This document shows positions 1-64,000 of a stretch of DNA of 64,000 nucleotides, in pieces. How positions within the stretch are numbered: the first letter of the stretch is position 1; each line of letters opens with the position of its first letter. The position numbers and the translations under genes are program-made. Under the pieces are notes generated by a model. The model did no database searches, was not told the DNA's origin, and saw only the letters and a program-made list of their open reading frames with translations. The stretch is taken from NCBI RefSeq assembly GCF_944324745.1, contig NZ_CALUXO010000056.1:1-64000 (forward strand), in the 5' to 3' direction. Origin of the DNA: an uncultured Thomasclavelia sp. Lineage in GTDB: Bacteria > Bacillota_I > Bacilli_A > Erysipelotrichales > Coprobacillaceae.

Positions 1-15
1 ATATACCTTGAAAAA

Positions 16-40
16 TGTAGTTTCAAGACTACACTTTTTT
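16..40. terminator. Intrinsic terminator at the window edge
   Basis: A 6-bp stem (TGTAGT at 16-21 with ACTACA at 28-33) around loop TTCAAG is followed by a T tract at 35-40 and preceded by five A's, so it could work in either direction. The gene it serves on the left is outside the window. Confidence 0.55.
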
Positions 41-61
41 AGCTTGAATAAATATTAAAAA

Positions 62-93
62 CCAGGAAAAATATATTTACATATAATTCCTGG
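62..93. repeat. 7-bp perfect inverted repeat before the truncated dehydrogenase
   Basis: CCAGGAA (62-68) and TTCCTGG (87-93) flank an 18-nt AT-rich loop. The structure sits between the terminator at 16-40 and the point near 111 where dehydrogenase homology begins. It could be a second terminator or a remnant of whatever event removed the gene's 5' end. Nothing recognisable as a transposase is visible. Confidence 0.4.
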
Positions 94-113
94 CTAAAAT
101 TTTATCATCTTAA

Positions 114-1109
114 CTTAATGACATTGGAAAACAAGTTGTAGAATTTTCTGGAATCATGCCTAATCCAACTTATGCTAAAGTTCAAGAAGGAGCTAAATTA
201 GCTAAAGATAATCAAGTAGATTATATTCTTGCAGTTGGTGGTGGTTCAGTCATTGATTGTTGTAAAATTGTGAGCGCCCAAGCTAAAAGTGATGAAGATA
301 TTTGGAATATGGAATTTAAAAAAAGTCAATTTCCAAGCGCTTTTATACCAATGGCAGCCGTAGTTACTGCTTCTGGTACTGGTTCTGAAATGAATAATGG
401 TGCTGTAATTACCAATGAAGAATATAAATTAAAAGTTGGAATGTTAGGAGCATTAGCTAAATTTGCCGTTTTAGATCCTGAATATACTCTTACAGTTCCC
501 ATGAAACAGGTAATTTCAGGTGCGTTTGATACTTTAAGTCATGCTATGGAAACTTATTTTGGTAAACCATTAGAAAATAATGTTTCTGATGAAATTAATG
601 AAGCCATCATGGTCAATACTATTAGAAATATCAAAGCAGCAATCAAAGATCCACAAGATGTAAATGCTCGTAGTGAATTGATGTGGGATTCAGCAATGGC
701 TGAAAACGGTATTTTAAAATTAGGTAAAGTAACTGATTTCCAGGCTCATCAAATTGAACATCAATTAGGTGCTTATACTGATTGTAATCATGGACAAGGG
801 TTAGCAGTTATTCATCCAGTTTTATATCGACATATTTATAAAGAAGGTTTAAGCAAGTTTGCTCGTTATGCAAAAGTTGTCTGGGGTATTGATGATACTA
901 ATTTAACGATGGAAGAAACTGCAGTTAAAGGAATTGAAGCTTTAGCAGCTTTCATTAAAGAAATTGGTTTACCAACTACCCTTACTGAAATGAATATAAC
1001 TGATGTTGATATGTTAAGAAAAGTTGCTGATTCATCAAATATTACTCTAGGTTGCTGTAAACAATTAACTCATGATGAGATCTTTGAAATCTTAAAAGAA
1101 TGTCTATAA
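114..1109 (+). pseudogene. 5'-truncated iron-containing alcohol (butanol) dehydrogenase
   Basis: This is the remnant of a group III, metal-dependent NAD(P)H alcohol dehydrogenase of the butanol dehydrogenase/YqhD type, which reduces aldehydes to alcohols in fermentation. The first ATG is at 156 (317 residues), but the frame reads dehydrogenase-like sequence (…QVVEFSGI-MPNP) back to about 114 and then meets a stop at 111-113. Family members are about 385-390 residues, so roughly 60 N-terminal residues of the nucleotide-binding domain are missing. What remains is well preserved: GGGSVID, the TASGTGSE segment, and all four expected metal ligands (the D and H of FDTLSHAME, the H of IEHQLGA and the H of NHGQGLA). 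No good ribosome site precedes ATG 156. I call it a recent truncation; a functional short protein is less likely because part of the Rossmann-like domain is lost. Confidence 0.72.
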
Positions 1110-1250
1110 TTTTTATCAAATTTGTTTTAAATTTGTTTAATGTTAGTTTCTAAATTATATCAATAAATTTGGAAAAAACGAAATAAATATCTAAATATTT
1201 ATACATTTAATAAAAAACAATCAATTTATCATTTCTTACTTCTATTTAGC

Positions 1251-1351
1251 TGGCTTTACAATTATCATCACAAATGATAAGATAAAGCCATGGAAAATTA
1301 AATATCAAAGACAAGTACCCAAGCAATTTTGGGTACTTTTTCTATTTTCCA
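1251..1351 (+). promoter_or_regulatory. Structured leader region: nested hairpins upstream of the adhesin gene
   Basis: The 338-base gap between the dehydrogenase and the adhesin holds several strong inverted repeats. TGGCTTTA (1251-1258) pairs with TAAAGCCA (1283-1290) and encloses TTATCAT/ATGATAA (1262-1268/1274-1280). Directly after, TGGAAAAT (1291-1298) pairs with ATTTTCCA (1344-1351) and encloses a terminator-like hairpin at 1313-1338. The adjoining stems suggest a folded 5' leader RNA rather than chance, but I cannot assign it to a known riboswitch class. The left part (1110-1250) is AT-rich with nothing I can name. Confidence 0.45.
1313..1343 (+). terminator. Intrinsic terminator inside the adhesin leader
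   Basis: Stem AAGTACCCAA/TTGGGTACTT (1313-1322/1329-1338) is followed by TTTTCT. It could end dehydrogenase transcription or act as a conditional terminator in the adhesin leader. Confidence 0.65.
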
Positions 1352-1380
1352 TTAATTTAATAGAAAGCGAGGAATAAAAA

Positions 1381-1416
1381 ATGTTTTGTCGTGATCCCTG
1401 TATTAAGCATTGTTGA
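1381..1416 (+). CDS. Putative 11-residue Cys-rich leader peptide
   Basis: A short frame, MFCRDPCIKHC, starts with ATG after a GAGGA ribosome site at suitable spacing and stops with TGA at 1414-1416. Three of its eleven residues are cysteine. Its last codons and stop lie in the 5' arm and loop of the terminator at 1405-1428, which itself sits just before the adhesin's ribosome site. That is the geometry of a transcription attenuator in which ribosome position decides terminator folding. Translation is not proven; a chance ORF of this size is possible. Confidence 0.35.
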   Translation: MFCRDPCIKHC

Positions 1417-1428
1417 ATGCTTTTTTTT
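1405..1428 (+). terminator. Terminator/attenuator just before the adhesin RBS
   Basis: AAGCATT (1405-1411), loop GTTG, AATGCTT (1416-1422), then a run of T to 1428. Only five bases separate it from the AAGGAGG that drives the 1448 gene, so transcription from upstream must pass it to express the adhesin. Confidence 0.7.
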
Positions 1429-1447
1429 ATTTTAAGGAGGAATTTAA

Positions 1448-4400
1448 ATGAGGAAATTGCAAGCTAGAAGTAAGAAAATCTTAAAATTATTAGTGATATT
1501 ATTGATGGTTTTTACTTGTACGATTGGAAATATGCAAACGATCAATGCAACTAGCTATACCGGACCATTTACTCGAGTTAAAGAATTAGATTATCCTAAA
1601 TGGTGGGCTCAAAAACTAGGAGTCAAACAATGGAGTACCTGGATGTGTACTTTCAATGGTCAGTGGTCATATTGTCTGGAGTCAAGTAAAACTAGCCCGG
1701 GAGCCGGTGAAAAAACAGCTCAGGAATTAATTGATTCCAACGAGATGGTCAGTAAGTTATTGTATTATGGATATGGGGGACCTGCAGCTTTGCCAGGAAA
1801 TTTAGATGGTACCGGAACTGGCCTTAGTGATGATGGTTTAAGCGTTGGGGAAACCCATTATCTATATACCCATGTTTTACTATCGATTGCCTATAGTGGT
1901 GACATGATGGGTGTTGATTTGGATGGTTTAGAAAGTTTGGGGATTGGTTTAAAAGGATTATATAATTATATTGCCAGTTTACCAGCACCAATCGCCCCTC
2001 ACTTAAGTGATAATCTAACGGCAAGTTTTGATGTGGACAACCGAAACCAGAAAACCAATACAGTTACCTTTGTTGCCAGTGAAAATGCAACCATTAATGT
2101 TACTTTACAAGATGGTGTCACGCTTCATAATGTTACAACGGGTACTAGTGGCACTGGGGTCGTAGCTGTTAATGGTGGGCAAAGTTTTTATTTGACGGCA
2201 CCAATGTCTTTAAGTGGCGATTATACTAGTGGTAATATTGCGGGAAATAACTGCAATCGTTTTGTTCCGTTGGCAATTTATGGTAGTGGTAATACCCAGA
2301 CTCATGGTAGTTATGCTTATGATAGTGCTATTGTTAATTATACAGTTAAGTGGTTAGATACAGGAAATTTAGAACTTAGTAAAACTAATACTAATCAAGA
2401 TTTAATTGACGGAGCAGTTTTTGAGTTAAAATCTACCAGTTATGATGGTTATTTAGAAAATATAACCGTTAAAGAGGGAAAAATTGTCATTAATAATTTA
2501 CCATTAGGAACTTATGAGTTAAAAGAAATTAGTGCTCCTGAGGGTTATTTATTAAATAGTGAAATTTTTAAAGTAACTATTAATGCTAATGAAACAACTA
2601 GTCAAAGCATCAGTGATCAAGAACCCCTTGGTAGAATTGAATTGACTAAAGAAATTGATTCTTCTAAAACTGATGGCCAAACTGGTGAAGCTTTTTTGTC
2701 AGGAAATGTCTATGGTTTATATGCTAAAGAAAAAATCACTAATCAGGCTAAGACCATAACTTATTATAATCAAGATGAGTTGATCGATAAACAGACAACT
2801 GATAATGAAGGAAAAATAGTTTTTGATAATTTGCACCTAGGTAATTATTATCTAAAAGAGATTCAAAGTAATGATTCTCTTGTTTTAAATAATCAAACGA
2901 TAGATGTCGCATTGACATATGAAGATCAAACGGTAAGTAAAGTAATTAAAACAACGAAAAGTTCTGATCGGGTCAATATGCAAAAAATCCAGGTTCATAA
3001 ATCTGGTGAAAAAGATGGGATAAGTGGTTTTGTCAAAGGTCTGCAGGGCTGTGAATTTACTTTCAAACTTAAAAGTGAAGTTGATCATGTTGGATGGGAC
3101 AATGCCTTGACTTATGATGTTATTACTAGTGATGAAGATGGTAAAGCAACTACTAAATATCTGCCATATGGTACTTATTTAGTAAAGGAAACTAAAACGC
3201 CTAAAGATTATCTAACCGCTCCTGACTTTACGATAACTATTAGTGATGATTATAGTGAATATAAGGATATAGAACAAATTAAAACGATCGATATTAATAA
3301 TCGCCCAATGACTACGCAGCTAAAATTAATTAAACGTGATCAAGAAACAAACGAAATAGTTTCTTTAAACAGTGCTGTTTTCCAAATTAAAGCTAAAGAG
3401 GATATTGTTGTAAATGGACAGGTTATCTATCAGGCTGGTGAACCAGTAGTCCAAAAGGTAAGTGGTAAAAATTATGATACTTTTACTACTAACAGTGATA
3501 ATCTCATTATTAGTAGTGGTTATGTAAATCCTGATAATTCACCGGGAACCGTAATTTTACCACTTCAATTAGATCCTGGAAAATATTATCTGGAAGAAGT
3601 TAAGACACCAGCAGGTTTTTTATCATTGACAGCACCGATTGAGTTTACAGTTGAAAATATTCGTGATTATAATCAAGATGATGATGGTGATTATTTATTG
3701 GAAATTAATGTTGTCAATAGTCGTCCTAAAGCAATGTTGGAAATATTTAAATCGATTGTTTCAAAAGAGAGTGATACTAACTTAACTGATATTGATGATC
3801 TTTCTGCGATTAAATTTAAATTAACAGCCAAAGAAGAGATAATCTCACCAATCGATGGCAGTGTAATTTATGGAAAAGGAGCAACCATTGGTGAATATAA
3901 TTTATCGAAAGATGGTTATTTAAAGATTTCTGATTTACCAATGGGGGTTGGAGAAACTAAATATCAGCTACAAGAAATTGAAACATTGCCCGGACTAGTT
4001 TTAGATAACCAAAAATATGATGTTGTTTTTACACAAGATGATGATACTACGAAAGAATATTCATTAAAGTTAGAATTGGAAAATCGACCAACGGATTTAC
4101 AATTTTATAAAACTGATGTGGCCGGTAATGAAGTTGCCGGAGCTAAATTGCAGATAATTGATCTCGATGGTCAAGTGATAGACCAGTGGATTTCAACGAA
4201 CGAGCCACATACAATTCAAGGATTAACTGCTGGACAAACCTATATTTTACATGAAGAATTAAGTCCATTAGGTTATAATTTGAGTCGTGATATTGAATTT
4301 ACTGTTAAAAATACTACCGACAGTCAAAATATTACGATGGTCGATACCGTAACGAAAGTGATTAAGGTCGATGAAGACGGTAATCTGTTAGAAGGAGCTA

Positions 4401-5176
4401 AGTTACAAATAATCGATCAAAGTACTGGTGAAATTGTTGATAGCTGGACTTCTAGGCAACATTTATTTGATATGACACCAGAATTGCAACAAAAGCTGCA
4501 AAATCAAGAGACAGTTTCTGGCCAATTATCAGATGAAGCGTTAACTAGTTATACTATTTATCCTGATGAAGATAATTTTATTTTAAAGTTAGAAACAAAA
4601 GAAACTACCAGCTATCATTATATTGATATTAATGGTAATGAAACCTATCATCTGGCTTGGAATCTAGAAACTGATAAGACGTATCTTTGCAAAGAAATTG
4701 CTGCTCCATTAGGTTATGCTACAGCTCAAAGTCAAGAATTTAAAGTTACCGATCAAGATGTTGTTTTAACGATTGAAAATCAAATAACTAAAGTAGAAAT
4801 TTCTAAAATTGATTTAACTAATCAACAAGAATTACCAGGAGCCTCATTACTAGTTAAAGATAGTCAAGGAAATATTGTCGATGAGTGGGTTTCTACAACT
4901 TCACCTCATTTAATCAAAGGCTTACATGTAGGTCAAGAATATACTTTGGTAGAGACTGCAGCTCCTAAAGGATATGCCTTAGCTGAAATGGTTAAATTTA
5001 CGATTGAAGATACTGGAGAAATTCAAAAAGTAGTCATGTATGATAATCTATTAGCAGTTAAAACTGGTGATCAAAGTGACCTTAGAATGTTGTTAGTTTT
5101 AATGGCTGGTTCAGGATTGATGATTATGATCGGTGGTTTATATATGTATCGCCGTCGTCAAAAGAAAATAAGTTAA
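1448..5176 (+). CDS. SpaA/Cna-B repeat surface adhesin with thioester-like N-domain
   Basis: This is a 1242-residue cell-wall-anchored protein, probably a fibrillar adhesin or pilin-like stalk. Residues 1-35 form a Sec signal peptide. Residues about 40-180 resemble a thioester/TQXA-type head: two cysteines (C67 and C76, in MCTFNG and YCLESS), and later YTHVLLS where the family's TQ-A motif is expected, so the usual Gln appears replaced by His. Residues about 305-1200 hold a chain of SpaA/Cna-B domains, recognised by repeated E-box endings such as EISAPEGY, ETKTPKDY, EVKTPAGF, EELSPLGY, EIAAPLGY and ETAAPKGY, the usual isopeptide-forming Glu region. The C-terminus has a sortase signal, LAVKTGD, a hydrophobic helix and an Arg/Lys tail. 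An AAGGAGG ribosome site precedes ATG 1448. No sortase gene is in the window, so anchoring would use one elsewhere. Confidence 0.88.
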   Translation: MRKLQARSKKILKLLVILLMVFTCTIGNMQTINATSYTGPFTRVKELDYPKWWAQKLGVKQWSTWMCTFNGQWSYCLESSKTSPGAGEKTAQELIDSNEMVSKLLYYGYGGPAALPGNLDGTGTGLSDDGLSVGETHYLYTHVLLSIAYSGDMMGVDLDGLESLGIGLKGLYNYIASLPAPIAPHLSDNLTASFDVDNRNQKTNTVTFVASENATINVTLQDGVTLHNVTTGTSGTGVVAVNGGQSFYLTAPMSLSGDYTSGNIAGNNCNRFVPLAIYGSGNTQTHGSYAYDSAIVNYTVKWLDTGNLELSKTNTNQDLIDGAVFELKSTSYDGYLENITVKEGKIVINNLPLGTYELKEISAPEGYLLNSEIFKVTINANETTSQSISDQEPLGRIELTKEIDSSKTDGQTGEAFLSGNVYGLYAKEKITNQAKTITYYNQDELIDKQTTDNEGKIVFDNLHLGNYYLKEIQSNDSLVLNNQTIDVALTYEDQTVSKVIKTTKSSDRVNMQKIQVHKSGEKDGISGFVKGLQGCEFTFKLKSEVDHVGWDNALTYDVITSDEDGKATTKYLPYGTYLVKETKTPKDYLTAPDFTITISDDYSEYKDIEQIKTIDINNRPMTTQLKLIKRDQETNEIVSLNSAVFQIKAKEDIVVNGQVIYQAGEPVVQKVSGKNYDTFTTNSDNLIISSGYVNPDNSPGTVILPLQLDPGKYYLEEVKTPAGFLSLTAPIEFTVENIRDYNQDDDGDYLLEINVVNSRPKAMLEIFKSIVSKESDTNLTDIDDLSAIKFKLTAKEEIISPIDGSVIYGKGATIGEYNLSKDGYLKISDLPMGVGETKYQLQEIETLPGLVLDNQKYDVVFTQDDDTTKEYSLKLELENRPTDLQFYKTDVAGNEVAGAKLQIIDLDGQVIDQWISTNEPHTIQGLTAGQTYILHEELSPLGYNLSRDIEFTVKNTTDSQNITMVDTVTKVIKVDEDGNLLEGAKLQIIDQSTGEIVDSWTSRQHLFDMTPELQQKLQNQETVSGQLSDEALTSYTIYPDEDNFILKLETKETTSYHYIDINGNETYHLAWNLETDKTYLCKEIAAPLGYATAQSQEFKVTDQDVVLTIENQITKVEISKIDLTNQQELPGASLLVKDSQGNIVDEWVSTTSPHLIKGLHVGQEYTLVETAAPKGYALAEMVKFTIEDTGEIQKVVMYDNLLAVKTGDQSDLRMLLVLMAGSGLMIMIGGLYMYRRRQKKIS

Positions 5177-5183
5177 TTAGAAG

Positions 5184-5215
5184 CCTGTAAGACAAAAAGT
5201 CTTACAGGTTTTTTT
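5184..5215 (+). terminator. Terminator of the adhesin gene
   Basis: A 10-bp perfect stem, CCTGTAAGAC/GTCTTACAGG, with loop AAAAA is followed by seven T's. Confidence 0.9.
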
Positions 5216-5303
5216 CTATCATCATAAAAAAGATGTTAAGAAGTATCGCTATTTAATAAATAAATGTTATAATTTCTCTAAGAATGAAACAGGAGGAGTT
5301 AGA

Positions 5304-5564
5304 ATGGATGCAAGATTACAAGAAGCCTTTAAAACAGGTCGCCAATTAGTAGCTTATCAAGAAAGCGAACAGGCTGATATTCAAAAAGGTGTCGAAAATG
5401 AATTTGATGCTTTATGGCAAAGTATTTATGATGTCTGTGCTTTAGTTTATCGTGATATTTTAGATGAATTATTAAATGAAGAAGAATATTACGAAGCGGT
5501 TAGTTGGTTAAAAACTTATCAGGACTTAACAAAAGATTATCAGGAAATGGAAATTGAATTATAA
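5304..5564 (+). CDS. Small acidic protein of unknown function
   Basis: This encodes an 86-residue, Glu/Asp-rich, apparently all-helical cytoplasmic protein with no signal or membrane segment. An AGGAGGAG ribosome site sits at good spacing before ATG 5304, and a TATAAT hexamer at 5268-5273 suggests its own promoter. It stands alone between the adhesin terminator and the dipeptidase. I do not recognise a family. Codon use and ribosome site support it being real. Confidence 0.7.
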   Translation: MDARLQEAFKTGRQLVAYQESEQADIQKGVENEFDALWQSIYDVCALVYRDILDELLNEEEYYEAVSWLKTYQDLTKDYQEMEIEL

Positions 5565-5661
5565 CTGCAAACAGGAATTTATAAAGTTATAATTATAGAT
5601 AATCAGTTAGGATTGAATAAATAACAAATTGTAACATATTAATTTAAAAGAGGTGAGTTGG

Positions 5662-6639
5662 ATGAAAGTTGCTGATATGCATTGTGATACGATTTTAAGG
5701 ATTTATAGTGAAGGTGGTAACTTACGTGATAACGGTTATAATATAGATTTAAATAAGATGGTAAAAGGAGATTATTTATTACAAAATTTTGCCATGTTTG
5801 TTGATTTAAATGATCAGTTAGATCCGTTGACCAAAGCTCAGCGATTAATAGATTTATATTATCGAGAAATTGAAAAAAATAGTGATTTAATTAAACCGGT
5901 ATATTGTTATCAAGATATTATTGATAATCAAAAGAATAATTTAATGTCAGCGATGCTAACTTTGGAAGAAGGAGCCGTTGTCAATGATGATTTAGCTATT
6001 TTACGTAATTATTATCGATTAGGGGTTAGAATGATTACACTAACCTGGAACTATCCTAATGGAATAGGTTATCCAAATATGCTTGAAGGTGAAGGCTTTG
6101 ATCGTTTAAAAAATATTAATACAGAAAAAGGATTAACTGAATTTGGAATTAAGTATATTCAGGAAATGGAACGATTAGGAATTATTATTGATGTTTCTCA
6201 TTTAGGTGATGCCGGTTTTTATGATGTATTAAAATATACTACGAAACCATTTGTAGCATCTCATAGTAATAGTCGCAGTGTTTGTGATGTGGCTCGTAAT
6301 ATGTCTGATGATATGATAAAAAAATTAGCAAGTCGCGGTGGCATAATGGGAATTAATTTCTGTGGTGATTTTTTAAAGCAATCAGATACTGGTGATGAAC
6401 GTTCTTGTGTAGCAGATATGGTCAAACATATTTTATATATCCGTGATTTAGTTGGTATTGATTATATTGGTTTAGGAACGGATTTTGATGGTATTAGTCA
6501 AAATTTAGAAATTAAAGATGCTTCAATGATGCCTTTATTACATGAGGCTTTATTAAAAGCAGGATTAAGTGAAGAAGAAGTTGCTAAAGTTTTTTATCGT
6601 AATGTTTTACGAGTATATCAGGAAGTTTTGCAAAAATAA
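5662..6639 (+). CDS. Membrane dipeptidase family (peptidase M19)
   Basis: This is a 325-residue zinc-dependent dipeptidase of the renal dipeptidase family, probably hydrolysing L-D or L-L dipeptides in the cytoplasm (no signal peptide). The expected ligand motifs appear in order: HxD in DMHCDT near the start, the bridging Glu in LEEGAV, His in DVSHLGD and ASHSNSRS, and Asp in LGTDFDG. The frame is also open from a GTG at 5653, but that codon lies within the AGAGGTG ribosome site, so ATG 5662 is the likely start. It is monocistronic: the following hairpin at 6641-6667 overlaps its 3' boundary. Confidence 0.88.
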   Translation: MKVADMHCDTILRIYSEGGNLRDNGYNIDLNKMVKGDYLLQNFAMFVDLNDQLDPLTKAQRLIDLYYREIEKNSDLIKPVYCYQDIIDNQKNNLMSAMLTLEEGAVVNDDLAILRNYYRLGVRMITLTWNYPNGIGYPNMLEGEGFDRLKNINTEKGLTEFGIKYIQEMERLGIIIDVSHLGDAGFYDVLKYTTKPFVASHSNSRSVCDVARNMSDDMIKKLASRGGIMGINFCGDFLKQSDTGDERSCVADMVKHILYIRDLVGIDYIGLGTDFDGISQNLEIKDASMMPLLHEALLKAGLSEEEVAKVFYRNVLRVYQEVLQK

Positions 6640-6780
6640 AATGACAAGTGGGGAAAACACTTGTCATTCTTTATTAGTTATCAGGGAAAGGATACTAATA
6701 ATATATGATATCAGGGAAGGATATCGTTATATCTTGTAGTCATCATATTGAAGGGAAAATCGAATATCTTTTGACTACGT
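6630..6780 (-). ncRNA. Candidate small RNA: four hairpins with UUCCC loops
   Basis: Four consecutive hairpins each carry GGGAA in the loop on plus, or UUCCC on minus. H0: ATGACAAGTG/CACTTGTCAT (6641-6667, loop GGGAAAA). H1: 9-bp stem with one bulge (6673-6699, loop AGGGAAAG). H2: GATATC/GATATC (6707-6725, loop AGGGAAG). H3: GTAGTCA/TGACTAC with inner ATATT/AATAT (6736-6778, loop containing AAGGGAAAA). Read on minus, H0 is last and is followed by TTTATTTTTGC, a better U tract than the plus side offers, so a minus transcript ending there is my preferred reading. A weak TTACAA-17-TATATA pair upstream on minus could be its promoter. A plus-strand 3'UTR element or operator array is the alternative. 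Confidence 0.42.
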
Positions 6781-6920
6781 TTATAATATATAATAAAAGG
6801 TTGGTAAAATTGTAAGATAAATATGGTAAATTATGTGAAATTTATTCTTTAGCACCGGTAATCGGGCTATTTTAAAATAAATAAATATAGTGTATAATAC
6901 ACATAAATGGAGGAACGCAT

Positions 6921-7736
6921 ATGAAGAGTTTGTTTTATCGATTGATTATCTTTTTAGATACAGCAAGTGAAGCTGATACCAATTATAATATTGCCTGGTA
7001 TATGGCTCATAATTTTTCTAAAGTGGCTAAGATGGGAATTAGTCAATTAGCCAAAGAATGCTATGTTTCACCGGCAACGATTTCACGGTTTTGTCGGGCT
7101 CTTGGTTATGAAAATTTTGCTCACTTGAAACAAGAATGCGCTTCGTTTGCCTCAAATGATAAAAAGTTCAACAATTTGATCAATGTTCCTTTAAGTGTTA
7201 TGAAAGATGATCCTCAGGCATCGACAAAATATTATAGTGAACAAGTTTGTCAGGCAGTTTCCAAATTAACAGATTATCTTGATTGGGATGTTATTGATAA
7301 AGTATTAGCATTGATTCATGATAGTGAATCAGTGGCGTTTTTTGGAACTCAGTTTTCTCATTCGGCAGCTTTACATTTTCAAACCGACTTATTGATGTTA
7401 GAAAAATTCACAATGGCCTATATGGAAACTGAACGTCAAATTGAATGTGCTCGTTCATTGGATGCTAATAGTGTGGCCATTATAATTTCGGTAAATGGTT
7501 TTTATTTGAATAATAGTAGTAAAGTAGTCCAATATCTAAAAAAAGCTCGTTGTAAAGTTGTTTTAATTACCAACAATCCAGGACTTGATATTAATATCAA
7601 TGTTGATTATACTATCGTATTAGGTGATAGTAAACAACGTAAAACGGGGAAACATACTTTATTGACAACTGTTGAGTTAATGTCACTTAGATATTATTCT
7701 TTATATTATCCAAATATTCAAGAAAATATTATTTAA
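6921..7736 (+). CDS. RpiR/MurR-family transcription regulator
   Basis: A 271-residue regulator with an N-terminal RpiR-type helix-turn-helix (about residues 1-80; GISQLAKECYVSPATISRFCRALGY region) and a C-terminal SIS sugar-phosphate-binding domain (about 115-250; VAFFGTQFSHSAA and VAIIISVNG are typical SIS strands and loops). RpiR proteins sense phosphosugars and regulate sugar catabolic genes. A TATAAT at 6893-6898 and a TGGAGG ribosome site precede it. The gene is followed by a weak A/T-stem hairpin (about 7735-7757) and then fumarase genes in the same direction, so it may control them, although the effector is unknown. Confidence 0.85.
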   Translation: MKSLFYRLIIFLDTASEADTNYNIAWYMAHNFSKVAKMGISQLAKECYVSPATISRFCRALGYENFAHLKQECASFASNDKKFNNLINVPLSVMKDDPQASTKYYSEQVCQAVSKLTDYLDWDVIDKVLALIHDSESVAFFGTQFSHSAALHFQTDLLMLEKFTMAYMETERQIECARSLDANSVAIIISVNGFYLNNSSKVVQYLKKARCKVVLITNNPGLDININVDYTIVLGDSKQRKTGKHTLLTTVELMSLRYYSLYYPNIQENII

Positions 7737-7773
7737 AAAAGGCACTAACCTTTTTTTATGAAAGGAAAAATAA

Positions 7774-8616
7774 ATGAAAGAAATAAAATGTGAAGATATA
7801 GTTAAAACGGTTAAATCACTGTGCATTGAGGCTGCATGTGATTTACCAGATGATGTATTTCAAACAATAAAAAAAATGACAGCAAAGGAACCTTATCCTT
7901 TAGCTAAGAAAACATTAGATGTAATTATAGAAAATGCTCAATTGGCGCATGATAAAACAATGCCTATTTGTCAAGATACCGGAATGGCTTTTGTCTATGT
8001 AACTATTGGTCAGGAAGTTCATGTTATTGGTAATCTTAATGAGGCTATCAACGAAGGAGTTCGTCAAGGTTATGAAGCGGGATATTTGCGAAAATCAGTG
8101 GTTGATGATCCTTTGTTTGATCGAATCAATACCAAAGATAATACACCAGCTATTATCTATTATGATATTGTTCCTGGGGATGAATTTAAAATTGTTTTAG
8201 CTCCTAAAGGTTTTGGTTCTGAAAATATGTCGCAAATTAAAATGTTAAAGCCAAGTGATGGAATCGAAGGTGTTAAAGACTTTGTTTTAAAAGTTGTTAA
8301 CGATGCTGGTCCTAATGCTTGTCCACCAATGGTTATTGGTGTTGGCATCGGTGGTTCTTTTGATAAAGTAACGATGCTTGCCAAAAAAGCGATGATGCGT
8401 GAAATTGGTACTCATCATCGCGATAGCCGTTATGCTGCTTTAGAAAGCGAATTATTAGATATGATCAATGCTACTGGAATTGGTCCAGCTGGCTATGGTG
8501 GTAAGACAACGGCATTATCATTGAATATTGAAACCTATCCAACGCACATTGCTGGAATGCCGGTAGCTGTAAGTATTTGTTGCCATGTAGCGCGACATAA
8601 GGAGGCTAGATTATGA
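7774..8616 (+). CDS. Class I fumarate hydratase, alpha subunit (L-tartrate dehydratase-type)
   Basis: A 280-residue N-terminal catalytic half of an oxygen-sensitive [4Fe-4S] fumarase/tartrate dehydratase. Visible family features are MPICQDTGMAFV (cluster Cys), GPNACPPMVIGVGIGGS (second Cys and substrate loop) and a third Cys in the SICCHVARH tail. It interconverts fumarate and malate, or dehydrates tartrate; sequence alone cannot separate these. The stop overlaps the next gene by ATGA, which implies translational coupling with the beta subunit. Anaerobic fermenters often use this two-subunit form. Confidence 0.9.
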   Translation: MKEIKCEDIVKTVKSLCIEAACDLPDDVFQTIKKMTAKEPYPLAKKTLDVIIENAQLAHDKTMPICQDTGMAFVYVTIGQEVHVIGNLNEAINEGVRQGYEAGYLRKSVVDDPLFDRINTKDNTPAIIYYDIVPGDEFKIVLAPKGFGSENMSQIKMLKPSDGIEGVKDFVLKVVNDAGPNACPPMVIGVGIGGSFDKVTMLAKKAMMREIGTHHRDSRYAALESELLDMINATGIGPAGYGGKTTALSLNIETYPTHIAGMPVAVSICCHVARHKEARL

Positions 8617-9167
8617 TTAAGCTAACAACACCTTTAACGGTCACTAAAATTAAACAGCTGCATGCTGGTGATGAAGTATTATTAAGCGGGGTTATTTATA
8701 CTGGTCGTGATGCTGCTCATAAACGATTGATGAAACTATTAGATGAAAATAAAGAATTACCATTTCCATTAGAAGATCAGGTGATTTTCTATGTTGGGCC
8801 AACCCCTAATAAACCAGGTCAGGTTTTTGGCAGTGGTGGACCAACAACATCAGGACGCATGGATGCTTATGCTCCTCGATTGATCAAACATGGACTTCGT
8901 TCCATGATTGGAAAGGGTTATCGACAAGATGCTGTTAAAGAATCAATTGTTAAATATGGTGGTGTTTACTTTGGGGCTATTGGTGGCGCTGGAGCGATGA
9001 TGTCTAATTGTATCAAAGAATGCGAAGTAATTGCTTTTGATGATTTAGGCCCTGAAGCGATTCGCCGTTTGGTCGTTGAAGATATGCCATTAGTAGTAAT
9101 AATTGATAGTGATGGAAATGATCAATATGAAATTGGTCGTCAAGATTATTTAAAGAGTTATAAATAA
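8613..9167 (+). CDS. Class I fumarate hydratase, beta subunit
   Basis: A 184-residue C-terminal subunit partner of the gene above. The motifs FGSGGPTTSGRMDAYAP, MIGKGYRQDAV and IGGAGAMMSNCIK match the swivelling beta domain of FumA/TtdB proteins. The ATG overlaps the alpha stop by four bases, after a GGAGG ribosome site inside the alpha gene. Together the two make one fumarase that is a single polypeptide in E. coli FumA. The downstream carboxypeptidase begins 16 bases later and may be cotranscribed. Confidence 0.9.
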   Translation: MIKLTTPLTVTKIKQLHAGDEVLLSGVIYTGRDAAHKRLMKLLDENKELPFPLEDQVIFYVGPTPNKPGQVFGSGGPTTSGRMDAYAPRLIKHGLRSMIGKGYRQDAVKESIVKYGGVYFGAIGGAGAMMSNCIKECEVIAFDDLGPEAIRRLVVEDMPLVVIIDSDGNDQYEIGRQDYLKSYK

Positions 9168-9183
9168 AGGAGTAATAAAAAGA

Positions 9184-10428
9184 ATGTTTAGAAAAAAAAG
9201 AGACTATGGTTATTATAGCAGTTATGGATCTAGTCGCCGTCATTTACGAGTTGGTCGGGTAGCAATTGTTGGAGTTATTGTTGCTGTAGTGATTATTGCA
9301 ATCGTCATTGTTTTGAATTTAACTAGAATTCAATTATTGATGAAAGGATATTCTTTTTCTCAAGCTAGTGAAATTTTATCTTTGACTAGTGAAGAAGAAA
9401 GTGAAATTCTTTCACATGATAAAATGGATCATATTGTCAACTGGATCGAAGAATCAGAAAATGTTGAATATTATGATGAATATGAACGATATTATTCATT
9501 AAACGATGATTTAGACTACGTAGATGTAGTTACATATGTTGATAATCTTTATGATAATCAAGTACCAAAATTAGAAAGTTTATCATATAATGATGATGAT
9601 ATTTGGACTTTGATTGAAGATGGTGCAACTGAAGATGATTTCCAATATTTGATCGATCACAGTTATAGTGCCAGTGATTTAGAACCTTATCAAAAAGTTA
9701 AAGGCTATAAGATTCAAAAATTAGAAGCTTATATTAGTGCTTATGCTAATTATAAAGATTACAATTATGCGGTATGTATTACTAATTATCCATTTATTAT
9801 TTCTAGTAACGGAGATCCTCAGGAAAGCTATACGATTACAAATCCTGATGAATTATTAACTCTAGTAAAAAAAGGATTCTATCTGCCAGAAGATTATGAA
9901 CCAGAACTAGTGGAACCAGAAATTCCAGTAGCTCCTGATTGTGAAAATTCACAAATGACTCCAGAAACATCAGAGGCATTAACTAAAATGTATGAAGCGG
10001 CTAAAAAAGAGGGATTAGAATTAGTATTAAATAGTGCTTATCGTTCTTATGAAACACAAGTAGCTATTTATCAAGATTTTGAAACTCGTTATGGTGGTCA
10101 ATATGCGGCTGAATATGTAGCACAGCCAGGTGCCAGTGAACATCAAACTGGTTTAGGAATTGATTTGACTTCTCAAAGCGTTGTTGATGGACAAAGAATC
10201 ACTTTTGGTGATACTGAGGAATATAAATGGGTAGTTGAAAACTGTTATAAATACGGATTTATTATCCGATTTGAAAATGGTACTGATAATATTACCGGTA
10301 TTGCTCATGAACCTTGGCATTTACGTTATGTCGGTGAGGATGTAGCTAAGGAAATTGTTGATAACAATTGGACTTTTGAAGAATATTGCTTATACAACAA
10401 TGTTATGCCAGAATTAGAAGAACAATAA
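9184..10428 (+). CDS. Membrane-anchored VanY-type D,D-carboxypeptidase
   Basis: A 414-residue extracytoplasmic zinc peptidase. A Tyr/Arg-rich cytoplasmic start is followed by one transmembrane helix (about residues 25-50), then a long acidic linker (about 60-240), then a VanY/peptidase M15 domain (about 255-405). The M15 signature is present: SAYRSYETQ, SEHQTGLGIDL (SxHxxGxAxD type) and EPWHLRYVG with the final His ligand. It probably trims D-Ala from muropeptide stems. The acidic extracellular stalk with repeated Asp/Tyr is typical of Firmicutes homologues. Nothing suggests vancomycin resistance, because no VanH/A/X genes are present. Confidence 0.87.
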   Translation: MFRKKRDYGYYSSYGSSRRHLRVGRVAIVGVIVAVVIIAIVIVLNLTRIQLLMKGYSFSQASEILSLTSEEESEILSHDKMDHIVNWIEESENVEYYDEYERYYSLNDDLDYVDVVTYVDNLYDNQVPKLESLSYNDDDIWTLIEDGATEDDFQYLIDHSYSASDLEPYQKVKGYKIQKLEAYISAYANYKDYNYAVCITNYPFIISSNGDPQESYTITNPDELLTLVKKGFYLPEDYEPELVEPEIPVAPDCENSQMTPETSEALTKMYEAAKKEGLELVLNSAYRSYETQVAIYQDFETRYGGQYAAEYVAQPGASEHQTGLGIDLTSQSVVDGQRITFGDTEEYKWVVENCYKYGFIIRFENGTDNITGIAHEPWHLRYVGEDVAKEIVDNNWTFEEYCLYNNVMPELEEQ

Positions 10429-10452
10429 TCTAGGGTTTCCCTAGATTATTTT
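10427..10452 (+). terminator. Terminator of the fumarase/carboxypeptidase unit
   Basis: AATCTAGGG (10427-10435), loop TTT, CCCTAGATT (10439-10447), then ATTTT. The carboxypeptidase stop codon forms the base of the stem. Confidence 0.8.
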
Positions 10453-10479
10453 AATAAATACAAAAAATAAGAGGTGAAT

Positions 10480-12108
10480 ATGAAAACTTTAATTACAACC
10501 TTAAATTCTAAGTATATTCATAAATCTTTAGCTGTTAGATTACTATATGTAGCTACTAAAGATTATCATGATATTGATTTTAAAGAATATACGATCAAAG
10601 ATGATTTAGAACATATAGTCACTGATATCTTATCTTTAAAGATTGATGTTCTAGCAATTAGTGTTTATATTTGGAATGTGGCTTTAGTAAAACAGTTAAT
10701 TACTAGATTAAAACAATTAGCTCCTGAATTGATCATTATTGTCGGGGGACCGGAAGTAAGTTATGAAATTGATTATTTCTTAGATAACTTTGCTATTGAT
10801 TATTTAATTAGTGGAGAAGGGGAAGTTGTTTTTAAGGAATTGCTTGATTGCTTAAGGGAAAATAAACCAGTCAAAATTCAAGGAATTTCATCAAAAGAAC
10901 ATCGTGATTATCGTCAAAGTAAACCAGTTGATCTAAGTTATGTTGAATCATTAGATTCGCCATATATTTTAAAACGGGATTTACCAGATATGGCTAATCG
11001 GATTCTTTATTTTGAAACAAGTCGCGGCTGTCCTTATCAATGCCAATATTGTTTATCTTCATTAGAAAAAGGATTACGGTTTTTTAGCTTGGATTATTTA
11101 AAAAAACAGTTGTCATTGATCATTGATAGTGGAGTTAAAACGGTTAAATTGCTCGATCGCAGTTTTAATGCTAAAACCAGTCATGCTCTAGCAATTTTAG
11201 AATATATTTTTACTCATGCTAGAAAGGATATGCAGTTTCAATTTGAAATCAATGGTGATGTATTAGATCAAAAGATTATTGATTATATTAACCAGTATGC
11301 TCCTAATGGTTTACTGCGTTTTGAAATTGGAATTCAATCAACTTATGAACCAACCAATGAAATTGTACGACGGTATCAGGATTTCAAGCGATTAAGTGAT
11401 GTTATTAGACAGTTGCAGCAAAATCATAAGATTGATTTTCATTTAGATTTAATTGCTGGTTTGCCGTTAGAAAATTTAAAACGGTTTGCTAAATCTTTCG
11501 ATGATGTCTTTGCTTTTCGAGCTAAAGAATTGCAATTAGGCTTTTTAAAGCTGTTAAGAGGAACCAGCTTACGAATTGAAGCTAACGAGTATGGTTATGT
11601 CTATGATCAAGATCCTCCATATGAATTAAAGCAAAGTCATGATTTGTCGAGTGAAGATATTGATAAAATTCATTTAGTTGAAGAAATGTTAGAGAAATTT
11701 TGGAACAGTGGTAAAATGCCCCTGACAATGAATAAAATAATGGATGAAGTTAAATCACCATTTTATTTCTTTTTAGATCTAGGTCAGTATTATTTTAGTC
11801 ATGGTTTTAAACAATTTAAATTTCAAAATGATGAATTGTTTAGTTATTTAAATCAATATACAGCTGGAAAATATGAAGATTTATTGATTGAAGATTACTT
11901 GCGTTTAGCTAAAGTCAAACCCAAACGCTGGTGGTCAAATCGTTTAAATAAGCAGCAGGCTCGTGAAATAATGCATCAGTTAGTAACGAAATATAATTTA
12001 AATCAGGAAGAATTATTTCGTTATGGATTAGTGGAAAAAATTGCCTCTGGATATATCGTTGCTATTTATCGAAATTATCAGGTTCAAGTAAATAAATATC
12101 TTTTATAA
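10480..12108 (+). CDS. B12-binding radical SAM protein (DUF4080 type)
   Basis: A 542-residue cytoplasmic enzyme with an N-terminal cobalamin-binding-like Rossmann domain (about residues 1-140; ISVYIWN, VGGPEVSYE) and a radical SAM core with CxxxCxxC as GCPYQCQYC (about residue 190), followed by a C-terminal DUF4080 region. Members are annotated as B12-binding radical SAM proteins, but the substrate is unknown. The frame opens at a GTG at 10474 that lies in the GAGGTG ribosome site, so ATG 10480 is preferred. It is monocistronic between two terminators. The usual DxHxxG B12-lower-ligand motif is not obvious, so cobalamin use is not assured. Confidence 0.82.
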   Translation: MKTLITTLNSKYIHKSLAVRLLYVATKDYHDIDFKEYTIKDDLEHIVTDILSLKIDVLAISVYIWNVALVKQLITRLKQLAPELIIIVGGPEVSYEIDYFLDNFAIDYLISGEGEVVFKELLDCLRENKPVKIQGISSKEHRDYRQSKPVDLSYVESLDSPYILKRDLPDMANRILYFETSRGCPYQCQYCLSSLEKGLRFFSLDYLKKQLSLIIDSGVKTVKLLDRSFNAKTSHALAILEYIFTHARKDMQFQFEINGDVLDQKIIDYINQYAPNGLLRFEIGIQSTYEPTNEIVRRYQDFKRLSDVIRQLQQNHKIDFHLDLIAGLPLENLKRFAKSFDDVFAFRAKELQLGFLKLLRGTSLRIEANEYGYVYDQDPPYELKQSHDLSSEDIDKIHLVEEMLEKFWNSGKMPLTMNKIMDEVKSPFYFFLDLGQYYFSHGFKQFKFQNDELFSYLNQYTAGKYEDLLIEDYLRLAKVKPKRWWSNRLNKQQAREIMHQLVTKYNLNQEELFRYGLVEKIASGYIVAIYRNYQVQVNKYLL

Positions 12109-12113
12109 ATCCC

Positions 12114-12142
12114 AAAAAAGGCATTAAAAAAAATGCCTTTTT
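12114..12142 (+). terminator. Terminator of the radical SAM gene
   Basis: AAAAGGCATT (12116-12125) pairs with AATGCCTTTT (12132-12141), then T. A TATAAT at 12147-12152 just beyond is a probable -10 for the next gene. Confidence 0.85.
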
Positions 12143-12172
12143 AGTATATAATAAAGATAGTTATATTTTTAG

Positions 12173-13643
<1,471 letters not shown>

Positions 13644-13785
13644 AACGCCCAATAAAAGGTTTTAAACAGGGTGTTGGTGTTTGGAAGCCTTTTGATTCCA
13701 TGTTAAAATATCTTTAGCAAAGGAGTATCTGAAATGATTTCTAGATGAAAATACGCTATACTATATAATACATGGAGGAAGAGAT

Positions 13786-16092
13786 ATGATAGAAAATATT
13801 CGTAAAAGAGATGGGCGCCTAGTAGCTTTTGAGTTAGATAAAATTGCCGGAGCTATTTATAAGGCTTTTCAAGCTACTGGTGGCAAATATGACCTAAAAA
13901 AGGCTATGGATATAGCTAAAGTGGTTGAAATAAAACTAGAAAAGAAAAAAAGCGAATTACCAACTGTTGAGCTGGTTCAAGATACTGTTGAAGAAGTTTT
14001 GATTGAAAAAGGATATGTTCGAGTTGCTAAAGCTTATATTTTATATCGGGCTAATCGAACTAGGGAACGGGATATGCGTTCTCGTTTAATGAAAACATTT
14101 GAGGAGATAACTTTTGCTGATAGTAAAGATAGTGATTTAAAACGGGAAAATGCTAATGTCAATGCTGATGCCCCAATGGGAACAATGTTAAAATATGGAG
14201 CAGAAGCGGCTAAACAATTTAATGAAATGTTTGTTTTGAATCCTAAACATGCCAGAGCACATATTAATGGAGATATTCATATCCATGATATGGACTTTTT
14301 AACCTTAACGACAACTTGTTGTCAAATTGATATCGTTAAATTATTCAAAGGTGGTTTTTCAACAGGACATGGAGTTTTAAGAGAGCCTAATAGTATTTCT
14401 ACTTATGCTGCTTTAGCCTGTATAGCGATTCAATCAAATCAAAATGATCAACATGGCGGACAAGCGATTCCTAATTTTGATTATGGCATGGCCCCTGGGG
14501 TTGCCAAATCGTATTATAAGCATTTTTATCAGAATCTGTCTAAAGCAATTACATTATTAAATGATTTAGATGGTGAAAAAATAATAAAAGAGTTAAAAAA
14601 ATCATTAACTTTAAAACCAACATTAGATCAAAATGATGAATATCTTACGGCTTTAAAAAAAGCGTTGCAACAAAACCAGGTTAATGAAAATATTGACCGG
14701 ATCATCGATTTTGCAACTAAAAACGCTTATCAAGAAACTGATCGTGAAACTTATCAGGCGATGGAAGCTTTTATTCATAATTTAAATACCATGCATTCAA
14801 GAGCTGGAGCCCAGGTACCATTTAGTTCTATCAATTATGGAATGGACACTTCCAGTGAAGGAAGAATGGTCATGAAAAATATTTTACTGGCAACTGAAGC
14901 TGGCTTAGGACATGGAGAAACTCCAATTTTTCCAATTCAGATTTTTAGAGTAAAAGAAGGAATTAACTATAATAAAGGTGAACCTAATTATGATCTATTT
15001 AAATTAGCTTGTCGTACTTCGGCGAAACGTTTATTTCCTAATTTTTCATTTATTGATGCGCCATTTAATAAACAATATTACAAAGGAACTCCTGAAACGG
15101 AAATTGCTTATATGGGATGTCGAACTCGGGTGATGGGTAATGTTTATGATCCTGATAAAGAAATTAGTTTTGGTCGTGGTAATTTAAGTTTTACTTCAAT
15201 TAATTTACCTCGTCTTGCTATTCGCAGTCGTGGTGATGTTAACGAATTTTTTGATAAATTAGATCAAATGCTTGATTTATGTATCAATCAGTTGTTAGAG
15301 CGTTTTGAGATTCAATGTCGTCGTAAAGTCATGAATTATCCATTTTTAATGGGTCAAAAGGTCTGGCTTGATAGTGATAAATTAAAACCGGAAGATGAAG
15401 TTCGCGAAGTTTTAAAACATGGAACTTTAACGGTTGGGTTTATTGGATTAGCGGAGACATTGAAAGCACTAATTGGTTATCATCATGGCGAAAGTGAAAA
15501 GGCTCAAATTTTAGGATTACAAATTGTTGGTCATATGCGAAATGCTATGGATAAAGCAACTAAAAAGTATAATTTGAATTTTAGTTTGATTGCCACACCA
15601 GCTGAAGGTTTATCAGGACGGTTTGTTAAAATGGATAAAAAGTTATTTGGAGAATTAGAAGGAATCACTGATCGTGATTATTATACTAATAGTTTCCATG
15701 TACCGGTTTATTATCCAATCAGTGCCTATAAAAAGATTGAAATTGAAGGCCCATATCATGAATTGACTAATGGGGGACATATTAGTTATATTGAAATGGA
15801 TGGCGATCCAACAAAAAATATTGCGGCATTTGAAAAAATCGTTCGGGCTATGCATGATAATGGGATTGGTTATGGGGCAATTAATCATCCGGTCGATCGT
15901 GATCCAGTTTGTGGTTATAATGGCATTATTGATGATGTATGTCCTTTATGTGGTCGCAGCGAAGCCCAGCATCATGGTTTTGAACGAATTCGAAGAATCA
16001 CTGGATATTTAGTTGGTAATCTTGATCGCTTTAATGATGGTAAAAAAGCAGAAGAAAAAGACCGAGTAAAACATAATATTGAAAGTAAGTAA
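13786..16092 (+). CDS. nrdD: Anaerobic ribonucleoside-triphosphate reductase (class III)
   Basis: A 768-residue glycyl-radical enzyme that makes deoxynucleotides without oxygen. An N-terminal ATP-cone (residues about 1-95, IRKRDGRLVAF) supplies allosteric control. The catalytic barrel contains HIHDMDF and the cysteine-bearing TTCCQID. Near the C-terminus a Cys4 zinc site (CGYNG…CPLCGR) precedes the glycyl-radical segment RRITGYLVGNLDRFN (about residues 737-752). The extended tail after the radical site is somewhat longer than in E. coli. TATAAT at 13764-13769 and a TGGAGG ribosome site precede it. The activase gene follows five bases later. Confidence 0.96.
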   Translation: MIENIRKRDGRLVAFELDKIAGAIYKAFQATGGKYDLKKAMDIAKVVEIKLEKKKSELPTVELVQDTVEEVLIEKGYVRVAKAYILYRANRTRERDMRSRLMKTFEEITFADSKDSDLKRENANVNADAPMGTMLKYGAEAAKQFNEMFVLNPKHARAHINGDIHIHDMDFLTLTTTCCQIDIVKLFKGGFSTGHGVLREPNSISTYAALACIAIQSNQNDQHGGQAIPNFDYGMAPGVAKSYYKHFYQNLSKAITLLNDLDGEKIIKELKKSLTLKPTLDQNDEYLTALKKALQQNQVNENIDRIIDFATKNAYQETDRETYQAMEAFIHNLNTMHSRAGAQVPFSSINYGMDTSSEGRMVMKNILLATEAGLGHGETPIFPIQIFRVKEGINYNKGEPNYDLFKLACRTSAKRLFPNFSFIDAPFNKQYYKGTPETEIAYMGCRTRVMGNVYDPDKEISFGRGNLSFTSINLPRLAIRSRGDVNEFFDKLDQMLDLCINQLLERFEIQCRRKVMNYPFLMGQKVWLDSDKLKPEDEVREVLKHGTLTVGFIGLAETLKALIGYHHGESEKAQILGLQIVGHMRNAMDKATKKYNLNFSLIATPAEGLSGRFVKMDKKLFGELEGITDRDYYTNSFHVPVYYPISAYKKIEIEGPYHELTNGGHISYIEMDGDPTKNIAAFEKIVRAMHDNGIGYGAINHPVDRDPVCGYNGIIDDVCPLCGRSEAQHHGFERIRRITGYLVGNLDRFNDGKKAEEKDRVKHNIESK

Positions 16093-16097
16093 TATCT

Positions 16098-16613
16098 ATG
16101 AAAATACGGTTATTTGGTACTGTTAACGATTCGATTGTTGATGGACCAGGGTTGCGCTATGCTATTTTTACCCAAGGCTGTTTGCACAATTGCCTTGGCT
16201 GTCATAATCCTGAAAGTCATGCTTTAGATGGTGGCTATTTGAAAGATTGTGATCAGATATTAGCTGAGATTTTTCAAAATCCCTTGTTAGATGGTATAAC
16301 ATTATCTGGTGGTGAGCCAATGCTACAAGTTGAACCGTTAAAATATATTTGTCAGGAAGTAAAAAAGAAGAATTTAAATATTGTAATATATAGTGGCTAT
16401 ACTTATGAAGAAATAATTGCTGATCCTTTAAAGTTATCATTATTAAAAATGGGTGATATGCTGGTGGATGGTCGCTTTGATATCAATAAAAGAAGTTTAG
16501 CGCTATTATATCGTGGTTCTAGTAATCAAAGGTTAATTAATATTCAGGCTTCTTTAAATCAGGGACGAGTAATTGAATATGAGATTGATGAATATGGAGA
16601 GATTAAAATTTAA
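16098..16613 (+). CDS. nrdG: Anaerobic RNR-activating radical SAM protein
   Basis: A 171-residue radical SAM activase that generates the glycyl radical on NrdD. The cluster motif CxxxCxxC is seen as GCLHNCLGCHNPE (about residues 26-38), preceded by DGPGLRYAIFTQ, and the SAM-binding GGE as LSGGEPM. It is translationally adjacent to nrdD (5-bp gap), and its stop overlaps the start of the next small gene (TAATG), indicating one operon. Confidence 0.95.
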   Translation: MKIRLFGTVNDSIVDGPGLRYAIFTQGCLHNCLGCHNPESHALDGGYLKDCDQILAEIFQNPLLDGITLSGGEPMLQVEPLKYICQEVKKKNLNIVIYSGYTYEEIIADPLKLSLLKMGDMLVDGRFDINKRSLALLYRGSSNQRLINIQASLNQGRVIEYEIDEYGEIKI

Positions 16614-16918
16614 TGGATAAAATAAAGTATGGTTATTTATGTTTTATTCCCGTGCTTGTTTATGTAGTTTTTCAATCATTGATTCCTGAAACGATCGTTT
16701 TCCATATTGGGATCTTTGGCAGTGTTACATATATCAATCGCTGGACATTTGTCTTAATTAATTCAATGGCTGGTTTTGTTTTGCATTGTGGTTATATTTG
16801 GTTGTTGTCTAAGCATCCTGATTGGATTGGATGCAGGCAACCTGGCAAGTATCGCCATTTATATTTCCCTATTTTAATTAATGGGTTGATTTTTGTAGCA
16901 ACATATTTAAGTAAATAA
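16613..16918 (+). CDS. Small membrane protein, DUF1648-like
   Basis: A 101-residue protein with three predicted transmembrane segments (about 8-25, 43-65, 82-99). The pattern LIPETIVFHIGIFGSV followed by a hydrophobic helix recalls the N-terminal DUF1648 module of SdpI-type membrane proteins, where a Pro, a His and a Gly are conserved, but the SdpI C-terminal half is absent. Start overlap with the nrdG stop implies coupling. A functional link with ribonucleotide reduction is not known. The family call is tentative. Confidence 0.6.
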   Translation: MDKIKYGYLCFIPVLVYVVFQSLIPETIVFHIGIFGSVTYINRWTFVLINSMAGFVLHCGYIWLLSKHPDWIGCRQPGKYRHLYFPILINGLIFVATYLSK

Positions 16919-16920
16919 AA

Positions 16921-16950
16921 AAATCAGGAAGTTTAATTTCCTGATTTTTT
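16921..16950. terminator. Bidirectional terminator between nrdDG unit and pepP
   Basis: AAATCAGGAA (16921-16930) pairs with TTCCTGATTT (16938-16947), flanked by A's on the left and T's on the right; it serves both convergent units. Confidence 0.88.
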
Positions 16951-18694
16951 ATTTAACTAATAAATTAGCTTGTAACCAGCTGCGTTCTTCATTAGTAAGA
17001 TATGGGCTGATAGTATCAAAGACTAATTGTTGATAATCATTTAATTGTTTGATTTCATGATCTGATAATAATTTTAGATCTAGACCATCAAGGTCAAAAG
17101 GAACCATAGTAATTGGTTCAAATTCTAAGAATTGACCATATTCATTTTCAGCTACAGCAACACATAATAATTCATTTTCATGACGAACACCATGACTATT
17201 TTCAATATAAATACCTGGTTCATCAGTTGTAATCATTCCTGGTTCGAAAGCGCACATAGGTGCAAATCCAGGACGATCATGAGGTCTAAATCCATTTGGC
17301 CCTTCATGAACATTTAAGAAATGACCAACACCATGACCAGTTCCACAACGATAATCTAAGTTATATTTATAAACCATTTCCCGTGCTAATAAATCTAGAT
17401 TAGGTCCAGTTGTACCAGCAACAAAATGAGCATTTTGTAATCTAAGTAATGCTTTTAAGGCAATCGTATAATCACGACGTTCAATCTCACTGATAGGTCC
17501 TAAAACAAATGTTCTAGTAATATCAGTCGTTCCATCTAAGTATTGCCCTCCAGAATCAATTAATAACATATTAGAGTCAGTAACTTTTAAGCAAATCTCT
17601 TTTTGAGCTTTGTAGTGCATTAATGCAGCATTTTCTTTATAAGCACAAATTGTATCGAAACTTAAATCGTAGAAATCTTTTTGTTGACGCCGGAAGTCTT
17701 CTAATTTATCCGAAATACTAACTTCATCCATATCAATTTTACCAACATTAGTTTTAAGCCAATACATAAATTTAGTAACTGCAACCCCATCTTTAATGTG
17801 GGCATTTTTAGTTGCTTTGATTTCAGTTTCATTTTTGATGGCTTTGAAATATTGCGTTGGATTAATTGAATTAACCATTTCACAATTTAAATTATGACAA
17901 AGTTCATAATTTACAGTTTGTTGATCAAGTAATACTTTACCAGTTAATTTTTTAACATCTTCATAAATAGCATTATATTCTTTTATATAAATACCATCAC
18001 GTTTTAAAATTGCTTCAGTTTTTGAATCAATAACACCATCTTGAACATATAAATATGCATCATCTTGATTGATCAAAGCATAAGATAATACAACAGGATT
18101 ACAAGGAACATCATTACCACGGATATTAAATAACCAGACAATATCATCTAAAGTAGTGATGATATGATGTTGGCAATCTTTCATTGCTTGACGTAAACGT
18201 TGTAATTTAGATGCTCTAGATTCACCACAGTATTTTTCATCATAAATAAAAGCTGGCTGTTTTGATAAGCTAGGGCGATCTTCCCAAACCTTTGCAACAA
18301 GATCTAAATCAGTCTTGATGGGATTTTTGAAGTTTTTAACTTCTTCATAAGATAAAACACGACCGTCAAATCCTAATGTTTTATCTTGATTTTCATCTAA
18401 AAACTGAGCAATGCTTTTAACATTGGCCAGTCCCATTTTCATTAGAGTAATACCACTGCCAGCGAGCTGTTTTTCAGCTTGGATATGGTAGCGTCCATCA
18501 ACCCATAAATAGGCATTGTCAAGACCAACAATTAAAGTACCGGCAGAACCAGTAAATCCTGACATATATTTACGAGCAGCAAAATATTCACCAACATATT
18601 CACTTTGGTGATAATCGCTAGTAGGAATGATGTATAAATCAATTCCATTTTCTTTCATTAAATTTTGTAATTTTTGAATTCTTTCTTTTATCAT
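16949..18694 (-). CDS. Xaa-Pro aminopeptidase (M24B, APP1-like long form)
   Basis: A 581-residue cytoplasmic metallo-aminopeptidase that removes an N-terminal residue preceding proline. Two creatinase-like N-terminal domains (about residues 1-290) are followed by the pita-bread catalytic fold. Metal ligands visible: two Asp in DSGGQYLDGTTDITR, His in GTGHGVGHFLNVHEG, Glu in DEPGIYIE and Glu in RHENELL. The length matches the large three-domain APP form rather than E. coli PepP. The frame extends to a TTG at 18700, but GAGGTAG spacing favours ATG 18694. It stands alone. Confidence 0.9.
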   Translation of the reverse strand: MIKERIQKLQNLMKENGIDLYIIPTSDYHQSEYVGEYFAARKYMSGFTGSAGTLIVGLDNAYLWVDGRYHIQAEKQLAGSGITLMKMGLANVKSIAQFLDENQDKTLGFDGRVLSYEEVKNFKNPIKTDLDLVAKVWEDRPSLSKQPAFIYDEKYCGESRASKLQRLRQAMKDCQHHIITTLDDIVWLFNIRGNDVPCNPVVLSYALINQDDAYLYVQDGVIDSKTEAILKRDGIYIKEYNAIYEDVKKLTGKVLLDQQTVNYELCHNLNCEMVNSINPTQYFKAIKNETEIKATKNAHIKDGVAVTKFMYWLKTNVGKIDMDEVSISDKLEDFRRQQKDFYDLSFDTICAYKENAALMHYKAQKEICLKVTDSNMLLIDSGGQYLDGTTDITRTFVLGPISEIERRDYTIALKALLRLQNAHFVAGTTGPNLDLLAREMVYKYNLDYRCGTGHGVGHFLNVHEGPNGFRPHDRPGFAPMCAFEPGMITTDEPGIYIENSHGVRHENELLCVAVAENEYGQFLEFEPITMVPFDLDGLDLKLLSDHEIKQLNDYQQLVFDTISPYLTNEERSWLQANLLVK

Positions 18695-18829
18695 ATACAA
18701 CTACCTCACTAAATACTACTTTAGCATAATCAAACAATATCCTCAAATAAAAAAGTAAATTTTGTCGATTTTACCAAAAAGTAAAAAAATAAAAAAAATA
18801 CTTACATAAGTTATTTTTTTATGTTAGTA

Positions 18830-18930
18830 TCTATAACCGCATTACATAGATTAAATAATGGTAGTGATGATTTGGTCATTTGGCTAAAATTGTAGCGAAA
18901 GTTATGGTTTAGACAAATGACTATTTTTAT
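18830..18930 (+). promoter_or_regulatory. Leader RNA motif copy A, upstream of DUF2798 gene
   Basis: The 5' region of the DUF2798 gene carries GTCATTTG (18875-18882)/CAAATGAC (18914-18921), inner CTAAA/TTTAG (18884-18888/18908-18912) and the core ATTGTAGCGAAAGTTA (18889-18904), ending in TATTTTTATT just before the ribosome site. A matching motif lies before the V-ATPase operon (copy B): 15 of 16 core bases are identical while the flanking stems differ in sequence but keep pairing. TTACAT (18802-18807), 17 bp, extended TGTTAGTAT (18822-18830) is a candidate promoter with the same geometry as in copy B. In addition TCTA-AACC (18830-18838) can pair with GGTTTAGA (18906-18913). Best read as a cis-regulatory RNA. 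Confidence 0.6.
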
Positions 18931-18946
18931 TAAGGAGGAGAGTTTT

Positions 18947-19405
18947 ATGCCAACAAATAAAAAAGAAAGTTTAATTTTTACAATCTTTATGTGTGCATTT
19001 ATGGTTTTTTGGATGAGTGTTTATAATGTGAGCTTACATGTAGGTTTTACTATGACATCTATCAAGGAAGCATGGTTAGGATTCCCACTAGCTTATTTAT
19101 TTGCAATCTTGTGTGATTGGTTTATTGTTTCTAAAATAGCTAAGTTTTTTGCTTTTAAAATTGTTAGTTATCAAAGTAAAGATATCTTTAAAATTTTGAC
19201 AATATCATTTTTCATGGTTTGTGGAATGGTGTTGTTGATGTCTTTATATGGGGCTTTGGAACAAAATGGGTTAGGTCATAATTTATTACAAGTTTATTTA
19301 ATGAATGTTGTTCGTAATTTTGTTGTGGCTTTACCGTTACAATTTGTAATTGCAGGGCCATTTATTCGCCGAGTTTTTGGAATTTTAATGGAAGCTGATA
19401 ATTAA
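18947..19405 (+). CDS. DUF2798 family membrane protein
   Basis: A 152-residue polytopic protein with four predicted membrane helices arranged as two similar halves (residues about 10-75 and 85-150), each with the FxxFMxxxMxxMSxY-like pattern of DUF2798. Function is unknown. AAGGAGG at 18932-18938 fixes ATG 18947; the longer frame from 18917 has no ribosome site and lies in the leader RNA. Its shared leader motif with the V-ATPase operon suggests co-regulation, perhaps with ion homeostasis, which is inference only. Confidence 0.8.
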   Translation: MPTNKKESLIFTIFMCAFMVFWMSVYNVSLHVGFTMTSIKEAWLGFPLAYLFAILCDWFIVSKIAKFFAFKIVSYQSKDIFKILTISFFMVCGMVLLMSLYGALEQNGLGHNLLQVYLMNVVRNFVVALPLQFVIAGPFIRRVFGILMEADN

Positions 19406-19493
19406 TGAAAAAAACTTTCCAATTTTAGGAAAAATGTAATTCTTTAGTTTTTAAGTGTTAAAATAAAAAAATCAGGTAAAAATAAAAAAGTTC

Positions 19494-19620
19494 TTACATT
19501 GATATTTGTTTTGTGTTAACATTGATTGACTCGTTTTAAAGATTGCATATCAAAGTGAAAATTAAGTCGATTGATGTAGATTGTAGCCAAAGTTAGATCT
19601 AGAGTCAATCGCTTTTAATT
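19494..19620 (+). promoter_or_regulatory. Leader RNA motif copy B, upstream of V-ATPase operon
   Basis: Part of the 426-base gap before the V-ATPase genes. CGATTGA (19568-19574) pairs with TCAATCG (19605-19611), inner TAG/CTA (19577-19579/19599-19601), and the core is ATTGTAGCCAAAGTTA (19580-19595), differing from copy A at one position. A competing pairing exists: GATTGACTC (19524-19532) is perfectly complementary to GAGTCAATC (19602-19610), so the 3' strand can switch partners. Candidate promoter: TTACAT (19494-19499), 17 bp, extended TGTTAACAT (19514-19522). If that promoter is right, the first bases of the switching strand lie at the start site. A riboswitch-like control element is the best explanation. 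Confidence 0.6.
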
Positions 19621-19735
19621 TATTAAAAAATGAGTCAAATTTTAAAGACAGCAGATATTTTGGAACAATTTTGTTATTTAGTGTAGCAATTGACGTTACA
19701 ATTTAAAATATATCATTAAGATTATGGTTAACTAT

Positions 19736-19763
19736 AAAAATTTATTATTAATAAATTTTTTTT
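19736..19763 (+). terminator. AT-only terminator between leader copy B and the V-ATPase promoter
   Basis: AAAAATTTATTA (19736-19747) and TAATAAATTTTT (19749-19760) form a near-perfect palindrome followed by more T's. With no G/C the hairpin is weak, but its position after the leader motif suits conditional or partial termination. Confidence 0.45.
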
Positions 19764-19782
19764 ATATGATATATTATTATCG

Positions 19783-19810
19783 TTGCATTTTAAAAATTTA
19801 GGAGTATACT
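19783..19810 (+). promoter_or_regulatory. Proximal V-ATPase promoter
   Basis: TTGCAT (-35, 19783-19788), 16-bp spacer, TATACT (-10, 19805-19810), about 28 bases before the first V-ATPase start codon. Its presence downstream of leader copy B implies two promoters for the operon, only the distal one controlled by the RNA element. Confidence 0.6.
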
Positions 19811-19837
19811 AAACACAAGTAAAGGGGGATTATGTTT

Positions 19838-20146
19838 ATGGATGATGTAATTCAAAGATTAGTCGACGTAGATCGCGAATGTGTTAAACGTGTTGAAGCG
19901 GCTAAAGCGAAGAAATTAGATGCTCAAACTAACATGAACGCTAAAAGACAAGAGATTTACGATAGCTTTGTTAAAGAACAAAATCAGCAGATTGAAAAAC
20001 ATAAAGAAGAATTAATGGACAAAAACAAAGCTGATGCTAAACAACTAGAACAAAACTATCAAGAAACACTGGCAAAAATCGAAAAACTTTACAACGAAAA
20101 TAAAGATCGTTGGGTAGACGAGATTGTTACAAGGTGTTTAAAGTAA
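19838..20146 (+). CDS. ntpF: V-type ATPase peripheral-stalk subunit (G/H-like, NtpF)
   Basis: A 102-residue, highly charged, coiled-coil protein at the head of the V-ATPase operon. Length, Lys/Glu/Gln richness and position match the stalk subunit that pairs with subunit E to hold the catalytic head against subunit I. ATG 19838 is nine bases after AAAGGGGG; the alternative ATG 19832 would be only three bases away. Low-complexity helical sequence limits certainty on homology, but the operon position is convincing. Confidence 0.8.
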   Translation: MDDVIQRLVDVDRECVKRVEAAKAKKLDAQTNMNAKRQEIYDSFVKEQNQQIEKHKEELMDKNKADAKQLEQNYQETLAKIEKLYNENKDRWVDEIVTRCLK

Positions 20147-20160
20147 GAAGGTGAAAAAAT

Positions 20161-21192
20161 ATGGCTTTATCGTCAAATGCTTTATGTGCTAAAGCAAAGG
20201 CAATGTATGGCAACCGTCTAAAAGAAGAAGCTTATAGCGAATTATGTCGTAAACAGACACTTGGTGATATGGTCACTTATTTAAAAACGCAAACGAATTA
20301 TAGTGATGCATTAAAAGAATTGAATGTGCGTAATGTTCACCGTCATCAACTTGAAGCTGCTTTAAATAAAGAGTATTTCAATAGATGTGCCCGGTTGATG
20401 AAATATGCACCAGCTAAAAATCTCGATTTTTATCGTCAGGAAATTGTGGCGATTGAAGTAGATTTGATTGTTGATAAAATTATCAGTATTAAAGAACAAG
20501 ATCAGGCTAGTTTTTCTCTGGAAATTCCTGATTATTTAGCCAATAAGATGAGTTTTAATATCTATGGGTTAATTAATGTTGATAATTATAAAGATTTAGT
20601 CACTTATTTAAAAAGAACGCGTTATTATCCGATCTTAGTTGATTTTGATTTTACGACGCCGATTGATATCAATGGTTTAGAGCGAAAATTAAAGACTTTA
20701 TATTATCAAGTTTACGTGGAGTTGATAAAAAAATATTTTCGTGGTAAGGAACAAAGAGAACTGTTGGATTTAATCAATACATCGATTGAATTAGCTAATA
20801 TTACTAAGATATATCGCTATAAAAAATACTTTAATGAAACTGAAGAGGCGATCAGAAATTCATTATTCCTTCAATCAGCTCGTATTTCTTTGAAAATGTA
20901 TGATCAGTTGATTGAGTCTCGTGACGCAGAGGCAATGATAAAACTTTTATCTGAATCTAAATATAATGTTTATTTAGGTGAAAATGATTATCCATATATT
21001 GAATATTATATTGAGGAAATTAAATATAATATTGCAAAATGGCATATGCGTTTTTCAGGAAGTGCGCCACTAGTATATTTGACTTATTCGATCCTTCAAA
21101 AGATTGAAATTGATAATTTGAAACATATTATCGAAGGTATCCGATATAAGCGTGACGCTTCAAGTATTGAAGAAACGCTGATTTATGCGTAG
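20161..21192 (+). CDS. ntpC: V-type ATPase subunit C (AC39/d, central stalk socket)
   Basis: A 343-residue AC39-family protein, the conical subunit that couples the central stalk to the membrane c-ring. Helical repeats with conserved patterns such as LKTQTNYSDALKEL, DNYKDLVTYLKRTRYYPILVDFD and the C-terminal YLTYSILQKIEIDNLKHIIEGIRYK tail are typical; the last motif (E.DNL..I..G..) is a family hallmark. It lies 14 bases after ntpF with AGAAGGTG as ribosome site. Confidence 0.9.
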   Translation: MALSSNALCAKAKAMYGNRLKEEAYSELCRKQTLGDMVTYLKTQTNYSDALKELNVRNVHRHQLEAALNKEYFNRCARLMKYAPAKNLDFYRQEIVAIEVDLIVDKIISIKEQDQASFSLEIPDYLANKMSFNIYGLINVDNYKDLVTYLKRTRYYPILVDFDFTTPIDINGLERKLKTLYYQVYVELIKKYFRGKEQRELLDLINTSIELANITKIYRYKKYFNETEEAIRNSLFLQSARISLKMYDQLIESRDAEAMIKLLSESKYNVYLGENDYPYIEYYIEEIKYNIAKWHMRFSGSAPLVYLTYSILQKIEIDNLKHIIEGIRYKRDASSIEETLIYA

Positions 21193-21202
21193 GAGGATTA
21201 TT

Positions 21203-22564
21203 ATGGCAATTATAAAAACCCATTTCTTTAATGTCTCTTTTGAATTTAAAGATTTAATCAAGATATTGATTAAAATGACGGAATATCAAGATGATTTATT
21301 TCCTCAAGATTCAAAAAAGATAGTAAATAATGTAAAAGGGGTCTCAGTCATGGATCAAACTAATCCATATAATGAACCACTTGACAATTTATATCATGTC
21401 TTGGATCGCTTACATATTAGCAGTAATGTCCAAGATCAAGAATATAAAGAAATAAATCTATCATCAGTTAATAATCTGATTGAAGAAATTAATACTCAAA
21501 TTGATAGCATTGTTGATATTAAGGAGAATATTTTAAAAGAGAAAGATGAAAATGATCAGGCAATCATCGTGCTTAAAAATTTAAAAGATTCTAATATTAG
21601 TGTTGATGATGTTAAAAATACTAAGTTTATTACTTGTCGTTTTGGACGGATTCCAATCGGTGAGTTTGATAAAATAAAATACTATCGTGATTATGAGTTT
21701 GTTTTTAAAGAATTAAAGCGAACTAAACAATATGTATGGATTGTATATGTTGGTTTAACAAAAAATATTTATGAAATTGATAATGCTTTTTCTTCAATGG
21801 CATTTGAGTTGATCGAATTACCAGATTTTGCTCACGGTAAAATCGATGAAGCTATTGCGATGTTAGAAGAAGAATCAGCTGCAATGGAAAAATATATCGA
21901 AAAAACAGCTGAAAAGCTTGAAGGGGTTAAAAACAAATATCAATCACAATTATTAGAGATGTTTACTCAAGTATATAATTTAAAGAAATTATATGATAAA
22001 TGTTGTTATGTGGTCGATTTATCACATAAAGGAGCCATTTATCTCTTCACTAGTCTCGAACTTAAAGATGTTCAGGCGCGTTTTGATGATATTGATAGTG
22101 TCAAAATCATTGAACTTCCTGCAAATATCTATGAAAATAGAAATATTGTCGCACCAGTATTTACAAAGAATAACTGGTTAAGTCAACCTTTTGAAAATAT
22201 TTTATCAATCCAGACAGGAGATCGTTTTGATCCAACAATGCTTGTAGCATTGATGACACTAATTATTGGTGCTGTTTGTTTAGGTGATATTGGAGTTGGA
22301 TTATTTTTGATTATTTTAGGATTTCTTGTAATGATCAAAGGTCCTAATAATTTTGGTAAGATTTTAAAGAGAGTTGGTCTAGCTGTCTTGATTGGCGGTT
22401 TAGTTTATGGAACTTTCTTTTATCAAATCGAAGTTTATCCAGCCATTGTCGAAATGCCGATTCATATCATCCATACATTGATTTTTGGTGTTGGGATTTG
22501 GGTTGTATTAATAGTAGTGTTGCTAATTACTAAAAAGGTTATGCGCAGGTCGATTAAAGTGTAG
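21203..22564 (+). CDS. V-type ATPase subunit I-like protein, shortened membrane domain
   Basis: A 453-residue paralogue of subunit I (a). The N-terminal cytoplasmic arm (about residues 1-330) is full length and ends in NNWLSQPFENI…FDPTMLVALM, aligning by eye with NNWFSKPFRMF…DADPTMLVALS of the next gene. The membrane part has only about four helices (350-445) and stops before the segment carrying the essential arginines of the ion half-channel. It therefore cannot conduct ions by itself in the usual way. AGGAGG fixes ATG 21203, eleven bases after the ntpC stop. Its tandem place before a complete subunit I suggests a specialised structural or regulatory copy, or a decaying duplicate, though the frame is intact. 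Confidence 0.82.
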   Translation: MAIIKTHFFNVSFEFKDLIKILIKMTEYQDDLFPQDSKKIVNNVKGVSVMDQTNPYNEPLDNLYHVLDRLHISSNVQDQEYKEINLSSVNNLIEEINTQIDSIVDIKENILKEKDENDQAIIVLKNLKDSNISVDDVKNTKFITCRFGRIPIGEFDKIKYYRDYEFVFKELKRTKQYVWIVYVGLTKNIYEIDNAFSSMAFELIELPDFAHGKIDEAIAMLEEESAAMEKYIEKTAEKLEGVKNKYQSQLLEMFTQVYNLKKLYDKCCYVVDLSHKGAIYLFTSLELKDVQARFDDIDSVKIIELPANIYENRNIVAPVFTKNNWLSQPFENILSIQTGDRFDPTMLVALMTLIIGAVCLGDIGVGLFLIILGFLVMIKGPNNFGKILKRVGLAVLIGGLVYGTFFYQIEVYPAIVEMPIHIIHTLIFGVGIWVVLIVVLLITKKVMRRSIKV

Positions 22565-22576
22565 AGGAGGGATAAA

Positions 22577-24469
22577 ATGTCAATTGCAAAATTGGACCTA
22601 CTCAGTATTATCTTTGATAAAGAGCACTATAACGATGTACTGTTAAAGTTGTTTGATCATGATGATTTTCATCCAGAACTGGCAACTAAGTTTATTGATA
22701 CAGTTACAGGTTTATCGGTTTATAATCAGGATAATTTATATGAGGAGATCTTAGTACGACTAACAGATGCCGCCAACAAATATCAGTTTGAATTAAAAGA
22801 AATACCGGTCAAAAATAACCAGATCAATGTCTTAGGAGTAAAAGAATATCTTGACGACTTATTGTTAGATGTTGAAAGAATTGATGCGGTTAGAGTTCAG
22901 CTTGAAAGAATGATCGTTGAAAATCAAGAAGCGGTAATTCAATTAAAGCATGTTGCTGATATTGATGTGGATTTTGATGATTTGTTTAGTCTTAAGTATC
23001 TAAAAATTAGATTTGGGAAGATTCCAGTAAATAATGTCAATAAGTTAAATTATTATGAATCATTACCATTTGTTTTTAGAGGGTTTGAAAATGATGGGCA
23101 TTTTGTCTGGTGTATGTATATTACAACACCTAGTGATGCTCCAGAAGTTGATAATATCTTTTCATCACTATATTTTGAACGAATTCATATTCCAACCTTT
23201 GTTCACGGTTCTCCAGAATTAGCGATTGGAGAAATTGAAGAAGAAGCACGAGTTGCCAAAGAACAAAGTGTTAAATTAAAACAAAGAATTGATAAGATGT
23301 TTGCTGATGATAAAGACAAGTTAAATGAAATTTATACGATTTCTAAACATTTAAATGATGTTGCCGTTATGCAAAAATATGTAGTTGTCATTGGTGATAA
23401 ATTATCAGTTAATGGTTTTGTTCCAAGCAGACAATCAAAGAAATTTAAGGAAGATTTTGAACAGATTGAAAATGTGCTTGTTGATATTAAACCAGCTAAT
23501 AGCGATGCACGGTTAGAACCGCCAACATTACTTAGAAATAACTGGTTTTCAAAACCGTTTAGAATGTTCGTTGAGATGTACGGAGTTCCTAAATATAACG
23601 ATGCCGACCCAACGATGTTAGTAGCTCTTTCATATACCTTGTTATTTGGTATTATGTTTGGTGACGTTGGTCAGGGAGCTATTTTATCGATCGTAGGTTT
23701 TATTGCCTATAAGAAATTTAAATTAGGCTTAGGAGCCGTGGGAATGCGTTTAGGAATTTCCAGTATGATTTTTGGAGTGGTATTTGGTTCAGTATTTGGT
23801 AGTGAAGAAATATTAATTCCAATGTTTAATGCCATGTCACCAGATAATACAATGACATTATTGATTGCTGCAATATGTTTAGGAATTATCTTGATTGTGA
23901 TTTCAATGGCGTTTAATGTTCTTTTGAATTTTAAGAAAAAGAATTATGGCGAAGCAATCTTAAGTCAAAATGGAGTATGTGGTTTATTGTTCTATATTTC
24001 TATTTTAGGCTTAGTTGTAAATATGTTTTTAGGATTAGGATTAGTTAATATCTTTTATGTATTGATCTTAATCGTTGTTCCTTTACTATTAATTTTCTTA
24101 AAGGAACCTTTAATTCGAAAATTTGAAGAAAATGAAAAAATGTTCCCTAATGGATTTGGTGCCTTTTTTGTTGAGGGATTCTTCGAATTATTCGAAGTTG
24201 TGCTATCATTTGTCACTAACACCATGTCATTTCTAAGGGTAGGGGGATTCGTTTTATCGCATGCCGGAATGATGTTGGTTGTATATACTCTAGCTGAAAT
24301 GGTTGGAGGCGTTGGTGAATATATCGTTATCATTCTTGGTAACGTATTTGTAATGTGTCTTGAAGGACTAATTGTCGGAATTCAAGTGTTACGTCTCGAG
24401 TTCTACGAAATGTTTAGTAGATACTATGAAGGTAACGGAACAGCATTTAGAACTATTAAAGAGGATTAA
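22577..24469 (+). CDS. ntpI: V-type ATPase subunit I (a subunit, ion half-channels)
   Basis: A 630-residue complete subunit I. The cytoplasmic arm with coiled coils (about 1-335) is followed by a membrane domain with about seven to eight helices. GDVGQGAIL, the key SFLRVGGFVLSHAG segment with R554, and QVLRLEFYEMFSRYYEGNG with R606 correspond to the two arginines needed in E. hirae NtpI for ion release from the c-ring glutamate. GAGGAGGG fixes ATG 22577. This copy is the one expected to form the working pump with NtpK. Confidence 0.93.
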   Translation: MSIAKLDLLSIIFDKEHYNDVLLKLFDHDDFHPELATKFIDTVTGLSVYNQDNLYEEILVRLTDAANKYQFELKEIPVKNNQINVLGVKEYLDDLLLDVERIDAVRVQLERMIVENQEAVIQLKHVADIDVDFDDLFSLKYLKIRFGKIPVNNVNKLNYYESLPFVFRGFENDGHFVWCMYITTPSDAPEVDNIFSSLYFERIHIPTFVHGSPELAIGEIEEEARVAKEQSVKLKQRIDKMFADDKDKLNEIYTISKHLNDVAVMQKYVVVIGDKLSVNGFVPSRQSKKFKEDFEQIENVLVDIKPANSDARLEPPTLLRNNWFSKPFRMFVEMYGVPKYNDADPTMLVALSYTLLFGIMFGDVGQGAILSIVGFIAYKKFKLGLGAVGMRLGISSMIFGVVFGSVFGSEEILIPMFNAMSPDNTMTLLIAAICLGIILIVISMAFNVLLNFKKKNYGEAILSQNGVCGLLFYISILGLVVNMFLGLGLVNIFYVLILIVVPLLLIFLKEPLIRKFEENEKMFPNGFGAFFVEGFFELFEVVLSFVTNTMSFLRVGGFVLSHAGMMLVVYTLAEMVGGVGEYIVIILGNVFVMCLEGLIVGIQVLRLEFYEMFSRYYEGNGTAFRTIKED

Positions 24470-24485
24470 AGTTGAGGAGGAAGTC

Positions 24486-24920
24486 ATGATGACAGTTTTA
24501 GAATTTATTTTACCAGCATTAGTAGTTATTTTATTATCTTTACCATTAATTTCTGTATTTAAAGGAAAAGCAAGTGTTAAATCTGCAAAAATCAGATTAG
24601 GAACACATATTGCCGGATTTGCCGGAGCTGTATGTTTAGCATTATATTTAGCAGCTGCTACAAACGGAGTACATGCCGCTGAAGCTGCTTCAATCACTGG
24701 AACAATTGCTCAAGGGTTAGGTTTCTTAGCTGCTGCATTATCTACTGGTTTATCAGCATTAGGTGCTGGTATTGCCGTTGCTGCTGCTGCACCTGCTGCT
24801 ATCGGAGCATTCTCTGAAAATGAAAAGAACTTTGGTAAATCATTAATTTTCGTAGCCTTAGGTGAAGGGGTTGCTATCTACGGTTTATTAATTTCAATCT
24901 TAATTATCAATAACCTTTAA
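24486..24920 (+). CDS. ntpK: V-type ATPase subunit K (c-ring proteolipid)
   Basis: A 144-residue proteolipid with four membrane helices. Helices 1-2 form a hairpin with a basic loop (KGKASVKSAKIR); helices 3-4 carry the ion site, Glu127 in FVALGEGVAIYGLL, with LSTGLSALGAGIAVA facing it. Relative to E. hirae NtpK, the Gln of the Na+ site on helix 3 and the Thr after the Glu are replaced by small residues (A/V and G), so Na+ specificity is doubtful and H+ is possible. GAGGAGG before ATG 24486 (or 24489) fixes the start; the longer open frame from 24372 only overlaps ntpI. Confidence 0.92.
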   Translation: MMTVLEFILPALVVILLSLPLISVFKGKASVKSAKIRLGTHIAGFAGAVCLALYLAAATNGVHAAEAASITGTIAQGLGFLAAALSTGLSALGAGIAVAAAAPAAIGAFSENEKNFGKSLIFVALGEGVAIYGLLISILIINNL

Positions 24921-24939
24921 TTGAAAGAATGTGATCATT

Positions 24940-25248
24940 ATGCGATTTTATTGTATAAGTGATAATGTCGATACCCAAATTGGACTGAGATTAGTCGGAA
25001 TTGAAGGTGAAGTTGTTCATAAGCGTCGTGAATTTCTAGAATTACTAGAAGAAAAATTAAAAGATGATTCAATTGGAATTATCTTAATTACGACTAAATT
25101 AATTGAACTTGCACCGGATGTTATCTCAGAAATCAAGTTAAAACAACATAAACCATTGCTGGTGGAGATACCGGATCGTCATGGTGATTCAAAAATTGGT
25201 GAAACAATCGACCGGTATGTTTCTGAAGCAATTGGGGTTAAGTTATAG
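24940..25248 (+). CDS. ntpG: V-type ATPase subunit F (NtpG, central stalk)
   Basis: A 102-residue small alpha/beta protein matching the V-ATPase F subunit: an N-terminal ISDNVDTQIGLRLVGIEG (the D..T..GF/L.L.G pattern), GIILITTKLIEL in the centre and KHKPLLVEIPDRHG before the C-terminal helix. It binds subunit D in the rotor. A GTG at 24931 is in frame, but ATG 24940 fits the family start (MRFYCISDN). The ribosome site (GAAAG) is weak, consistent with coupling to ntpK 19 bases upstream. Confidence 0.88.
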   Translation: MRFYCISDNVDTQIGLRLVGIEGEVVHKRREFLELLEEKLKDDSIGIILITTKLIELAPDVISEIKLKQHKPLLVEIPDRHGDSKIGETIDRYVSEAIGVKL

Positions 25249-25260
25249 AAGGGGAATGCT

Positions 25261-25857
25261 ATGGAAAAAAAAGAACAAGTATTTCTTTATATGAAAGAAG
25301 AAATTGAAAGACTCGCAAGCCAAGAAGAAGAAGAAATTTTAAAAGAAGCTAAAGATTTGGAAGAACAAGCTTATAACCAAATTAAAGCTGAAGCTAAAAA
25401 AGATGCTCAAGTTTTATTAGAAAAAGAAATTGCTGAAATTTCTTCTAATGCTAGCGTTGAAGCTTCAATGTCTCAAGAAGAAAGAACTAAAAAATTAGTT
25501 GCCAAACGTGATGAATACGTTGCTAATATTTTTAATGAAGCAAAAGATAAATTAGTTGCTTTTGTAAACAGCGATAAATATCATGATTATTTAGTTAGCC
25601 ATGTTAAAGAAACTGGAGCTACTTATCAAATGGAAAATTCAGTACTTTATCTTAGAAGTGCAGATATGGCTTTTAAAGATGACCTGGTTAAAGCTTATGG
25701 TTATGATATTGAAGTCAAAGAAAGCAATCAAATCAAAATTGGTGGTTTTATTATTGAAAATACGATTACAAATGTCGTTGTTGATGAATCATTAGACTTT
25801 GCTTTAGAGAATCAAAAAGACTGGTTCTATAAAACATCAGGATTAATGATTAAATAA
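25261..25857 (+). CDS. ntpE: V-type ATPase subunit E (peripheral stalk)
   Basis: A 198-residue subunit with a long Glu/Lys coiled coil (about 1-100), which pairs with the NtpF-like subunit, and a compact C-terminal domain (about 105-198; LRSADMAFKDDLVKAYGYDIEV, IGGFIIEN, VVDESLDFALE) that contacts the catalytic head. The GGFIIEN…D.SL...L pattern is typical of the family. AAGGGG precedes ATG 25261. Confidence 0.9.
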   Translation: MEKKEQVFLYMKEEIERLASQEEEEILKEAKDLEEQAYNQIKAEAKKDAQVLLEKEIAEISSNASVEASMSQEERTKKLVAKRDEYVANIFNEAKDKLVAFVNSDKYHDYLVSHVKETGATYQMENSVLYLRSADMAFKDDLVKAYGYDIEVKESNQIKIGGFIIENTITNVVVDESLDFALENQKDWFYKTSGLMIK

Positions 25858-25872
25858 AACAGGGGGTTAAAT

Positions 25873-27624
25873 ATGAGTAATAATGTAATTTATTCAATCA
25901 ATGGACCCGTTGTCAAAGTAAAAGATACGGTATCATTTTCAATGTTGGAAATGGTCTATGTTGGTAATGATTCATTAATGGGTGAAGTAATTTCGATTTC
26001 TAAAGAATTTACCACAATCCAAGTATATGAAACTACGACCGGTCTTAAACCGGGTGAACCAGTTGTTTCAACTGGTTCGCCTATCTCTGCAACATTGGGC
26101 CCTGGTATTTTAAGAAATATTTTTGATGGAATTGAACGTCCATTACAAGCAATCGAAGAAGAAAGCGGAGCTTTCATTCATGCAGGAAGTAATGTTGATT
26201 CTTTGGATGTTAATAAAAAATGGGATGTAACAGTAGTTGCCAAAGTTGGTGATTATGTTAAAGGTGGCGATATTTATGCTACTACACCAGAAACGGACTT
26301 AATTGTTCATAAATGTATGGTAAGCCCATTAATTAGTGGAAAAGTCGTTGAAGTTGTACCTGATGGTCAATATACGATCAACGATGTAATTATGAAAATT
26401 GAAGATGATGAAGGTAAGATCATCGAATGTACATTGTGTCAAAAATGGCCAATTAAACAACCTCGTCCAACCGCAAAACGTTTACCTATCAGTATTCCAT
26501 TAGTAACGGGACAAAGAGTAATTGATACATCGTTCCCAATTGCTAAAGGTGGAACTGCAGCGATTCCAGGTGGTTTCGGTACTGGAAAAACAATGACCCA
26601 ACACCAGATTGCTAAATGGTGTGATGCTGATATCATCGTTTATGTTGGATGTGGAGAACGTGGTAATGAAATGACTCAGGTTCTAGAGGAATTTAGTGAG
26701 TTGATTGACCCTAAAAGTGGTAAACCATTAACTGATAGAACAGTCTTAATTGCCAATACTTCAAACATGCCAGTTGCGGCGCGTGAAGCAAGTATTTATA
26801 CTGGAATTACTTTAGCTGAATATTATCGTGACATGGGATATCACGTTGCTATCATGGCCGATTCTACATCAAGATGGGCCGAAGCGCTTCGTGAAATTTC
26901 TGGACGTCTAGAAGAAATGCCAGCTGAAGAAGGATTCCCAGCTTATTTACCATCTCGTTTATCACAATTCTATGAACGGGCTGGTTATATGGAAACTTTA
27001 AATGGTCAAGAAGGTTCTGTTTCGATTATCGGAGCCGTTTCTCCTCAAGGAGCTGACTTCTCAGAACCAGTTACTCAAAATACAAAACGTTTCGTTCGTT
27101 GTTTCTGGGCACTAGATAAAGCTTTAGCTTATGCAAGACATTACTTTGCAATTAACTGGACTCAAAGTTATAGTGATTATGTTTACGATCTAGAAAAATG
27201 GTACAATAAAAACGTTAGTCCAAAATTCATTTCTGACCGTCAGGAAATCTCATATATTTTAGCTGAAGAAGCTAAATTAAATGAAATTGTTCAGTTGATG
27301 GGATCTGATGTTTTACCAGAAGATCAAAAATTAGTCATTGAAATTGCTAAAGTAGTTCGTGTCGGGTACTTGCAGCAAAACGCTTTCCATAAAGATGATA
27401 CATATGTACCTTTGGAAAAACAATTAAAGATGATGGAAGTCATTTTATATTTAAATAAACGTTGTAAAGAGGCAGTTGCTCAAGGTAAAGTAGTTCGTCG
27501 AATCGTTGATACAGGAATTTTTGAACAATTGATTCGTATGAAATACGATATTCCTAATGACAATATTGCCAAATTAGATACTTATTATCATGATATTGAT
27601 GAAGCAATCAATTCAGTAGCGTAG
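25873..27624 (+). CDS. ntpA: V-type ATPase catalytic subunit A
   Basis: A 583-residue nucleotide-hydrolysing subunit. It contains the beta-barrel start, the A-specific insert (about 110-200), P-loop GGFGTGKT near residue 233, the catalytic GCGERGNEM with its Glu, and [19 protein letters not shown]. The P-loop begins GG where many V-ATPases have GP; this variant is common in clostridial V-ATPases as I recall. AGGGGG ribosome site precedes ATG 25873. Confidence 0.96.
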
Positions 27625-27637
27625 GAGGAAAATGATT

Positions 27638-29080
27638 ATGTCACTACAATATGTAGGTTTAAGTGAAATTAACGGACCATTAGTCGTTTTAGACCACGTT
27701 AAAGGTGCTTCATACGATGAAATGGTAGAAATTCAAATTAGCGATGGAACAACTAGATCAGGACGTGTTGTTCAAATCGAAGGTGAAAAAGTTGTTGTTC
27801 AGGTTTTTGAAGGAACTAACGGACTTTCACTAGAAAATACTAAAACTAGATTACTTGGAAAACCAATGGAACTTCCAGTTTCTAAAGAAATCTTAGGAAG
27901 AATCTTTGATGGTGCTGGTCGTCCAATCGATGGTTTAGGAGAAATTTATGCCGAAGAAGAAATGGATATCAATGGGCTTCCATTAAACCCAGTAGCTCGT
28001 GTTTATCCACGTAACTATATCAATACTGGTATTTCTTCAATTGACTGTTTGGCTACTTTAATTCGAGGACAGAAGTTACCAATTTTCTCAGTATCTGGTT
28101 TACCTCATGACCGTTTAGCAGTTCAAATTGTTAAACAAGCTAAAATTGCTGATGAATCTGGTCAAGGATTTGCGGTAGTTTTTGCTGCAATGGGGGTAAC
28201 TAATGATGTTGCTGAATATTTTAAACGAAGCTTTAAAGAAGCTGGGGTAATGGAACGAGTGGTAATGTTTTTGAACTTATCAAACGATCCAATTATCGAA
28301 CGTACTTTAACACCACGTTGTGCTTTAACAGCTGCTGAATATTTAGCATTTAAACAAGATATGCATGTTTTAGTAATCTATACTGATGTTACTTCATATT
28401 GTGAAGCTGTTCGTGAATTCTCTTCTAGTAAAGGAGAAATTCCAGGACGTAAAGGATATCCAGGATATTTATATTCTGACTTAGCATCACTTTATGAAAG
28501 AGCTGGTATCATTAAAGGCGCTAAAGGATCAGTTACTCAAATTCCAATCTTAACAATGCCTAACAATGATATTACTCACCCAGTTCCTGACTTAACAGGA
28601 TATATTACTGAAGGGCAAATTACCCTTGATGTTGATTTAAATTCTGCTGGTGTTTATCCACCAGTTGGAGTTTTACCATCACTTAGTCGTTTGATGAAAG
28701 ATGGTATCGGTGAAGGGTATACTCGTGCTGATCATCAAGATATTGCTAACCAGTTATTTGCATGTTATGCCCATGTTCAAGATGTTCGTTCTTTAACATC
28801 AGTTATTGGTGAAGATGAATTATCTGATTTAGATAAAAAATATATTACTTTTGGTAATCTATTTGAACAATATTTCATCAACCAAGGATTTAATACTAAT
28901 CGTAGTATTGAAGAAACATTAGATTTAGGTTGGGATTTAGTTTCTGTTTTACCAAGAGAAGCGTTAGATCGTGTTGATAATGCTTTACTTGATCAATATT
29001 ATAATCATGAAAAAGCAATGCAACGTTTCAATATTCAAGAAAAGAAGATTATTAAAGAATTACAAAGAGAAGGTGAATAG
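27638..29080 (+). CDS. ntpB: V-type ATPase regulatory subunit B
   Basis: A 480-residue non-catalytic nucleotide-site subunit. Motifs: [27 protein letters not shown] (degenerate P-loop as expected for B), [48 protein letters not shown] is three bases before ATG 27632 and nine before ATG 27638, so the second ATG is preferred. Confidence 0.96.
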
Positions 29081-29082
29081 TC

Positions 29083-29691
29083 ATGGCTCTTAAAGTAGTT
29101 CCAACTAAGGGAAATCTAATGGCAATGAAAAAATCATTGGAATTAGCTAACCTTGGTTATAGTCTGATGGATCAAAAACGTAACGTTCTGATTAAAGAAA
29201 TGATGAGCTTATTAGATGATGTAAAAGTAATTCGTGATCAAATTACTTCATCTTATCAAGAAGCTTATGATGCTTTGCAGGAAGCAAATATTTCTCGAGG
29301 TTTAATTAGTGATATTGTCAATGGAATTCCTGAAGATTATGGAATTTCCATTGCTTATCGTAGTGTAATGGGAGTTGAAATTCCTAAAGTTAATTATAAT
29401 AAGCAGCCAATGAAAATGACTTATGATATTGAACGTTCTAATTCAAAAGTTGATTATGCTTATCATTGTTTTTATAAAGTAAAACAATTGACTGTTTTAT
29501 TAGCTGAAGTTGAAAATAGTGTTTATCGTCTTGCTAATACTATTAGAAAGACGCAAAAAAGAGCTAATGCCTTAAAGAATATTTCAATTCCTCGCTTTGA
29601 AACTACAGTAAAAGCAATCACTGAAGCTTTGGAAGAAAAAGAACGTGAAGAATTCACAAGACAAAAAGTAATTAAAGAGACGAAAAAATAG
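29083..29691 (+). CDS. ntpD: V-type ATPase subunit D (rotor shaft)
   Basis: A 202-residue, mostly coiled-coil central shaft subunit that rotates inside the A3B3 head. The start (VPTKGNLMAMKKSLELANLGYSLMDQKRNVL) and end (VYRLANTIRKTQKRANALKNISIPRFETTVKAI…EEKEREEFTRQKVIK) match family landmarks. It is the last gene of the operon, two bases after ntpB, and its stop is part of the terminator stem. Confidence 0.95.
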   Translation: MALKVVPTKGNLMAMKKSLELANLGYSLMDQKRNVLIKEMMSLLDDVKVIRDQITSSYQEAYDALQEANISRGLISDIVNGIPEDYGISIAYRSVMGVEIPKVNYNKQPMKMTYDIERSNSKVDYAYHCFYKVKQLTVLLAEVENSVYRLANTIRKTQKRANALKNISIPRFETTVKAITEALEEKEREEFTRQKVIKETKK

Positions 29692-29715
29692 TCGTAGGTT
29701 TCTACGACTATTTTT
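29684..29715. terminator. Bidirectional terminator at the end of the V-ATPase operon
   Basis: A 14-bp perfect stem, AAAAATAGTCGTAG (29684-29697) with CTACGACTATTTTT (29702-29715), and loop GTTT. Stops of both convergent genes fall in its arms. Confidence 0.93.
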
Positions 29716-30136
29716 GTATGAATTTTATATTTTCGTTATCCAATGAATATTCCAGGTTAGCAGGTAATTTAGAACGAATGTGTATTAGTTTATTATCTTT
29801 GATCATACCATTCCATGTTGCTACAACAATAGTTTTTTCAGTTAATTTCTTCAAAAATGAAAGCATATCAATCTTAGAATCTTTAGCATAAAGAACTCGC
29901 TTATTATCGATCAATAGAATATCTTTATCATAGTTATCTAAAAAGGCATCCATGACAGCTTCGATATCATTAGAATTTGTTTTGAATATCTGGTCAAAAT
30001 TTAAAATTGGAATACCAGTTTCTTTACTGTATTCATGAATTACTTTTGATTTACCACTGCCAGGTTCACCAATGATTAAGATTAATTTGCTTTCGCCATT
30101 TTTGGCGGCTTCGATTTCTTTTTTTAATTGATCCAT
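29708..30136 (-). CDS. Orphan BrxF-like P-loop NTPase
   Basis: A 142-residue single-domain ATPase-like protein. It has a Walker A motif GEPGSGKS, a downstream GIPILNFDQIF strand, a Walker-B-like ILLIDN and a late IVVATWNGMIKDNKLIHI segment. This arrangement resembles BrxF, the small P-loop protein of BREX-3 phage-defence loci, but none of the other BREX genes (pglZ, brxC, methylase, helicase) is in this window. The frame runs upstream to 30172, but AAAGGAGG sits eight bases before ATG 30136. It is monocistronic and convergent with ntpD. A stand-alone housekeeping homologue is equally plausible; the family call is from memory of motif order. Confidence 0.6.
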   Translation of the reverse strand: MDQLKKEIEAAKNGESKLILIIGEPGSGKSKVIHEYSKETGIPILNFDQIFKTNSNDIEAVMDAFLDNYDKDILLIDNKRVLYAKDSKIDMLSFLKKLTEKTIVVATWNGMIKDNKLIHIRSKLPANLEYSLDNENIKFIQK

Positions 30137-30366
30137 GGGTCTTTCCTCCTTTTCTATATTCCCAAACTTCATTAAAAATTGATTATCTGTTATCTTTATT
30201 TTAACATTATTACCGTGTTTTTAATAGCAAAATCATCACTTTAATTATTATTTCCTGGGAAATATGAGGTATTTTGTCAAAATTAATTATTTTTAAGTTT
30301 CTTTAGATTAATTAAGAAATAAAACTGTGTTATTCGTTGTGATACAGAATTACCAATGTTATACTG

Positions 30367-30395
30367 TAACTGTTATAGATAATATAATACAGTTA
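30367..30395 (+). promoter_or_regulatory. Promoter with operator-like inverted repeat for the FG-GAP/ABC operon
   Basis: TAACTGT (30367-30373) and ACAGTTA (30389-30395) are 7-bp perfect inverted arms whose spacer contains TATAAT (-10, 30383-30388). Another ACTGT lies directly upstream, giving a tandem half-site. A repressor bound here would block the promoter. A weak TTATAC could be the -35. Confidence 0.45.
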
Positions 30396-30410
30396 TGGAG
30401 GAAAGGATAG

Positions 30411-33400
30411 ATGAAAAAAATATTACAGGGATTATTGTCAGTTATCTTTTTAATGACAATAAATACGACCCCACTTAAGGCTTTAGATGATGAATCATCT
30501 AACAGTGAATCGTACAATCTTGGTGATGTAGTCAATGCTTCATGTACTAGTCATCAGGTAAATTTATCAGATGATTTGCAAGGATTAATGATTGGGGTCG
30601 ATGATGGTTTGGTGCTGGTCGATTATGATTTTAAGATTAATACAGAATTTCCAGTGAATGATTTTACTGTTATCGATGATCTAGATAATGATGGTGTTAA
30701 AGATGTTTTTGTTTATTTAAAGACTGATAATAATTTTGATGATTTAAAAATTATTAGTGCTAAAACTTCAAAAGTCTTAGCTAAATGGAAACATGAATAT
30801 CCAGCCTATAATGATATGAATACTAAAGTGATTAAAAATGCTAAAGTTCATCATCAAAGGTATCTTGATGGTATTATTTATTATTTATATAATTATCATC
30901 TAACTGCTTATGATCCGGTTAAACAGAAAGTTGTTTTTGACTATGAAGGCGTTGATAATCTTTGGAATTATGTGGTACTTGAGGATAAAATTTTAATTAC
31001 TAATCAGTTAGGACAAGTTATTGCTTTAGATAAAAAGGGAAAAGAGTTATATCAGGTAAATTTGACTGATGAAATTGAAGTCACAGTTGCTTATACTAAT
31101 AGTAAAGAAAAAGTATTGTTAAATGCCTGGGATATAATGGAACATAATGGTCATGTCTATGTAACATTAGAAGATAGTCGCTTAGTTGAAATTGATAGTC
31201 ATAATGGTGATGTGACAAATCAAATAACGCTTGATGAAAACAATAGTAATTTATTAACTAAGTCATTAGCTGATAATCGTTATGATAACTATAATCTAGC
31301 TCCTAATGGAATTGATGATTATGAATTTATGAGTTATCAGATGCAACTGATTGATGATAATTTAATGCTTGTAAGTGGCTATTTTGGTAATAGTTATTTA
31401 AATACGATTACAGAGGATTGTCCTTCCAGCCAAGTTTATGTAGTTAAACTTGATGATTTTACTATTCAAGGGCAGTTTTCACTTGAGCAAACTAATCTTA
31501 TTTCCAGCAATCTAACAACAGGTATTTATAATGATCAGGCAGCTATAATTGTTCCGGGGTCATTTAGTGATGGTAAATTAAAATTGTTAGTATATGGTTT
31601 TGATGGAAATATGTTAGGACAAAGTGAGATCAGTTTAAATAATAACAGTATCGAGACAACGCATATTGTAATCAATAAAGTTGATCAGGGGTATTTATTA
31701 CAGGCTGGAAGCGATATTGAAATTTTATTAGATCATCAGCTAAAAGTAATCAAATATCTTGGTAATGGAATGCAGGCAAATAAATTGGCAGATTTAAGTG
31801 ATGGTATTTTGGTTAGTTATTATCAAAATAATGGAATTCAAATGATTAGAAAATATGGTAATAATGGTCCAAATGATGTTTTAATGGAGTTTAAAGTGCC
31901 AACAGCATATCCTAATAATGGTTTTGAAGCGATAAATTATGATAGCAATCAAAATCAGATATTATCACTAGTTAATGAAACAAACTCTAATCAGGTTGTT
32001 GCCAGTCATGTGATAATCATGGATTTAAATACCGGAAGTTTAAGTGATCATAAAGTATTACTTGATCAAGGGTATGATGAAAATAATCGTTATTATCAAA
32101 ATTACTTAACCGGATCATCGATTAAATATTTTAGTGATTTAAATAAAGATAAATCATTAGAAATTTTAGTTGATGATAATTTGATTGACGGTGCAACTAA
32201 AGCATATAAAGCTAATTATGATCAAACATTTGAAGGTGCTGGTTTAGTATTAGAAGCTGGTGATGTTAATCAAGATGGTGTGGTTGATTTGGTTAATATT
32301 ACTGAAAATCAAATGAGTATTTATTATTCCAAGATTGATGGCTATGTAATTAGCTATGAAAAGAGTAATATTGTAAAAAATTATGATAAGAAATTACAAA
32401 ATAATTTGTATGCCAAAAATCTTGGTGATTTAGATCATGATGGTTTTAATGAGATTGTTATTAATGATTATAATGAACGAAAATGTCAGTATTTCCAGGT
32501 ATTAAGTGGAAAAGACTTATCAGTCAAATATGGTCTGATGATTGATGGAGTACTTGATTATGGTGAATGTTTTGCCCTGACGAAACAAGACTATAATCAA
32601 GATGGTGTTGATGATCTATTATCTTATGATGGTAATGCTACTTATACGATTATTAGTGGTAAAGATGGAAGTGCGATTTTTAATTATGATAGTTATGATT
32701 GGGGATATGAGTTTTATTCCGGTGATCCAGTTCCATTAGATTATTTAGTGGAATTTAAGATTGATGAAAGTATTAATAATGTTTTAAGTCTTAATGATTT
32801 AGATGGTGATGGAATCAATGAGTATGGATATCTCTATTATCAAGATAGTACTAACCAAACTTTATTAGCAATCATTAGTGGTAAAGATTATCAGGTTTTA
32901 AAAGAGGTGGTCTTAGAAAGTGAAAATTATAGTGATAATAATGTGTTAGCTATTGCTGGTACTAATAAAATTGTTTATTTAAAAGATGAATTGGCTCAGA
33001 TTTATGATTATCAGGAAGAAAAAATTATTGCTGGATTAAAATCTGAAATTAAAAGTGCTAGAAAATTAAATGACCAGCAATTGTTAATAGAAACGAAACA
33101 AGAATTAATGACTTTTAATGATCAACGTGATTTTGAATTAGTAGATTTTGATGAAAGTGAAGAATCTAATGGACACTTATTGATCAAATATCAAAGTGAT
33201 AAAAATGGTATTATGGCTATCTATGATCAAGGAAAACTGGTTAAAGAAACTTCAGCTGATACTATAACGCTTGATTTATTGTCAGGTAATCATAAATTAT
33301 TATTTTCTTATAATGATGGTCATGGGAAAATTACCAGTTATCAAGCATCAATCGAGGTGTCCAAAAGTCCTTTAGGACGTTATCTAGTTATCACTATAAC

Positions 33401-33500
33401 TTTAGGATTATTAGTTGGAGCTTATGTTCTAGCGATATATCCAAAATATCATTTAAAGAAAAAGGCAGGGAAGGTATATGAAAGACTTAATCGTCACTAA
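30411..33500 (+). CDS. Extracellular FG-GAP/VCBS-like repeat protein with C-terminal membrane anchor
   Basis: A 1029-residue secreted protein. A signal peptide (1-24) is followed by a long all-beta region, probably one or two propellers, with at least six Asp-rich calcium loops of DxDxDGxxD type: DLDNDGVKDV (near 90), DLNKDKSLEI (575), DVNQDGVVDL (616), DLDHDGFNEI (672), DYNQDGVDDL (730), DLDGDGINEY (800). An Ig-like segment (about 900-980) leads to one transmembrane helix (about 983-1003) and a basic tail. It overlaps the ABC ATPase gene by 23 bases, so the two are translated together. No known family is certain; it is likely the exposed sensor or cargo-handling partner of the exporter. Confidence 0.75.
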   Translation: MKKILQGLLSVIFLMTINTTPLKALDDESSNSESYNLGDVVNASCTSHQVNLSDDLQGLMIGVDDGLVLVDYDFKINTEFPVNDFTVIDDLDNDGVKDVFVYLKTDNNFDDLKIISAKTSKVLAKWKHEYPAYNDMNTKVIKNAKVHHQRYLDGIIYYLYNYHLTAYDPVKQKVVFDYEGVDNLWNYVVLEDKILITNQLGQVIALDKKGKELYQVNLTDEIEVTVAYTNSKEKVLLNAWDIMEHNGHVYVTLEDSRLVEIDSHNGDVTNQITLDENNSNLLTKSLADNRYDNYNLAPNGIDDYEFMSYQMQLIDDNLMLVSGYFGNSYLNTITEDCPSSQVYVVKLDDFTIQGQFSLEQTNLISSNLTTGIYNDQAAIIVPGSFSDGKLKLLVYGFDGNMLGQSEISLNNNSIETTHIVINKVDQGYLLQAGSDIEILLDHQLKVIKYLGNGMQANKLADLSDGILVSYYQNNGIQMIRKYGNNGPNDVLMEFKVPTAYPNNGFEAINYDSNQNQILSLVNETNSNQVVASHVIIMDLNTGSLSDHKVLLDQGYDENNRYYQNYLTGSSIKYFSDLNKDKSLEILVDDNLIDGATKAYKANYDQTFEGAGLVLEAGDVNQDGVVDLVNITENQMSIYYSKIDGYVISYEKSNIVKNYDKKLQNNLYAKNLGDLDHDGFNEIVINDYNERKCQYFQVLSGKDLSVKYGLMIDGVLDYGECFALTKQDYNQDGVDDLLSYDGNATYTIISGKDGSAIFNYDSYDWGYEFYSGDPVPLDYLVEFKIDESINNVLSLNDLDGDGINEYGYLYYQDSTNQTLLAIISGKDYQVLKEVVLESENYSDNNVLAIAGTNKIVYLKDELAQIYDYQEEKIIAGLKSEIKSARKLNDQQLLIETKQELMTFNDQRDFELVDFDESEESNGHLLIKYQSDKNGIMAIYDQGKLVKETSADTITLDLLSGNHKLLFSYNDGHGKITSYQASIEVSKSPLGRYLVITITLGLLVGAYVLAIYPKYHLKKKAGKVYERLNRH

Positions 33501-34407
33501 ACATATTGATAAAGTTTTTGGTGATTTTAAAGCTGTTGATGATTTATCATTGAGTTTGGAAAGTGGCAAAATTTATGGTATTATCGGCCCTAATGGCGCT
33601 GGTAAATCGACAACGATGTCACTTTTAATGGGGTTAATATTTCCAAGCAAAGGTCAAGGAAGTATTAAAGGATATCCGCTTGGTTCTTCAAAAGCCAAGG
33701 CCTTGATCGGATATGCACCAGAATTTCCTGATTTCTATCATAATATGACATGTCTAGAGTACTTGGTTTATATGGGACAACTTTCAAATTTATCATATAT
33801 GCAAGCAATTGAGCGCTCTTTAGTATTGTTACAGGAATTTGGTTTATTAGAATATCAGGATAAAAAAGTAGTAAAATTTTCAACTGGTATGAAAAAGAAA
33901 GTAGCATTGATTCAAGCATTATTACATGAACCAGAGATTTTATTATTAGATGAACCAACTGCTAATTTAGATCCAACCAGTCGTCATGAAATTATTAAAC
34001 TAATCAAAAATTTAGTTAGTCAAAAGCAGATGACCGTTTTAATAAGTTCTCACGTTTTAACGGAATTAGAAACAATTATTGATCATGTCATCATGATTAA
34101 TCACGGGCATGTTTTAATCAATGAACCACTAGCGGTCGTTTTAAAGCAATTTAATCAGACCAGTATTTTAGTTAGTTGTTTAAATCAAACGGCGTTACAA
34201 ACATTTTTAAAGCAAAATGATTATCAATTTACTATTGATCATGATATTTTTAGAATTACTACTGCTAATAAAACTAAGTGCAAAAAACAAATAATTAAAT
34301 TTATTTATGAAAACGATGATGAGCTCTTTTTATTGAAAGAAGATCAAATTACTCTAGATGGCTTATATCAGCAGTTTATGGAGGAGAAAAATGAAGGTCT
34401 TAGTTAA
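33478..34407 (+). CDS. ABC transporter ATP-binding protein (ABC-2 type)
   Basis: A 309-residue ATPase with Walker A GPNGAGKST (about 37-45), a degenerate signature FSTGMKKKV, Walker B ILLLDEPTA and H-loop ISSHV, then a C-terminal extension of about 85 residues typical of exporters of the CcmA/NatA group. The start lies inside the 3' end of the FG-GAP gene and the stop lies inside the permease gene, a tight three-gene unit. Substrate unknown. Confidence 0.92.
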   Translation: MKDLIVTKHIDKVFGDFKAVDDLSLSLESGKIYGIIGPNGAGKSTTMSLLMGLIFPSKGQGSIKGYPLGSSKAKALIGYAPEFPDFYHNMTCLEYLVYMGQLSNLSYMQAIERSLVLLQEFGLLEYQDKKVVKFSTGMKKKVALIQALLHEPEILLLDEPTANLDPTSRHEIIKLIKNLVSQKQMTVLISSHVLTELETIIDHVIMINHGHVLINEPLAVVLKQFNQTSILVSCLNQTALQTFLKQNDYQFTIDHDIFRITTANKTKCKKQIIKFIYENDDELFLLKEDQITLDGLYQQFMEEKNEGLS

Positions 34408-35296
34408 AAATACATTTAACCAGATGTTTAAGCTAATTCCAATGATAATAACTAGTATCATAGCTTTATTGTTAGGAATCTTGATGGCTTATGGTTATAC
34501 CAAGTTAGTTAACCAGAACCTAACTTATGAAAAGATGGTCAGTAACATTGAAATTATTTTTATCATCATTAATTTTGTTTTTCTTACAGGAATGATATTA
34601 TGGATCATTGTTGCCAGTAGTGCTACCAGTTTATTTGCCAGTGAAATCCATGAAGGAACAATGCGATTGTTACTGGCTAAACAAATATCTCGTTTAGAAT
34701 TGGTAGCAGGTAAAATTGTGGGAATGTTATTAGGAAGTATGGCATATTTAGGATTGATTTATCTGATTTTTATCTTATCGTTTGTTGTAATTAGTGGCGT
34801 TGAAAAAGATATTTTAATATTAGTTTTGAAGTATACAGGTAGTTTTATTATTTTTGGCTTGCTGATGATTTTTATTGTTGGAGGAATTGGTAGTTTTTTA
34901 TCAAGCTGTTTTAAACGGAAAGTTCCCGCAATCATTATTTTAATAATTTTAATGATGTTAATTTTCTTTATTATTCCAATCGCCAGAATTTTAATCGGGG
35001 ATATTTATCAAAATTATCATCTTTACTATTTAGATATTAATTATCATCTTGCAAGTATTTACAGTCAATTTATTGATTTACTAGGTGGCATCAATGCCTC
35101 ACTTGATGAACTTAGTAGTTTAAATTTATTTACTAATTTATTTCCCTATGTAACTCCTGACTATGATCTAACAGCCAGTGTTGTCGATTGTATGAATAAA
35201 ACAATCAATGGAACAATAATAATGGCAATATATTTATCATTGGCAGCTATATTATATTATTTTAGCTATCGAAGAATATTAAAAATGGATATTTAG
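34391..35296 (+). CDS. ABC-2 type permease
   Basis: A 301-residue integral membrane protein with about six helices (15-40, 60-85, 110-140, 155-180, 190-215, 280-298) and a large external loop between the fifth and sixth. FASEIHEGTMRLLLAKQISRLELVAGKIVG is the usual ABC-2 cytoplasmic coupling segment. GAGGAG fixes ATG 34391; the longer frame is only overlap with the ATPase gene. It works with the preceding ATPase. Confidence 0.88.
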   Translation: MKVLVKNTFNQMFKLIPMIITSIIALLLGILMAYGYTKLVNQNLTYEKMVSNIEIIFIIINFVFLTGMILWIIVASSATSLFASEIHEGTMRLLLAKQISRLELVAGKIVGMLLGSMAYLGLIYLIFILSFVVISGVEKDILILVLKYTGSFIIFGLLMIFIVGGIGSFLSSCFKRKVPAIIILIILMMLIFFIIPIARILIGDIYQNYHLYYLDINYHLASIYSQFIDLLGGINASLDELSSLNLFTNLFPYVTPDYDLTASVVDCMNKTINGTIIMAIYLSLAAILYYFSYRRILKMDI

Positions 35297-35323
35297 GATC
35301 AAAGCTTATCTTTGATCCTTTTT
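35295..35323 (+). terminator. Terminator of the FG-GAP/ABC operon
   Basis: AGGATCAAAG (35295-35304), loop CTTAT, CTTTGATCCT (35310-35319), then T's. The permease stop overlaps the stem. Confidence 0.9.
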
Positions 35324-35378
35324 ATGTGTTATGATAGATAAAAGACAAACTATTAAATGTCAATAAGGAGGCATGAAC

Positions 35379-36263
35379 ATGTATTTAGTATTTGATATTG
35401 GTGGTACTGCAATCAAGTATTGTTTAATGGATGATAAGGGACAGATTATTGATCAATGGGAGTTTTCATCAAAGGAAATCAACGATTTAGATGGTTTTGT
35501 AAAATGTATTCAAGAAATTTATGATAAATATAAACATCAGGTTGTCGGAATTGCTTTTTCATCACCAGGAGTCATTGATGCAAATAATGGGGTGATTGAA
35601 GTAATTGTCGCTCATCCATATTTACAAGGAGTTTGTTTGACAGAGGTTGTTTCTAAAGCTTGTGATGGTATTAAAGTAACCGTGGAAAATGATGCTAAAT
35701 GCGCTGCTTTGGCAGAAACTTGGATTGGAAACGGAAAAGAGTATCAAGATATTATTGTGGTGGTTTTAGGAACGGGAATCGGTGGAGCGATTATTAAAAA
35801 TAAACAGATTCATCATGGTGGACATTTATTTGCCGGTGAAATTAGTACAGTCATTGTTGATTATGATAAGGCTACTAAACAGTTAGTAACCTGGTCAGAT
35901 ATTGCTTCAACGACGGCCTTATGTAAACGAGTAGCTAAAGCCATTGAGGTTCCTGCAATTAACGGCTATCAGGTTTTTGAATTGGCTAATAATCATGATC
36001 AGCGAGTTATCGATATTTTAAAAGATTTTTGTTATGACATAGCTATTCAACTATATAATCTTCAATATATCTATGACCCAGAAGCGATATTAATTGGTGG
36101 CGGGATTTCAAAACAACCATTATTAATAACGATGTTACAAGAGGCAATCGATTTGATTAGTCAAACATCTAATCAGCTGGTAATTCCGACTGTTAATACC
36201 TGTAAATATTATAACAATGCGAATTTAATTGGAGCTTTATATCATTTTTTGTCACAAAAATAA
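35379..36263 (+). CDS. ROK-family sugar kinase
   Basis: A 294-residue ROK protein without a DNA-binding domain, so a sugar kinase. It has the ATP loop VFDIGGTAIKY, VENDAKCAALAE (the catalytic Asp region) and VVLGTGIGGAII. The usual CxCGxxGCxE zinc motif is absent, as in beta-glucoside kinase (BglK)-like and related subgroups, so the substrate may be a disaccharide or an unusual sugar rather than free glucose. AAGGAGG is seven bases before ATG 35379; ATG 35373 would be too close. Confidence 0.88.
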   Translation: MYLVFDIGGTAIKYCLMDDKGQIIDQWEFSSKEINDLDGFVKCIQEIYDKYKHQVVGIAFSSPGVIDANNGVIEVIVAHPYLQGVCLTEVVSKACDGIKVTVENDAKCAALAETWIGNGKEYQDIIVVVLGTGIGGAIIKNKQIHHGGHLFAGEISTVIVDYDKATKQLVTWSDIASTTALCKRVAKAIEVPAINGYQVFELANNHDQRVIDILKDFCYDIAIQLYNLQYIYDPEAILIGGGISKQPLLITMLQEAIDLISQTSNQLVIPTVNTCKYYNNANLIGALYHFLSQK

Positions 36264-36385
36264 TTTAATTTTTTGCGCAAAAAAAGTATCATCTTTCTTG
36301 CAATAGTGTTATAGTATATAGGACGAAAATATTAAATATTCATCGTTCATATATAATCTAATTATATATTTAAAGGAGGATTAAT

Positions 36386-37150
36386 ATGATTGTTTGTAAA
36401 GTTAAAGACATTGTCATCGGTGAGGGGATGCCAAAGATATGTGTGCCGGTTGTCTTTACTAATCAGCAGGATATTGTTGCAGAATTAATAAGACTTGAAA
36501 AAATGGATATAGATTTAATTGAATTACGGATTGATTATTTTAGTGATTTATTAAATGATCAAAAGCTAACGGAGTTGTTTAATAGTATTGCGGCTTTAAA
36601 TTTAAGCAAGGGAATTATCTTGACTTATCGTAGTGAAAAAGAAGGTGGCCTTGGTAAATTAACGATTCCTGAATATATTGAATTATATAAGTTAGCTTTA
36701 AACAGTAACGCTTTTGATATTTATGATGTTGAGTTAACTAGTGGTACTAATGCTATTATTACTTTAACTTCACTGATTCATCAAGCTGAAAAGAAAGTAT
36801 TGATGTCGGTACATGATTTCAAACGTACCCCTAGTATTGATACAATGATGGAAAAATTTAAATTAATGGATTCATTAGAAGCAGACATTTTTAAATTAGC
36901 TGTTATGCCAGAAGATTTTAAAGAAGTATTAGCTTTAATGGAAACAACATTGAAAGCCAATGAACTATATGATCGTCCAATTGTTACGATGTCAATGTCT
37001 TCAATGGGAATAGTGACTCGTTTAATGGGAGAACAATTTGGTTCAGCGATTACTTTTGGTAAAGCTCAAGAAGGTTCAGCTCCAGGACAGATTGATGTTC
37101 AATCATTAAAACAGGTGTTACAAGTTGTCCATGATAATATTGAAAATTAG
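36386..37150 (+). CDS. aroD: Type I 3-dehydroquinate dehydratase
   Basis: A 254-residue enzyme converting 3-dehydroquinate to dehydroshikimate through a Schiff base. It has ELRIDYF (substrate loop), His in SVHDFKRTP, the Schiff-base Lys in IFKLAVMP and MSMSSMGIVTRLMGEQFGSAITFG near the end. It stands alone here rather than in a full aro operon, so it may serve quinate/shikimate turnover or simply be dispersed. AAAGGAGG precedes ATG 36386. A 16-bp palindrome of the form T6-GCGC-A6 (36269-36284) lies upstream. Confidence 0.95.
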   Translation: MIVCKVKDIVIGEGMPKICVPVVFTNQQDIVAELIRLEKMDIDLIELRIDYFSDLLNDQKLTELFNSIAALNLSKGIILTYRSEKEGGLGKLTIPEYIELYKLALNSNAFDIYDVELTSGTNAIITLTSLIHQAEKKVLMSVHDFKRTPSIDTMMEKFKLMDSLEADIFKLAVMPEDFKEVLALMETTLKANELYDRPIVTMSMSSMGIVTRLMGEQFGSAITFGKAQEGSAPGQIDVQSLKQVLQVVHDNIEN

Positions 37151-37176
37151 TTCTTGTAAGTTACAAGAACTTTTTT
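37150..37176 (+). terminator. Terminator of aroD
   Basis: GTTCTTGT (37150-37157), loop AAGTT, ACAAGAAC (37163-37170), then six T's. Confidence 0.9.
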
Positions 37177-37220
37177 GCTATATTTTGACAGTTTTTACAT
37201 ATAATGTATCAGGTGATTAA

Positions 37221-37598
37221 ATGATACTAAATCAAGATGAACTAGAGAAGTTATGTTTATATTTTTATCCATATGTTTTTGATTATAAGGATATTACGTT
37301 AAATAATTTAAAAATTAAAATCGGTGATTATTTACATGTAGAAGCCAATTTAAATTATTATAATATTGATACTAAATTAAAGGCGGTTGCTAAAATTGAA
37401 GTAGGTGATTTTATCGTAATAAAATTTGATGGAATTATTAAATATGGCTTTATCAATCTGGATTTGAAAAAAGTATTAAGTGAATTAGTTAAAGATAATC
37501 CATATTTATTGGTTGCAGATGATCAAATTAGATTTGAAAATGGATTGATTAAAGATATTTTATTAACTGATGGATATTTAAAAATAGAACTAAAATAA
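37221..37598 (+). CDS. Uncharacterised 125-residue protein
   Basis: A small soluble protein, predicted alpha plus beta, with alternating hydrophobic strands (LKIKIGDYLHVEANL, IEVGDFIVIKFDGII, GYLKIELK). AGGTGATT precedes ATG 37221. It is monocistronic, convergent with asnB, sharing a terminator. I do not recognise the family. Confidence 0.65.
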   Translation: MILNQDELEKLCLYFYPYVFDYKDITLNNLKIKIGDYLHVEANLNYYNIDTKLKAVAKIEVGDFIVIKFDGIIKYGFINLDLKKVLSELVKDNPYLLVADDQIRFENGLIKDILLTDGYLKIELK

Positions 37599-37624
37599 TC
37601 TTTTGATTATTCTAGTTCTATTTT
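37581..37624. terminator. Long bidirectional terminator between the 125-aa gene and asnB
   Basis: AAAATAGAACTA (37581-37592) with TAGTTCTATTTT (37613-37624) and inner AATAATC/GATTATT (37594-37600/37605-37611), loop TTTT. Confidence 0.9.
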
Positions 37625-39427
37625 AATTTGATAAATATGACCCCATAAATAGATCTGATAAAGATAGGCTAATAACTGTGGACCGGTCATTAATTGACCA
37701 AACCAGGGATATTTAAATGATTTACCACCAGTATTAATCAAATCAAGTAATTTATCATGGTTAAATAATCGTAATAGGATGTTGTCAGGATCTTTAAGGG
37801 TCCCTTTTAATAGTTCTACGATTAAATCTCGATAAATAGGGGAATGGGTTTTAGGATAGGGGTTCTTTTTACGTTTATAGATATCTTCCGGTAAAAAATC
37901 TTTAAATGCATCGCGCAACAATCCTTTTTCTTGGTCGTGGTGATACATATAATCCCAAGGGACATTATACAAATAGTTGACAAGATTTTTGTTTGCAAAG
38001 GGCACTCGAAGTTCAATTGAACTATGCATTGTTTGACTGTCAGACCGGGTCAATAATGTTTGCATAAACCATTCCATATTTAAATAAATCATCTTACGCT
38101 TATTGGAATCCATAAAACTATAATCCTGATAATCAATTTCTTGTAATGTTTGATAGTATTTATTTAAAACATATTGTTTAATATCCAGTGCTTGAACTTC
38201 ATCAGAAAATAAAGCTAAGCGCATATCAAAATCACGAATCCATGGAAATCCTTCAATCTGGTAAAGTTCTTGACGATAAAACCAGGGATAACCGCCAAAT
38301 ATTTCATCGGCACATTCGCCTGAGAGAACGACTTTATGATGATTGGCAATTTCTTTAGAAAAAAGCAAAAAGCTAGAATCAACATCAGCCATTCCCGGTG
38401 CATCACGAGCTATCAAAGCTTCTTTTAAAGCCATAACTAAATCTTTTTGTGATAAAGTTACGGTTTGATGTTTAGTATGATAGCGTTGAATCATTTCTTC
38501 AATAAAATGATCATCTCGGGTAGTTTGGTATTCATATGGTTTAAAGTATTTATCCTGGTCTTGATAATCAACACTATATGTTGCCAAATTGGAAACATAC
38601 TGACTAGCTATACCCGTAATAATTGAGGAATCTAAACCACCAGAGAGCATACAGGAAATGGGAACATCACTTAATAATTGCATTTGGATACTATGATTAA
38701 CTAATGAACGAATTTGATAAACTGTTTCTTCATAACTTTGATGGTGTTTGTTTCGTTGAAGGCTCCAATAGCGAATTATTTCACAATAATTATTAAAAAC
38801 ATTCATATAATGGCCAGGACGCAAACTATAAATGTCTTTATAAATAGTATTACCAGGTGAAACGCTCGGACCTAAACCTAATAATTCTTGTAAGCCTTGT
38901 TTATCGACAATTGCTTGATTTAAATATAATAAAATACTTTTAATTTCACTGCTAAAAATAAACAAATCGTCACGATGATAATAATATAATGGTTTGACAC
39001 CAAGTTGATCACGTGCAATAAATAAATGATCTTGATAACTAATGACAAATGCAAAGATACCATCAAGAAGATTTAAACAGCGTGGCCCATAGGCAATATA
39101 GCTTAATAGTAAAACTTCAGTATCACTTTGACTATGAAAATGATAGCCATCATTAATTAATTGCCTTTTTAGATCGTTCATATTGTAGATTTCACCATTA
39201 TAAACAATCGTATATTCAATGTTGTTAAAGGTATATTTAAATGGCTGCTTACCGCCATTTAAATCAATGATAGATAAACGACAATGACCTAATAAAGTTC
39301 GTTTTTGATTTACGATATTATAGTCATCTGGTCCTCGATGTTTTAACAATTCTAACATCTGTTTAAATTTTGGTAATTCAGCAGATAAATCGCGGTTGTA
39401 GTTATACATACATAAAATACCACACAT
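37607..39427 (-). CDS. asnB: Asparagine synthase (glutamine-hydrolysing)
   Basis: A 606-residue two-domain enzyme. After the initiator Met, Cys2 (MCGILC) is the glutaminase nucleophile; RGPDD, NGEIYN and SDTEV mark the N-terminal Ntn domain. The synthetase domain starts about residue 200 with the ATP pyrophosphatase loop CMLSGGLDSSII. The C-terminus contains ELRVPFANKNLVNY and KNPYPKTHSP. It makes asparagine from aspartate, glutamine and ATP. GAGGTG precedes ATG 39427. Divergent from the glucosidase cluster. Confidence 0.95.
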   Translation of the reverse strand: MCGILCMYNYNRDLSAELPKFKQMLELLKHRGPDDYNIVNQKRTLLGHCRLSIIDLNGGKQPFKYTFNNIEYTIVYNGEIYNMNDLKRQLINDGYHFHSQSDTEVLLLSYIAYGPRCLNLLDGIFAFVISYQDHLFIARDQLGVKPLYYYHRDDLFIFSSEIKSILLYLNQAIVDKQGLQELLGLGPSVSPGNTIYKDIYSLRPGHYMNVFNNYCEIIRYWSLQRNKHHQSYEETVYQIRSLVNHSIQMQLLSDVPISCMLSGGLDSSIITGIASQYVSNLATYSVDYQDQDKYFKPYEYQTTRDDHFIEEMIQRYHTKHQTVTLSQKDLVMALKEALIARDAPGMADVDSSFLLFSKEIANHHKVVLSGECADEIFGGYPWFYRQELYQIEGFPWIRDFDMRLALFSDEVQALDIKQYVLNKYYQTLQEIDYQDYSFMDSNKRKMIYLNMEWFMQTLLTRSDSQTMHSSIELRVPFANKNLVNYLYNVPWDYMYHHDQEKGLLRDAFKDFLPEDIYKRKKNPYPKTHSPIYRDLIVELLKGTLKDPDNILLRLFNHDKLLDLINTGGKSFKYPWFGQLMTGPQLLAYLYQIYLWGHIYQIKIELE

Positions 39428-39476
39428 AATTTCACCTCAATTATAGTTTATGTTTGATTTGAATTAATATGATTAA

Positions 39477-39496
39477 AACTGCCGTGAAATTTCACG
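39477..39496. repeat. 20-bp motif, left copy (contains 14-bp palindrome)
   Basis: AACTGCCGTGAAATTTCACG lies in the divergent asnB/glucosidase intergenic region and includes the palindrome CGTGAAATTTCACG (39483-39496). A second copy with 19/20 identity lies at 45263-45282, just past the last gene of the plus-strand cluster. A terminator would be out of place here, so this copy may be an operator or an insertion footprint. Confidence 0.55.
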
Positions 39497-39561
39497 CTAA
39501 ATGTGATATATCATTAAAACTCGATCCTGTCTCTAAGTTGGCTGATTATATTGTAATTTGA

Positions 39562-40938
<1,377 letters not shown>

Positions 40939-40947
40939 TAATGATTG

Positions 40948-40976
40948 AAGATAGTCTAGTTGACTATCTTTTATTT
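40948..40976 (+). terminator. Terminator after the GH4 gene
   Basis: AAGATAGTC (40948-40956), loop TAGTT, GACTATCTT (40962-40970), then TTATTTT. Confidence 0.88.
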
Positions 40977-41043
40977 TACGCATTAAGTTAAAATTTATTT
41001 TTTATTTGTCTAATGTTATAATATTAAAGAAACGGAGCCGATT

Positions 41044-41796
41044 ATGAAATTAGATGAATTAGTAAATAAAAATTATGAAAATCTTAATGAAAATGATCAT
41101 TATATCTGGCAATATATCACTAATCACCGCCAGGAATGTGAAAATTTGTCAATTGATAAGTTAGCCAAAAAATGCCATGTGTCCCACAGTACAATTTTAC
41201 GTTTTTCCAAGCGACTGGGGCTAAAAGGATTTGTTGAACTAAAAGTACTATTAAAAATTGATAATCAGCTTCAAGCAACTAAGCTGCAACCAGATAGTGT
41301 TTATCGAGAATATAGTAAGGTATTGCAAAATCTACAAAATAATCAATATCTGGAAATAGTACAAAAAATTTATCAAGCTAAAAATCTTTATGTTTATGGA
41401 ACAGGTGAAATTCAAGAATCAATTGCGCAGCATTTAAAAAGATCTTTTTTACGAGTAGAAAAGTTATTTTTAGATATTGATACAGCGGCGGATCTAGAAG
41501 CTTATTTGAGTTTATATGAAACAAATGATGTCTTTTTTGCAATCTCCTATAGTGGTGAAAATAAACGATTGATTGATTATATTTATCGTTTAAAAGCTAT
41601 GGGCGTGATTATTGTTACAATTGTCGCAAATTTAGATAGCACTTTAGCCCATATTAGTAACTATAGTTTGTTAATTGAAGAAGTAGAATTGACGATACCT
41701 GACAATAGTCAAGAAACTTTATTGGGAAGTGGCTTTGTAATGATAGATTTTTTATTTGCTAATTATATTGAATATGTTAAAGGGGTGCAAAGATGA
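41044..41796 (+). CDS. RpiR-family regulator 1 of tandem pair
   Basis: A 250-residue regulator: N-terminal HTH_6 domain (about 1-75; IDKLAKKCHVSHSTILRFSKRLGLKGF) and C-terminal SIS domain (about 105-235; LYVYGTGEIQESIA, FFAISYSGENKRLI). TATAAT at 41017-41022 is a likely -10. The stop overlaps the start of a second RpiR gene by four bases. Most likely it senses a sugar phosphate made from the neighbouring GH4 pathway. Confidence 0.88.
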   Translation: MKLDELVNKNYENLNENDHYIWQYITNHRQECENLSIDKLAKKCHVSHSTILRFSKRLGLKGFVELKVLLKIDNQLQATKLQPDSVYREYSKVLQNLQNNQYLEIVQKIYQAKNLYVYGTGEIQESIAQHLKRSFLRVEKLFLDIDTAADLEAYLSLYETNDVFFAISYSGENKRLIDYIYRLKAMGVIIVTIVANLDSTLAHISNYSLLIEEVELTIPDNSQETLLGSGFVMIDFLFANYIEYVKGVQR

Positions 41797-42587
41797 TCTT
41801 ATTAGAAGATTTAGTCAAAGAAAAATATCATGAATTAAATGAAAATGAATTGTATATTTGGCAATATATCTTACATCATAAAAAAGAAACCCAAAAAATG
41901 TCGATTCAAGAATTGGCACAACGTTGCAATGTTTCGCGTACAAGTATTTTACGTTTTGCCCAAAAGTTAGGATTAGATGGTTTTAGTGAATTAAAAGTAT
42001 ATTTGAAATTAGAATTAAGTCAGAAATTTTCTTTCGATTCCCGAGAAATTGATGAAGTATATTATTCGTTTAATAGTACGATGAAAATGATGATGGAAAG
42101 AGATTTAACTAAAATCTTGGAAATGATCCACCAGGCAAAAAGAATTTTTGTTTATGGAACAGGTATTGTTCAAAAGAATATGGCCCGAGAACTAAGACGG
42201 GAGTTTATTTATACTAATAAGGTCTTTCATTTGGTTGGCAGTGGCGATGAAATTGAAGTAACGTTGAAGAATGCAACTTCTAATGATTTATTCATGATTG
42301 TTTCCTTGTCTGGTGATAATGAAACAGCAGTGACTTTAGCTAAAACTTTAAATACTTTGAATATCCCTTTAATTGCTATAGCCCGCGATGGCAATACGTT
42401 ATTATCAAAATACTGTGAAGATATGATTACTTTTCGTTATAAGGAATTTCGTTTAGGAAATCAAAATGCGTTTTTTGGGGGAACGGGACATTTTTTCTTA
42501 ATTACAGATTTTTTATTTTTACGGTATTTAGAATTTTTACAAGAAAAAGAAAATAATTTAGAGGGTGGGGATGATCTTGAAAATTAA
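41793..42587 (+). CDS. RpiR-family regulator 2 of tandem pair
   Basis: A 264-residue paralogue of the preceding regulator with the same order of domains and near-identical landmark segments (LNENELYIWQYI, CNVSRTSILRFAQKLGLDGFSELKVYLKLE, FVYGTGIVQKNMA, FMIVSLSGDNETAV). ATGA overlap with regulator 1 and 17-bp overlap with the LacI gene show one tight operon. The two probably arose by local duplication; they may form heteromers or respond to different phosphosugars. Confidence 0.88.
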   Translation: MILLEDLVKEKYHELNENELYIWQYILHHKKETQKMSIQELAQRCNVSRTSILRFAQKLGLDGFSELKVYLKLELSQKFSFDSREIDEVYYSFNSTMKMMMERDLTKILEMIHQAKRIFVYGTGIVQKNMARELRREFIYTNKVFHLVGSGDEIEVTLKNATSNDLFMIVSLSGDNETAVTLAKTLNTLNIPLIAIARDGNTLLSKYCEDMITFRYKEFRLGNQNAFFGGTGHFFLITDFLFLRYLEFLQEKENNLEGGDDLEN

Positions 42588-43557
42588 AGCAGCACAAATT
42601 GCACGAGATTTAGGGTTATCAAAAGCAACTGTTTCGCTGGCTTTAAATGATAAACCTGGTGTCAGTCAAGAAACGAAAGAATTAATTTTTGATTATATTA
42701 AACGAATTGAAAATGGTGAAATTATTAATAGTAATAGTCTAATTAAAATTGTCAATTATTCTAAAAAGACTAATACGCATAGTAATGAAGTTGATCTTTG
42801 GAGCGGGGTTTTAAATGCTTTTGCCCTAGAAGCTAAGAAAGATGGCTTTACTTTAGGTATTGATTATATTAATGATGATGATCAAATAAATAAGCTGGTT
42901 TTAGAGTGTAATCAGGCTAATGTTGCAGGTGTAATTGTTTTTGCTAATGAACTAGATGAAGATAAGGCAAATCTATTTAAGAAAATAAATAAACCGCTGG
43001 TATTTTATGATAATGATTTTAATGATGATCGATATAGTTATGTAATGGTTGATAATTATCGGGGTTTAGAAAAAATAATTTTATTGATTAAAGAAAAAGG
43101 CTTTTCAAATATTGCTTATTTAGCTAATAGTGATATGAATTTTAATTTTAATCAAAGACGAATGGCTTTTAATGCTTTATTGCAAAAGTATGATTTAAAT
43201 GGAAAAATTTTTGTAACTGGTAATGATGTTGCCAGCAGTTATCAGATAATTAAAAGTAATCTTAAAAATTCATTATATCCTCCAGTATTAATTTGTGAAA
43301 ATTATCAGGTTTCTATTGGGGCGATAAAGGCAATTGAAGAATTAAAATTGATTTTTAAGCAGGATGTAAGTTTGATTGGTATTGATGAAATTCCAGATTA
43401 TTTTTGTTATGGTAAACATTTGACAGCTTTAAAAATACCTCATGATCAAAGGGCTTATCTGGCAATGACATTATTAAAAAAGGAAATTGAAAAAAAGTCT
43501 GAAGATAAATTTCGTATTTATGGAATCTGTAAAATAATCGAAGGTGATACGTTGTAG
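42571..43557 (+). CDS. LacI-family transcription regulator
   Basis: A 328-residue regulator with an N-terminal LacI helix-turn-helix (KAAQIARDLGLSKATVSLALNDKPGVS) and a periplasmic-binding-like effector domain (about 60-325; VIVFANELD, YVMVDNYRG, SLIGIDEIPDYF). GAGGG inside the upstream gene precedes ATG 42571; a TTG at 42577 is an alternative start. It closes the regulator operon and stands just before the DUF1593 lipoprotein gene, whose promoter carries a CRE-like site that this protein or CcpA could bind. Confidence 0.87.
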   Translation: MILKIKAAQIARDLGLSKATVSLALNDKPGVSQETKELIFDYIKRIENGEIINSNSLIKIVNYSKKTNTHSNEVDLWSGVLNAFALEAKKDGFTLGIDYINDDDQINKLVLECNQANVAGVIVFANELDEDKANLFKKINKPLVFYDNDFNDDRYSYVMVDNYRGLEKIILLIKEKGFSNIAYLANSDMNFNFNQRRMAFNALLQKYDLNGKIFVTGNDVASSYQIIKSNLKNSLYPPVLICENYQVSIGAIKAIEELKLIFKQDVSLIGIDEIPDYFCYGKHLTALKIPHDQRAYLAMTLLKKEIEKKSEDKFRIYGICKIIEGDTL

Positions 43558-43585
43558 TAATATTGATATATTACTACTTTTTTTT
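43554..43585 (+). terminator. Terminator of the regulator operon
   Basis: GTAGTAATAT (43554-43563), loop TGAT, ATATTACTAC (43568-43577), then eight T's. The lacI-type stop codon is inside the stem. Confidence 0.92.
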
Positions 43586-43599
43586 GTAAATATTTTTAT

Positions 43600-43636
43600 T
43601 GAAAGGGTTTACAAACAAATTTAAATAGTTTATTAT
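43600..43636 (+). promoter_or_regulatory. Sigma-A promoter with overlapping CRE-like site
   Basis: TTTACA (-35, 43608-43613), 17-bp spacer, TATTAT (-10, 43631-43636). TGAAAGGGTTTACA (43600-43613) fits the CcpA/LacI-type consensus TGWAARCGYTWNCA at 13 of 14 positions and covers the -35, so repression by CcpA or by the adjacent LacI protein is likely. Confidence 0.65.
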
Positions 43637-43687
43637 TTGTTTATAAAAGTTTAAAAAATAAACAAAAATAAACAAAAGGAGAAAGAG

Positions 43688-45256
43688 ATGAAATTAAAAG
43701 GATTGAAAAAAATTGGGTTGATTTTATGCCTGCTAACACTAGTAGTTGGATGCTCTTCTAGTGGTGGAGGTGAAAATACAGTTGTGAAGCAAACAAAACA
43801 AGAAAAAGCCCGGACAGTAATTACGACCGATGGTGAAGTTGATGATATGAACTCAGTTATTCGTGCGCTATTATATTCAAATGATATGGATATTAGTGGT
43901 ATTGTTCTAACTAGTTCTATGTATCATTATGCTGGTGATGCAGATAAAGGTATTGAACCATTTAGATGGACGGGTACTGACTGGATTTTTGATTTTTTAG
44001 ATGATTATGAAGCAGTATATGATAACTTAAAAGCTCATGATGATGAATATCCTGAACCAGATTATTTAAGATCAGTTACTAAAATTGGAAATATTACTAA
44101 CCAAGGTGAAATGGATGAAGTAACTGAAGGTTCACAGTTTTTAAAAGATTTATTTTTAGATGATGACGAAAGGACATTATACGTTCAAACTTGGGGTGGA
44201 ACTAATACGACCGCTCGAGCTTTAAAATCAATTGAAGAAGAATATTCTAATAGTGATGAATGGGAAGAAATTCAACAAAAAATCAATGATAAGCTAGTTC
44301 TTTATATTATTTTAGATCAAGATGCTAGTTATAATGATTATATTGCTAAAAACTGGCCAGATATTGAAGTAATCAATGATCGTAGTAATTTTTGGCATTT
44401 TGCTTATGCCTGGCAAATGCATAGTGATGAATTAAATGAAACATTAAAAGCCAGCTGGTGCTATGAAAACCTTGTAAAAGATAAAGGACCGTTAATGGAA
44501 AATTATGCGCTGATGGGTGATGGTAAAATTATCGAGGGTGAAAACTACGAAGAACTTCGTGGAACTCAAGATTATTTAGCTAATAATCCTAACTATCAAC
44601 AATACGATTTTATTTCTGAAGGAGACTCACCATCATTTTTATATTTGATTGATACAGGGCTACGTAGTTTAGAAAATCCAAGCTATGGTGGCTGGGGAGG
44701 TCGTTTTGGTGAAGACGGTATTAATTCAGTCTTAGATTTTAATCCTTATTCTAACGAATATGAAGCGCAATATAGTTTAAGTCGCTGGTTTACTGATCTT
44801 CAAAACGATTTTGCTGCAAGAGTAGATTGGTGTTTAACTGCTGATGAATCAGCTGTAAATCATGCTCCTAGTGTTAGCGTTGAAGAAGGAATTGATATTG
44901 AAGCTAGTGCTGGTGAAGAAGTAACTTTAACAGCAGTTGGTCAAGATCAAGACGATGATAACTTAACATATCGCTGGTGGCGTTATTTTGAAGCTGATAC
45001 TTATCAAGATAGTAAAATCACCACTGAAGAGGCGGTTCAAGATCTAGGTGGAATGCAAATTGATATTACTCGTCAATTAGGTGTCGATGAAAAAACGGAT
45101 ACAATTAAAATTACTAATGCTAATGCAGCTAAGATGACATTTACAGTTCCTGAAGATGCTAAAAGTGGTGATACAATTCATATGATCGTTGAGGTTCAAG
45201 ACGATGGGGCTTATCAGTTAAAACATTATCAAAGAGTTATTATTACAGTAAAATAA
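43688..45256 (+). CDS. DUF1593 nucleoside-hydrolase-like lipoprotein
   Basis: A 522-residue surface lipoprotein. A lipobox, LVVGC, gives lipidation at Cys22. Residues about 38-385 form a DUF1593 domain, which shares the nucleoside-hydrolase fold: VITTDGEVDDMNS is the metal-binding start. A C-terminal Ig-like DUF1593 partner (about 395-520; LTAVGQDQDDDNLTYRWW) follows. Family members occur in polysaccharide loci and have been called cellulose-binding, but the substrate is unclear. AAAGGAG precedes ATG 43688. Confidence 0.82.
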   Translation: MKLKGLKKIGLILCLLTLVVGCSSSGGGENTVVKQTKQEKARTVITTDGEVDDMNSVIRALLYSNDMDISGIVLTSSMYHYAGDADKGIEPFRWTGTDWIFDFLDDYEAVYDNLKAHDDEYPEPDYLRSVTKIGNITNQGEMDEVTEGSQFLKDLFLDDDERTLYVQTWGGTNTTARALKSIEEEYSNSDEWEEIQQKINDKLVLYIILDQDASYNDYIAKNWPDIEVINDRSNFWHFAYAWQMHSDELNETLKASWCYENLVKDKGPLMENYALMGDGKIIEGENYEELRGTQDYLANNPNYQQYDFISEGDSPSFLYLIDTGLRSLENPSYGGWGGRFGEDGINSVLDFNPYSNEYEAQYSLSRWFTDLQNDFAARVDWCLTADESAVNHAPSVSVEEGIDIEASAGEEVTLTAVGQDQDDDNLTYRWWRYFEADTYQDSKITTEEAVQDLGGMQIDITRQLGVDEKTDTIKITNANAAKMTFTVPEDAKSGDTIHMIVEVQDDGAYQLKHYQRVIITVK

Positions 45257-45260
45257 AAAG

Positions 45261-45293
45261 ATAACTGCCGTGAATTTTCACGACAGTTATTTT
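45261..45293. terminator. Bidirectional terminator; right copy of the 20-bp motif
   Basis: AACTG-CGTGAA (45263-45267/45269-45274) pairs with TTCACG-CAGTT (45277-45282/45284-45288), flanked by A and T tracts; it separates the convergent DUF1593 and SPFH genes. Bases 45263-45282 match 39477-39496 at 19 of 20 positions. Confidence 0.85.
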
Positions 45294-46214
45294 CTATTCT
45301 TGGTTTTCAGTTTTGTCATCAACTACAAGTTCTTTTAATGAGCTAGCTAAACCAGCCAATCCTTGAATTTCGCTAGGAATAATAATCTTAGTGGCATTTC
45401 CTTTAGCTAATTCTTCTAATGCTTTAAATCCTTGTAAAGTTACATAAGCATTTTCAGGTTTTGCATCATTGATATAACGAATCCCTTTTGCTTGAGCTTC
45501 ATATACTAATCGTAAAGCTTCAGCTTCACCTTCAGCAATAGCAATTTTTGCTTCTTTATCCGCAGTAGCTCTTAAGATCATTGCTTCTTTATCACCTTCG
45601 GCATTTAAGATGGCTGCAGTCTTTTTACCTTCGGCTTGTAAGATAGCTTCACGTCTTTCACGTTCTGCCCGCATTTGTTTTTCCATTGCTTCTTGAATAT
45701 CTCGTGGTGGAATGATGTTTTTAACTTCAACACGATGAACTTTGATTCCCCATGGATCAGTTGCATCATCTAGAATACTGCGCATTCTCGAATTGATGAT
45801 GTCTCTTGATGTCAGTGTTTCATCTAATTCTAAATCACCGATGATATTTCTTAATGTAGTTGCAGTTAAATTTTCAATTGCATTAATAGGACGATCAACA
45901 CCATAAGTAAATAACTTAGGATCAGTGATCTGATAGTAAACAACAGTATCAATTTGCATAGTAACGTTGTCTTTAGTGATAACTGGTTGTGGTGCGAAAT
46001 CTACAACATGCTCTTTAAGTGAAACTTTATTAACCACGCGATCAAAAAATGGAATTAAAATGTGCAAACCAACATTACAAGTACGGTTATAAGCACCAAT
46101 TCTTTCAACAACATAAGCTTTAGATTGTGGTACGATTCTAATTGTTGTTGCAATAATAATGATAACCAGAATTGTGAAAATTCCCCATAATACATATACA
46201 AATAAATTATCCAT
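45294..46214 (-). CDS. SPFH/stomatin-like band 7 protein
   Basis: A 306-residue membrane-anchored scaffold: one N-terminal helix (about 4-24), the SPFH domain (about 25-185; VPQSKAYVVERIGAYNRT, VSLKEHVVDF), and an Ala/Glu-rich coiled coil (about 185-260) with repeated EG-A units. Such proteins organise membrane microdomains. The adjacent nfeD-like gene (16-bp gap) gives the usual SPFH-NfeD pair. GGGAG precedes ATG 46214. Confidence 0.92.
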   Translation of the reverse strand: MDNLFVYVLWGIFTILVIIIIATTIRIVPQSKAYVVERIGAYNRTCNVGLHILIPFFDRVVNKVSLKEHVVDFAPQPVITKDNVTMQIDTVVYYQITDPKLFTYGVDRPINAIENLTATTLRNIIGDLELDETLTSRDIINSRMRSILDDATDPWGIKVHRVEVKNIIPPRDIQEAMEKQMRAERERREAILQAEGKKTAAILNAEGDKEAMILRATADKEAKIAIAEGEAEALRLVYEAQAKGIRYINDAKPENAYVTLQGFKALEELAKGNATKIIIPSEIQGLAGLASSLKELVVDDKTENQE

Positions 46215-46230
46215 AATTATCTCCCTTGCT

Positions 46231-46656
46231 CTATTCTTCTAATTTTCTAACAACCAGGTGGGCTCCTTCAATAGCCATAATTTCACAATACTCACCTTTA
46301 TTAATTACCGTATTATCCAGACTAGTTGCAGCCCAAGAAGTAGACATTACTTGTACTTCTCCTTTGTTGTCGGCGGTAATCGTCTTAGTTACCAGTCCAT
46401 GTTTCCCGATTACTCGATCAACATTAGTTTTTTCGATGTTAGTCCGTAAGTATTTTTTGGCAGTTGGTCTAACAACAATAATAGTTACTAAAGTAACCAG
46501 GACAAATAGGACAATTTGGATAGTTTGACTGGCGCTTAGTAGACAAGCAATAAGCGCTACGATTCCACCAGCTGCAAACCATACGCTAACTAGATCAGCT
46601 GTAATGATTTCAACTATCGAGGCGATTATTGTAATTGCTAACCAGATAGGTATCAT
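46231..46656 (-). CDS. NfeD-family membrane protein (short form)
   Basis: A 141-residue protein with two to three N-terminal membrane segments (about 2-70) and a C-terminal OB-fold (about 80-140; VIGKHGLVTKTI, NKGEYCEIMAIEGAHLVV). It is the short type without protease domain and partners the SPFH protein encoded next. AAAGGAGGGGG ribosome site. Confidence 0.9.
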   Translation of the reverse strand: MIPIWLAITIIASIVEIITADLVSVWFAAGGIVALIACLLSASQTIQIVLFVLVTLVTIIVVRPTAKKYLRTNIEKTNVDRVIGKHGLVTKTITADNKGEVQVMSTSWAATSLDNTVINKGEYCEIMAIEGAHLVVRKLEE

Positions 46657-46671
46657 AAAATCCCCCTCCTT

Positions 46672-47037
46672 TTAGAGATTGACTAATAGAATTTGATGAA
46701 CAACATCAAATTTAGCACCAAATTTAACACATTTGTTGTTTTCTAAATCAAAGTTGTATTCTGTAGCTAGTTCACTAATAAAATTTTTGTTGGAAATCCT
46801 GCCATAACTTTTTCCAATTGAGATTCGATGTAATTGATCTTCAGGGTAAATATGCTCGTTTAATTCTTTTTTTCCAACGGGCTTAATACCTAAAACTTTA
46901 TTTTTTCGATCAATTCCTAATAAAACGTAATCGACATCTTCAAAATGACGACAAGCGGCTTTATTTAGGGTGATATTGGTACTATAAATTGTTATAGTTT
47001 TTTTTGCGATATCGTTAGTTGACCATTCAAATTCCAT
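46672..47037 (-). CDS. Uncharacterised protein leading the SPFH operon
   Basis: A 121-residue soluble protein. AAAGGATG lies six bases before ATG 47037, so the longer frame to 47088 (an Ile/Asn-rich extension) is not used. It is 15 bases upstream of nfeD, likely cotranscribed. The pattern DYVLLGIDRKNKVLGIKPV and the final VHQILLVNL suggest a compact beta-rich fold. No family recognised. Confidence 0.65.
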   Translation of the reverse strand: MEFEWSTNDIAKKTITIYSTNITLNKAACRHFEDVDYVLLGIDRKNKVLGIKPVGKKELNEHIYPEDQLHRISIGKSYGRISNKNFISELATEYNFDLENNKCVKFGAKFDVVHQILLVNL

Positions 47038-47210
47038 AAGTATCATCCTTTCTATAATTATTATATTATAAATATTATTTTTATTCAATATGATTATAAA
47101 ACAAAAATAATAATATATATTTTTATACTATATCATATCTCTTTAAGCATCTAAATAAAAATGCTTGAAAGAATAGGTCGGTATTTTAATTAAAACAAGC
47201 CAATAATAAA

Positions 47211-47247
47211 GAAAGCGCTTTACATATTTTATAGATAGGTATATAAT
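47211..47247 (+). promoter_or_regulatory. Sigma-A promoter with CRE-like core for the giant glycosidase
   Basis: TTTACA (-35, 47219-47224), 17-bp spacer, TATAAT (-10, 47242-47247). GAAAGCGCTTTA (47211-47222) is a symmetric CRE-like core over the -35. A further GGTATA/TATACC inverted repeat surrounds the -10. The architecture mirrors the DUF1593 promoter at 43600-43636. Confidence 0.65.
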
Positions 47248-47277
47248 TTATTTATACCAATAAATTGGAGGGATAAA

Positions 47278-50200
47278 ATGAAAAGGACATTGAAAGTCAT
47301 CTTGATGGCACTGGTAGTCATTTCCTCAACTATTAGTGTCAAAAACGTATCGGCAACTTCCAGTCGGGTTCAGTCAATGTTAGAAAACATGACCAAGACT
47401 GAAAAAGTGGCCCAAATGATTCAGGCAGATACCCGCTGGATTACTCCTGAAGAAGTTGCTGAGTATAAGATAGGTTCAATTTTAAGTGGTGGTGGTGCGG
47501 CTCCTAGCACTGGCAATACTTTAGAAAATTGGGCTGATTCTTTAAATAGCTACCAAAAAGCTGTGATTGATAGTGGTGGGGTTCCCTTATTATATGGAAT
47601 TGATGCCGTTCATGGTAACAATAACCTTTATGGAGCAACTATATATCCGCACAATATTGGTTTAGCAGCTGCCAATGATGCTACTTTAGTTGAAGATATT
47701 GGTGTGGCTACTACTAGTGAAGTGCAAGCTATGGGGGCTAACTGGGTATTTACCCCAACTTTAGGTATTCCTCATAATGAACGCTGGGGACGTACTTATG
47801 AAACATTTGGTGATGATGTTGACCGCGTAACTAGTCTGGGAAGTGCTTATATTCGTGGAATTGAACAAGGCGGTAATGTCATTGCTTCAGCTAAACATTT
47901 TTTAGCTGAAGGGTTAGCAACTAATGGTACTAATCAGGGAAACATCGAATTATCTGATGAAGATTATCAGGCATTGATCAATGCTGATATGTCTAATCCG
48001 TTAGTTAAAGAAGTTTTAACACCTTACAAAAAAGCAATTGAGCAAGGTGTTGATTCAATTATGATTACTTATAACAGTATTAATGGTAAAAAATGCCATG
48101 GTAATAAAGATGTTGTAACAACATTATTGAAAGAAAATTTAGGTTTTGATGGTATTGTTGTTAGTGATTATAATGGTTTAGATCAAATTGAAAATGCATC
48201 AAGCTATAAAGATAAAGCGGTTGCCTGCATCAATGCTGGAGTTGATGTTTTGATGGTTGCTGAAGCTGATGGTAATACACCACGGTGGAAAAATCTTTAT
48301 AATGCTTTAGTTGAAGCGGTTAATGAAAATTTAATTTCTGAAGATCGTTTAAATGATGCAGTAACTAGAGTCTTAACGGTCAAAGAAAAATTAGGTCTTT
48401 TAGATGATTATTCAAAGGCCTTTGCTAATAGTGATGAACAAGCTTTATTTGGTGGTGAGGAACATCGTAATTTAGCGCGACAAGCTGTTAGTCAATCTTT
48501 AGTCTTATTGAAAAATGATGAAGTAAGCGAAGGGCAAACGATTATGCAGGCACTAGGTGAAATGGATAATATCATGGTAGCTGGTAGTGCTGGTGATGAT
48601 ATTGGAAAACAATGTGGTGGTTGGACAATTACTTGGCAAGGAGCAACCGGTAATACAACCGAAGGAACGACGATTTTTAGTGGCATCAAAGCGGCGATGG
48701 AAGCTAAAGGTGGGATTGCTAATTATAGTGCTAATGGAGTCTTTACCGATTCTAATCAAGATATTGATGCAGCAATTGTGGTAGTTGGTGAAGATCCATA
48801 TGCTGAAAGCAGCGGTGATCGTAGCGCTGGTGAATTGAAATTACCGGCAAATGATATTAATACAATTAATAATATCAAAAATGCGCATCCAGATTTACCA
48901 ATCATTTTAGTATTAGTAACAGGACGGCCAATTGCAATTGCTGATTATGTTGGAGACAGTCAAGTTAAAGGAATTGTCAATGCCTGGTTACCTGGAAGTG
49001 AAGGGGCTGGAGTCAGTGATGTTTTAATTGGTGATAAAGACTTTACTGGTTCTAACCCAATTACTTGGACATGGTATCCTCAAGATATCGAAAATAAATA
49101 TCGTGATGAAAGCACAGTATTATATCCAGTTGGTTATAAATTAACTAAAGATCAAAAAACTGGTGATCAAACAGTTCCAAATGATCCAGCAACAGTTGAT
49201 TTAAAAGCCACTAATGGTAAATTAGAAGCAGAAGCTTTCAAAGATAAACATGCAAGTATCGTGTTAGAAAACAATGGTACTTCAGTTGGATATCTTCAAG
49301 ATGGTCGCTATTTAACTTATAAGATCAATGTACCAGAAAAAGCAGCATATAAACTAACTGTTAATGCCGCTAGAGAATATAGTGATACTATTGATGGTGC
49401 TTTTGAATTATATTTAGATAATGAATTAGTGCTTGCTAGAGACAGTACTAAGATCGTTACTACTGGTTCATGGACTAACTTTAATGAACAAGTAATGAAT
49501 GCCAACGTGAGTTTAAAAGATGGAGTTCATGAATTGAAATTTGTTGCTCGTGCTAAAGATTTCAATATCGATTATTTCTTATTTGAAAAAGCTGGTGATT
49601 ATGTAGGACCAGTTGTCCCAGAAGAAGTAACTAATGTTGGAACGGGAGCTTTATTAAAAGAAGATGCTATTCAAGTAACGATGTCTTCATCAGAAAACTC
49701 ACAAGATATGTCTTGGTATAAAGGTGAATATGAGATTTCTAATAAAAACGCTACAAAAGATGCCCTAGATTTAAGAGCGGCTGACGATTCTATGCAAACA
49801 ACAATTGTTGTAAATGATCAAAAACAGTATCAAACAGCACTAGGAATGGGTACTTCTTTAGAAGAATCAACAATTCATAATTTATTGAAAATGGATAAAG
49901 AAAATCGTGAAGCGTTCTTAAGACGTTTGATTGATCCGGTAAATGGTATGGGAATGACGTTGATTAGAATTACAATTGGTACTTCTGATTTTACCGCTCA
50001 AGATTTCTATACATATTATGATGGTACTGGTAAAGAATTAAATGGTCAGCCAGACTGGTATAACACTACTGGTAAAGGATTCAGTATTCAAAAAGATATT
50101 GATTATGGTGTGATTCAAGTAATTAACGAATTACAGGAAATTGCCAAAGAAATTGGTGTAGCTGATGATTTGAAATTCTTTGCTTCATCATGGACACCAC

Positions 50201-53200
50201 CAGGATGGATGAAAATCCCAACATCAAGTAGTAATTCATATGCAAATAATGAATTATTATTAAAAGGTGGGCAATTAAATGATGATCATATTAATGATTT
50301 AGCTAAATATTATGTTCGTTATATTGAAGAATATAAAAAACAAGGAATTAATATTTATGCAATGACTTTGCAAAATGAGCCAATGCTGGAAATTGATTAT
50401 CCAAGTTGTGCAATGACCGGAGCTCAAGAAGCGAAGATTGCTAAAGCAGTTAAACAAGAATTAGCTAAAAGTGAAGTGTTAACTGACGAAGAAAAAGATG
50501 TAAAATTATGGGCTTTTGATCACAACTTTAATGGTGCTGATTCATTCATGAAGAGTTTCTTTGATGAAGCTGGAGATGAATTAAATATTGATGGTATTGC
50601 TTTCCATCCTTATGGTGGTAATGCTTCGACAATGGGAGCTTACTATGAAAAATATAAAGATCAATTATCAATGAACTTAACAGAAAGATCTGTTTGGGGA
50701 ACTAGTGGTGCTAATGATATTATTACTTGGTTAAGAAATGGTTCTGAAAGTTATAATAGCTGGGTAACAATGCTTGATAGTAATATTGCTACACATCATT
50801 GGGTTGGTACTCCTGATCCAACATTATTTGTTCAAGATGCCAATAATCCTCAAAGATACTGGGCAACACCAGAAGTTTATATCATGTCACAATTTACTAA
50901 ATATGTTCGTCCAGGATTTGTACGAATTGATACTAATAATGGTTCAAGTTCATCGGTAACTAATGTGGCATTTAAAAATCCAGAAACTGGTGAAATTGTC
51001 ATGATCGTTACTAACTGTAGTGGTAAAGATCAAAAATTCAAAGTTATGATGAATGGAACCCAGTTCAATGCTGTTTTACCAGCTGGTAATGTAGCTACAT
51101 ATATCTGGAATAGCGCTGATGCAGTCGTTGGGGGTACTGAAGTTCCCGGAACTTTAACACCAGGTAGTGCGGTAAGTACTAATGGAGTAACTGTTAAAGA
51201 TGATGGTAGTGGATTTGGTAATATTGAAGATGGAGCTTCAATTGATTATTTGATCAATGTTAAAGAAGCCGGTATCTATGATGTAACAATTCCTCATGCT
51301 ATTGGACCAACTGATGAAGCAACTGTTACAAGCAATAGTGGTAACAAGGAAATTATCTTAAAAAATGGTGATACTGTTATAGGAAAAACAGTTACTAAAC
51401 GTTTTGATACATGGAGCAAAGATTGGGAAGCTTGGGGTACTACTAGAAATGTCAAAGTTCAAGTTAAACTGGAAGCTGGTTTACAAAGAATGAGCTTAGT
51501 GCTTTCTAGTGGTGATATTGATATTGGTGCTTTAACGATCACTAAAGCTCGTGATCAATTAAATCTTCCAGGCTATGTCGATGCATTAGAATATAGTTAT
51601 GGTGAAAATATTATTGTTGAAGATGGAAATATTGGATTCTTTGATGATAACGATAAAGTAGAATATACAGTTAATGTCCAAAAAGATGGATCATTTGAAA
51701 TGAAATTAAATTATGCTAAAGATGAAGGTAATGCTAACTTTGATATTTATGTTGATGATATACAAGTTGGCGAAGCTACATTTGCGGCAACAGGTGACTT
51801 TAGTAAATATGAAATTGGTAAAGTTAAACTTGATTTAACTAAGGGAAGTCATCAAATTGCATTCGTCCCTAAAAACAACGGTGGTTTCAATTTGAAATCA
51901 TTAACTTGTGGAGCTTATATCAAAGCTACAAGTGATCAGTTATTAGAAGGTGATTTAGATGGTCAAGAAATTACAGTTAAGTTGACTGATGGTAAGTTTG
52001 TTGCTGATTTATCAAAAGATAACTGGAAATTAGCTAATTTACCAGCTGGTATTGATTATACAGTAACCAGAAAGAGTGATGATGAAGCTATTATTACTTT
52101 AAAAGGACAAGAAACTGTAGATTATGATCAAAACTTGAGAGTAGATGTGGAAATTGATGCTAAAGAAATAGCTGATAATGATTATATCTTAAGTGATAGT
52201 GTTGTTATTGAAGCGGTTAATGATGATGAATCATTAGGTAAGATTGATGATGTGGCATTTGATCAAGATAGCTTTGATATTACTATTGATGGTGGTAAAT
52301 TCAATCAAGATTTAAGTGTTGCTGATTTAGCGTTAAGTGATGAAATCGCTGAATATTTAACTATTAGTGATGTTTTAGTTAGTGATGATGCTAGTAAGGC
52401 AACAATTAGTTTTAAACGTAATGCTACTAATTATGAAGATGTTGCTGGTTCCATTACAGTCAAAGCTAGTGGTTATAGTGATGATACTAAAGATTTAATA
52501 GCTAATCTAAAATTAATCAAAACCGATGCAATGCCAGAAGCAATTGTCATTGGTGATAGCGTAGTATCATTGTCAGAAACTGATGCTTATCGTAAAAAGG
52601 GTACTTTAGTCAATGGTAATAAAGGTGATTATGTTGATTTCTATTTAGGAATTCAAACTGAAGGAAATTATCTAATCAGTTATCGAGTTAAAGATAGTGA
52701 AGCTGTTAATAATGCTTTAAAATTAAGTGGTGGTTTAGGATTAGCAACCGATAATATTGGCAGTGTTTCTTTTGGAAAATTCTGGGGAAATAGCCAAGGA
52801 TATGTTCAAATGTTGAACTTAAAAGCTGGTGATCAAACCTTAAGATTTGAAGTTAATAACGCTGGTTTTGAATTGACAGATCTAAAGATTGAAAAACTTA
52901 CTACAGCTAATCAAGTCAGTGGTGTTGTTGGTGATAAAACAACGATTACTGTAGATTCTGTTGTCGATGGTTCTAAAGATATCGGATGGGCTTTAGAAGG
53001 AAATGATGTTAAAAATGTTGGTTTTGGAGCAGCTGGAGCTTATCAAGATTATTATTTAGATGTTCAAAAATCCGGAACATATGCTGTTAAAGTTAATTAC
53101 AGTCATGACTGTGGTGGTGATACTAAAGCGGTTATTATGAATGTTGATAATAATCAAACAAATACTTTAGGTGAAATTGTACTTAAAAATACTGGTGGCT

Positions 53201-54297
53201 GGTCTTCATGGAAAGACAGTGATACAGTTGAAATTCACTTAAATGCTGGAAAACAATTTATCCGAATTTATGATGATTTAGATGGTTTCAATTATCGTAA
53301 TTTTGAACTTACATGTTTAAGTATTGATGAAACAACGATAGATAAATCTGCTTTAGTTGAAGTGGTAGATTATGCGACAACTATTACTGATCAACAACTT
53401 GAAAATGTGATTCCAAGTGCAGTAATGGAATTTAAAGCCGCATTACAAGAAGCAAAAGATGTTTTAGCTAATCAAGAAGCCAGCCAAGATCAAGTCGATC
53501 TGGCAACAGCTAGATTAAATAAAGCTTTAACCGGACTTGATCAAATCAAAGGTGATAAAACCGCTTTACAAGCTTTAGTTGCCGATTTATCACAATTAAC
53601 TGGTGAAAACTATAGTGAAGCAAGTTATCAGATCTTTAAAGAAGCATTACAAAAAGCTAATGATGTTTTAGCTGATGAAAATGCGCAAACTGTAGCTATT
53701 GAAAATGCTTATGATCAATTATTGGCAGCATTTGATGGATTGCAGTTAATCGTTGATAAATCTTCATTACAAACATTAGTTGATACAGTAAGTGGTTTAA
53801 ATCAAGATAGTTATACTGAAAAATCTTGGCAAGAACTAATGAGTCAATTAGAAAATGCTCAAGCTGTTTTAGTAAATGAAAAAGCTAGTCAAGATGATAT
53901 TAATGAAGCTTATGGTCAATTATTAACGGCTTATCAGAATTTAGAGCTAAAAGCTAATAAAGAAGCATTAAAAGAATTAGTTGATAAAGCTGGTTTATTA
54001 CAAAAAGATCGTTATACTGAAAAATCTTGGCAAAACTTTGATCGAGCATTACAAGAAGCAAAGGCTGTTTTAGCTAATGAGGATGCTAGTGATGCTATGA
54101 TTCAGGCAGCTATCAAAGATTTGCAAGCAGCTATTGATGATCTGGAAACAGTTAAAGTTGCTGATTTAGTTACAGGTAATAGTAGTACTACTACAACTAG
54201 TAAAACTGGTGATGATGTAGAAATTATTTTACCAGCAGCAACAATGGCAGCAGCCATGGCTTTGTATCTGTCTTTAAGAAAAAGAAGACAACATTAA
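47278..54297 (+). CDS. Giant secreted GH3-CBM6-GH30 glycosidase with FIVAR repeats and cell-wall signal
   Basis: A 2339-residue surface enzyme. Signal peptide 1-27. GH3 catalytic domains about 30-630, with AKHFLAEG and nucleophile Asp in VVSDYNG (near 298). CBM6-like module about 640-770. GH30 domain about 785-1280, with acid/base E1034 in LQNEPM and probable nucleophile E1136 in NLTERSVW. Two more CBM6-like modules (1300-1420, 1430-1545), an Ig/X-type stretch (1550-1745), two further CBM-like modules (1750-1875, 1885-2020), about four FIVAR repeats (2025-2295) and a C-terminal SKTGDD-helix-basic tail for sortase. GH30 suggests beta-1,6-glucan or glucosylceramide attack, and GH3 would release glucose; both are inferences. 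AGGGATAAA ribosome site and a CRE-controlled promoter precede it. Confidence 0.9.
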   Translation: MKRTLKVILMALVVISSTISVKNVSATSSRVQSMLENMTKTEKVAQMIQADTRWITPEEVAEYKIGSILSGGGAAPSTGNTLENWADSLNSYQKAVIDSGGVPLLYGIDAVHGNNNLYGATIYPHNIGLAAANDATLVEDIGVATTSEVQAMGANWVFTPTLGIPHNERWGRTYETFGDDVDRVTSLGSAYIRGIEQGGNVIASAKHFLAEGLATNGTNQGNIELSDEDYQALINADMSNPLVKEVLTPYKKAIEQGVDSIMITYNSINGKKCHGNKDVVTTLLKENLGFDGIVVSDYNGLDQIENASSYKDKAVACINAGVDVLMVAEADGNTPRWKNLYNALVEAVNENLISEDRLNDAVTRVLTVKEKLGLLDDYSKAFANSDEQALFGGEEHRNLARQAVSQSLVLLKNDEVSEGQTIMQALGEMDNIMVAGSAGDDIGKQCGGWTITWQGATGNTTEGTTIFSGIKAAMEAKGGIANYSANGVFTDSNQDIDAAIVVVGEDPYAESSGDRSAGELKLPANDINTINNIKNAHPDLPIILVLVTGRPIAIADYVGDSQVKGIVNAWLPGSEGAGVSDVLIGDKDFTGSNPITWTWYPQDIENKYRDESTVLYPVGYKLTKDQKTGDQTVPNDPATVDLKATNGKLEAEAFKDKHASIVLENNGTSVGYLQDGRYLTYKINVPEKAAYKLTVNAAREYSDTIDGAFELYLDNELVLARDSTKIVTTGSWTNFNEQVMNANVSLKDGVHELKFVARAKDFNIDYFLFEKAGDYVGPVVPEEVTNVGTGALLKEDAIQVTMSSSENSQDMSWYKGEYEISNKNATKDALDLRAADDSMQTTIVVNDQKQYQTALGMGTSLEESTIHNLLKMDKENREAFLRRLIDPVNGMGMTLIRITIGTSDFTAQDFYTYYDGTGKELNGQPDWYNTTGKGFSIQKDIDYGVIQVINELQEIAKEIGVADDLKFFASSWTPPGWMKIPTSSSNSYANNELLLKGGQLNDDHINDLAKYYVRYIEEYKKQGINIYAMTLQNEPMLEIDYPSCAMTGAQEAKIAKAVKQELAKSEVLTDEEKDVKLWAFDHNFNGADSFMKSFFDEAGDELNIDGIAFHPYGGNASTMGAYYEKYKDQLSMNLTERSVWGTSGANDIITWLRNGSESYNSWVTMLDSNIATHHWVGTPDPTLFVQDANNPQRYWATPEVYIMSQFTKYVRPGFVRIDTNNGSSSSVTNVAFKNPETGEIVMIVTNCSGKDQKFKVMMNGTQFNAVLPAGNVATYIWNSADAVVGGTEVPGTLTPGSAVSTNGVTVKDDGSGFGNIEDGASIDYLINVKEAGIYDVTIPHAIGPTDEATVTSNSGNKEIILKNGDTVIGKTVTKRFDTWSKDWEAWGTTRNVKVQVKLEAGLQRMSLVLSSGDIDIGALTITKARDQLNLPGYVDALEYSYGENIIVEDGNIGFFDDNDKVEYTVNVQKDGSFEMKLNYAKDEGNANFDIYVDDIQVGEATFAATGDFSKYEIGKVKLDLTKGSHQIAFVPKNNGGFNLKSLTCGAYIKATSDQLLEGDLDGQEITVKLTDGKFVADLSKDNWKLANLPAGIDYTVTRKSDDEAIITLKGQETVDYDQNLRVDVEIDAKEIADNDYILSDSVVIEAVNDDESLGKIDDVAFDQDSFDITIDGGKFNQDLSVADLALSDEIAEYLTISDVLVSDDASKATISFKRNATNYEDVAGSITVKASGYSDDTKDLIANLKLIKTDAMPEAIVIGDSVVSLSETDAYRKKGTLVNGNKGDYVDFYLGIQTEGNYLISYRVKDSEAVNNALKLSGGLGLATDNIGSVSFGKFWGNSQGYVQMLNLKAGDQTLRFEVNNAGFELTDLKIEKLTTANQVSGVVGDKTTITVDSVVDGSKDIGWALEGNDVKNVGFGAAGAYQDYYLDVQKSGTYAVKVNYSHDCGGDTKAVIMNVDNNQTNTLGEIVLKNTGGWSSWKDSDTVEIHLNAGKQFIRIYDDLDGFNYRNFELTCLSIDETTIDKSALVEVVDYATTITDQQLENVIPSAVMEFKAALQEAKDVLANQEASQDQVDLATARLNKALTGLDQIKGDKTALQALVADLSQLTGENYSEASYQIFKEALQKANDVLADENAQTVAIENAYDQLLAAFDGLQLIVDKSSLQTLVDTVSGLNQDSYTEKSWQELMSQLENAQAVLVNEKASQDDINEAYGQLLTAYQNLELKANKEALKELVDKAGLLQKDRYTEKSWQNFDRALQEAKAVLANEDASDAMIQAAIKDLQAAIDDLETVKVADLVTGNSSTTTTSKTGDDVEIILPAATMAAAMALYLSLRKRRQH

Positions 54298-54306
54298 TTA
54301 ATAATT

Positions 54307-54339
54307 AAAGCGATATAGAATGACTATATCGCTTTTAAT
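54307..54339 (+). terminator. Terminator of the giant glycosidase gene
   Basis: A 12-bp stem, AAAGCGATATAG/CTATATCGCTTT (54307-54318/54324-54335), loop AATGA, with T-rich tail. Confidence 0.92.
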
Positions 54340-54391
54340 TTAGGCTTTTACATCTAATAGTGATTAGGGTATAATGACTATGAGGTGTGAT

Positions 54392-54853
54392 ATGAAAAAG
54401 TTAATAAAATTATTACTGGTTTTTGTTCTTGGCTTTTGTTTAATTGGCTGTAAAGAAGAAAAACATGAGTACAGTGAAACTTATACTTTGTATTATTTTT
54501 ATTTAGAAGGATGCCCTAATTGTGAGCATTTTACTGAAAATGGATTACCTAAAGTTGAAGAAGAATTTGGCAATCATATGCAAATTATTGAATATGATAT
54601 GGATAATCGTGAAACGATTAATGAAGTTAAAGCTGCATATGATGCTATTGTAAATAACATTATTGATTTTGATCAGGATGATTATGGGTTTGGACCATTT
54701 TTGGTGTTAGATGGTTATTATGCTCAATTAGGAGTCAGTGATGTTGATAAATATGTTGATAACCTAATTGCTGCGGTTACTGGTGAAGATTTGACAGAAC
54801 CTGGTGAAAATGAAACATATTATTATTTTAATGATGGTAAAGTGCAACCATAG
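54392..54853 (+). CDS. Thioredoxin-fold lipoprotein
   Basis: A 153-residue surface lipoprotein. The lipobox LIGC gives lipidation at about Cys20. The redox motif CPNC lies in YLEGCPNCEHF (about 45-50), followed by a thioredoxin-like fold (IIEYDMDNRE, GFGPFLVLDGYY). It probably handles disulfides outside the membrane. GAGGTGTG before ATG 54392 fixes the start; earlier in-frame ATGs at 54374 and 54380 lack a site. Confidence 0.8.
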   Translation: MKKLIKLLLVFVLGFCLIGCKEEKHEYSETYTLYYFYLEGCPNCEHFTENGLPKVEEEFGNHMQIIEYDMDNRETINEVKAAYDAIVNNIIDFDQDDYGFGPFLVLDGYYAQLGVSDVDKYVDNLIAAVTGEDLTEPGENETYYYFNDGKVQP

Positions 54854-54869
54854 ATAAGGAGGAAAAAAG

Positions 54870-55571
54870 ATGGCAACACCACATAATCAGGCTAATCCTG
54901 GTGAAATCGCAAAAACGGTTTTAATGCCCGGAGATCCTTTGCGCGCTAAATTTTTAGCCCAGACTTATTTAGAAGATGTTAAAGAATTTAATACTGTTAG
55001 AAATATGCTAGGGTATACTGGAACTTACCATGGTAAAGAAGTTTCTATTATGGGTTCGGGAATGGGAATGCCTTCAATTGGCATTTATTGTCATGAGTTA
55101 TTTAGCCAATATGGAGTTGAAAAGATCATTCGTATTGGTTCTTGTGGCTCTTTAAAAGAAGAAATAAAATTAAGAGATATAATTATTGTTCAAGGAGCTT
55201 GTACCGATTCTAATTTTGCTCATCAATATGAATTACCGGGTACATATAGTGCTATTTCTAGTTTTGAATTATTGGAACAGGCAGTAAATGAAGCTCGAAA
55301 AAGAGAGATAAAGGCTTTTGTCGGGAATGTTATTTCTTCTGATATCTTTTATCATGCTGATAAAGATAGTAGTGCTAAATGGGCTAAAATGGGTTGTTTA
55401 GGAGTGGAAATGGAATCATATGCTTTATTTGCCACTGCTGCTTATTTTAATAAACAAGCTTTAACTTTATTAACTGTTTCGGATTCTGCGGTAAGTAATG
55501 AAGAAACTACGGCTAAGGAAAGAGAACAGACTTTTACAGCCATGATGGAAATAGCTTTGGAGATCGCTTGA
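54870..55571 (+). CDS. deoD: Purine nucleoside phosphorylase, DeoD type
   Basis: A 233-residue hexameric-type phosphorylase that splits purine (deoxy)nucleosides with phosphate. ATPHNQANPGEIAKTVLMPGDPLRAK is the family start, VSIMGSGMGMPSIGIY the phosphate loop, GVEMESYALFATA the ribose-binding Met-Glu, and SDSAVSN the base-contact Asp. AAGGAGG precedes ATG 54870. The HAD gene starts on its stop codon. Confidence 0.95.
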   Translation: MATPHNQANPGEIAKTVLMPGDPLRAKFLAQTYLEDVKEFNTVRNMLGYTGTYHGKEVSIMGSGMGMPSIGIYCHELFSQYGVEKIIRIGSCGSLKEEIKLRDIIIVQGACTDSNFAHQYELPGTYSAISSFELLEQAVNEARKREIKAFVGNVISSDIFYHADKDSSAKWAKMGCLGVEMESYALFATAAYFNKQALTLLTVSDSAVSNEETTAKEREQTFTAMMEIALEIA

Positions 55572-56194
55572 TGAAACAGAAATTTGCTTTTTTTGATTTT
55601 GATGATACGATCATTCATGGTGATTCTGGACAGGCATTGTTGAAATACTATTTAAAAAAACATCCCTTATCATCATGGCGGTTATTAAAAGTTGTTATTT
55701 TATTTGGTTTGTATTTATTGAAAATGGTTCCTTTTCAAAAAGCCAAAAGTGCCTGGCTTTTTCCAATGGACAAATTAACGGAAACAGAGTTAAAGGAATT
55801 TTATCAAACATGTATTGTTCCTAAATATTATCCTAATGTCGTGGCTGAATTAAAAGCTAAAAAGGAAGCTGGTTATTTAGTTTATATTTGCTCAGCATCA
55901 ATTGAGGGGTATTTACGATATTGTGATTTACCAGTTGATGAAATTTTAGGAACGAAGACTAAAATTATTGATGGTAAGTATACTAGTATGATGATTGGTA
56001 AGAATTGTAAAGATCAAGAAAAAGTTAATCGTTTAAATGCTATTATTACTAAAAATGGCTATGAAATTGATTATGACAACTCTTATGCTTATTCGGATTC
56101 TTTGCATGATATTCCAATGTTAAAGATGGTCAAAAATCGAATTAGAATTAATAAAAAAAATGGAGAAATGACTCCATTTGTGTTTGAGGAGTAA
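55571..56194 (+). CDS. HAD-IB family phosphatase
   Basis: A 207-residue haloacid dehalogenase-type hydrolase: motif I DFDDT (about 7-11), motif II Ser in YICSAS, motif III Lys in GKNCKDQEK, motif IV YSDSLHDIPML. The HAD-IB/PSPase-like pattern suggests a small phospho-metabolite substrate. The ATG shares a base with the deoD stop (TGATG); a TTG at 55568 is also open. Coupling with deoD hints at a nucleoside/sugar-phosphate role, unproven. Confidence 0.88.
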   Translation: MKQKFAFFDFDDTIIHGDSGQALLKYYLKKHPLSSWRLLKVVILFGLYLLKMVPFQKAKSAWLFPMDKLTETELKEFYQTCIVPKYYPNVVAELKAKKEAGYLVYICSASIEGYLRYCDLPVDEILGTKTKIIDGKYTSMMIGKNCKDQEKVNRLNAIITKNGYEIDYDNSYAYSDSLHDIPMLKMVKNRIRINKKNGEMTPFVFEE

Positions 56195-56212
56195 ATATGC
56201 TCCTCTTTTTAT
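56186..56212. terminator. Terminator overlapping the HAD gene stop
   Basis: GAGGAG (56186-56191), an 8-nt loop holding the TAA stop, CTCCTC (56200-56205), then T's. The minus-strand DUF378 gene ends here too. Confidence 0.75.
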
Positions 56213-56409
56213 TTAGTATCTAAATCAGTAAATAAAAGCATGATATTAATGATTCCGGCAATACCAACCAAAATATAGATCAGCATTGATAAAAAGCTAT
56301 CAACACCAAAAATAGTATCAACGAGATTAAAATTAAATAAACCAATTAACCCCCAGTTGATAGCACCTATAATTGTCAATATTAACGAAATTTTTTGTAA
56401 TATATTCAT
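56209..56409 (-). CDS. DUF378 family small membrane protein
   Basis: A 66-residue protein with two membrane helices. ISLILTIIGAINWGLIGLFNFNLVDTIFG matches the DUF378 pattern (GAINWGLVG…N…). Function unknown. GGAGG on the minus strand lies a few bases before ATG 56409. Confidence 0.85.
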   Translation of the reverse strand: MNILQKISLILTIIGAINWGLIGLFNFNLVDTIFGVDSFLSMLIYILVGIAGIINIMLLFTDLDTK

Positions 56410-56502
56410 TATCTACATCCTCCTTATTAAATTCTATCCACTAAAAAGATCTTTATACATATTATTGCAATTTTTACATATTTTATTAGTGGAGGTGTGA
56501 AT

Positions 56503-57489
56503 TTGAAAAAAATTTATATTGGCATTGGTGTGATTGTAGTAGTTCTAGTGGCAACATTGATCTTCTTTAAATTTAAAGATAGTTCGCTTGATAAAACAAT
56601 TGAAAAGGTTAAAGCATATGATCAATATACTCTTTCTTGTAATATGGAAATGGTTGAAAACGATGAACTTAAAAGTTATCTAGTCAACGTCAGTTATTTA
56701 AATAGTGATAATCAAGAATTTTATAAAGTAGAATTATATGATAAGTCTTTAAATCAATCACAAATAATTATTAAAAATGCTGATGGTGTCTTTGTTTTGA
56801 CCCCGACATTGAATCAAATATTTAAATTCCAAAGCGAGTGGCCTAATAATTCACCCAAGCCATATATTTATCAATCATTACTTGAATTATTAGAAAATGG
56901 TGAGGTAGAAAAAATCAAAGATGGATATCAGGTCTTGGCAGATGTTACTTATCCTAATGATAGTCGAATCGTTAAACAGGAGATGATTTTTAATAAAGAT
57001 TTAGCACCACAGCAAGTGACCGTATTGGATAGTGAAGATAGCGAAATAATAACTGCTGAATTTACTGAATTTAAAGTTGATACTAGTTTAGAAGCCGATG
57101 ATTTTAATGAAAAATCAGTGCTTGAATCATCAGCAACTGAATATTCAAGTGCCAGCAGTGAATTACCATTGTATCCAATAGCTTTGATGGGTAGTACATT
57201 AGATAGTGAACAAGTTTCAACGATTGAAGGGATGACCAATCATATTTTGAAATTCACGGGAGAAAAGAATTTTACAGTAATTGAAACTCCAATTGAAGCA
57301 AATGATGAAATAGTAGTTGAAACGATTGAAGGGGAGCCAATTGATTTAGTTGATGGAGTTGCTTTTTATAATGAGGGACAGTTAATGATGATGAAATCTG
57401 GGGTTTTATGTACTATCTACTCTAATGATCTTAATAAAGATGAAATGGTTAGTGTAATTACTAGTATGCAAACTTCCAGTTTGAAATAG
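56503..57489 (+). CDS. YdcC/LolA-like membrane-anchored protein
   Basis: A 328-residue protein with one N-terminal membrane helix (about 3-22) and an external beta-rich LolA/LppX-like domain (about 30-205) followed by a second domain (about 225-325). Its place directly upstream of alr is the same as B. subtilis ydcC, a sporulation-associated lipoprotein of this fold, although no lipobox Cys is seen here. GGAGG lies seven bases before TTG 56503 and one base before GTG 56497, so a TTG start is likely. The call depends on synteny and general fold. Confidence 0.65.
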   Translation: MKKIYIGIGVIVVVLVATLIFFKFKDSSLDKTIEKVKAYDQYTLSCNMEMVENDELKSYLVNVSYLNSDNQEFYKVELYDKSLNQSQIIIKNADGVFVLTPTLNQIFKFQSEWPNNSPKPYIYQSLLELLENGEVEKIKDGYQVLADVTYPNDSRIVKQEMIFNKDLAPQQVTVLDSEDSEIITAEFTEFKVDTSLEADDFNEKSVLESSATEYSSASSELPLYPIALMGSTLDSEQVSTIEGMTNHILKFTGEKNFTVIETPIEANDEIVVETIEGEPIDLVDGVAFYNEGQLMMMKSGVLCTIYSNDLNKDEMVSVITSMQTSSLK

Positions 57490-57584
57490 GGGCCTAGGCC
57501 TCTAATACATATAAAAGAATAAAGTTGGTTTTAGGTTATGGGAATATAGTCGCCAAAAATGAATTTTTGTGATATACTTATCGC

Positions 57585-57783
57585 CATAGAAGCATAAAAA
57601 GCAACTGATAGTCTGATAATTATTGTAGTGGCTAATAGTTATTTTTACTTTATAATTGCTTTTATTAAATAGGGTAACAACTGCCCGAATAAACGCCTGG
57701 GGAGATAGTAGGGATACGAGGTCGATGAAACAGGAAACCGATAATGGTAGTTCAAATATTATTTAGATTTAATGGGCGGAGGA
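57585..57783 (+). promoter_or_regulatory. Structured 5' leader of alr, candidate riboswitch
   Basis: The 301-base gap before alr includes a folded leader. AAAAGCAA (57597-57604) pairs with TTGCTTTT (57656-57663), enclosing a 9-bp hairpin (57616-57624/57634-57642) with a 9-nt loop. Then comes GGG…CCC (57672-57674/57684-57686) and a purine-rich, G/C-richer stretch to 57750. TGGGCGGAGG, the ribosome site (57773-57782), can pair with upstream CTGCCC (57681-57686) or CGCC (57694-57697), which would hide it. No known class was recognised. A -10-like GATATACTT is near 57571. Bases 57490-57560 hold a GGCCTAGGCC palindrome and a CAAAAAT/ATTTTTG hairpin. Confidence 0.5.
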
Positions 57784-57790
57784 AATATAA

Positions 57791-58864
57791 ATGAGTTTGT
57801 ATCGTGATACATATGCACAAATTAATTTGAGAAATCTAAAGGAAAATATTGAAACGACATATAAAAAATTTAAGCGACCATTAATGGCGGTTATTAAAGC
57901 TGATGCTTATGGTCATGGATATCAAGAAGTAGCTAGTTATATTAAGGATATTGATTATATTGAAATGTTTGCCGTGGCTACTTTATATGAAGCAATTGAA
58001 TTAAGAGAGCTGGGAATTGAAAAAGGGATCTTAGTTTTAGGGGCGGTTCCAACAACAAAAGAAGAAATTGATTTAGCGATTAAATATGATATATCTTTGA
58101 CGATGATTTCGTTAGAATATTTGCATCATCTAACTTCATTAATTGATGACAAGCCTTTAAAAGTTCATATTAAATTAGATACTGGTATGCATCGAATTGG
58201 GCTAACTTCTAGACAAGAATTAGAGGAATTAATGAATACTGTCGATCGTAATAAATTTATATTAGATGGTATTTTCACTCATTATGCAACTGCTGATGGT
58301 GATGATGTGGCTTTTAATCAACAACGAGAATTATTTTATCAAATGATTGATGGCTATCAATTTAAATATGTTCATTGTTGTAATAGTGCTGCAATGACTT
58401 ATCATCATGATACTGGTTCTAATTTGGGAAGAATTGGAATCGTTATGTATGGAATTGATCCAGCTGGTAATGAAACCGACGAATTTAAACAGGTGATGTC
58501 TTTATTTTCCAAGGTATCAATGGTTAAACAAATTAATCAAGGTGAGCGAGTTGGCTATGGGTTAACCTATCAGGCCAAGGAAAATGAATATATTGCGACA
58601 ATTCCGATTGGTTATGCTGATGGACTGATTCGTAAAAATCAAGGACGTAAAGTTTATATTAATGGAAATTATTACCAGATTGTAGGTCGCGTATGTATGG
58701 ATCAAATGATGGTAAAAGTAGACGAGACAGTTAAAGCTGGTGATCAAGTAGAAATTTTTGGTGATCATATTTCATTGGCCAGTATGGCTAAAGATTTGGA
58801 AACAATCCCATATGAGATTACTTGTTTAATTTCTAAAAGAGTTGAGCGGGTTTATATAAAATAA
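57791..58864 (+). CDS. alr: Alanine racemase
   Basis: A 357-residue PLP enzyme interconverting L- and D-alanine for peptidoglycan. PLP Lys36 is in AVIKADAYGHGY; LDTGMHRIGL and NLGRIGIVMYGI are barrel landmarks; the second catalytic base Tyr is in VGYGLTYQA and the carboxylated/Arg region in YADGLIRKNQG. CMDQMMV follows. GGCGGAGG lies before ATG 57791 and may be masked by the leader RNA. It follows the YdcC-like gene as in Bacillus. Confidence 0.95.
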   Translation: MSLYRDTYAQINLRNLKENIETTYKKFKRPLMAVIKADAYGHGYQEVASYIKDIDYIEMFAVATLYEAIELRELGIEKGILVLGAVPTTKEEIDLAIKYDISLTMISLEYLHHLTSLIDDKPLKVHIKLDTGMHRIGLTSRQELEELMNTVDRNKFILDGIFTHYATADGDDVAFNQQRELFYQMIDGYQFKYVHCCNSAAMTYHHDTGSNLGRIGIVMYGIDPAGNETDEFKQVMSLFSKVSMVKQINQGERVGYGLTYQAKENEYIATIPIGYADGLIRKNQGRKVYINGNYYQIVGRVCMDQMMVKVDETVKAGDQVEIFGDHISLASMAKDLETIPYEITCLISKRVERVYIK

Positions 58865-58903
58865 AATTAGCAATATTTGTGGCTTTGATCAAGGAGGTCA
58901 AAA

Positions 58904-59557
58904 ATGGACAAAATACCAGATCCAAATACCATTTTTCCTAATGAATATAAAACTTCATGTTTTATTAAAAATGTGATTACAGCGCCAAATATCATCATTG
59001 GTGATTATACCTACTATGATGATGAAATAGCACCAACTGAGTTTGAAAAGAATAATGTTTTATTTAATTATTCAGAATTTGGTGATAAGCTGATTATTGG
59101 AAAATTCTGTCAAATAGCTTCAGGAACTAAATTTATCGTGGGTCCGGCCAATCACCGTCTTGATAGCATTACAACTTACCCGTTTAATGTTTTTGGTGGT
59201 CTTTGGCAAGAAAATACACCAGAGCATATGAGTCAATTACCGTTTAAAGGAGATATTGTAATAGGCAATGATGTCTGGATTGGACGAGAGAGTGTCATTA
59301 TGCCAGGAGTGAAAATTGGTGATGGTGCAATTATTGCGGCTTATTCAATTGTTACTAAAGATGTTGAGCCATATAGTGTTGTAGGTGGTAATCCAGCTAA
59401 GTTTATTAAAAAGCGGTTTAATGACGAGTTAATTGATTTATTATTGCAGTTTAAATGGTGGGATTTAAAACCTGATGAATTAGTTAATATCTTGCCATTA
59501 TTGTGTGATTTTGATTTAGAGCGGGTTACTAAACAGATCAAAGAATTAATGAAGTAA
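58904..59557 (+). CDS. Vat/CatB-type xenobiotic O-acetyltransferase
   Basis: A 217-residue left-handed beta-helix acetyltransferase. Residues about 60-165 carry hexapeptide repeats (IIGKFC, IVIGNDVWIGRESVIMPGVKIGDGAIIAAYSIVTKDV). The catalytic His is in GPANHRLDSITTYPFNVFG and the acyl-CoA end in VVGGNPAKFIKKRF, closely following streptogramin A acetyltransferases (Vat) and CatB-type enzymes by eye. Resistance to streptogramin A or chloramphenicol is possible but not implied; many chromosomal homologues have unknown substrates. GGAGG precedes ATG 58904. It is 39 bases after alr with no clear terminator between. Confidence 0.85.
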   Translation: MDKIPDPNTIFPNEYKTSCFIKNVITAPNIIIGDYTYYDDEIAPTEFEKNNVLFNYSEFGDKLIIGKFCQIASGTKFIVGPANHRLDSITTYPFNVFGGLWQENTPEHMSQLPFKGDIVIGNDVWIGRESVIMPGVKIGDGAIIAAYSIVTKDVEPYSVVGGNPAKFIKKRFNDELIDLLLQFKWWDLKPDELVNILPLLCDFDLERVTKQIKELMK

Positions 59558-59561
59558 AGCA

Positions 59562-59604
59562 AAAAAGATTGTTACAATGAAAATAATTGCAACAATCTTT
59601 TTAT
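59562..59604. terminator. Bidirectional terminator after the acetyltransferase
   Basis: AAAAAGATTGTT (59562-59573) and AACAATCTTTTT (59591-59602), with inner CAAT/ATTG pairs. Confidence 0.88.
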
Positions 59605-60023
59605 TATTCATACATTTGTGTTAAACGATAATAAGTAATGGCACCAGTACGACTAGTTTTAACTTCGCCATCTTCATAAACGATTGTTTGAGGAACGGTC
59701 GAATTAGTAATTCCCAAATCTTCTTCTAGCCAATTAGCATAATCATCATCATCAGATACATCAACGTAATACAATTTTTCACCACGATGGTTTTCAACAA
59801 ATTGAGTCATCGTTGCTTGATATGATTGGGTAGTTGTATCATCATCGTTACCAATAACAACGACAAAACTGTCATCGGCTTCGACTTTATCAACTAGTTT
59901 ATCTTGAGAAATAGTTGTATATTCTACATAAACAATCTTACGGTAAACAATTAGTCCAATAAAAACCACCAATATTATCCCAAAGATACTAATTTCTTTC
60001 CATAATTTTTTAATTTTATCCAT
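59604..60023 (-). CDS. Membrane-anchored thioredoxin-like protein lacking CxxC
   Basis: A 139-residue protein with one N-terminal helix (about 13-32) and an extracytoplasmic thioredoxin-like domain: VVVIGNDDDTTT where a redox CxxC would sit, LYYVDVSDDDDYANWL and a cis-Pro strand VPQTIVYEDGE. It resembles bacteriocin-transport accessory type proteins, but no catalytic Cys is present, so a binding role is more likely. GGAGG precedes ATG 60023; the frame to 60059 has no site. Confidence 0.7.
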   Translation of the reverse strand: MDKIKKLWKEISIFGIILVVFIGLIVYRKIVYVEYTTISQDKLVDKVEADDSFVVVIGNDDDTTTQSYQATMTQFVENHRGEKLYYVDVSDDDDYANWLEEDLGITNSTVPQTIVYEDGEVKTSRTGAITYYRLTQMYE

Positions 60024-60084
60024 GATAAGCCTCCATAAAATACTATTATATAATATCAAAAAAATAGGCTAAACACAATATTAA

Positions 60085-60113
60085 ATAAATAAGGGATATG
60101 TAAACATATCCCT
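60085..60113 (-). terminator. Terminator of galE
   Basis: On minus, AGGGATATG/CATATCCCT (60113-60105/60100-60092) with a 4-nt loop is followed by TATTTATTT. Confidence 0.82.
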
Positions 60114-60120
60114 AAATTGA

Positions 60121-61119
60121 TTATTTATGTTTTAAAGCATAATTCCAAGTGTCACGACACATATCTTCAATTCCTTTAGTAGCTACCCAATCAAGTTCTT
60201 TTTTAGCTCTTGATGGATCAGCGTAACAAGTAGCAATATCACCAGGTCGCCGATCTTTGATTTCGTATTTAACTTTTACGTTATTAACACGTTCAAAAGT
60301 TTTAACCAAGTCTAAAACACTATATCCAGTACCAGTTCCTAGGTTACAAATATGAACCCCAGGTTCGCTGTAATGTTCAATTGCTTTGACATGTCCTTTA
60401 GCTAAATCAACGACATGAATATAATCACGAACACCAGTACCATCCGGTGTATCATAATCATTACCAAAGACACCTAAGCATTCTAGCTCACCAGTTGCTA
60501 CTTTCATGATATATGGCATTAAATTATTAGGAATTCCTTTAGGATCTTCACCTAATAAACCTGATTCATGTGCGCCAATAGGATTAAAATATCTTAATAA
60601 AGAAACTGACATCCAAGGACAAGCATGTTGTACATCAGTTAGAATTCTTTCCATCATTGCTTTACTAGTACCATAAGGATTAGTAGTATCACCAAGTTTA
60701 CAATCTTCAGTAATTGGAACTACTTCTGGATCACCGTAAACTGTAGCGCTTGATGAAAAGACGATTTGTTTAACATGATATTTTTTCATCATCTTACTAA
60801 TAATTAATGTTGTCATTAAATTATTAGTATAATATTCAATTGGCTTTTCTACAGATTCACCAACTGCTTTAAAAGCAGCACAATGAATAATAGCATCAAT
60901 TTCATTTTCTTTGAAGACAGCTTCAGTTTTTGCTTCATCTAAAACATTAAATTCATAGAATTTAACAGCTTTACCGGTAATTTCTTTAATATTATCTAAT
61001 ACTTCTGGTTTAGAGTTGGAAAAATCATCAATTACAATAACTCCATAACCAGCTTCTAATAATTCAACACAGATGTGACTGCCGATATAACCAGCACCAC
61101 CAGTAACTAAAACATTCAT
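60121..61119 (-). CDS. galE: UDP-glucose 4-epimerase
   Basis: A 332-residue short-chain dehydrogenase-type epimerase for UDP-glucose/UDP-galactose. VTGGAGYIGSHI is the NAD loop, FSSSATVYGDP the catalytic Ser strand, YGTSKAMME the YxxxK pair and LRYFNPIGAHESG the substrate loop. GGGGG precedes ATG 61119. It serves galactose use and surface polysaccharide supply. No galK/galT adjoin. Confidence 0.95.
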   Translation of the reverse strand: MNVLVTGGAGYIGSHICVELLEAGYGVIVIDDFSNSKPEVLDNIKEITGKAVKFYEFNVLDEAKTEAVFKENEIDAIIHCAAFKAVGESVEKPIEYYTNNLMTTLIISKMMKKYHVKQIVFSSSATVYGDPEVVPITEDCKLGDTTNPYGTSKAMMERILTDVQHACPWMSVSLLRYFNPIGAHESGLLGEDPKGIPNNLMPYIMKVATGELECLGVFGNDYDTPDGTGVRDYIHVVDLAKGHVKAIEHYSEPGVHICNLGTGTGYSVLDLVKTFERVNNVKVKYEIKDRRPGDIATCYADPSRAKKELDWVATKGIEDMCRDTWNYALKHK

Positions 61120-61174
61120 AATTAACCCCCATTTCGCTATCTATAATAGCATTTTTGATTTACGATTAAAAGTT

Positions 61175-63223
61175 TTATTTTACAACTTCACGAACGACAG
61201 CATCACTTGCAAACTCATAATCTAAAAATTCCATTTCAAAAACACCTTGTCCTTGAGTAATAGAACGTAAATCAACAGCATAATTCATTACTTCACGCAT
61301 TGGTGCTTCGGCAACGATTTTAATCAATCCATCATCTAAAACATCGCTTCCAATTACTCGTGCTCGCTTAGTGTTAAAATTACTCATAATATCACCAGTA
61401 TAGGCTTCATCAACAATAACTTTCATTTTCATGTATGGTTCTAATAAAGCAGGACTAGCTTTAGGAATAGCTTCTTTAAAACACATCATAGTGGCTGTTT
61501 TAAAGGCCATTTCAGATGAATCGACGGTGTGATAAGATCCATCAACTAATGTAGCTTTGATTCCTAAAACCGGATAACCAGCTAAGACACCGCTTTTAAC
61601 ACTTTCAATCAAGCCTTTTTCAACTGCTGGGAAATAAGATTTAGGAACAGCACCACCAAATACTTTTTCTTCAAAAACATATGATTCATCATAATTGTGA
61701 GTTGGTTCAAAAGTAATTTCAACTTCACCGAATTGTCCATGACCACCAGATTGTTTTTTGTATCTAGTTCTTTGGGTAACAGATTTTTTGATTGTTTCAC
61801 GATATGGAATCTTGATATCTTCTAAAGTTGCATCCACTTTGAATTTTGTTTTTAATTTGTTTAAAAGGGTATCAAGATGAATATCACCAATACCATAGAT
61901 ACATTGTTGTTTAGTTTCACTATTTGATGTGAATTTTAATGTTAGATCTTCTTCCAATAATTTGCTGATAGCATTGGCTATCTTTTCTTCATTACTTTTT
62001 CCTACTGGTACCAGGGCTTTTCCATAATATGGAGTAGAAAACTTAATTTCAGGAACAATTATTTGATATCCAGCAATACATAAAGTATCATTAGTTTTTG
62101 AATAAGATAATTTAGTTAATGCTCCAATATCACCAGCATGTAAGCAATCAACAGGAACTAATTCTTTACCAACAGGCTGATATAATTTAGTAATTTTTTC
62201 CACTTCTTTTTGTTTAACATTATATAGCTGACTGCCACTATAAACAGTACCAGTTACTACTTTAAATAATGATGTACGACCAACAAATGGATCAGCTACA
62301 GTTTTGAAGATGAAAATACTTGCAGGTAAGCTTTCATCATAGCCAATAATTTCTTCTTCGTTTTTATCAATATTATTAACAATTATAGAGTTGCTCATAT
62401 CACCAGCAGCGCTAAAGAAAGCAACCATGGAATTTAAGATAATTTGAATTCCGATTTGATCAGTACCACAAAGTACAGGAATGATATTTTTGTTTACAAC
62501 TCCTTGACGTAAAGCTAAAGAAATTTCTTCTTTAGTAAAAGGTTCTTCATTAATGTATTTTTCTAGCAGTTCATCACTAGTATTAGCTACGGCTTCATCG
62601 ATCATTTCTTTAATTGGCATAACTTCATCCATTAATTCTTCAGGAATATCAGCTTTATAAGTATGATCGCCATCAAAAAGTCTACCTTCCATCTTAGCAA
62701 CATTGACATAACCAATCATCTTATTGTCTTCCATGATTGGGACTTGGATAGGGGCAATAACTTTACCATATGTGTCTTTTAACTGCTGTAGTTTTGTTGG
62801 ATAATCGCTATTAGGGTTATCTAAACCGTTGATATATATTATTTTGGCTTTGTCTTTAGCTTTATACATTGCTTGTTTAGTACCAGCGCTAATTCCAGCT
62901 GTAGCTGGATCAATGATCAAAGCTGATTCACAAACACTTAAGGCTGCTTCACATTCACCGACAAAATCAAATGTCCCAGGAACATCAATTAAATTGATTT
63001 TACAATTATTCCATTCAACTGGAATTACAGATAAGTTGACTGATGATTTACGATTGATTTCTTCATCGCTGTAGTCACTTAACGTATTTCCTTCATTGAT
63101 GTTTCCAGTTCGATTAATCAAACCGCTTCGATAAGCCATCGCTTCGACAATAGTGGTTTTTCCACAACCAGAATGTCCTAATACGGCAACATTACCGATT
63201 TCGTTTGCATGATAAGTTCTCAT
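61175..63223 (-). CDS. Elongation factor G-like translational GTPase (EF-G paralogue)
   Basis: A 682-residue five-domain EF-G paralogue. The P-loop is GHSGCGKTT (about 16-24) rather than the canonical AHIDAGKTT of EF-G; the switch 2 is DVPGTFDF; the G4 motif NKxD appears as NGLD, so guanine specificity may be reduced or altered. Domain IV and V landmarks (SGGHGQFGEV, FGGAVPKSYFPAVEKG, MSNFNTKRARVIG) are present. This is the EFG-like group found beside a standard fusA in many clostridia; its role is not settled. AAAGGTGG precedes ATG 63223. Confidence 0.88.
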   Translation of the reverse strand: MRTYHANEIGNVAVLGHSGCGKTTIVEAMAYRSGLINRTGNINEGNTLSDYSDEEINRKSSVNLSVIPVEWNNCKINLIDVPGTFDFVGECEAALSVCESALIIDPATAGISAGTKQAMYKAKDKAKIIYINGLDNPNSDYPTKLQQLKDTYGKVIAPIQVPIMEDNKMIGYVNVAKMEGRLFDGDHTYKADIPEELMDEVMPIKEMIDEAVANTSDELLEKYINEEPFTKEEISLALRQGVVNKNIIPVLCGTDQIGIQIILNSMVAFFSAAGDMSNSIIVNNIDKNEEEIIGYDESLPASIFIFKTVADPFVGRTSLFKVVTGTVYSGSQLYNVKQKEVEKITKLYQPVGKELVPVDCLHAGDIGALTKLSYSKTNDTLCIAGYQIIVPEIKFSTPYYGKALVPVGKSNEEKIANAISKLLEEDLTLKFTSNSETKQQCIYGIGDIHLDTLLNKLKTKFKVDATLEDIKIPYRETIKKSVTQRTRYKKQSGGHGQFGEVEITFEPTHNYDESYVFEEKVFGGAVPKSYFPAVEKGLIESVKSGVLAGYPVLGIKATLVDGSYHTVDSSEMAFKTATMMCFKEAIPKASPALLEPYMKMKVIVDEAYTGDIMSNFNTKRARVIGSDVLDDGLIKIVAEAPMREVMNYAVDLRSITQGQGVFEMEFLDYEFASDAVVREVVK

Positions 63224-63425
63224 AAAATACCACCTTTCTAAATTAAAATGAACTTCTTATATTTATTTTATCATATAGTCAGTTAAAAACACTAGAACAT
63301 AATCAAGAATTTAGTTTATTTTGGAAATTAAAATTATTGATTGAGGAAAATGGGCATTTTATTTTGAAAGGTTAGATTGATTTTCGATAAAATTTAAAAA
63401 AAATCAAAAAAATGACAAAAAGGTA

Positions 63426-63454
63426 TTGACCAAATTAAAAATTACTGGTATATT
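63426..63454 (+). promoter_or_regulatory. Promoter of the tRNA cluster
   Basis: TTGACC (63426-63431), 17-bp spacer, TATATT (63449-63454), about 17 bases before the first tRNA. The rest of 63224-63425 is AT-rich and shows nothing else. Confidence 0.75.
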
Positions 63455-63471
63455 TATGAGGTACCGTTCGA

Positions 63472-63547
63472 GGAGGCTTAGCTCAGTTGGGAGAGCATCT
63501 GCCTTACAAGCAGAGGGTCAGCGGTTCGAGCCCGTTAGCCTCCACCA
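63472..63547 (+). tRNA. tRNA-Val (anticodon TAC)
   Basis: Acceptor GGAGGCT/AGCCTCC closes a full cloverleaf; the anticodon loop CTTACAA gives TAC. A GGTTCGAGCC T arm and encoded CCA are present. Confidence 0.95.
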
Positions 63548-63553
63548 TTATTT

Positions 63554-63629
<76 letters not shown>

Positions 63630-63636
63630 TTTTTTT

Positions 63637-63712
63637 GACCCCTTAGCTCAGATGGTAGAGCATTTGACTTTTAATCAAAGGGTCGGGCGTTCGAATCGCC
63701 CAGGGGTCACCA
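63637..63712 (+). tRNA. tRNA-Lys (anticodon TTT)
   Basis: Acceptor GACCCCT/AGGGGTC; anticodon loop CTTTTAA within TTGA/TCAA gives TTT. T arm GTTCGAATC, encoded CCA. Confidence 0.95.
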
Positions 63713-63717
63713 CTTAT

Positions 63718-63791
63718 GCAGGTGTAGTTCAATGGTAGAACTTCAGCCTTCCAAGCTGACTACGTGAGTTCGATTCTCATCACCTGCTCCA
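63718..63791 (+). tRNA. tRNA-Gly (anticodon TCC)
   Basis: Acceptor GCAGGTG/CACCTGC; anticodon loop CTTCCAA within CAGC/GCTG gives TCC. Last of the four, encoded CCA. Confidence 0.95.
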
Positions 63792-63801
63792 TTAAAAAAA
63801 T

Positions 63802-63824
63802 AAAGCCTTTTAAAGGCTTTTTTT
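63802..63824 (+). terminator. Terminator of the tRNA cluster
   Basis: AAAGCC/GGCTTT (63802-63807/63815-63820) followed by T's. Confidence 0.85.
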
Positions 63825-63943
63825 GTATCTTGGAATGAAAAGTTACTTTTTACTTTTAAAAATGCGATTTGTTTGGTAAAATGATAAATGGCTTTTTATG
63901 CCTGTATCATTTCATTCTTAATAAGGGAGGTAATTTGAAATCC

Positions 63944-64000
63944 ATGGCAAAACAGGATATGATCGAACTTGATGGTATCGTACAAGACACATTACCCAAT
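63944..64000 (+). CDS. infA: Translation initiation factor IF-1 (partial, cut by window end)
   Basis: The first 19 residues, MAKQDMIELDGIVQDTLPN, are a clear IF-1 start; the gene runs off the window. GGGAGG ends at 63930, 13 bases before ATG 63944 but only four before an in-frame TTG at 63935, so three extra residues are possible. In Firmicutes infA usually leads into rpmJ, rpsM and rpoA; here it begins right after a tRNA cluster instead of map. Confidence 0.9.
   Translation, partial: MAKQDMIELDGIVQDTLPN

Follow-up and report, generated by a model that had tools for sequence, protein, structure and literature searches.

The sequence analysed here (the window) is a 64,000-nucleotide stretch of a contig from an uncultured Thomasclavelia sp. 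The region of interest lies between genes for an M19 dipeptidase and an RpiR-type regulator, and Pfam matches to both (Table 1) bear out the position given in a first-pass annotation of the DNA. Four consecutive hairpins, foldable on both strands, occupy positions 6638-6778 (numbered in Table 1 in their minus-strand order), and each carries UUCCC (GGGAA on the plus strand) in its loop. These hairpins, as reported in that annotation, are genuine features of the predicted structure: the fold z-score of the element is -4.5 on the plus strand and -5.8 on the minus strand, and the element outscored 200 of 200 dinucleotide shuffles on each. The description of their stems as unrelated is correct in part, given that hairpins 2 and 3 have common flanks around the loop (TATC..AGGGAA(A)G..GATA on the plus strand). 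Three GGGAA words at the spacing of the element occur in this genome at the element itself and at three other sites (C70, C93 and C97). No convincing reading frame was found on the minus strand of the window copy. Elsewhere in the window, positions 1448-5176 encode a large, repeat-rich surface protein that resembles a pilin or adhesin and is membrane-anchored at its C-terminus.

Table 1. Genes and predicted features at the locus (window coordinates).
Feature	Position	Strand	Remarks
M19 dipeptidase gene	5653..6639	plus	PF01244; convergent with the sRNA
RpiR-type regulator gene	6921..7736	plus	PF01418 (HTH_6); divergent from the sRNA
Upstream box TCACATAATTT	6828..6838	minus	likely activator site; TCACA invariant in relatives
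-10-like hexamer TATATT	6785..6790	minus	TATACT or TATAAT in most relatives
Predicted sRNA	6630..6778	minus	~145-150 nt; genus conservation, model R1, fold z -5.8
Predicted sRNA ends	5' near 6778; 3' within U-rich tail 6637-6630	minus	
Hairpin 1	6736..6778	minus	GUAGUC..GACUAC stem, loop UUUUCCCUU; UCCC at 6756-6753
Hairpin 2	6707..6725	minus	GAUAUC-CUUCCCU-GAUAUC; UCCC at 6717-6714
Hairpin 3	6671..6701	minus	loop CUUUCCCUG; UCCC at 6687-6684
Hairpin 4, predicted intrinsic terminator	6638..6670	minus	loop UUUUCCC, tail AUUUUUGC; UCCC at 6654-6651

The TCACA of the upstream box is located 60 or 61 nt upstream of the first stem (GUAGUC) in 29 of 29 aligned loci, and 7-12 nt upstream of the same stem lies a -10-like hexamer, which in most loci reads TATACT, TATAAT or TATATT; the -35 region has no consensus. 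The box constitutes independent evidence because the RNA models left the upstream part out. In relatives it consists of repeats spaced by 11 bp (e.g., TCACATATTTT-TTGACAATT), and in one diverged member (G039) TCACAT repeats follow one another in steps of 10-11 bp. These repeats are probably an OmpR-type response-regulator site, and TCACATATTTTTTGACAATT is a candidate binding sequence for the activator. Searching by the box revealed further diverged copies, in genus g9, that had escaped the RNA model; these adjoin rpiR, and their hairpins, which have different stems, carry UUCCCU and CUCCC. In a separate locus (L329; G028:C297:5775-5794), a TCACAT box lies upstream of a sequence that contains a terminator and two UCCC words and may be another relative.

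At the sequence level, the element has both a putative promoter of its own (-10-like hexamer and box) and a predicted intrinsic terminator (hairpin with U-tract). The latter is the last minus-strand hairpin, for which a terminator role had been suggested and which combines a U-rich tail, a positive terminator score and a covarying stem. Hairpin 4 scores positively on the plus strand alike, and the dipeptidase mRNA may be ended here too. The promoter-like elements, the best terminators and, in relatives, the strongest U-tracts are on the minus strand, and the evidence points to an element that is read from this strand.

The stem-loops are conserved in relatives, as would be expected of the RNA proposed earlier. 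The element is present in 9 of 9 Thomasclavelia-type genomes searched, and the eight other genus copies have 75-87% identity to the window copy over the aligned part; in one genome (G008) the whole unit is duplicated in tandem, each copy with its own upstream region, box and terminator. A first covariance model (R1), built from the nine genus sequences, matched the window copy at 6637-6780 on the minus strand and found shorter relatives in other genera of the family. Over all searches, such shorter forms (~110-125 nt) came from about a dozen further genera. Named relatives include Thomasclavelia (T. cocleata DSM 1551), Longibaculum muris, Massilimicrobiota and Candidatus Stoquefichus. In the family relatives, UUUUCCCUU is carried by a GUAGUC..GACUAC hairpin, CUUUCCCAAAC by a GAUAUC hairpin and CUCCCACC by the terminator; hairpin 3 is an extra hairpin seen in the genus of the window only. 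A second model, for which 14 of the shorter relatives were used, gave strong matches throughout the family; among 316 genomes of the order and 395 genomes of the class, no match beyond the family was accepted. Those at order and class level that were inspected (G203, G204, G338 and weaker ones, G502 excepted) were judged to be spurious, being bare terminators or coding DNA, and those of model R1 in G027 and G028 appeared spurious as well.

The first-pass annotation had proposed to test whether stems covary around constant loops, which is true of part of the element. In the genus alignment, the named base pairs are formed in 94% of cells, and six pairs, including four of the terminator stem, show changes in both partners, in excess of shuffled and slid controls. 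Six terminator-stem pairs show double changes among the family relatives, in which the loop is mostly still CUCCC. Little covariation support comes from the two inner stems because these barely vary, that of hairpin 2 being invariant within the genus. Mean pairwise loop identity in the genus is 97% for hairpin 1 and 100% for hairpin 3, and 58% for the terminator, whose loop is not constant at this level. The clearest support for the proposed selection on the loop comes from the g9 copies, where the same loops in hairpins of different stem suggest that the loop and the promoter, rather than the stem sequence, are under selection.

All 95 UCCC words in 31 RNAs, the window copy included, are predicted to be unpaired with a probability >0.8, compared with a mean of 0.36-0.51 over the whole molecules. 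In 24 of the 31 RNAs, UCCC is more frequent than in shuffles (P<0.05), tests that are not independent because the RNAs are related. The window copy has four UCCC words in 144 nt, all four unpaired, against a shuffle mean of 1.7 (P about 0.02, single sequence). Several redundant, accessible UCCC sites, usually including one in the terminator loop, are thus a feature of these RNAs, though the terminator-loop site is absent in G006, G008a, G013 and the g9 copies. Redundant accessible loops of the same sequence would also be expected of a protein sponge, in which the partner of the UCCC loops would be some unknown RNA chaperone or regulator and not mRNAs. However, the known UCCC sRNAs of low-GC bacteria work through base pairing (PMC4132741, PMC2873960), and we regard protein binding as unlikely.

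In the usual family locus, a convergent M19 dipeptidase gene lies on one side of the RNA and a divergent rpiR gene on the other, and this orientation holds wherever the dipeptidase gene adjoins the RNA. The presence of both genes beside the RNA in most genera could suggest a cis-acting antisense or terminator device for dipeptidase or rpiR alone. Yet the RNA is kept despite the loss of rpiR in some lineages and of both neighbours in others. In the diverged members G039, G040 and G018 the usual neighbours are absent and three or four UCCC sites are kept, the G039 and G018 copies adjoining unrelated genes. The loops are also conserved, for which cis antisense pairing would have no need, and we regard a cis-acting device as very unlikely. 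A plus-strand reading along the lines of the first-pass annotation, in which a plus-strand RNA or the 3' untranslated region of the dipeptidase mRNA titrates a CsrA-like protein through AGGGA loops, has in its favour those loops, a stable plus-strand fold and the plus-strand score of hairpin 4, but is very improbable given that csrA had no match in 43 family genomes (control genomes positive), that the element is kept where no dipeptidase gene was found beside it (G004, G005, G007), and that promoter-like elements and the relatives' strongest U-tracts are on the minus strand.

The reading preferred here is a stand-alone, trans-acting, Hfq-independent minus-strand sRNA gene of the LhrC type, with a probably OmpR-activated promoter and redundant UCCC seeds that block ribosome binding sites, to which we assign a probability of about 0.78. 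Conservation, promoter features, terminator covariation, retention without neighbours and loop accessibility all favour the multi-seed minus-strand sRNA suggested initially. Transcription would run from a promoter belonging to the element, with an OmpR-family response regulator at the TCACAT repeats as the probable activator, to the element's own intrinsic terminator. The hairpins would keep three to four redundant UCCC loops unpaired, which could then pair with G-rich Shine-Dalgarno sequences (GGGA) in several mRNAs, whose translation would be blocked without Hfq. No hfq match was found in the same 43 family genomes, control genomes again being positive.

Candidate targets were sought through the loop complements, and the evidence for them is weak. 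The complement of the first loop, GAAGGGAAAA, occurs near ATG in excess of a reversed-pattern control, as ordinary Shine-Dalgarno sequences would likewise. In a sample of 1056 predicted genes of G003, GGGA is marginally associated with envelope or membrane-protein genes (odds ratio 1.6, p 0.01 uncorrected, 20 patterns). In genus g12, the leader of a DUF2207 gene (L242, L243, L229; Pfam run on one of the three species) contains gaagggaaaac, an 11-nt match to the first loop that is kept in three species. For the CUUUCCCAAA and GUUUUCCCUUC seeds, no single target recurred across genera, and duplex energies on whole sequences were uninformative. The leader of a secreted-protein gene in genus g19 (L198, L199) contains TTTGGGAAAGGGGAATACGAGCATG, which matches the second loop; this word is also present in another genus (G027:C1:483662), which may mean a mobile gene.

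The predicted sRNA was compared with known systems. In Listeria monocytogenes, LhrC binds the lapB ribosome site through three UCCC sites; its response element is located upstream of -53, and the effect does not depend on Hfq (PMC4132741). The family RNAs share with LhrC redundant UCCC loop sites including the terminator loop, multicopy paralogs, a far-upstream box and (as predicted here) target regulation without Hfq. They differ in stems, host lineage and genomic place, and in that each UCCC has its own hairpin, up to four, and hfq was not found in this family. LhrC is also LisRK-dependent and induced by envelope stress, for which the observation here is the conserved upstream box alone. A cmscan of 16 loci against Rfam (E<=1) gave no sRNA family match to the element, LhrC included, and a weak, below-cut-off match to Spot 42 fell outside it. 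Since the plan is the same, with no Rfam match and no hfq found, the RNA appears to act as LhrC does while falling outside that family. The CiaR-dependent csRNAs of streptococci also exist as several related copies and are under a two-component system (PMC3091779); the family RNAs differ from them in the absence of an Rfam match. RsaE/RoxS and other UCCC sRNAs of Staphylococcus and Bacillus likewise expose unpaired UCCC, which targets ribosome binding sites (PMC2873960), but the Rfam scan matched none of them in sequence or structure. The earlier description of the RNA as undescribed therefore holds for Rfam 15 and the literature searched, in which sRNAs of this bacterial family apparently have no earlier description. 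The predicted core sRNA, with a promoter-like box and repeated seeds, has clear orthologs in the cultured T. cocleata and L. muris, and the LhrC parallel where hfq was not found allows multi-seed sRNA action to be tested without the chaperone.

A second, paralogous type is found within the genus. It shares the GAUAUC-UUUCCC-GAUAUC hairpin; its hairpin 1 includes a UUUUUCAAUCCUUUCUC-like stretch, and its upstream motif is another one (TTTACCAT-like). The genome of the window has one such paralog (L059; G000:C78:15887-15996), which was detected via the RNA model; a DNA search of the same genome for copies of the element gave chance-level matches only. A broader view, which we hold tentatively and consider somewhat doubtful, is that core RNA and paralogs form an undescribed family-wide sRNA system of Coprobacillaceae-type gut bacteria, in which a core RNA in a mostly fixed chromosomal place and its paralogs, under one ancient response-regulator box, would act as a general multi-seed brake on the translation of envelope proteins.

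Further second-type paralogs were noted at L053-L058, L076, L077 and L091, some near tatD or an ABC transporter gene. L054 contains, next to a G003 paralog, a bacterial small SRP RNA at 1884-1969 (Rfam match). A conserved C-rich candidate RNA was seen at L092 (G001:C72:15236-15361, minus) and L093 (G007:C43:17304-17430), which has UACACUUCCCCGC..UUUUCCUCCCCG and a terminator containing GGCUUCCCCCGCC. Another candidate RNA, common to two genera (L094, G017:C17; L095, G013:C21), carries GAUUCCCCUC and AUAUCCCUA, and its terminator loop is UUUCCCC or GACCCC.

Follow-up and report, generated by a model that had tools for sequence, protein, structure and literature searches.

The stretch of DNA analysed here (64,000 nucleotides, hereafter the window) contains, upstream of the gene for a DUF2798 membrane protein, a leader sequence which, based on comparison with its homologues, should be regarded as a real and conserved cis-regulatory element. 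In all of its copies, the element is predicted to form an intrinsic-terminator-like hairpin whose tip is far more conserved than its arms, and it is probably a cis-acting transcription attenuator in which the sensing element is embedded within the intrinsic terminator. Due to the small number of its members and the lack of an alternative fold, our confidence in this interpretation is moderate. The two copies in the window (leaders A and B) and their surroundings are described below, together with the homologues from another genome of the same genus (G005) and from a different family of the same order (G029).

18802..18830, + strand: promoter A, TTACAT-17-TAGTAT with an extended -10 (TGT TAGTAT), from sequence; -35 box at 18802-18807, -10 box at 18825-18830, expected start about 18837
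18858..18871, + strand: conserved 5' block of leader A, ATGGTAGTGATGAT, identical in G005 and G029; its 12-base core, GGTAGTGATGAT, at 18860-18871, is identical in A, G005 and G029
18873..18930, + strand: terminator-like hairpin A, stem TGGTCATTTG.CTAAA / TTTAG.CAAATGACTA with a U-rich tail (fold z -5.95; compensating changes relative to G005)
18889..18906, + strand: apical motif A, ATTGTAGCGAAAGTTATG, foldable as UAGC-GAAA-GUUA at the hairpin tip (homologue comparison and folding)
18947..19405, + strand: gene for a 152-aa DUF2798 membrane protein, immediately 3' of leader A (PF11391, E 2e-10; the same protein holds a second, weaker DUF2798 match)
19494..19522, + strand: promoter B, TTACAT-17-TAACAT with an extended -10 TG, from sequence; -35 box at 19494-19499, -10 box at 19517-19522, expected start about 19529
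19553..19563, + strand: diverged 5' block of leader B, AGTGAAAATT, aligned to AGTGATGATT of A
19568..19618, + strand: terminator-like hairpin B, CGATTGA..TAGAT / ATCTA..TCAATCG, with the weaker U tract CUUUUAAUUU (fold z -4.73)
19783..19810, + strand: the V-ATPase operon's own promoter, TTGCAT-16-TATACT, about 165 bp 3' of hairpin B; a near-identical element is present in 8/8 other genomes of the genus
19832..29691, + strand: V/A-type ATPase operon (domain matches and c-subunit comparison; remaining subunits assigned by eye from the translations)

The motif ATTGTAGC-N-AAAGTTA is present in exactly two copies, viz. at 18889-18904 (copy A) and 19580-19595 (copy B), and these are identical at 15 of their 16 positions, as stated in the initial annotation of this DNA. 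For the sequence TTGTAGCNAAAGTTA, two exact copies are observed, compared to 0.0014 expected under a first-order Markov model for the whole window and both strands. When leader B was shuffled, a match of 15/16 to A was reached in 1 of 150 shuffles and, due to this, the pair of copies by itself is suggestive; it is the homologues in other genomes, as compared at the sequence level, that make it convincing. The homologue in G005 (75.6 bits) precedes a DUF2798 gene that is 71% identical to that in the window and is likewise located beside the V-ATPase operon, and the homologue in G029 (63.7 bits) precedes a gene for a 469-aa DHA2 MFS pump, for which LmrB is nearest by score and which lies above the cut-off of the EmrB subfamily model. 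In both genomes the leader consists of ATGGTAGTGATGATT, a variable stretch, and ATTGTAGCGAAAGTTATG, with GATGAT separated from ATTGTAGC by 17 nt in both A and G005, and by 12 nt in G029. Between G029 and A about 30 bases in two blocks are identical, whereas the flanks, the spacer and the downstream gene differ. In two families, the element precedes membrane-transport genes and is oriented in the sense direction relative to them.

With R1, a covariance model built from the four copies, the members score 64-76 bits and the next-best matches at most 33 bits, those inspected being located in coding sequence or dissimilar to the motif. Overall, the element is very rare: among several hundred genomes of one class that were sampled, three carry it, with four copies in total. 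No further members were found with R1 in the order, class and 'phylum' genome samples (the latter two apparently drawn from a single class, that of the window), with two patterns in IMG/VR, in plasmids or phages, or among the 118 loci listed from a genome-wide scan that used the 16-mer alone as its query. Within the genus, the window genome (G000) and G005 have both the motif and this DUF2798 gene, and G001-G004, G007 and G008 have neither; the DUF2798 genes that G002, G004 and G007 do carry are distant ones, at other loci and with other leaders, and in G006 the DUF2798 gene is a different one, as is its leader. On the question, raised in the initial annotation, of whether the core is conserved upstream of orthologues, the answer is therefore divided, as the G005 orthologue keeps the motif and most of the relatives lack both the gene and the motif.

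The promoters of leaders A and B are, by sequence, of the sigma-A type with an extended -10 (TG-n-TAnnAT). The matching of these promoters that had been reported earlier is upheld inasmuch as both read TTACAT-17-TAnnAT; however, 17 is the gap to the -10 hexamer, and the gap to the longer string TGTTARYAT, to which it had been assigned, is 14. The reported distance of 58-59 bases agrees with that found between the -10 box and the motif (59 in A and 58 in B). A CTTACAN..TATGNTA layout also precedes many DUF2798 leaders of the family, and the G029 promoter is TTACAT-17-TATCAT. In view of its occurrence before many DUF2798 genes of the family, this promoter layout should be interpreted as a feature of the DUF2798 gene group, and not just of leaders A and B.

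The repeated 16-mer can be folded as a small hairpin, UAGC-NAAA-GUUA, on top of a longer hairpin, and in all four copies (A, B, G005 and G029) the motif is at the tip of a long hairpin followed by a U-rich tract, viz. UAUUUUUAUU in A, UUUUUU in G005 and G029, and CUUUUAAUUU in B. That the flanking stems are well paired, as was also claimed at the outset, is borne out by the fold z values for A and B listed above, which are relative to dinucleotide shuffles (-4.49 for G029). A Shine-Dalgarno sequence and a gene are found soon 3' of the hairpin in A, G005 and G029, with hairpin A ending only a few bases upstream of the Shine-Dalgarno sequence; in copy B, the U tract is weak and a gene is lacking within 200 bp. 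The spacing from the 5' block to the apical motif in B is, by alignment, the same as in A and G005. When the stems of A and G005 are compared, compensating changes are seen that are double in 3 cases and single in 4, and one pair is broken, whereas the tip is unchanged; 97.6% of the cells are paired, compared to at most 45.2% in slid versions. The observed covariation score was reached by 66 of 500 shuffles, and the covariation is thin because there are only four members in three genomes. A simple terminator scan called neither hairpin A nor hairpin B, and in the lowest-energy fold of G029 the conserved bases are paired in another register with an 8-nt loop at the tip. No conserved alternative fold was found, RNAalifold predicting the tip hairpin alone. 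The 5' block can pair with the 5' arm of the terminator in A and G005, and it forms part of the hairpin base in G029; as it has no constant pairing partner across the copies, its conservation is one of sequence and not of pairing. Three features had been absent from the initial annotation: the 5' block, the fact that the core forms the tip of a hairpin resembling a terminator, and the V-ATPase operon's separate promoter.

In these leaders the sigma-A promoter is followed by GGTAGTGATGAT, 12-17 variable bases (comprising most of the 5' arm), the AUUG-UAGC-NAAA-GUUA tip, the variable 3' arm and the U-rich tract. In the attenuator that we favour, the hairpin would by default terminate transcription, and in the presence of a signal the 5' block and the tip would form a compact bound structure that keeps the arms from zipping, so that RNA polymerase could read into the transporter gene. 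The signal would probably be a small molecule, in which case the element is a riboswitch, with an RNA-binding protein as the alternative. The nature of the targets (the DUF2798 protein, the LmrB-like exporter and, possibly by read-through, the V-ATPase) is a hint that the compound may be toxic or related to stress, and not a specific cation. In this model, copy B would likewise be such a device, driven by a separate promoter, although it is more diverged and its U tract is weaker; it may provide the V-ATPase genes, beside their own promoter, with a second regulated input from upstream. A more specific proposal, which we hold tentatively and consider possible without favouring it, is that these leaders constitute a very rare new riboswitch class, with an aptamer built into an intrinsic terminator (5' block plus NAAA-tipped hairpin), which controls the DUF2798 gene, the V-ATPase locus and the LmrB-like exporter, and which is functionally interchangeable, at this DUF2798/V-ATPase locus, with the leader D described below. 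The generic pattern of a riboswitch, a conserved core in distant species before functionally related genes, is present here, although with very few members. If the proposed sensing function is correct, then a hairpin tip and a 12-base block that are frozen across two families would represent an undescribed RNA sensor.

Of the other explanations, the one that fares best, although it is rather unlikely, is a protein-dependent attenuator, where the tip and the 5' block bind an RNA-binding antiterminator or terminator protein and the RNA makes no contact with a small molecule. A small hairpin with a fixed tip, fixed G-U pairs and one fixed block is something that a protein could recognise, and the different pairing of the 5' block in each copy, indicative of conservation by sequence, is also consistent with this. 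However, the element matches no Rfam leader and, among the neighbours annotated, no regulator gene is seen that is common to the loci of G000/G005 and G029, although a trans-acting protein need not be linked. Ribosome-mediated attenuation through a leader peptide, as is seen before some antibiotic-resistance pumps, is improbable. The 5' block does read ATG-GTA-GTG-ATG-ATT (MVVMI...) in A, G005 and G029, in both A and G029 a stop codon closes the frame just 5' of the tip motif, and the G029 target is an LmrB-like pump; but in every copy this ATG lacks a Shine-Dalgarno-like sequence 5' of it, whereas the genes themselves have strong ones, 15 bases are identical across families with zero synonymous changes, copy B has no ATG at the 5' block, and the G005 frame continues through the hairpin to the start of the gene. 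Least probable of all is a DNA operator or an antisense promoter (complement TTGTCT/TTGACT-16/17-TACAAT) with the hairpin as an ordinary terminator, since the two minus-strand sites listed by a promoter scan are to be viewed against 9 promoter-like sites found versus 8.8 expected in shuffles, G029 lacks a -35-like box at that spacing, the conservation reaches past the six -10 bases, and the block spacing of 17 nt in one lineage and 12 in the other differs by half a helical turn.

The initial annotation had viewed these leaders as having the appearance of a riboswitch, with two exclusive folds in copy B, and had suggested a cation or energy-state ligand, pointing to the known Na+- and Li+-sensing classes. 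What remains of this is the shared and conserved cis-regulatory RNA, riboswitch-like in its anatomy and built into a terminator-like hairpin; the two-fold switch in B, the view that B chiefly serves the V-ATPase operon and the Na+/Li+ ligand are not supported. The 9-base pairing between 19524-19532 and 19602-19610 exists, but its upstream arm lies at the boundary between the -10 box and the start site. The usual spacing from the -10 box to the start is 6-8 nt and, as this arm occupies the bases 2-10 past the -10 hexamer (which ends at 19522) and the start is expected at about 19529, most of it should not be part of the RNA. The genus-conserved promoter at 19783-19810, which lies between B and the V-ATPase genes, speaks against B as the main leader of this operon, and copy B is absent from all 8 other genomes of the genus. 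The possibility that B is the leader of a decayed DUF2798 duplicate was also considered and rejected, as 19613-19831 aligns to the gene no better than shuffles. In several members of the genus (loci L159, L160 and L162), a GTAACCC..GGGTTAC-like inverted repeat followed by AGC-GAAAATGA is present upstream of the V-ATPase promoter; this repeat is not seen in G000. Within the operon, two consecutive ORFs of 459 and 630 aa (21185-24469 of the window) both appear, by eye, to encode a/I-type membrane subunits.

A Na+ or Li+ ligand is not supported by the Rfam comparisons. The Sodium family (RF03071) showed no match in the whole genome (a Lactococcus lactis control being positive) or on the leaders at E<=10, the only matches of the leaders to Rfam 15 at this threshold being a snoRNA and an sRNA, both far below gathering. 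Scans at the gathering score revealed tRNAs alone in the window and nothing relevant at the homologous loci. The Li+ nhaA-I and nhaA-II motifs also gave no match in the Rfam 15 scan, as far as their models stand in the library. The third target, a drug-efflux-type MFS pump, likewise does not indicate a Na+/Li+ signal, nor does the c subunit of the ATPase, which matches 5gar/6qum (which we take to be the Thermus subunit) with E 3.7e-11, compared to E 4e-8 for the sodium-type subunit K, 2bl2. Its apparent closeness to the Thermus rather than the Enterococcus Na+ type is weak evidence against a Na+ pump.

Two characterised riboswitches provide useful comparisons. The Na+-I riboswitch (DUF1646 motif, RF03071) precedes V-type ATPase and transporter genes, as does the window element, and can control termination (PMC9337991); however, the architecture described for it, in which there are two stems and the conserved clusters lie in the P2 loop and at the base of P1, is not found in the window leaders. 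The HMP-PP riboswitch (thiS motif) provides a precedent, as it is a terminator with an abnormally conserved loop, an oddity that led to its discovery (PMC6478431). The window element resembles it in having conserved bases inside an otherwise ordinary intrinsic terminator, in its compactness, and in the ON-switch logic (PMC6478431). It differs in that an alternative P1 or pseudoknot could not be demonstrated, in that it has no Rfam match (including to thiS, as far as this model stands in the library), and in that its targets are transporters and a DUF2798 gene and not thiamin genes. In the literature searched, no paper names DUF2798 together with a riboswitch or terminator.

In other genera of the family, a different leader (leader D) precedes the DUF2798 genes; it consists of ATTGG[A/C]AAC, a short junction, a covarying hairpin (P2), another short junction and GAACAACAC. 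It is present in 14 genomes, in 13 of which it adjoins a DUF2798 match and in 1 of which it is upstream of a V-ATPase operon without one. Its loci include the following.

L190, L192, L194, L195, L197, L198, L199, L200, L204, L206, L207, L208: leader D, shortly 5' of DUF2798 genes
G051:C14:31844-31899: leader D

In a manual alignment, the sequence of P2 varies freely, with pairing in 47/48 counted cells, and positions 3 and 4 show three types of pair. A competing terminator-like stem shares bases with the 3' block in several copies, one example being G043 (ACATGTGTGT / ACACACATGT followed by ATTTTTTT). Leader D, which also has no Rfam match, has stronger support as a structured switch than the window element, and is by itself a good candidate for a riboswitch. 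The two are alike in occupying the same spot before DUF2798 beside the V-ATPase operon in several genomes (e.g. G006, which belongs to the genus of the window), in their promoter type, in having two conserved blocks around a variable stem, and in the overlap with a terminator-like stem in several copies. However, their conserved sequences are different, and leader D is found in 14 genomes compared to 3. The possibility that the window element is a diverged leader D was considered and rejected, as the pairwise scores are within those of shuffles and the cross-model searches were negative: the leader D model (R2) misses the window leaders, giving no plus-strand match in 18700-19860 with filters off, and R1 misses D. 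A short 5' similarity between leader B and the G006 leader (TGACTCGTT.., GTGAAAATT) is, at the level of sequence, only suggestive. If both elements function as proposed, then two unrelated RNA sequences would guard one uncharacterised membrane gene beside the V-ATPase, and ligand screening with two independent RNAs would provide a direct handle on the function of the DUF2798 protein and on the signal. Further, more distant DUF2798 genes have other leaders with a hairpin and a T-run, e.g. AGTCGTGTAGCGAATAATATGCAAAGCGTAAT.. and CACTAAATGTCACCTTG.. (L201, L202, L203 and L209, corresponding to G004, G007, G002 and G000:C18; also L189 and L191), and due to this, leader-based control may be general for the DUF2798 family.
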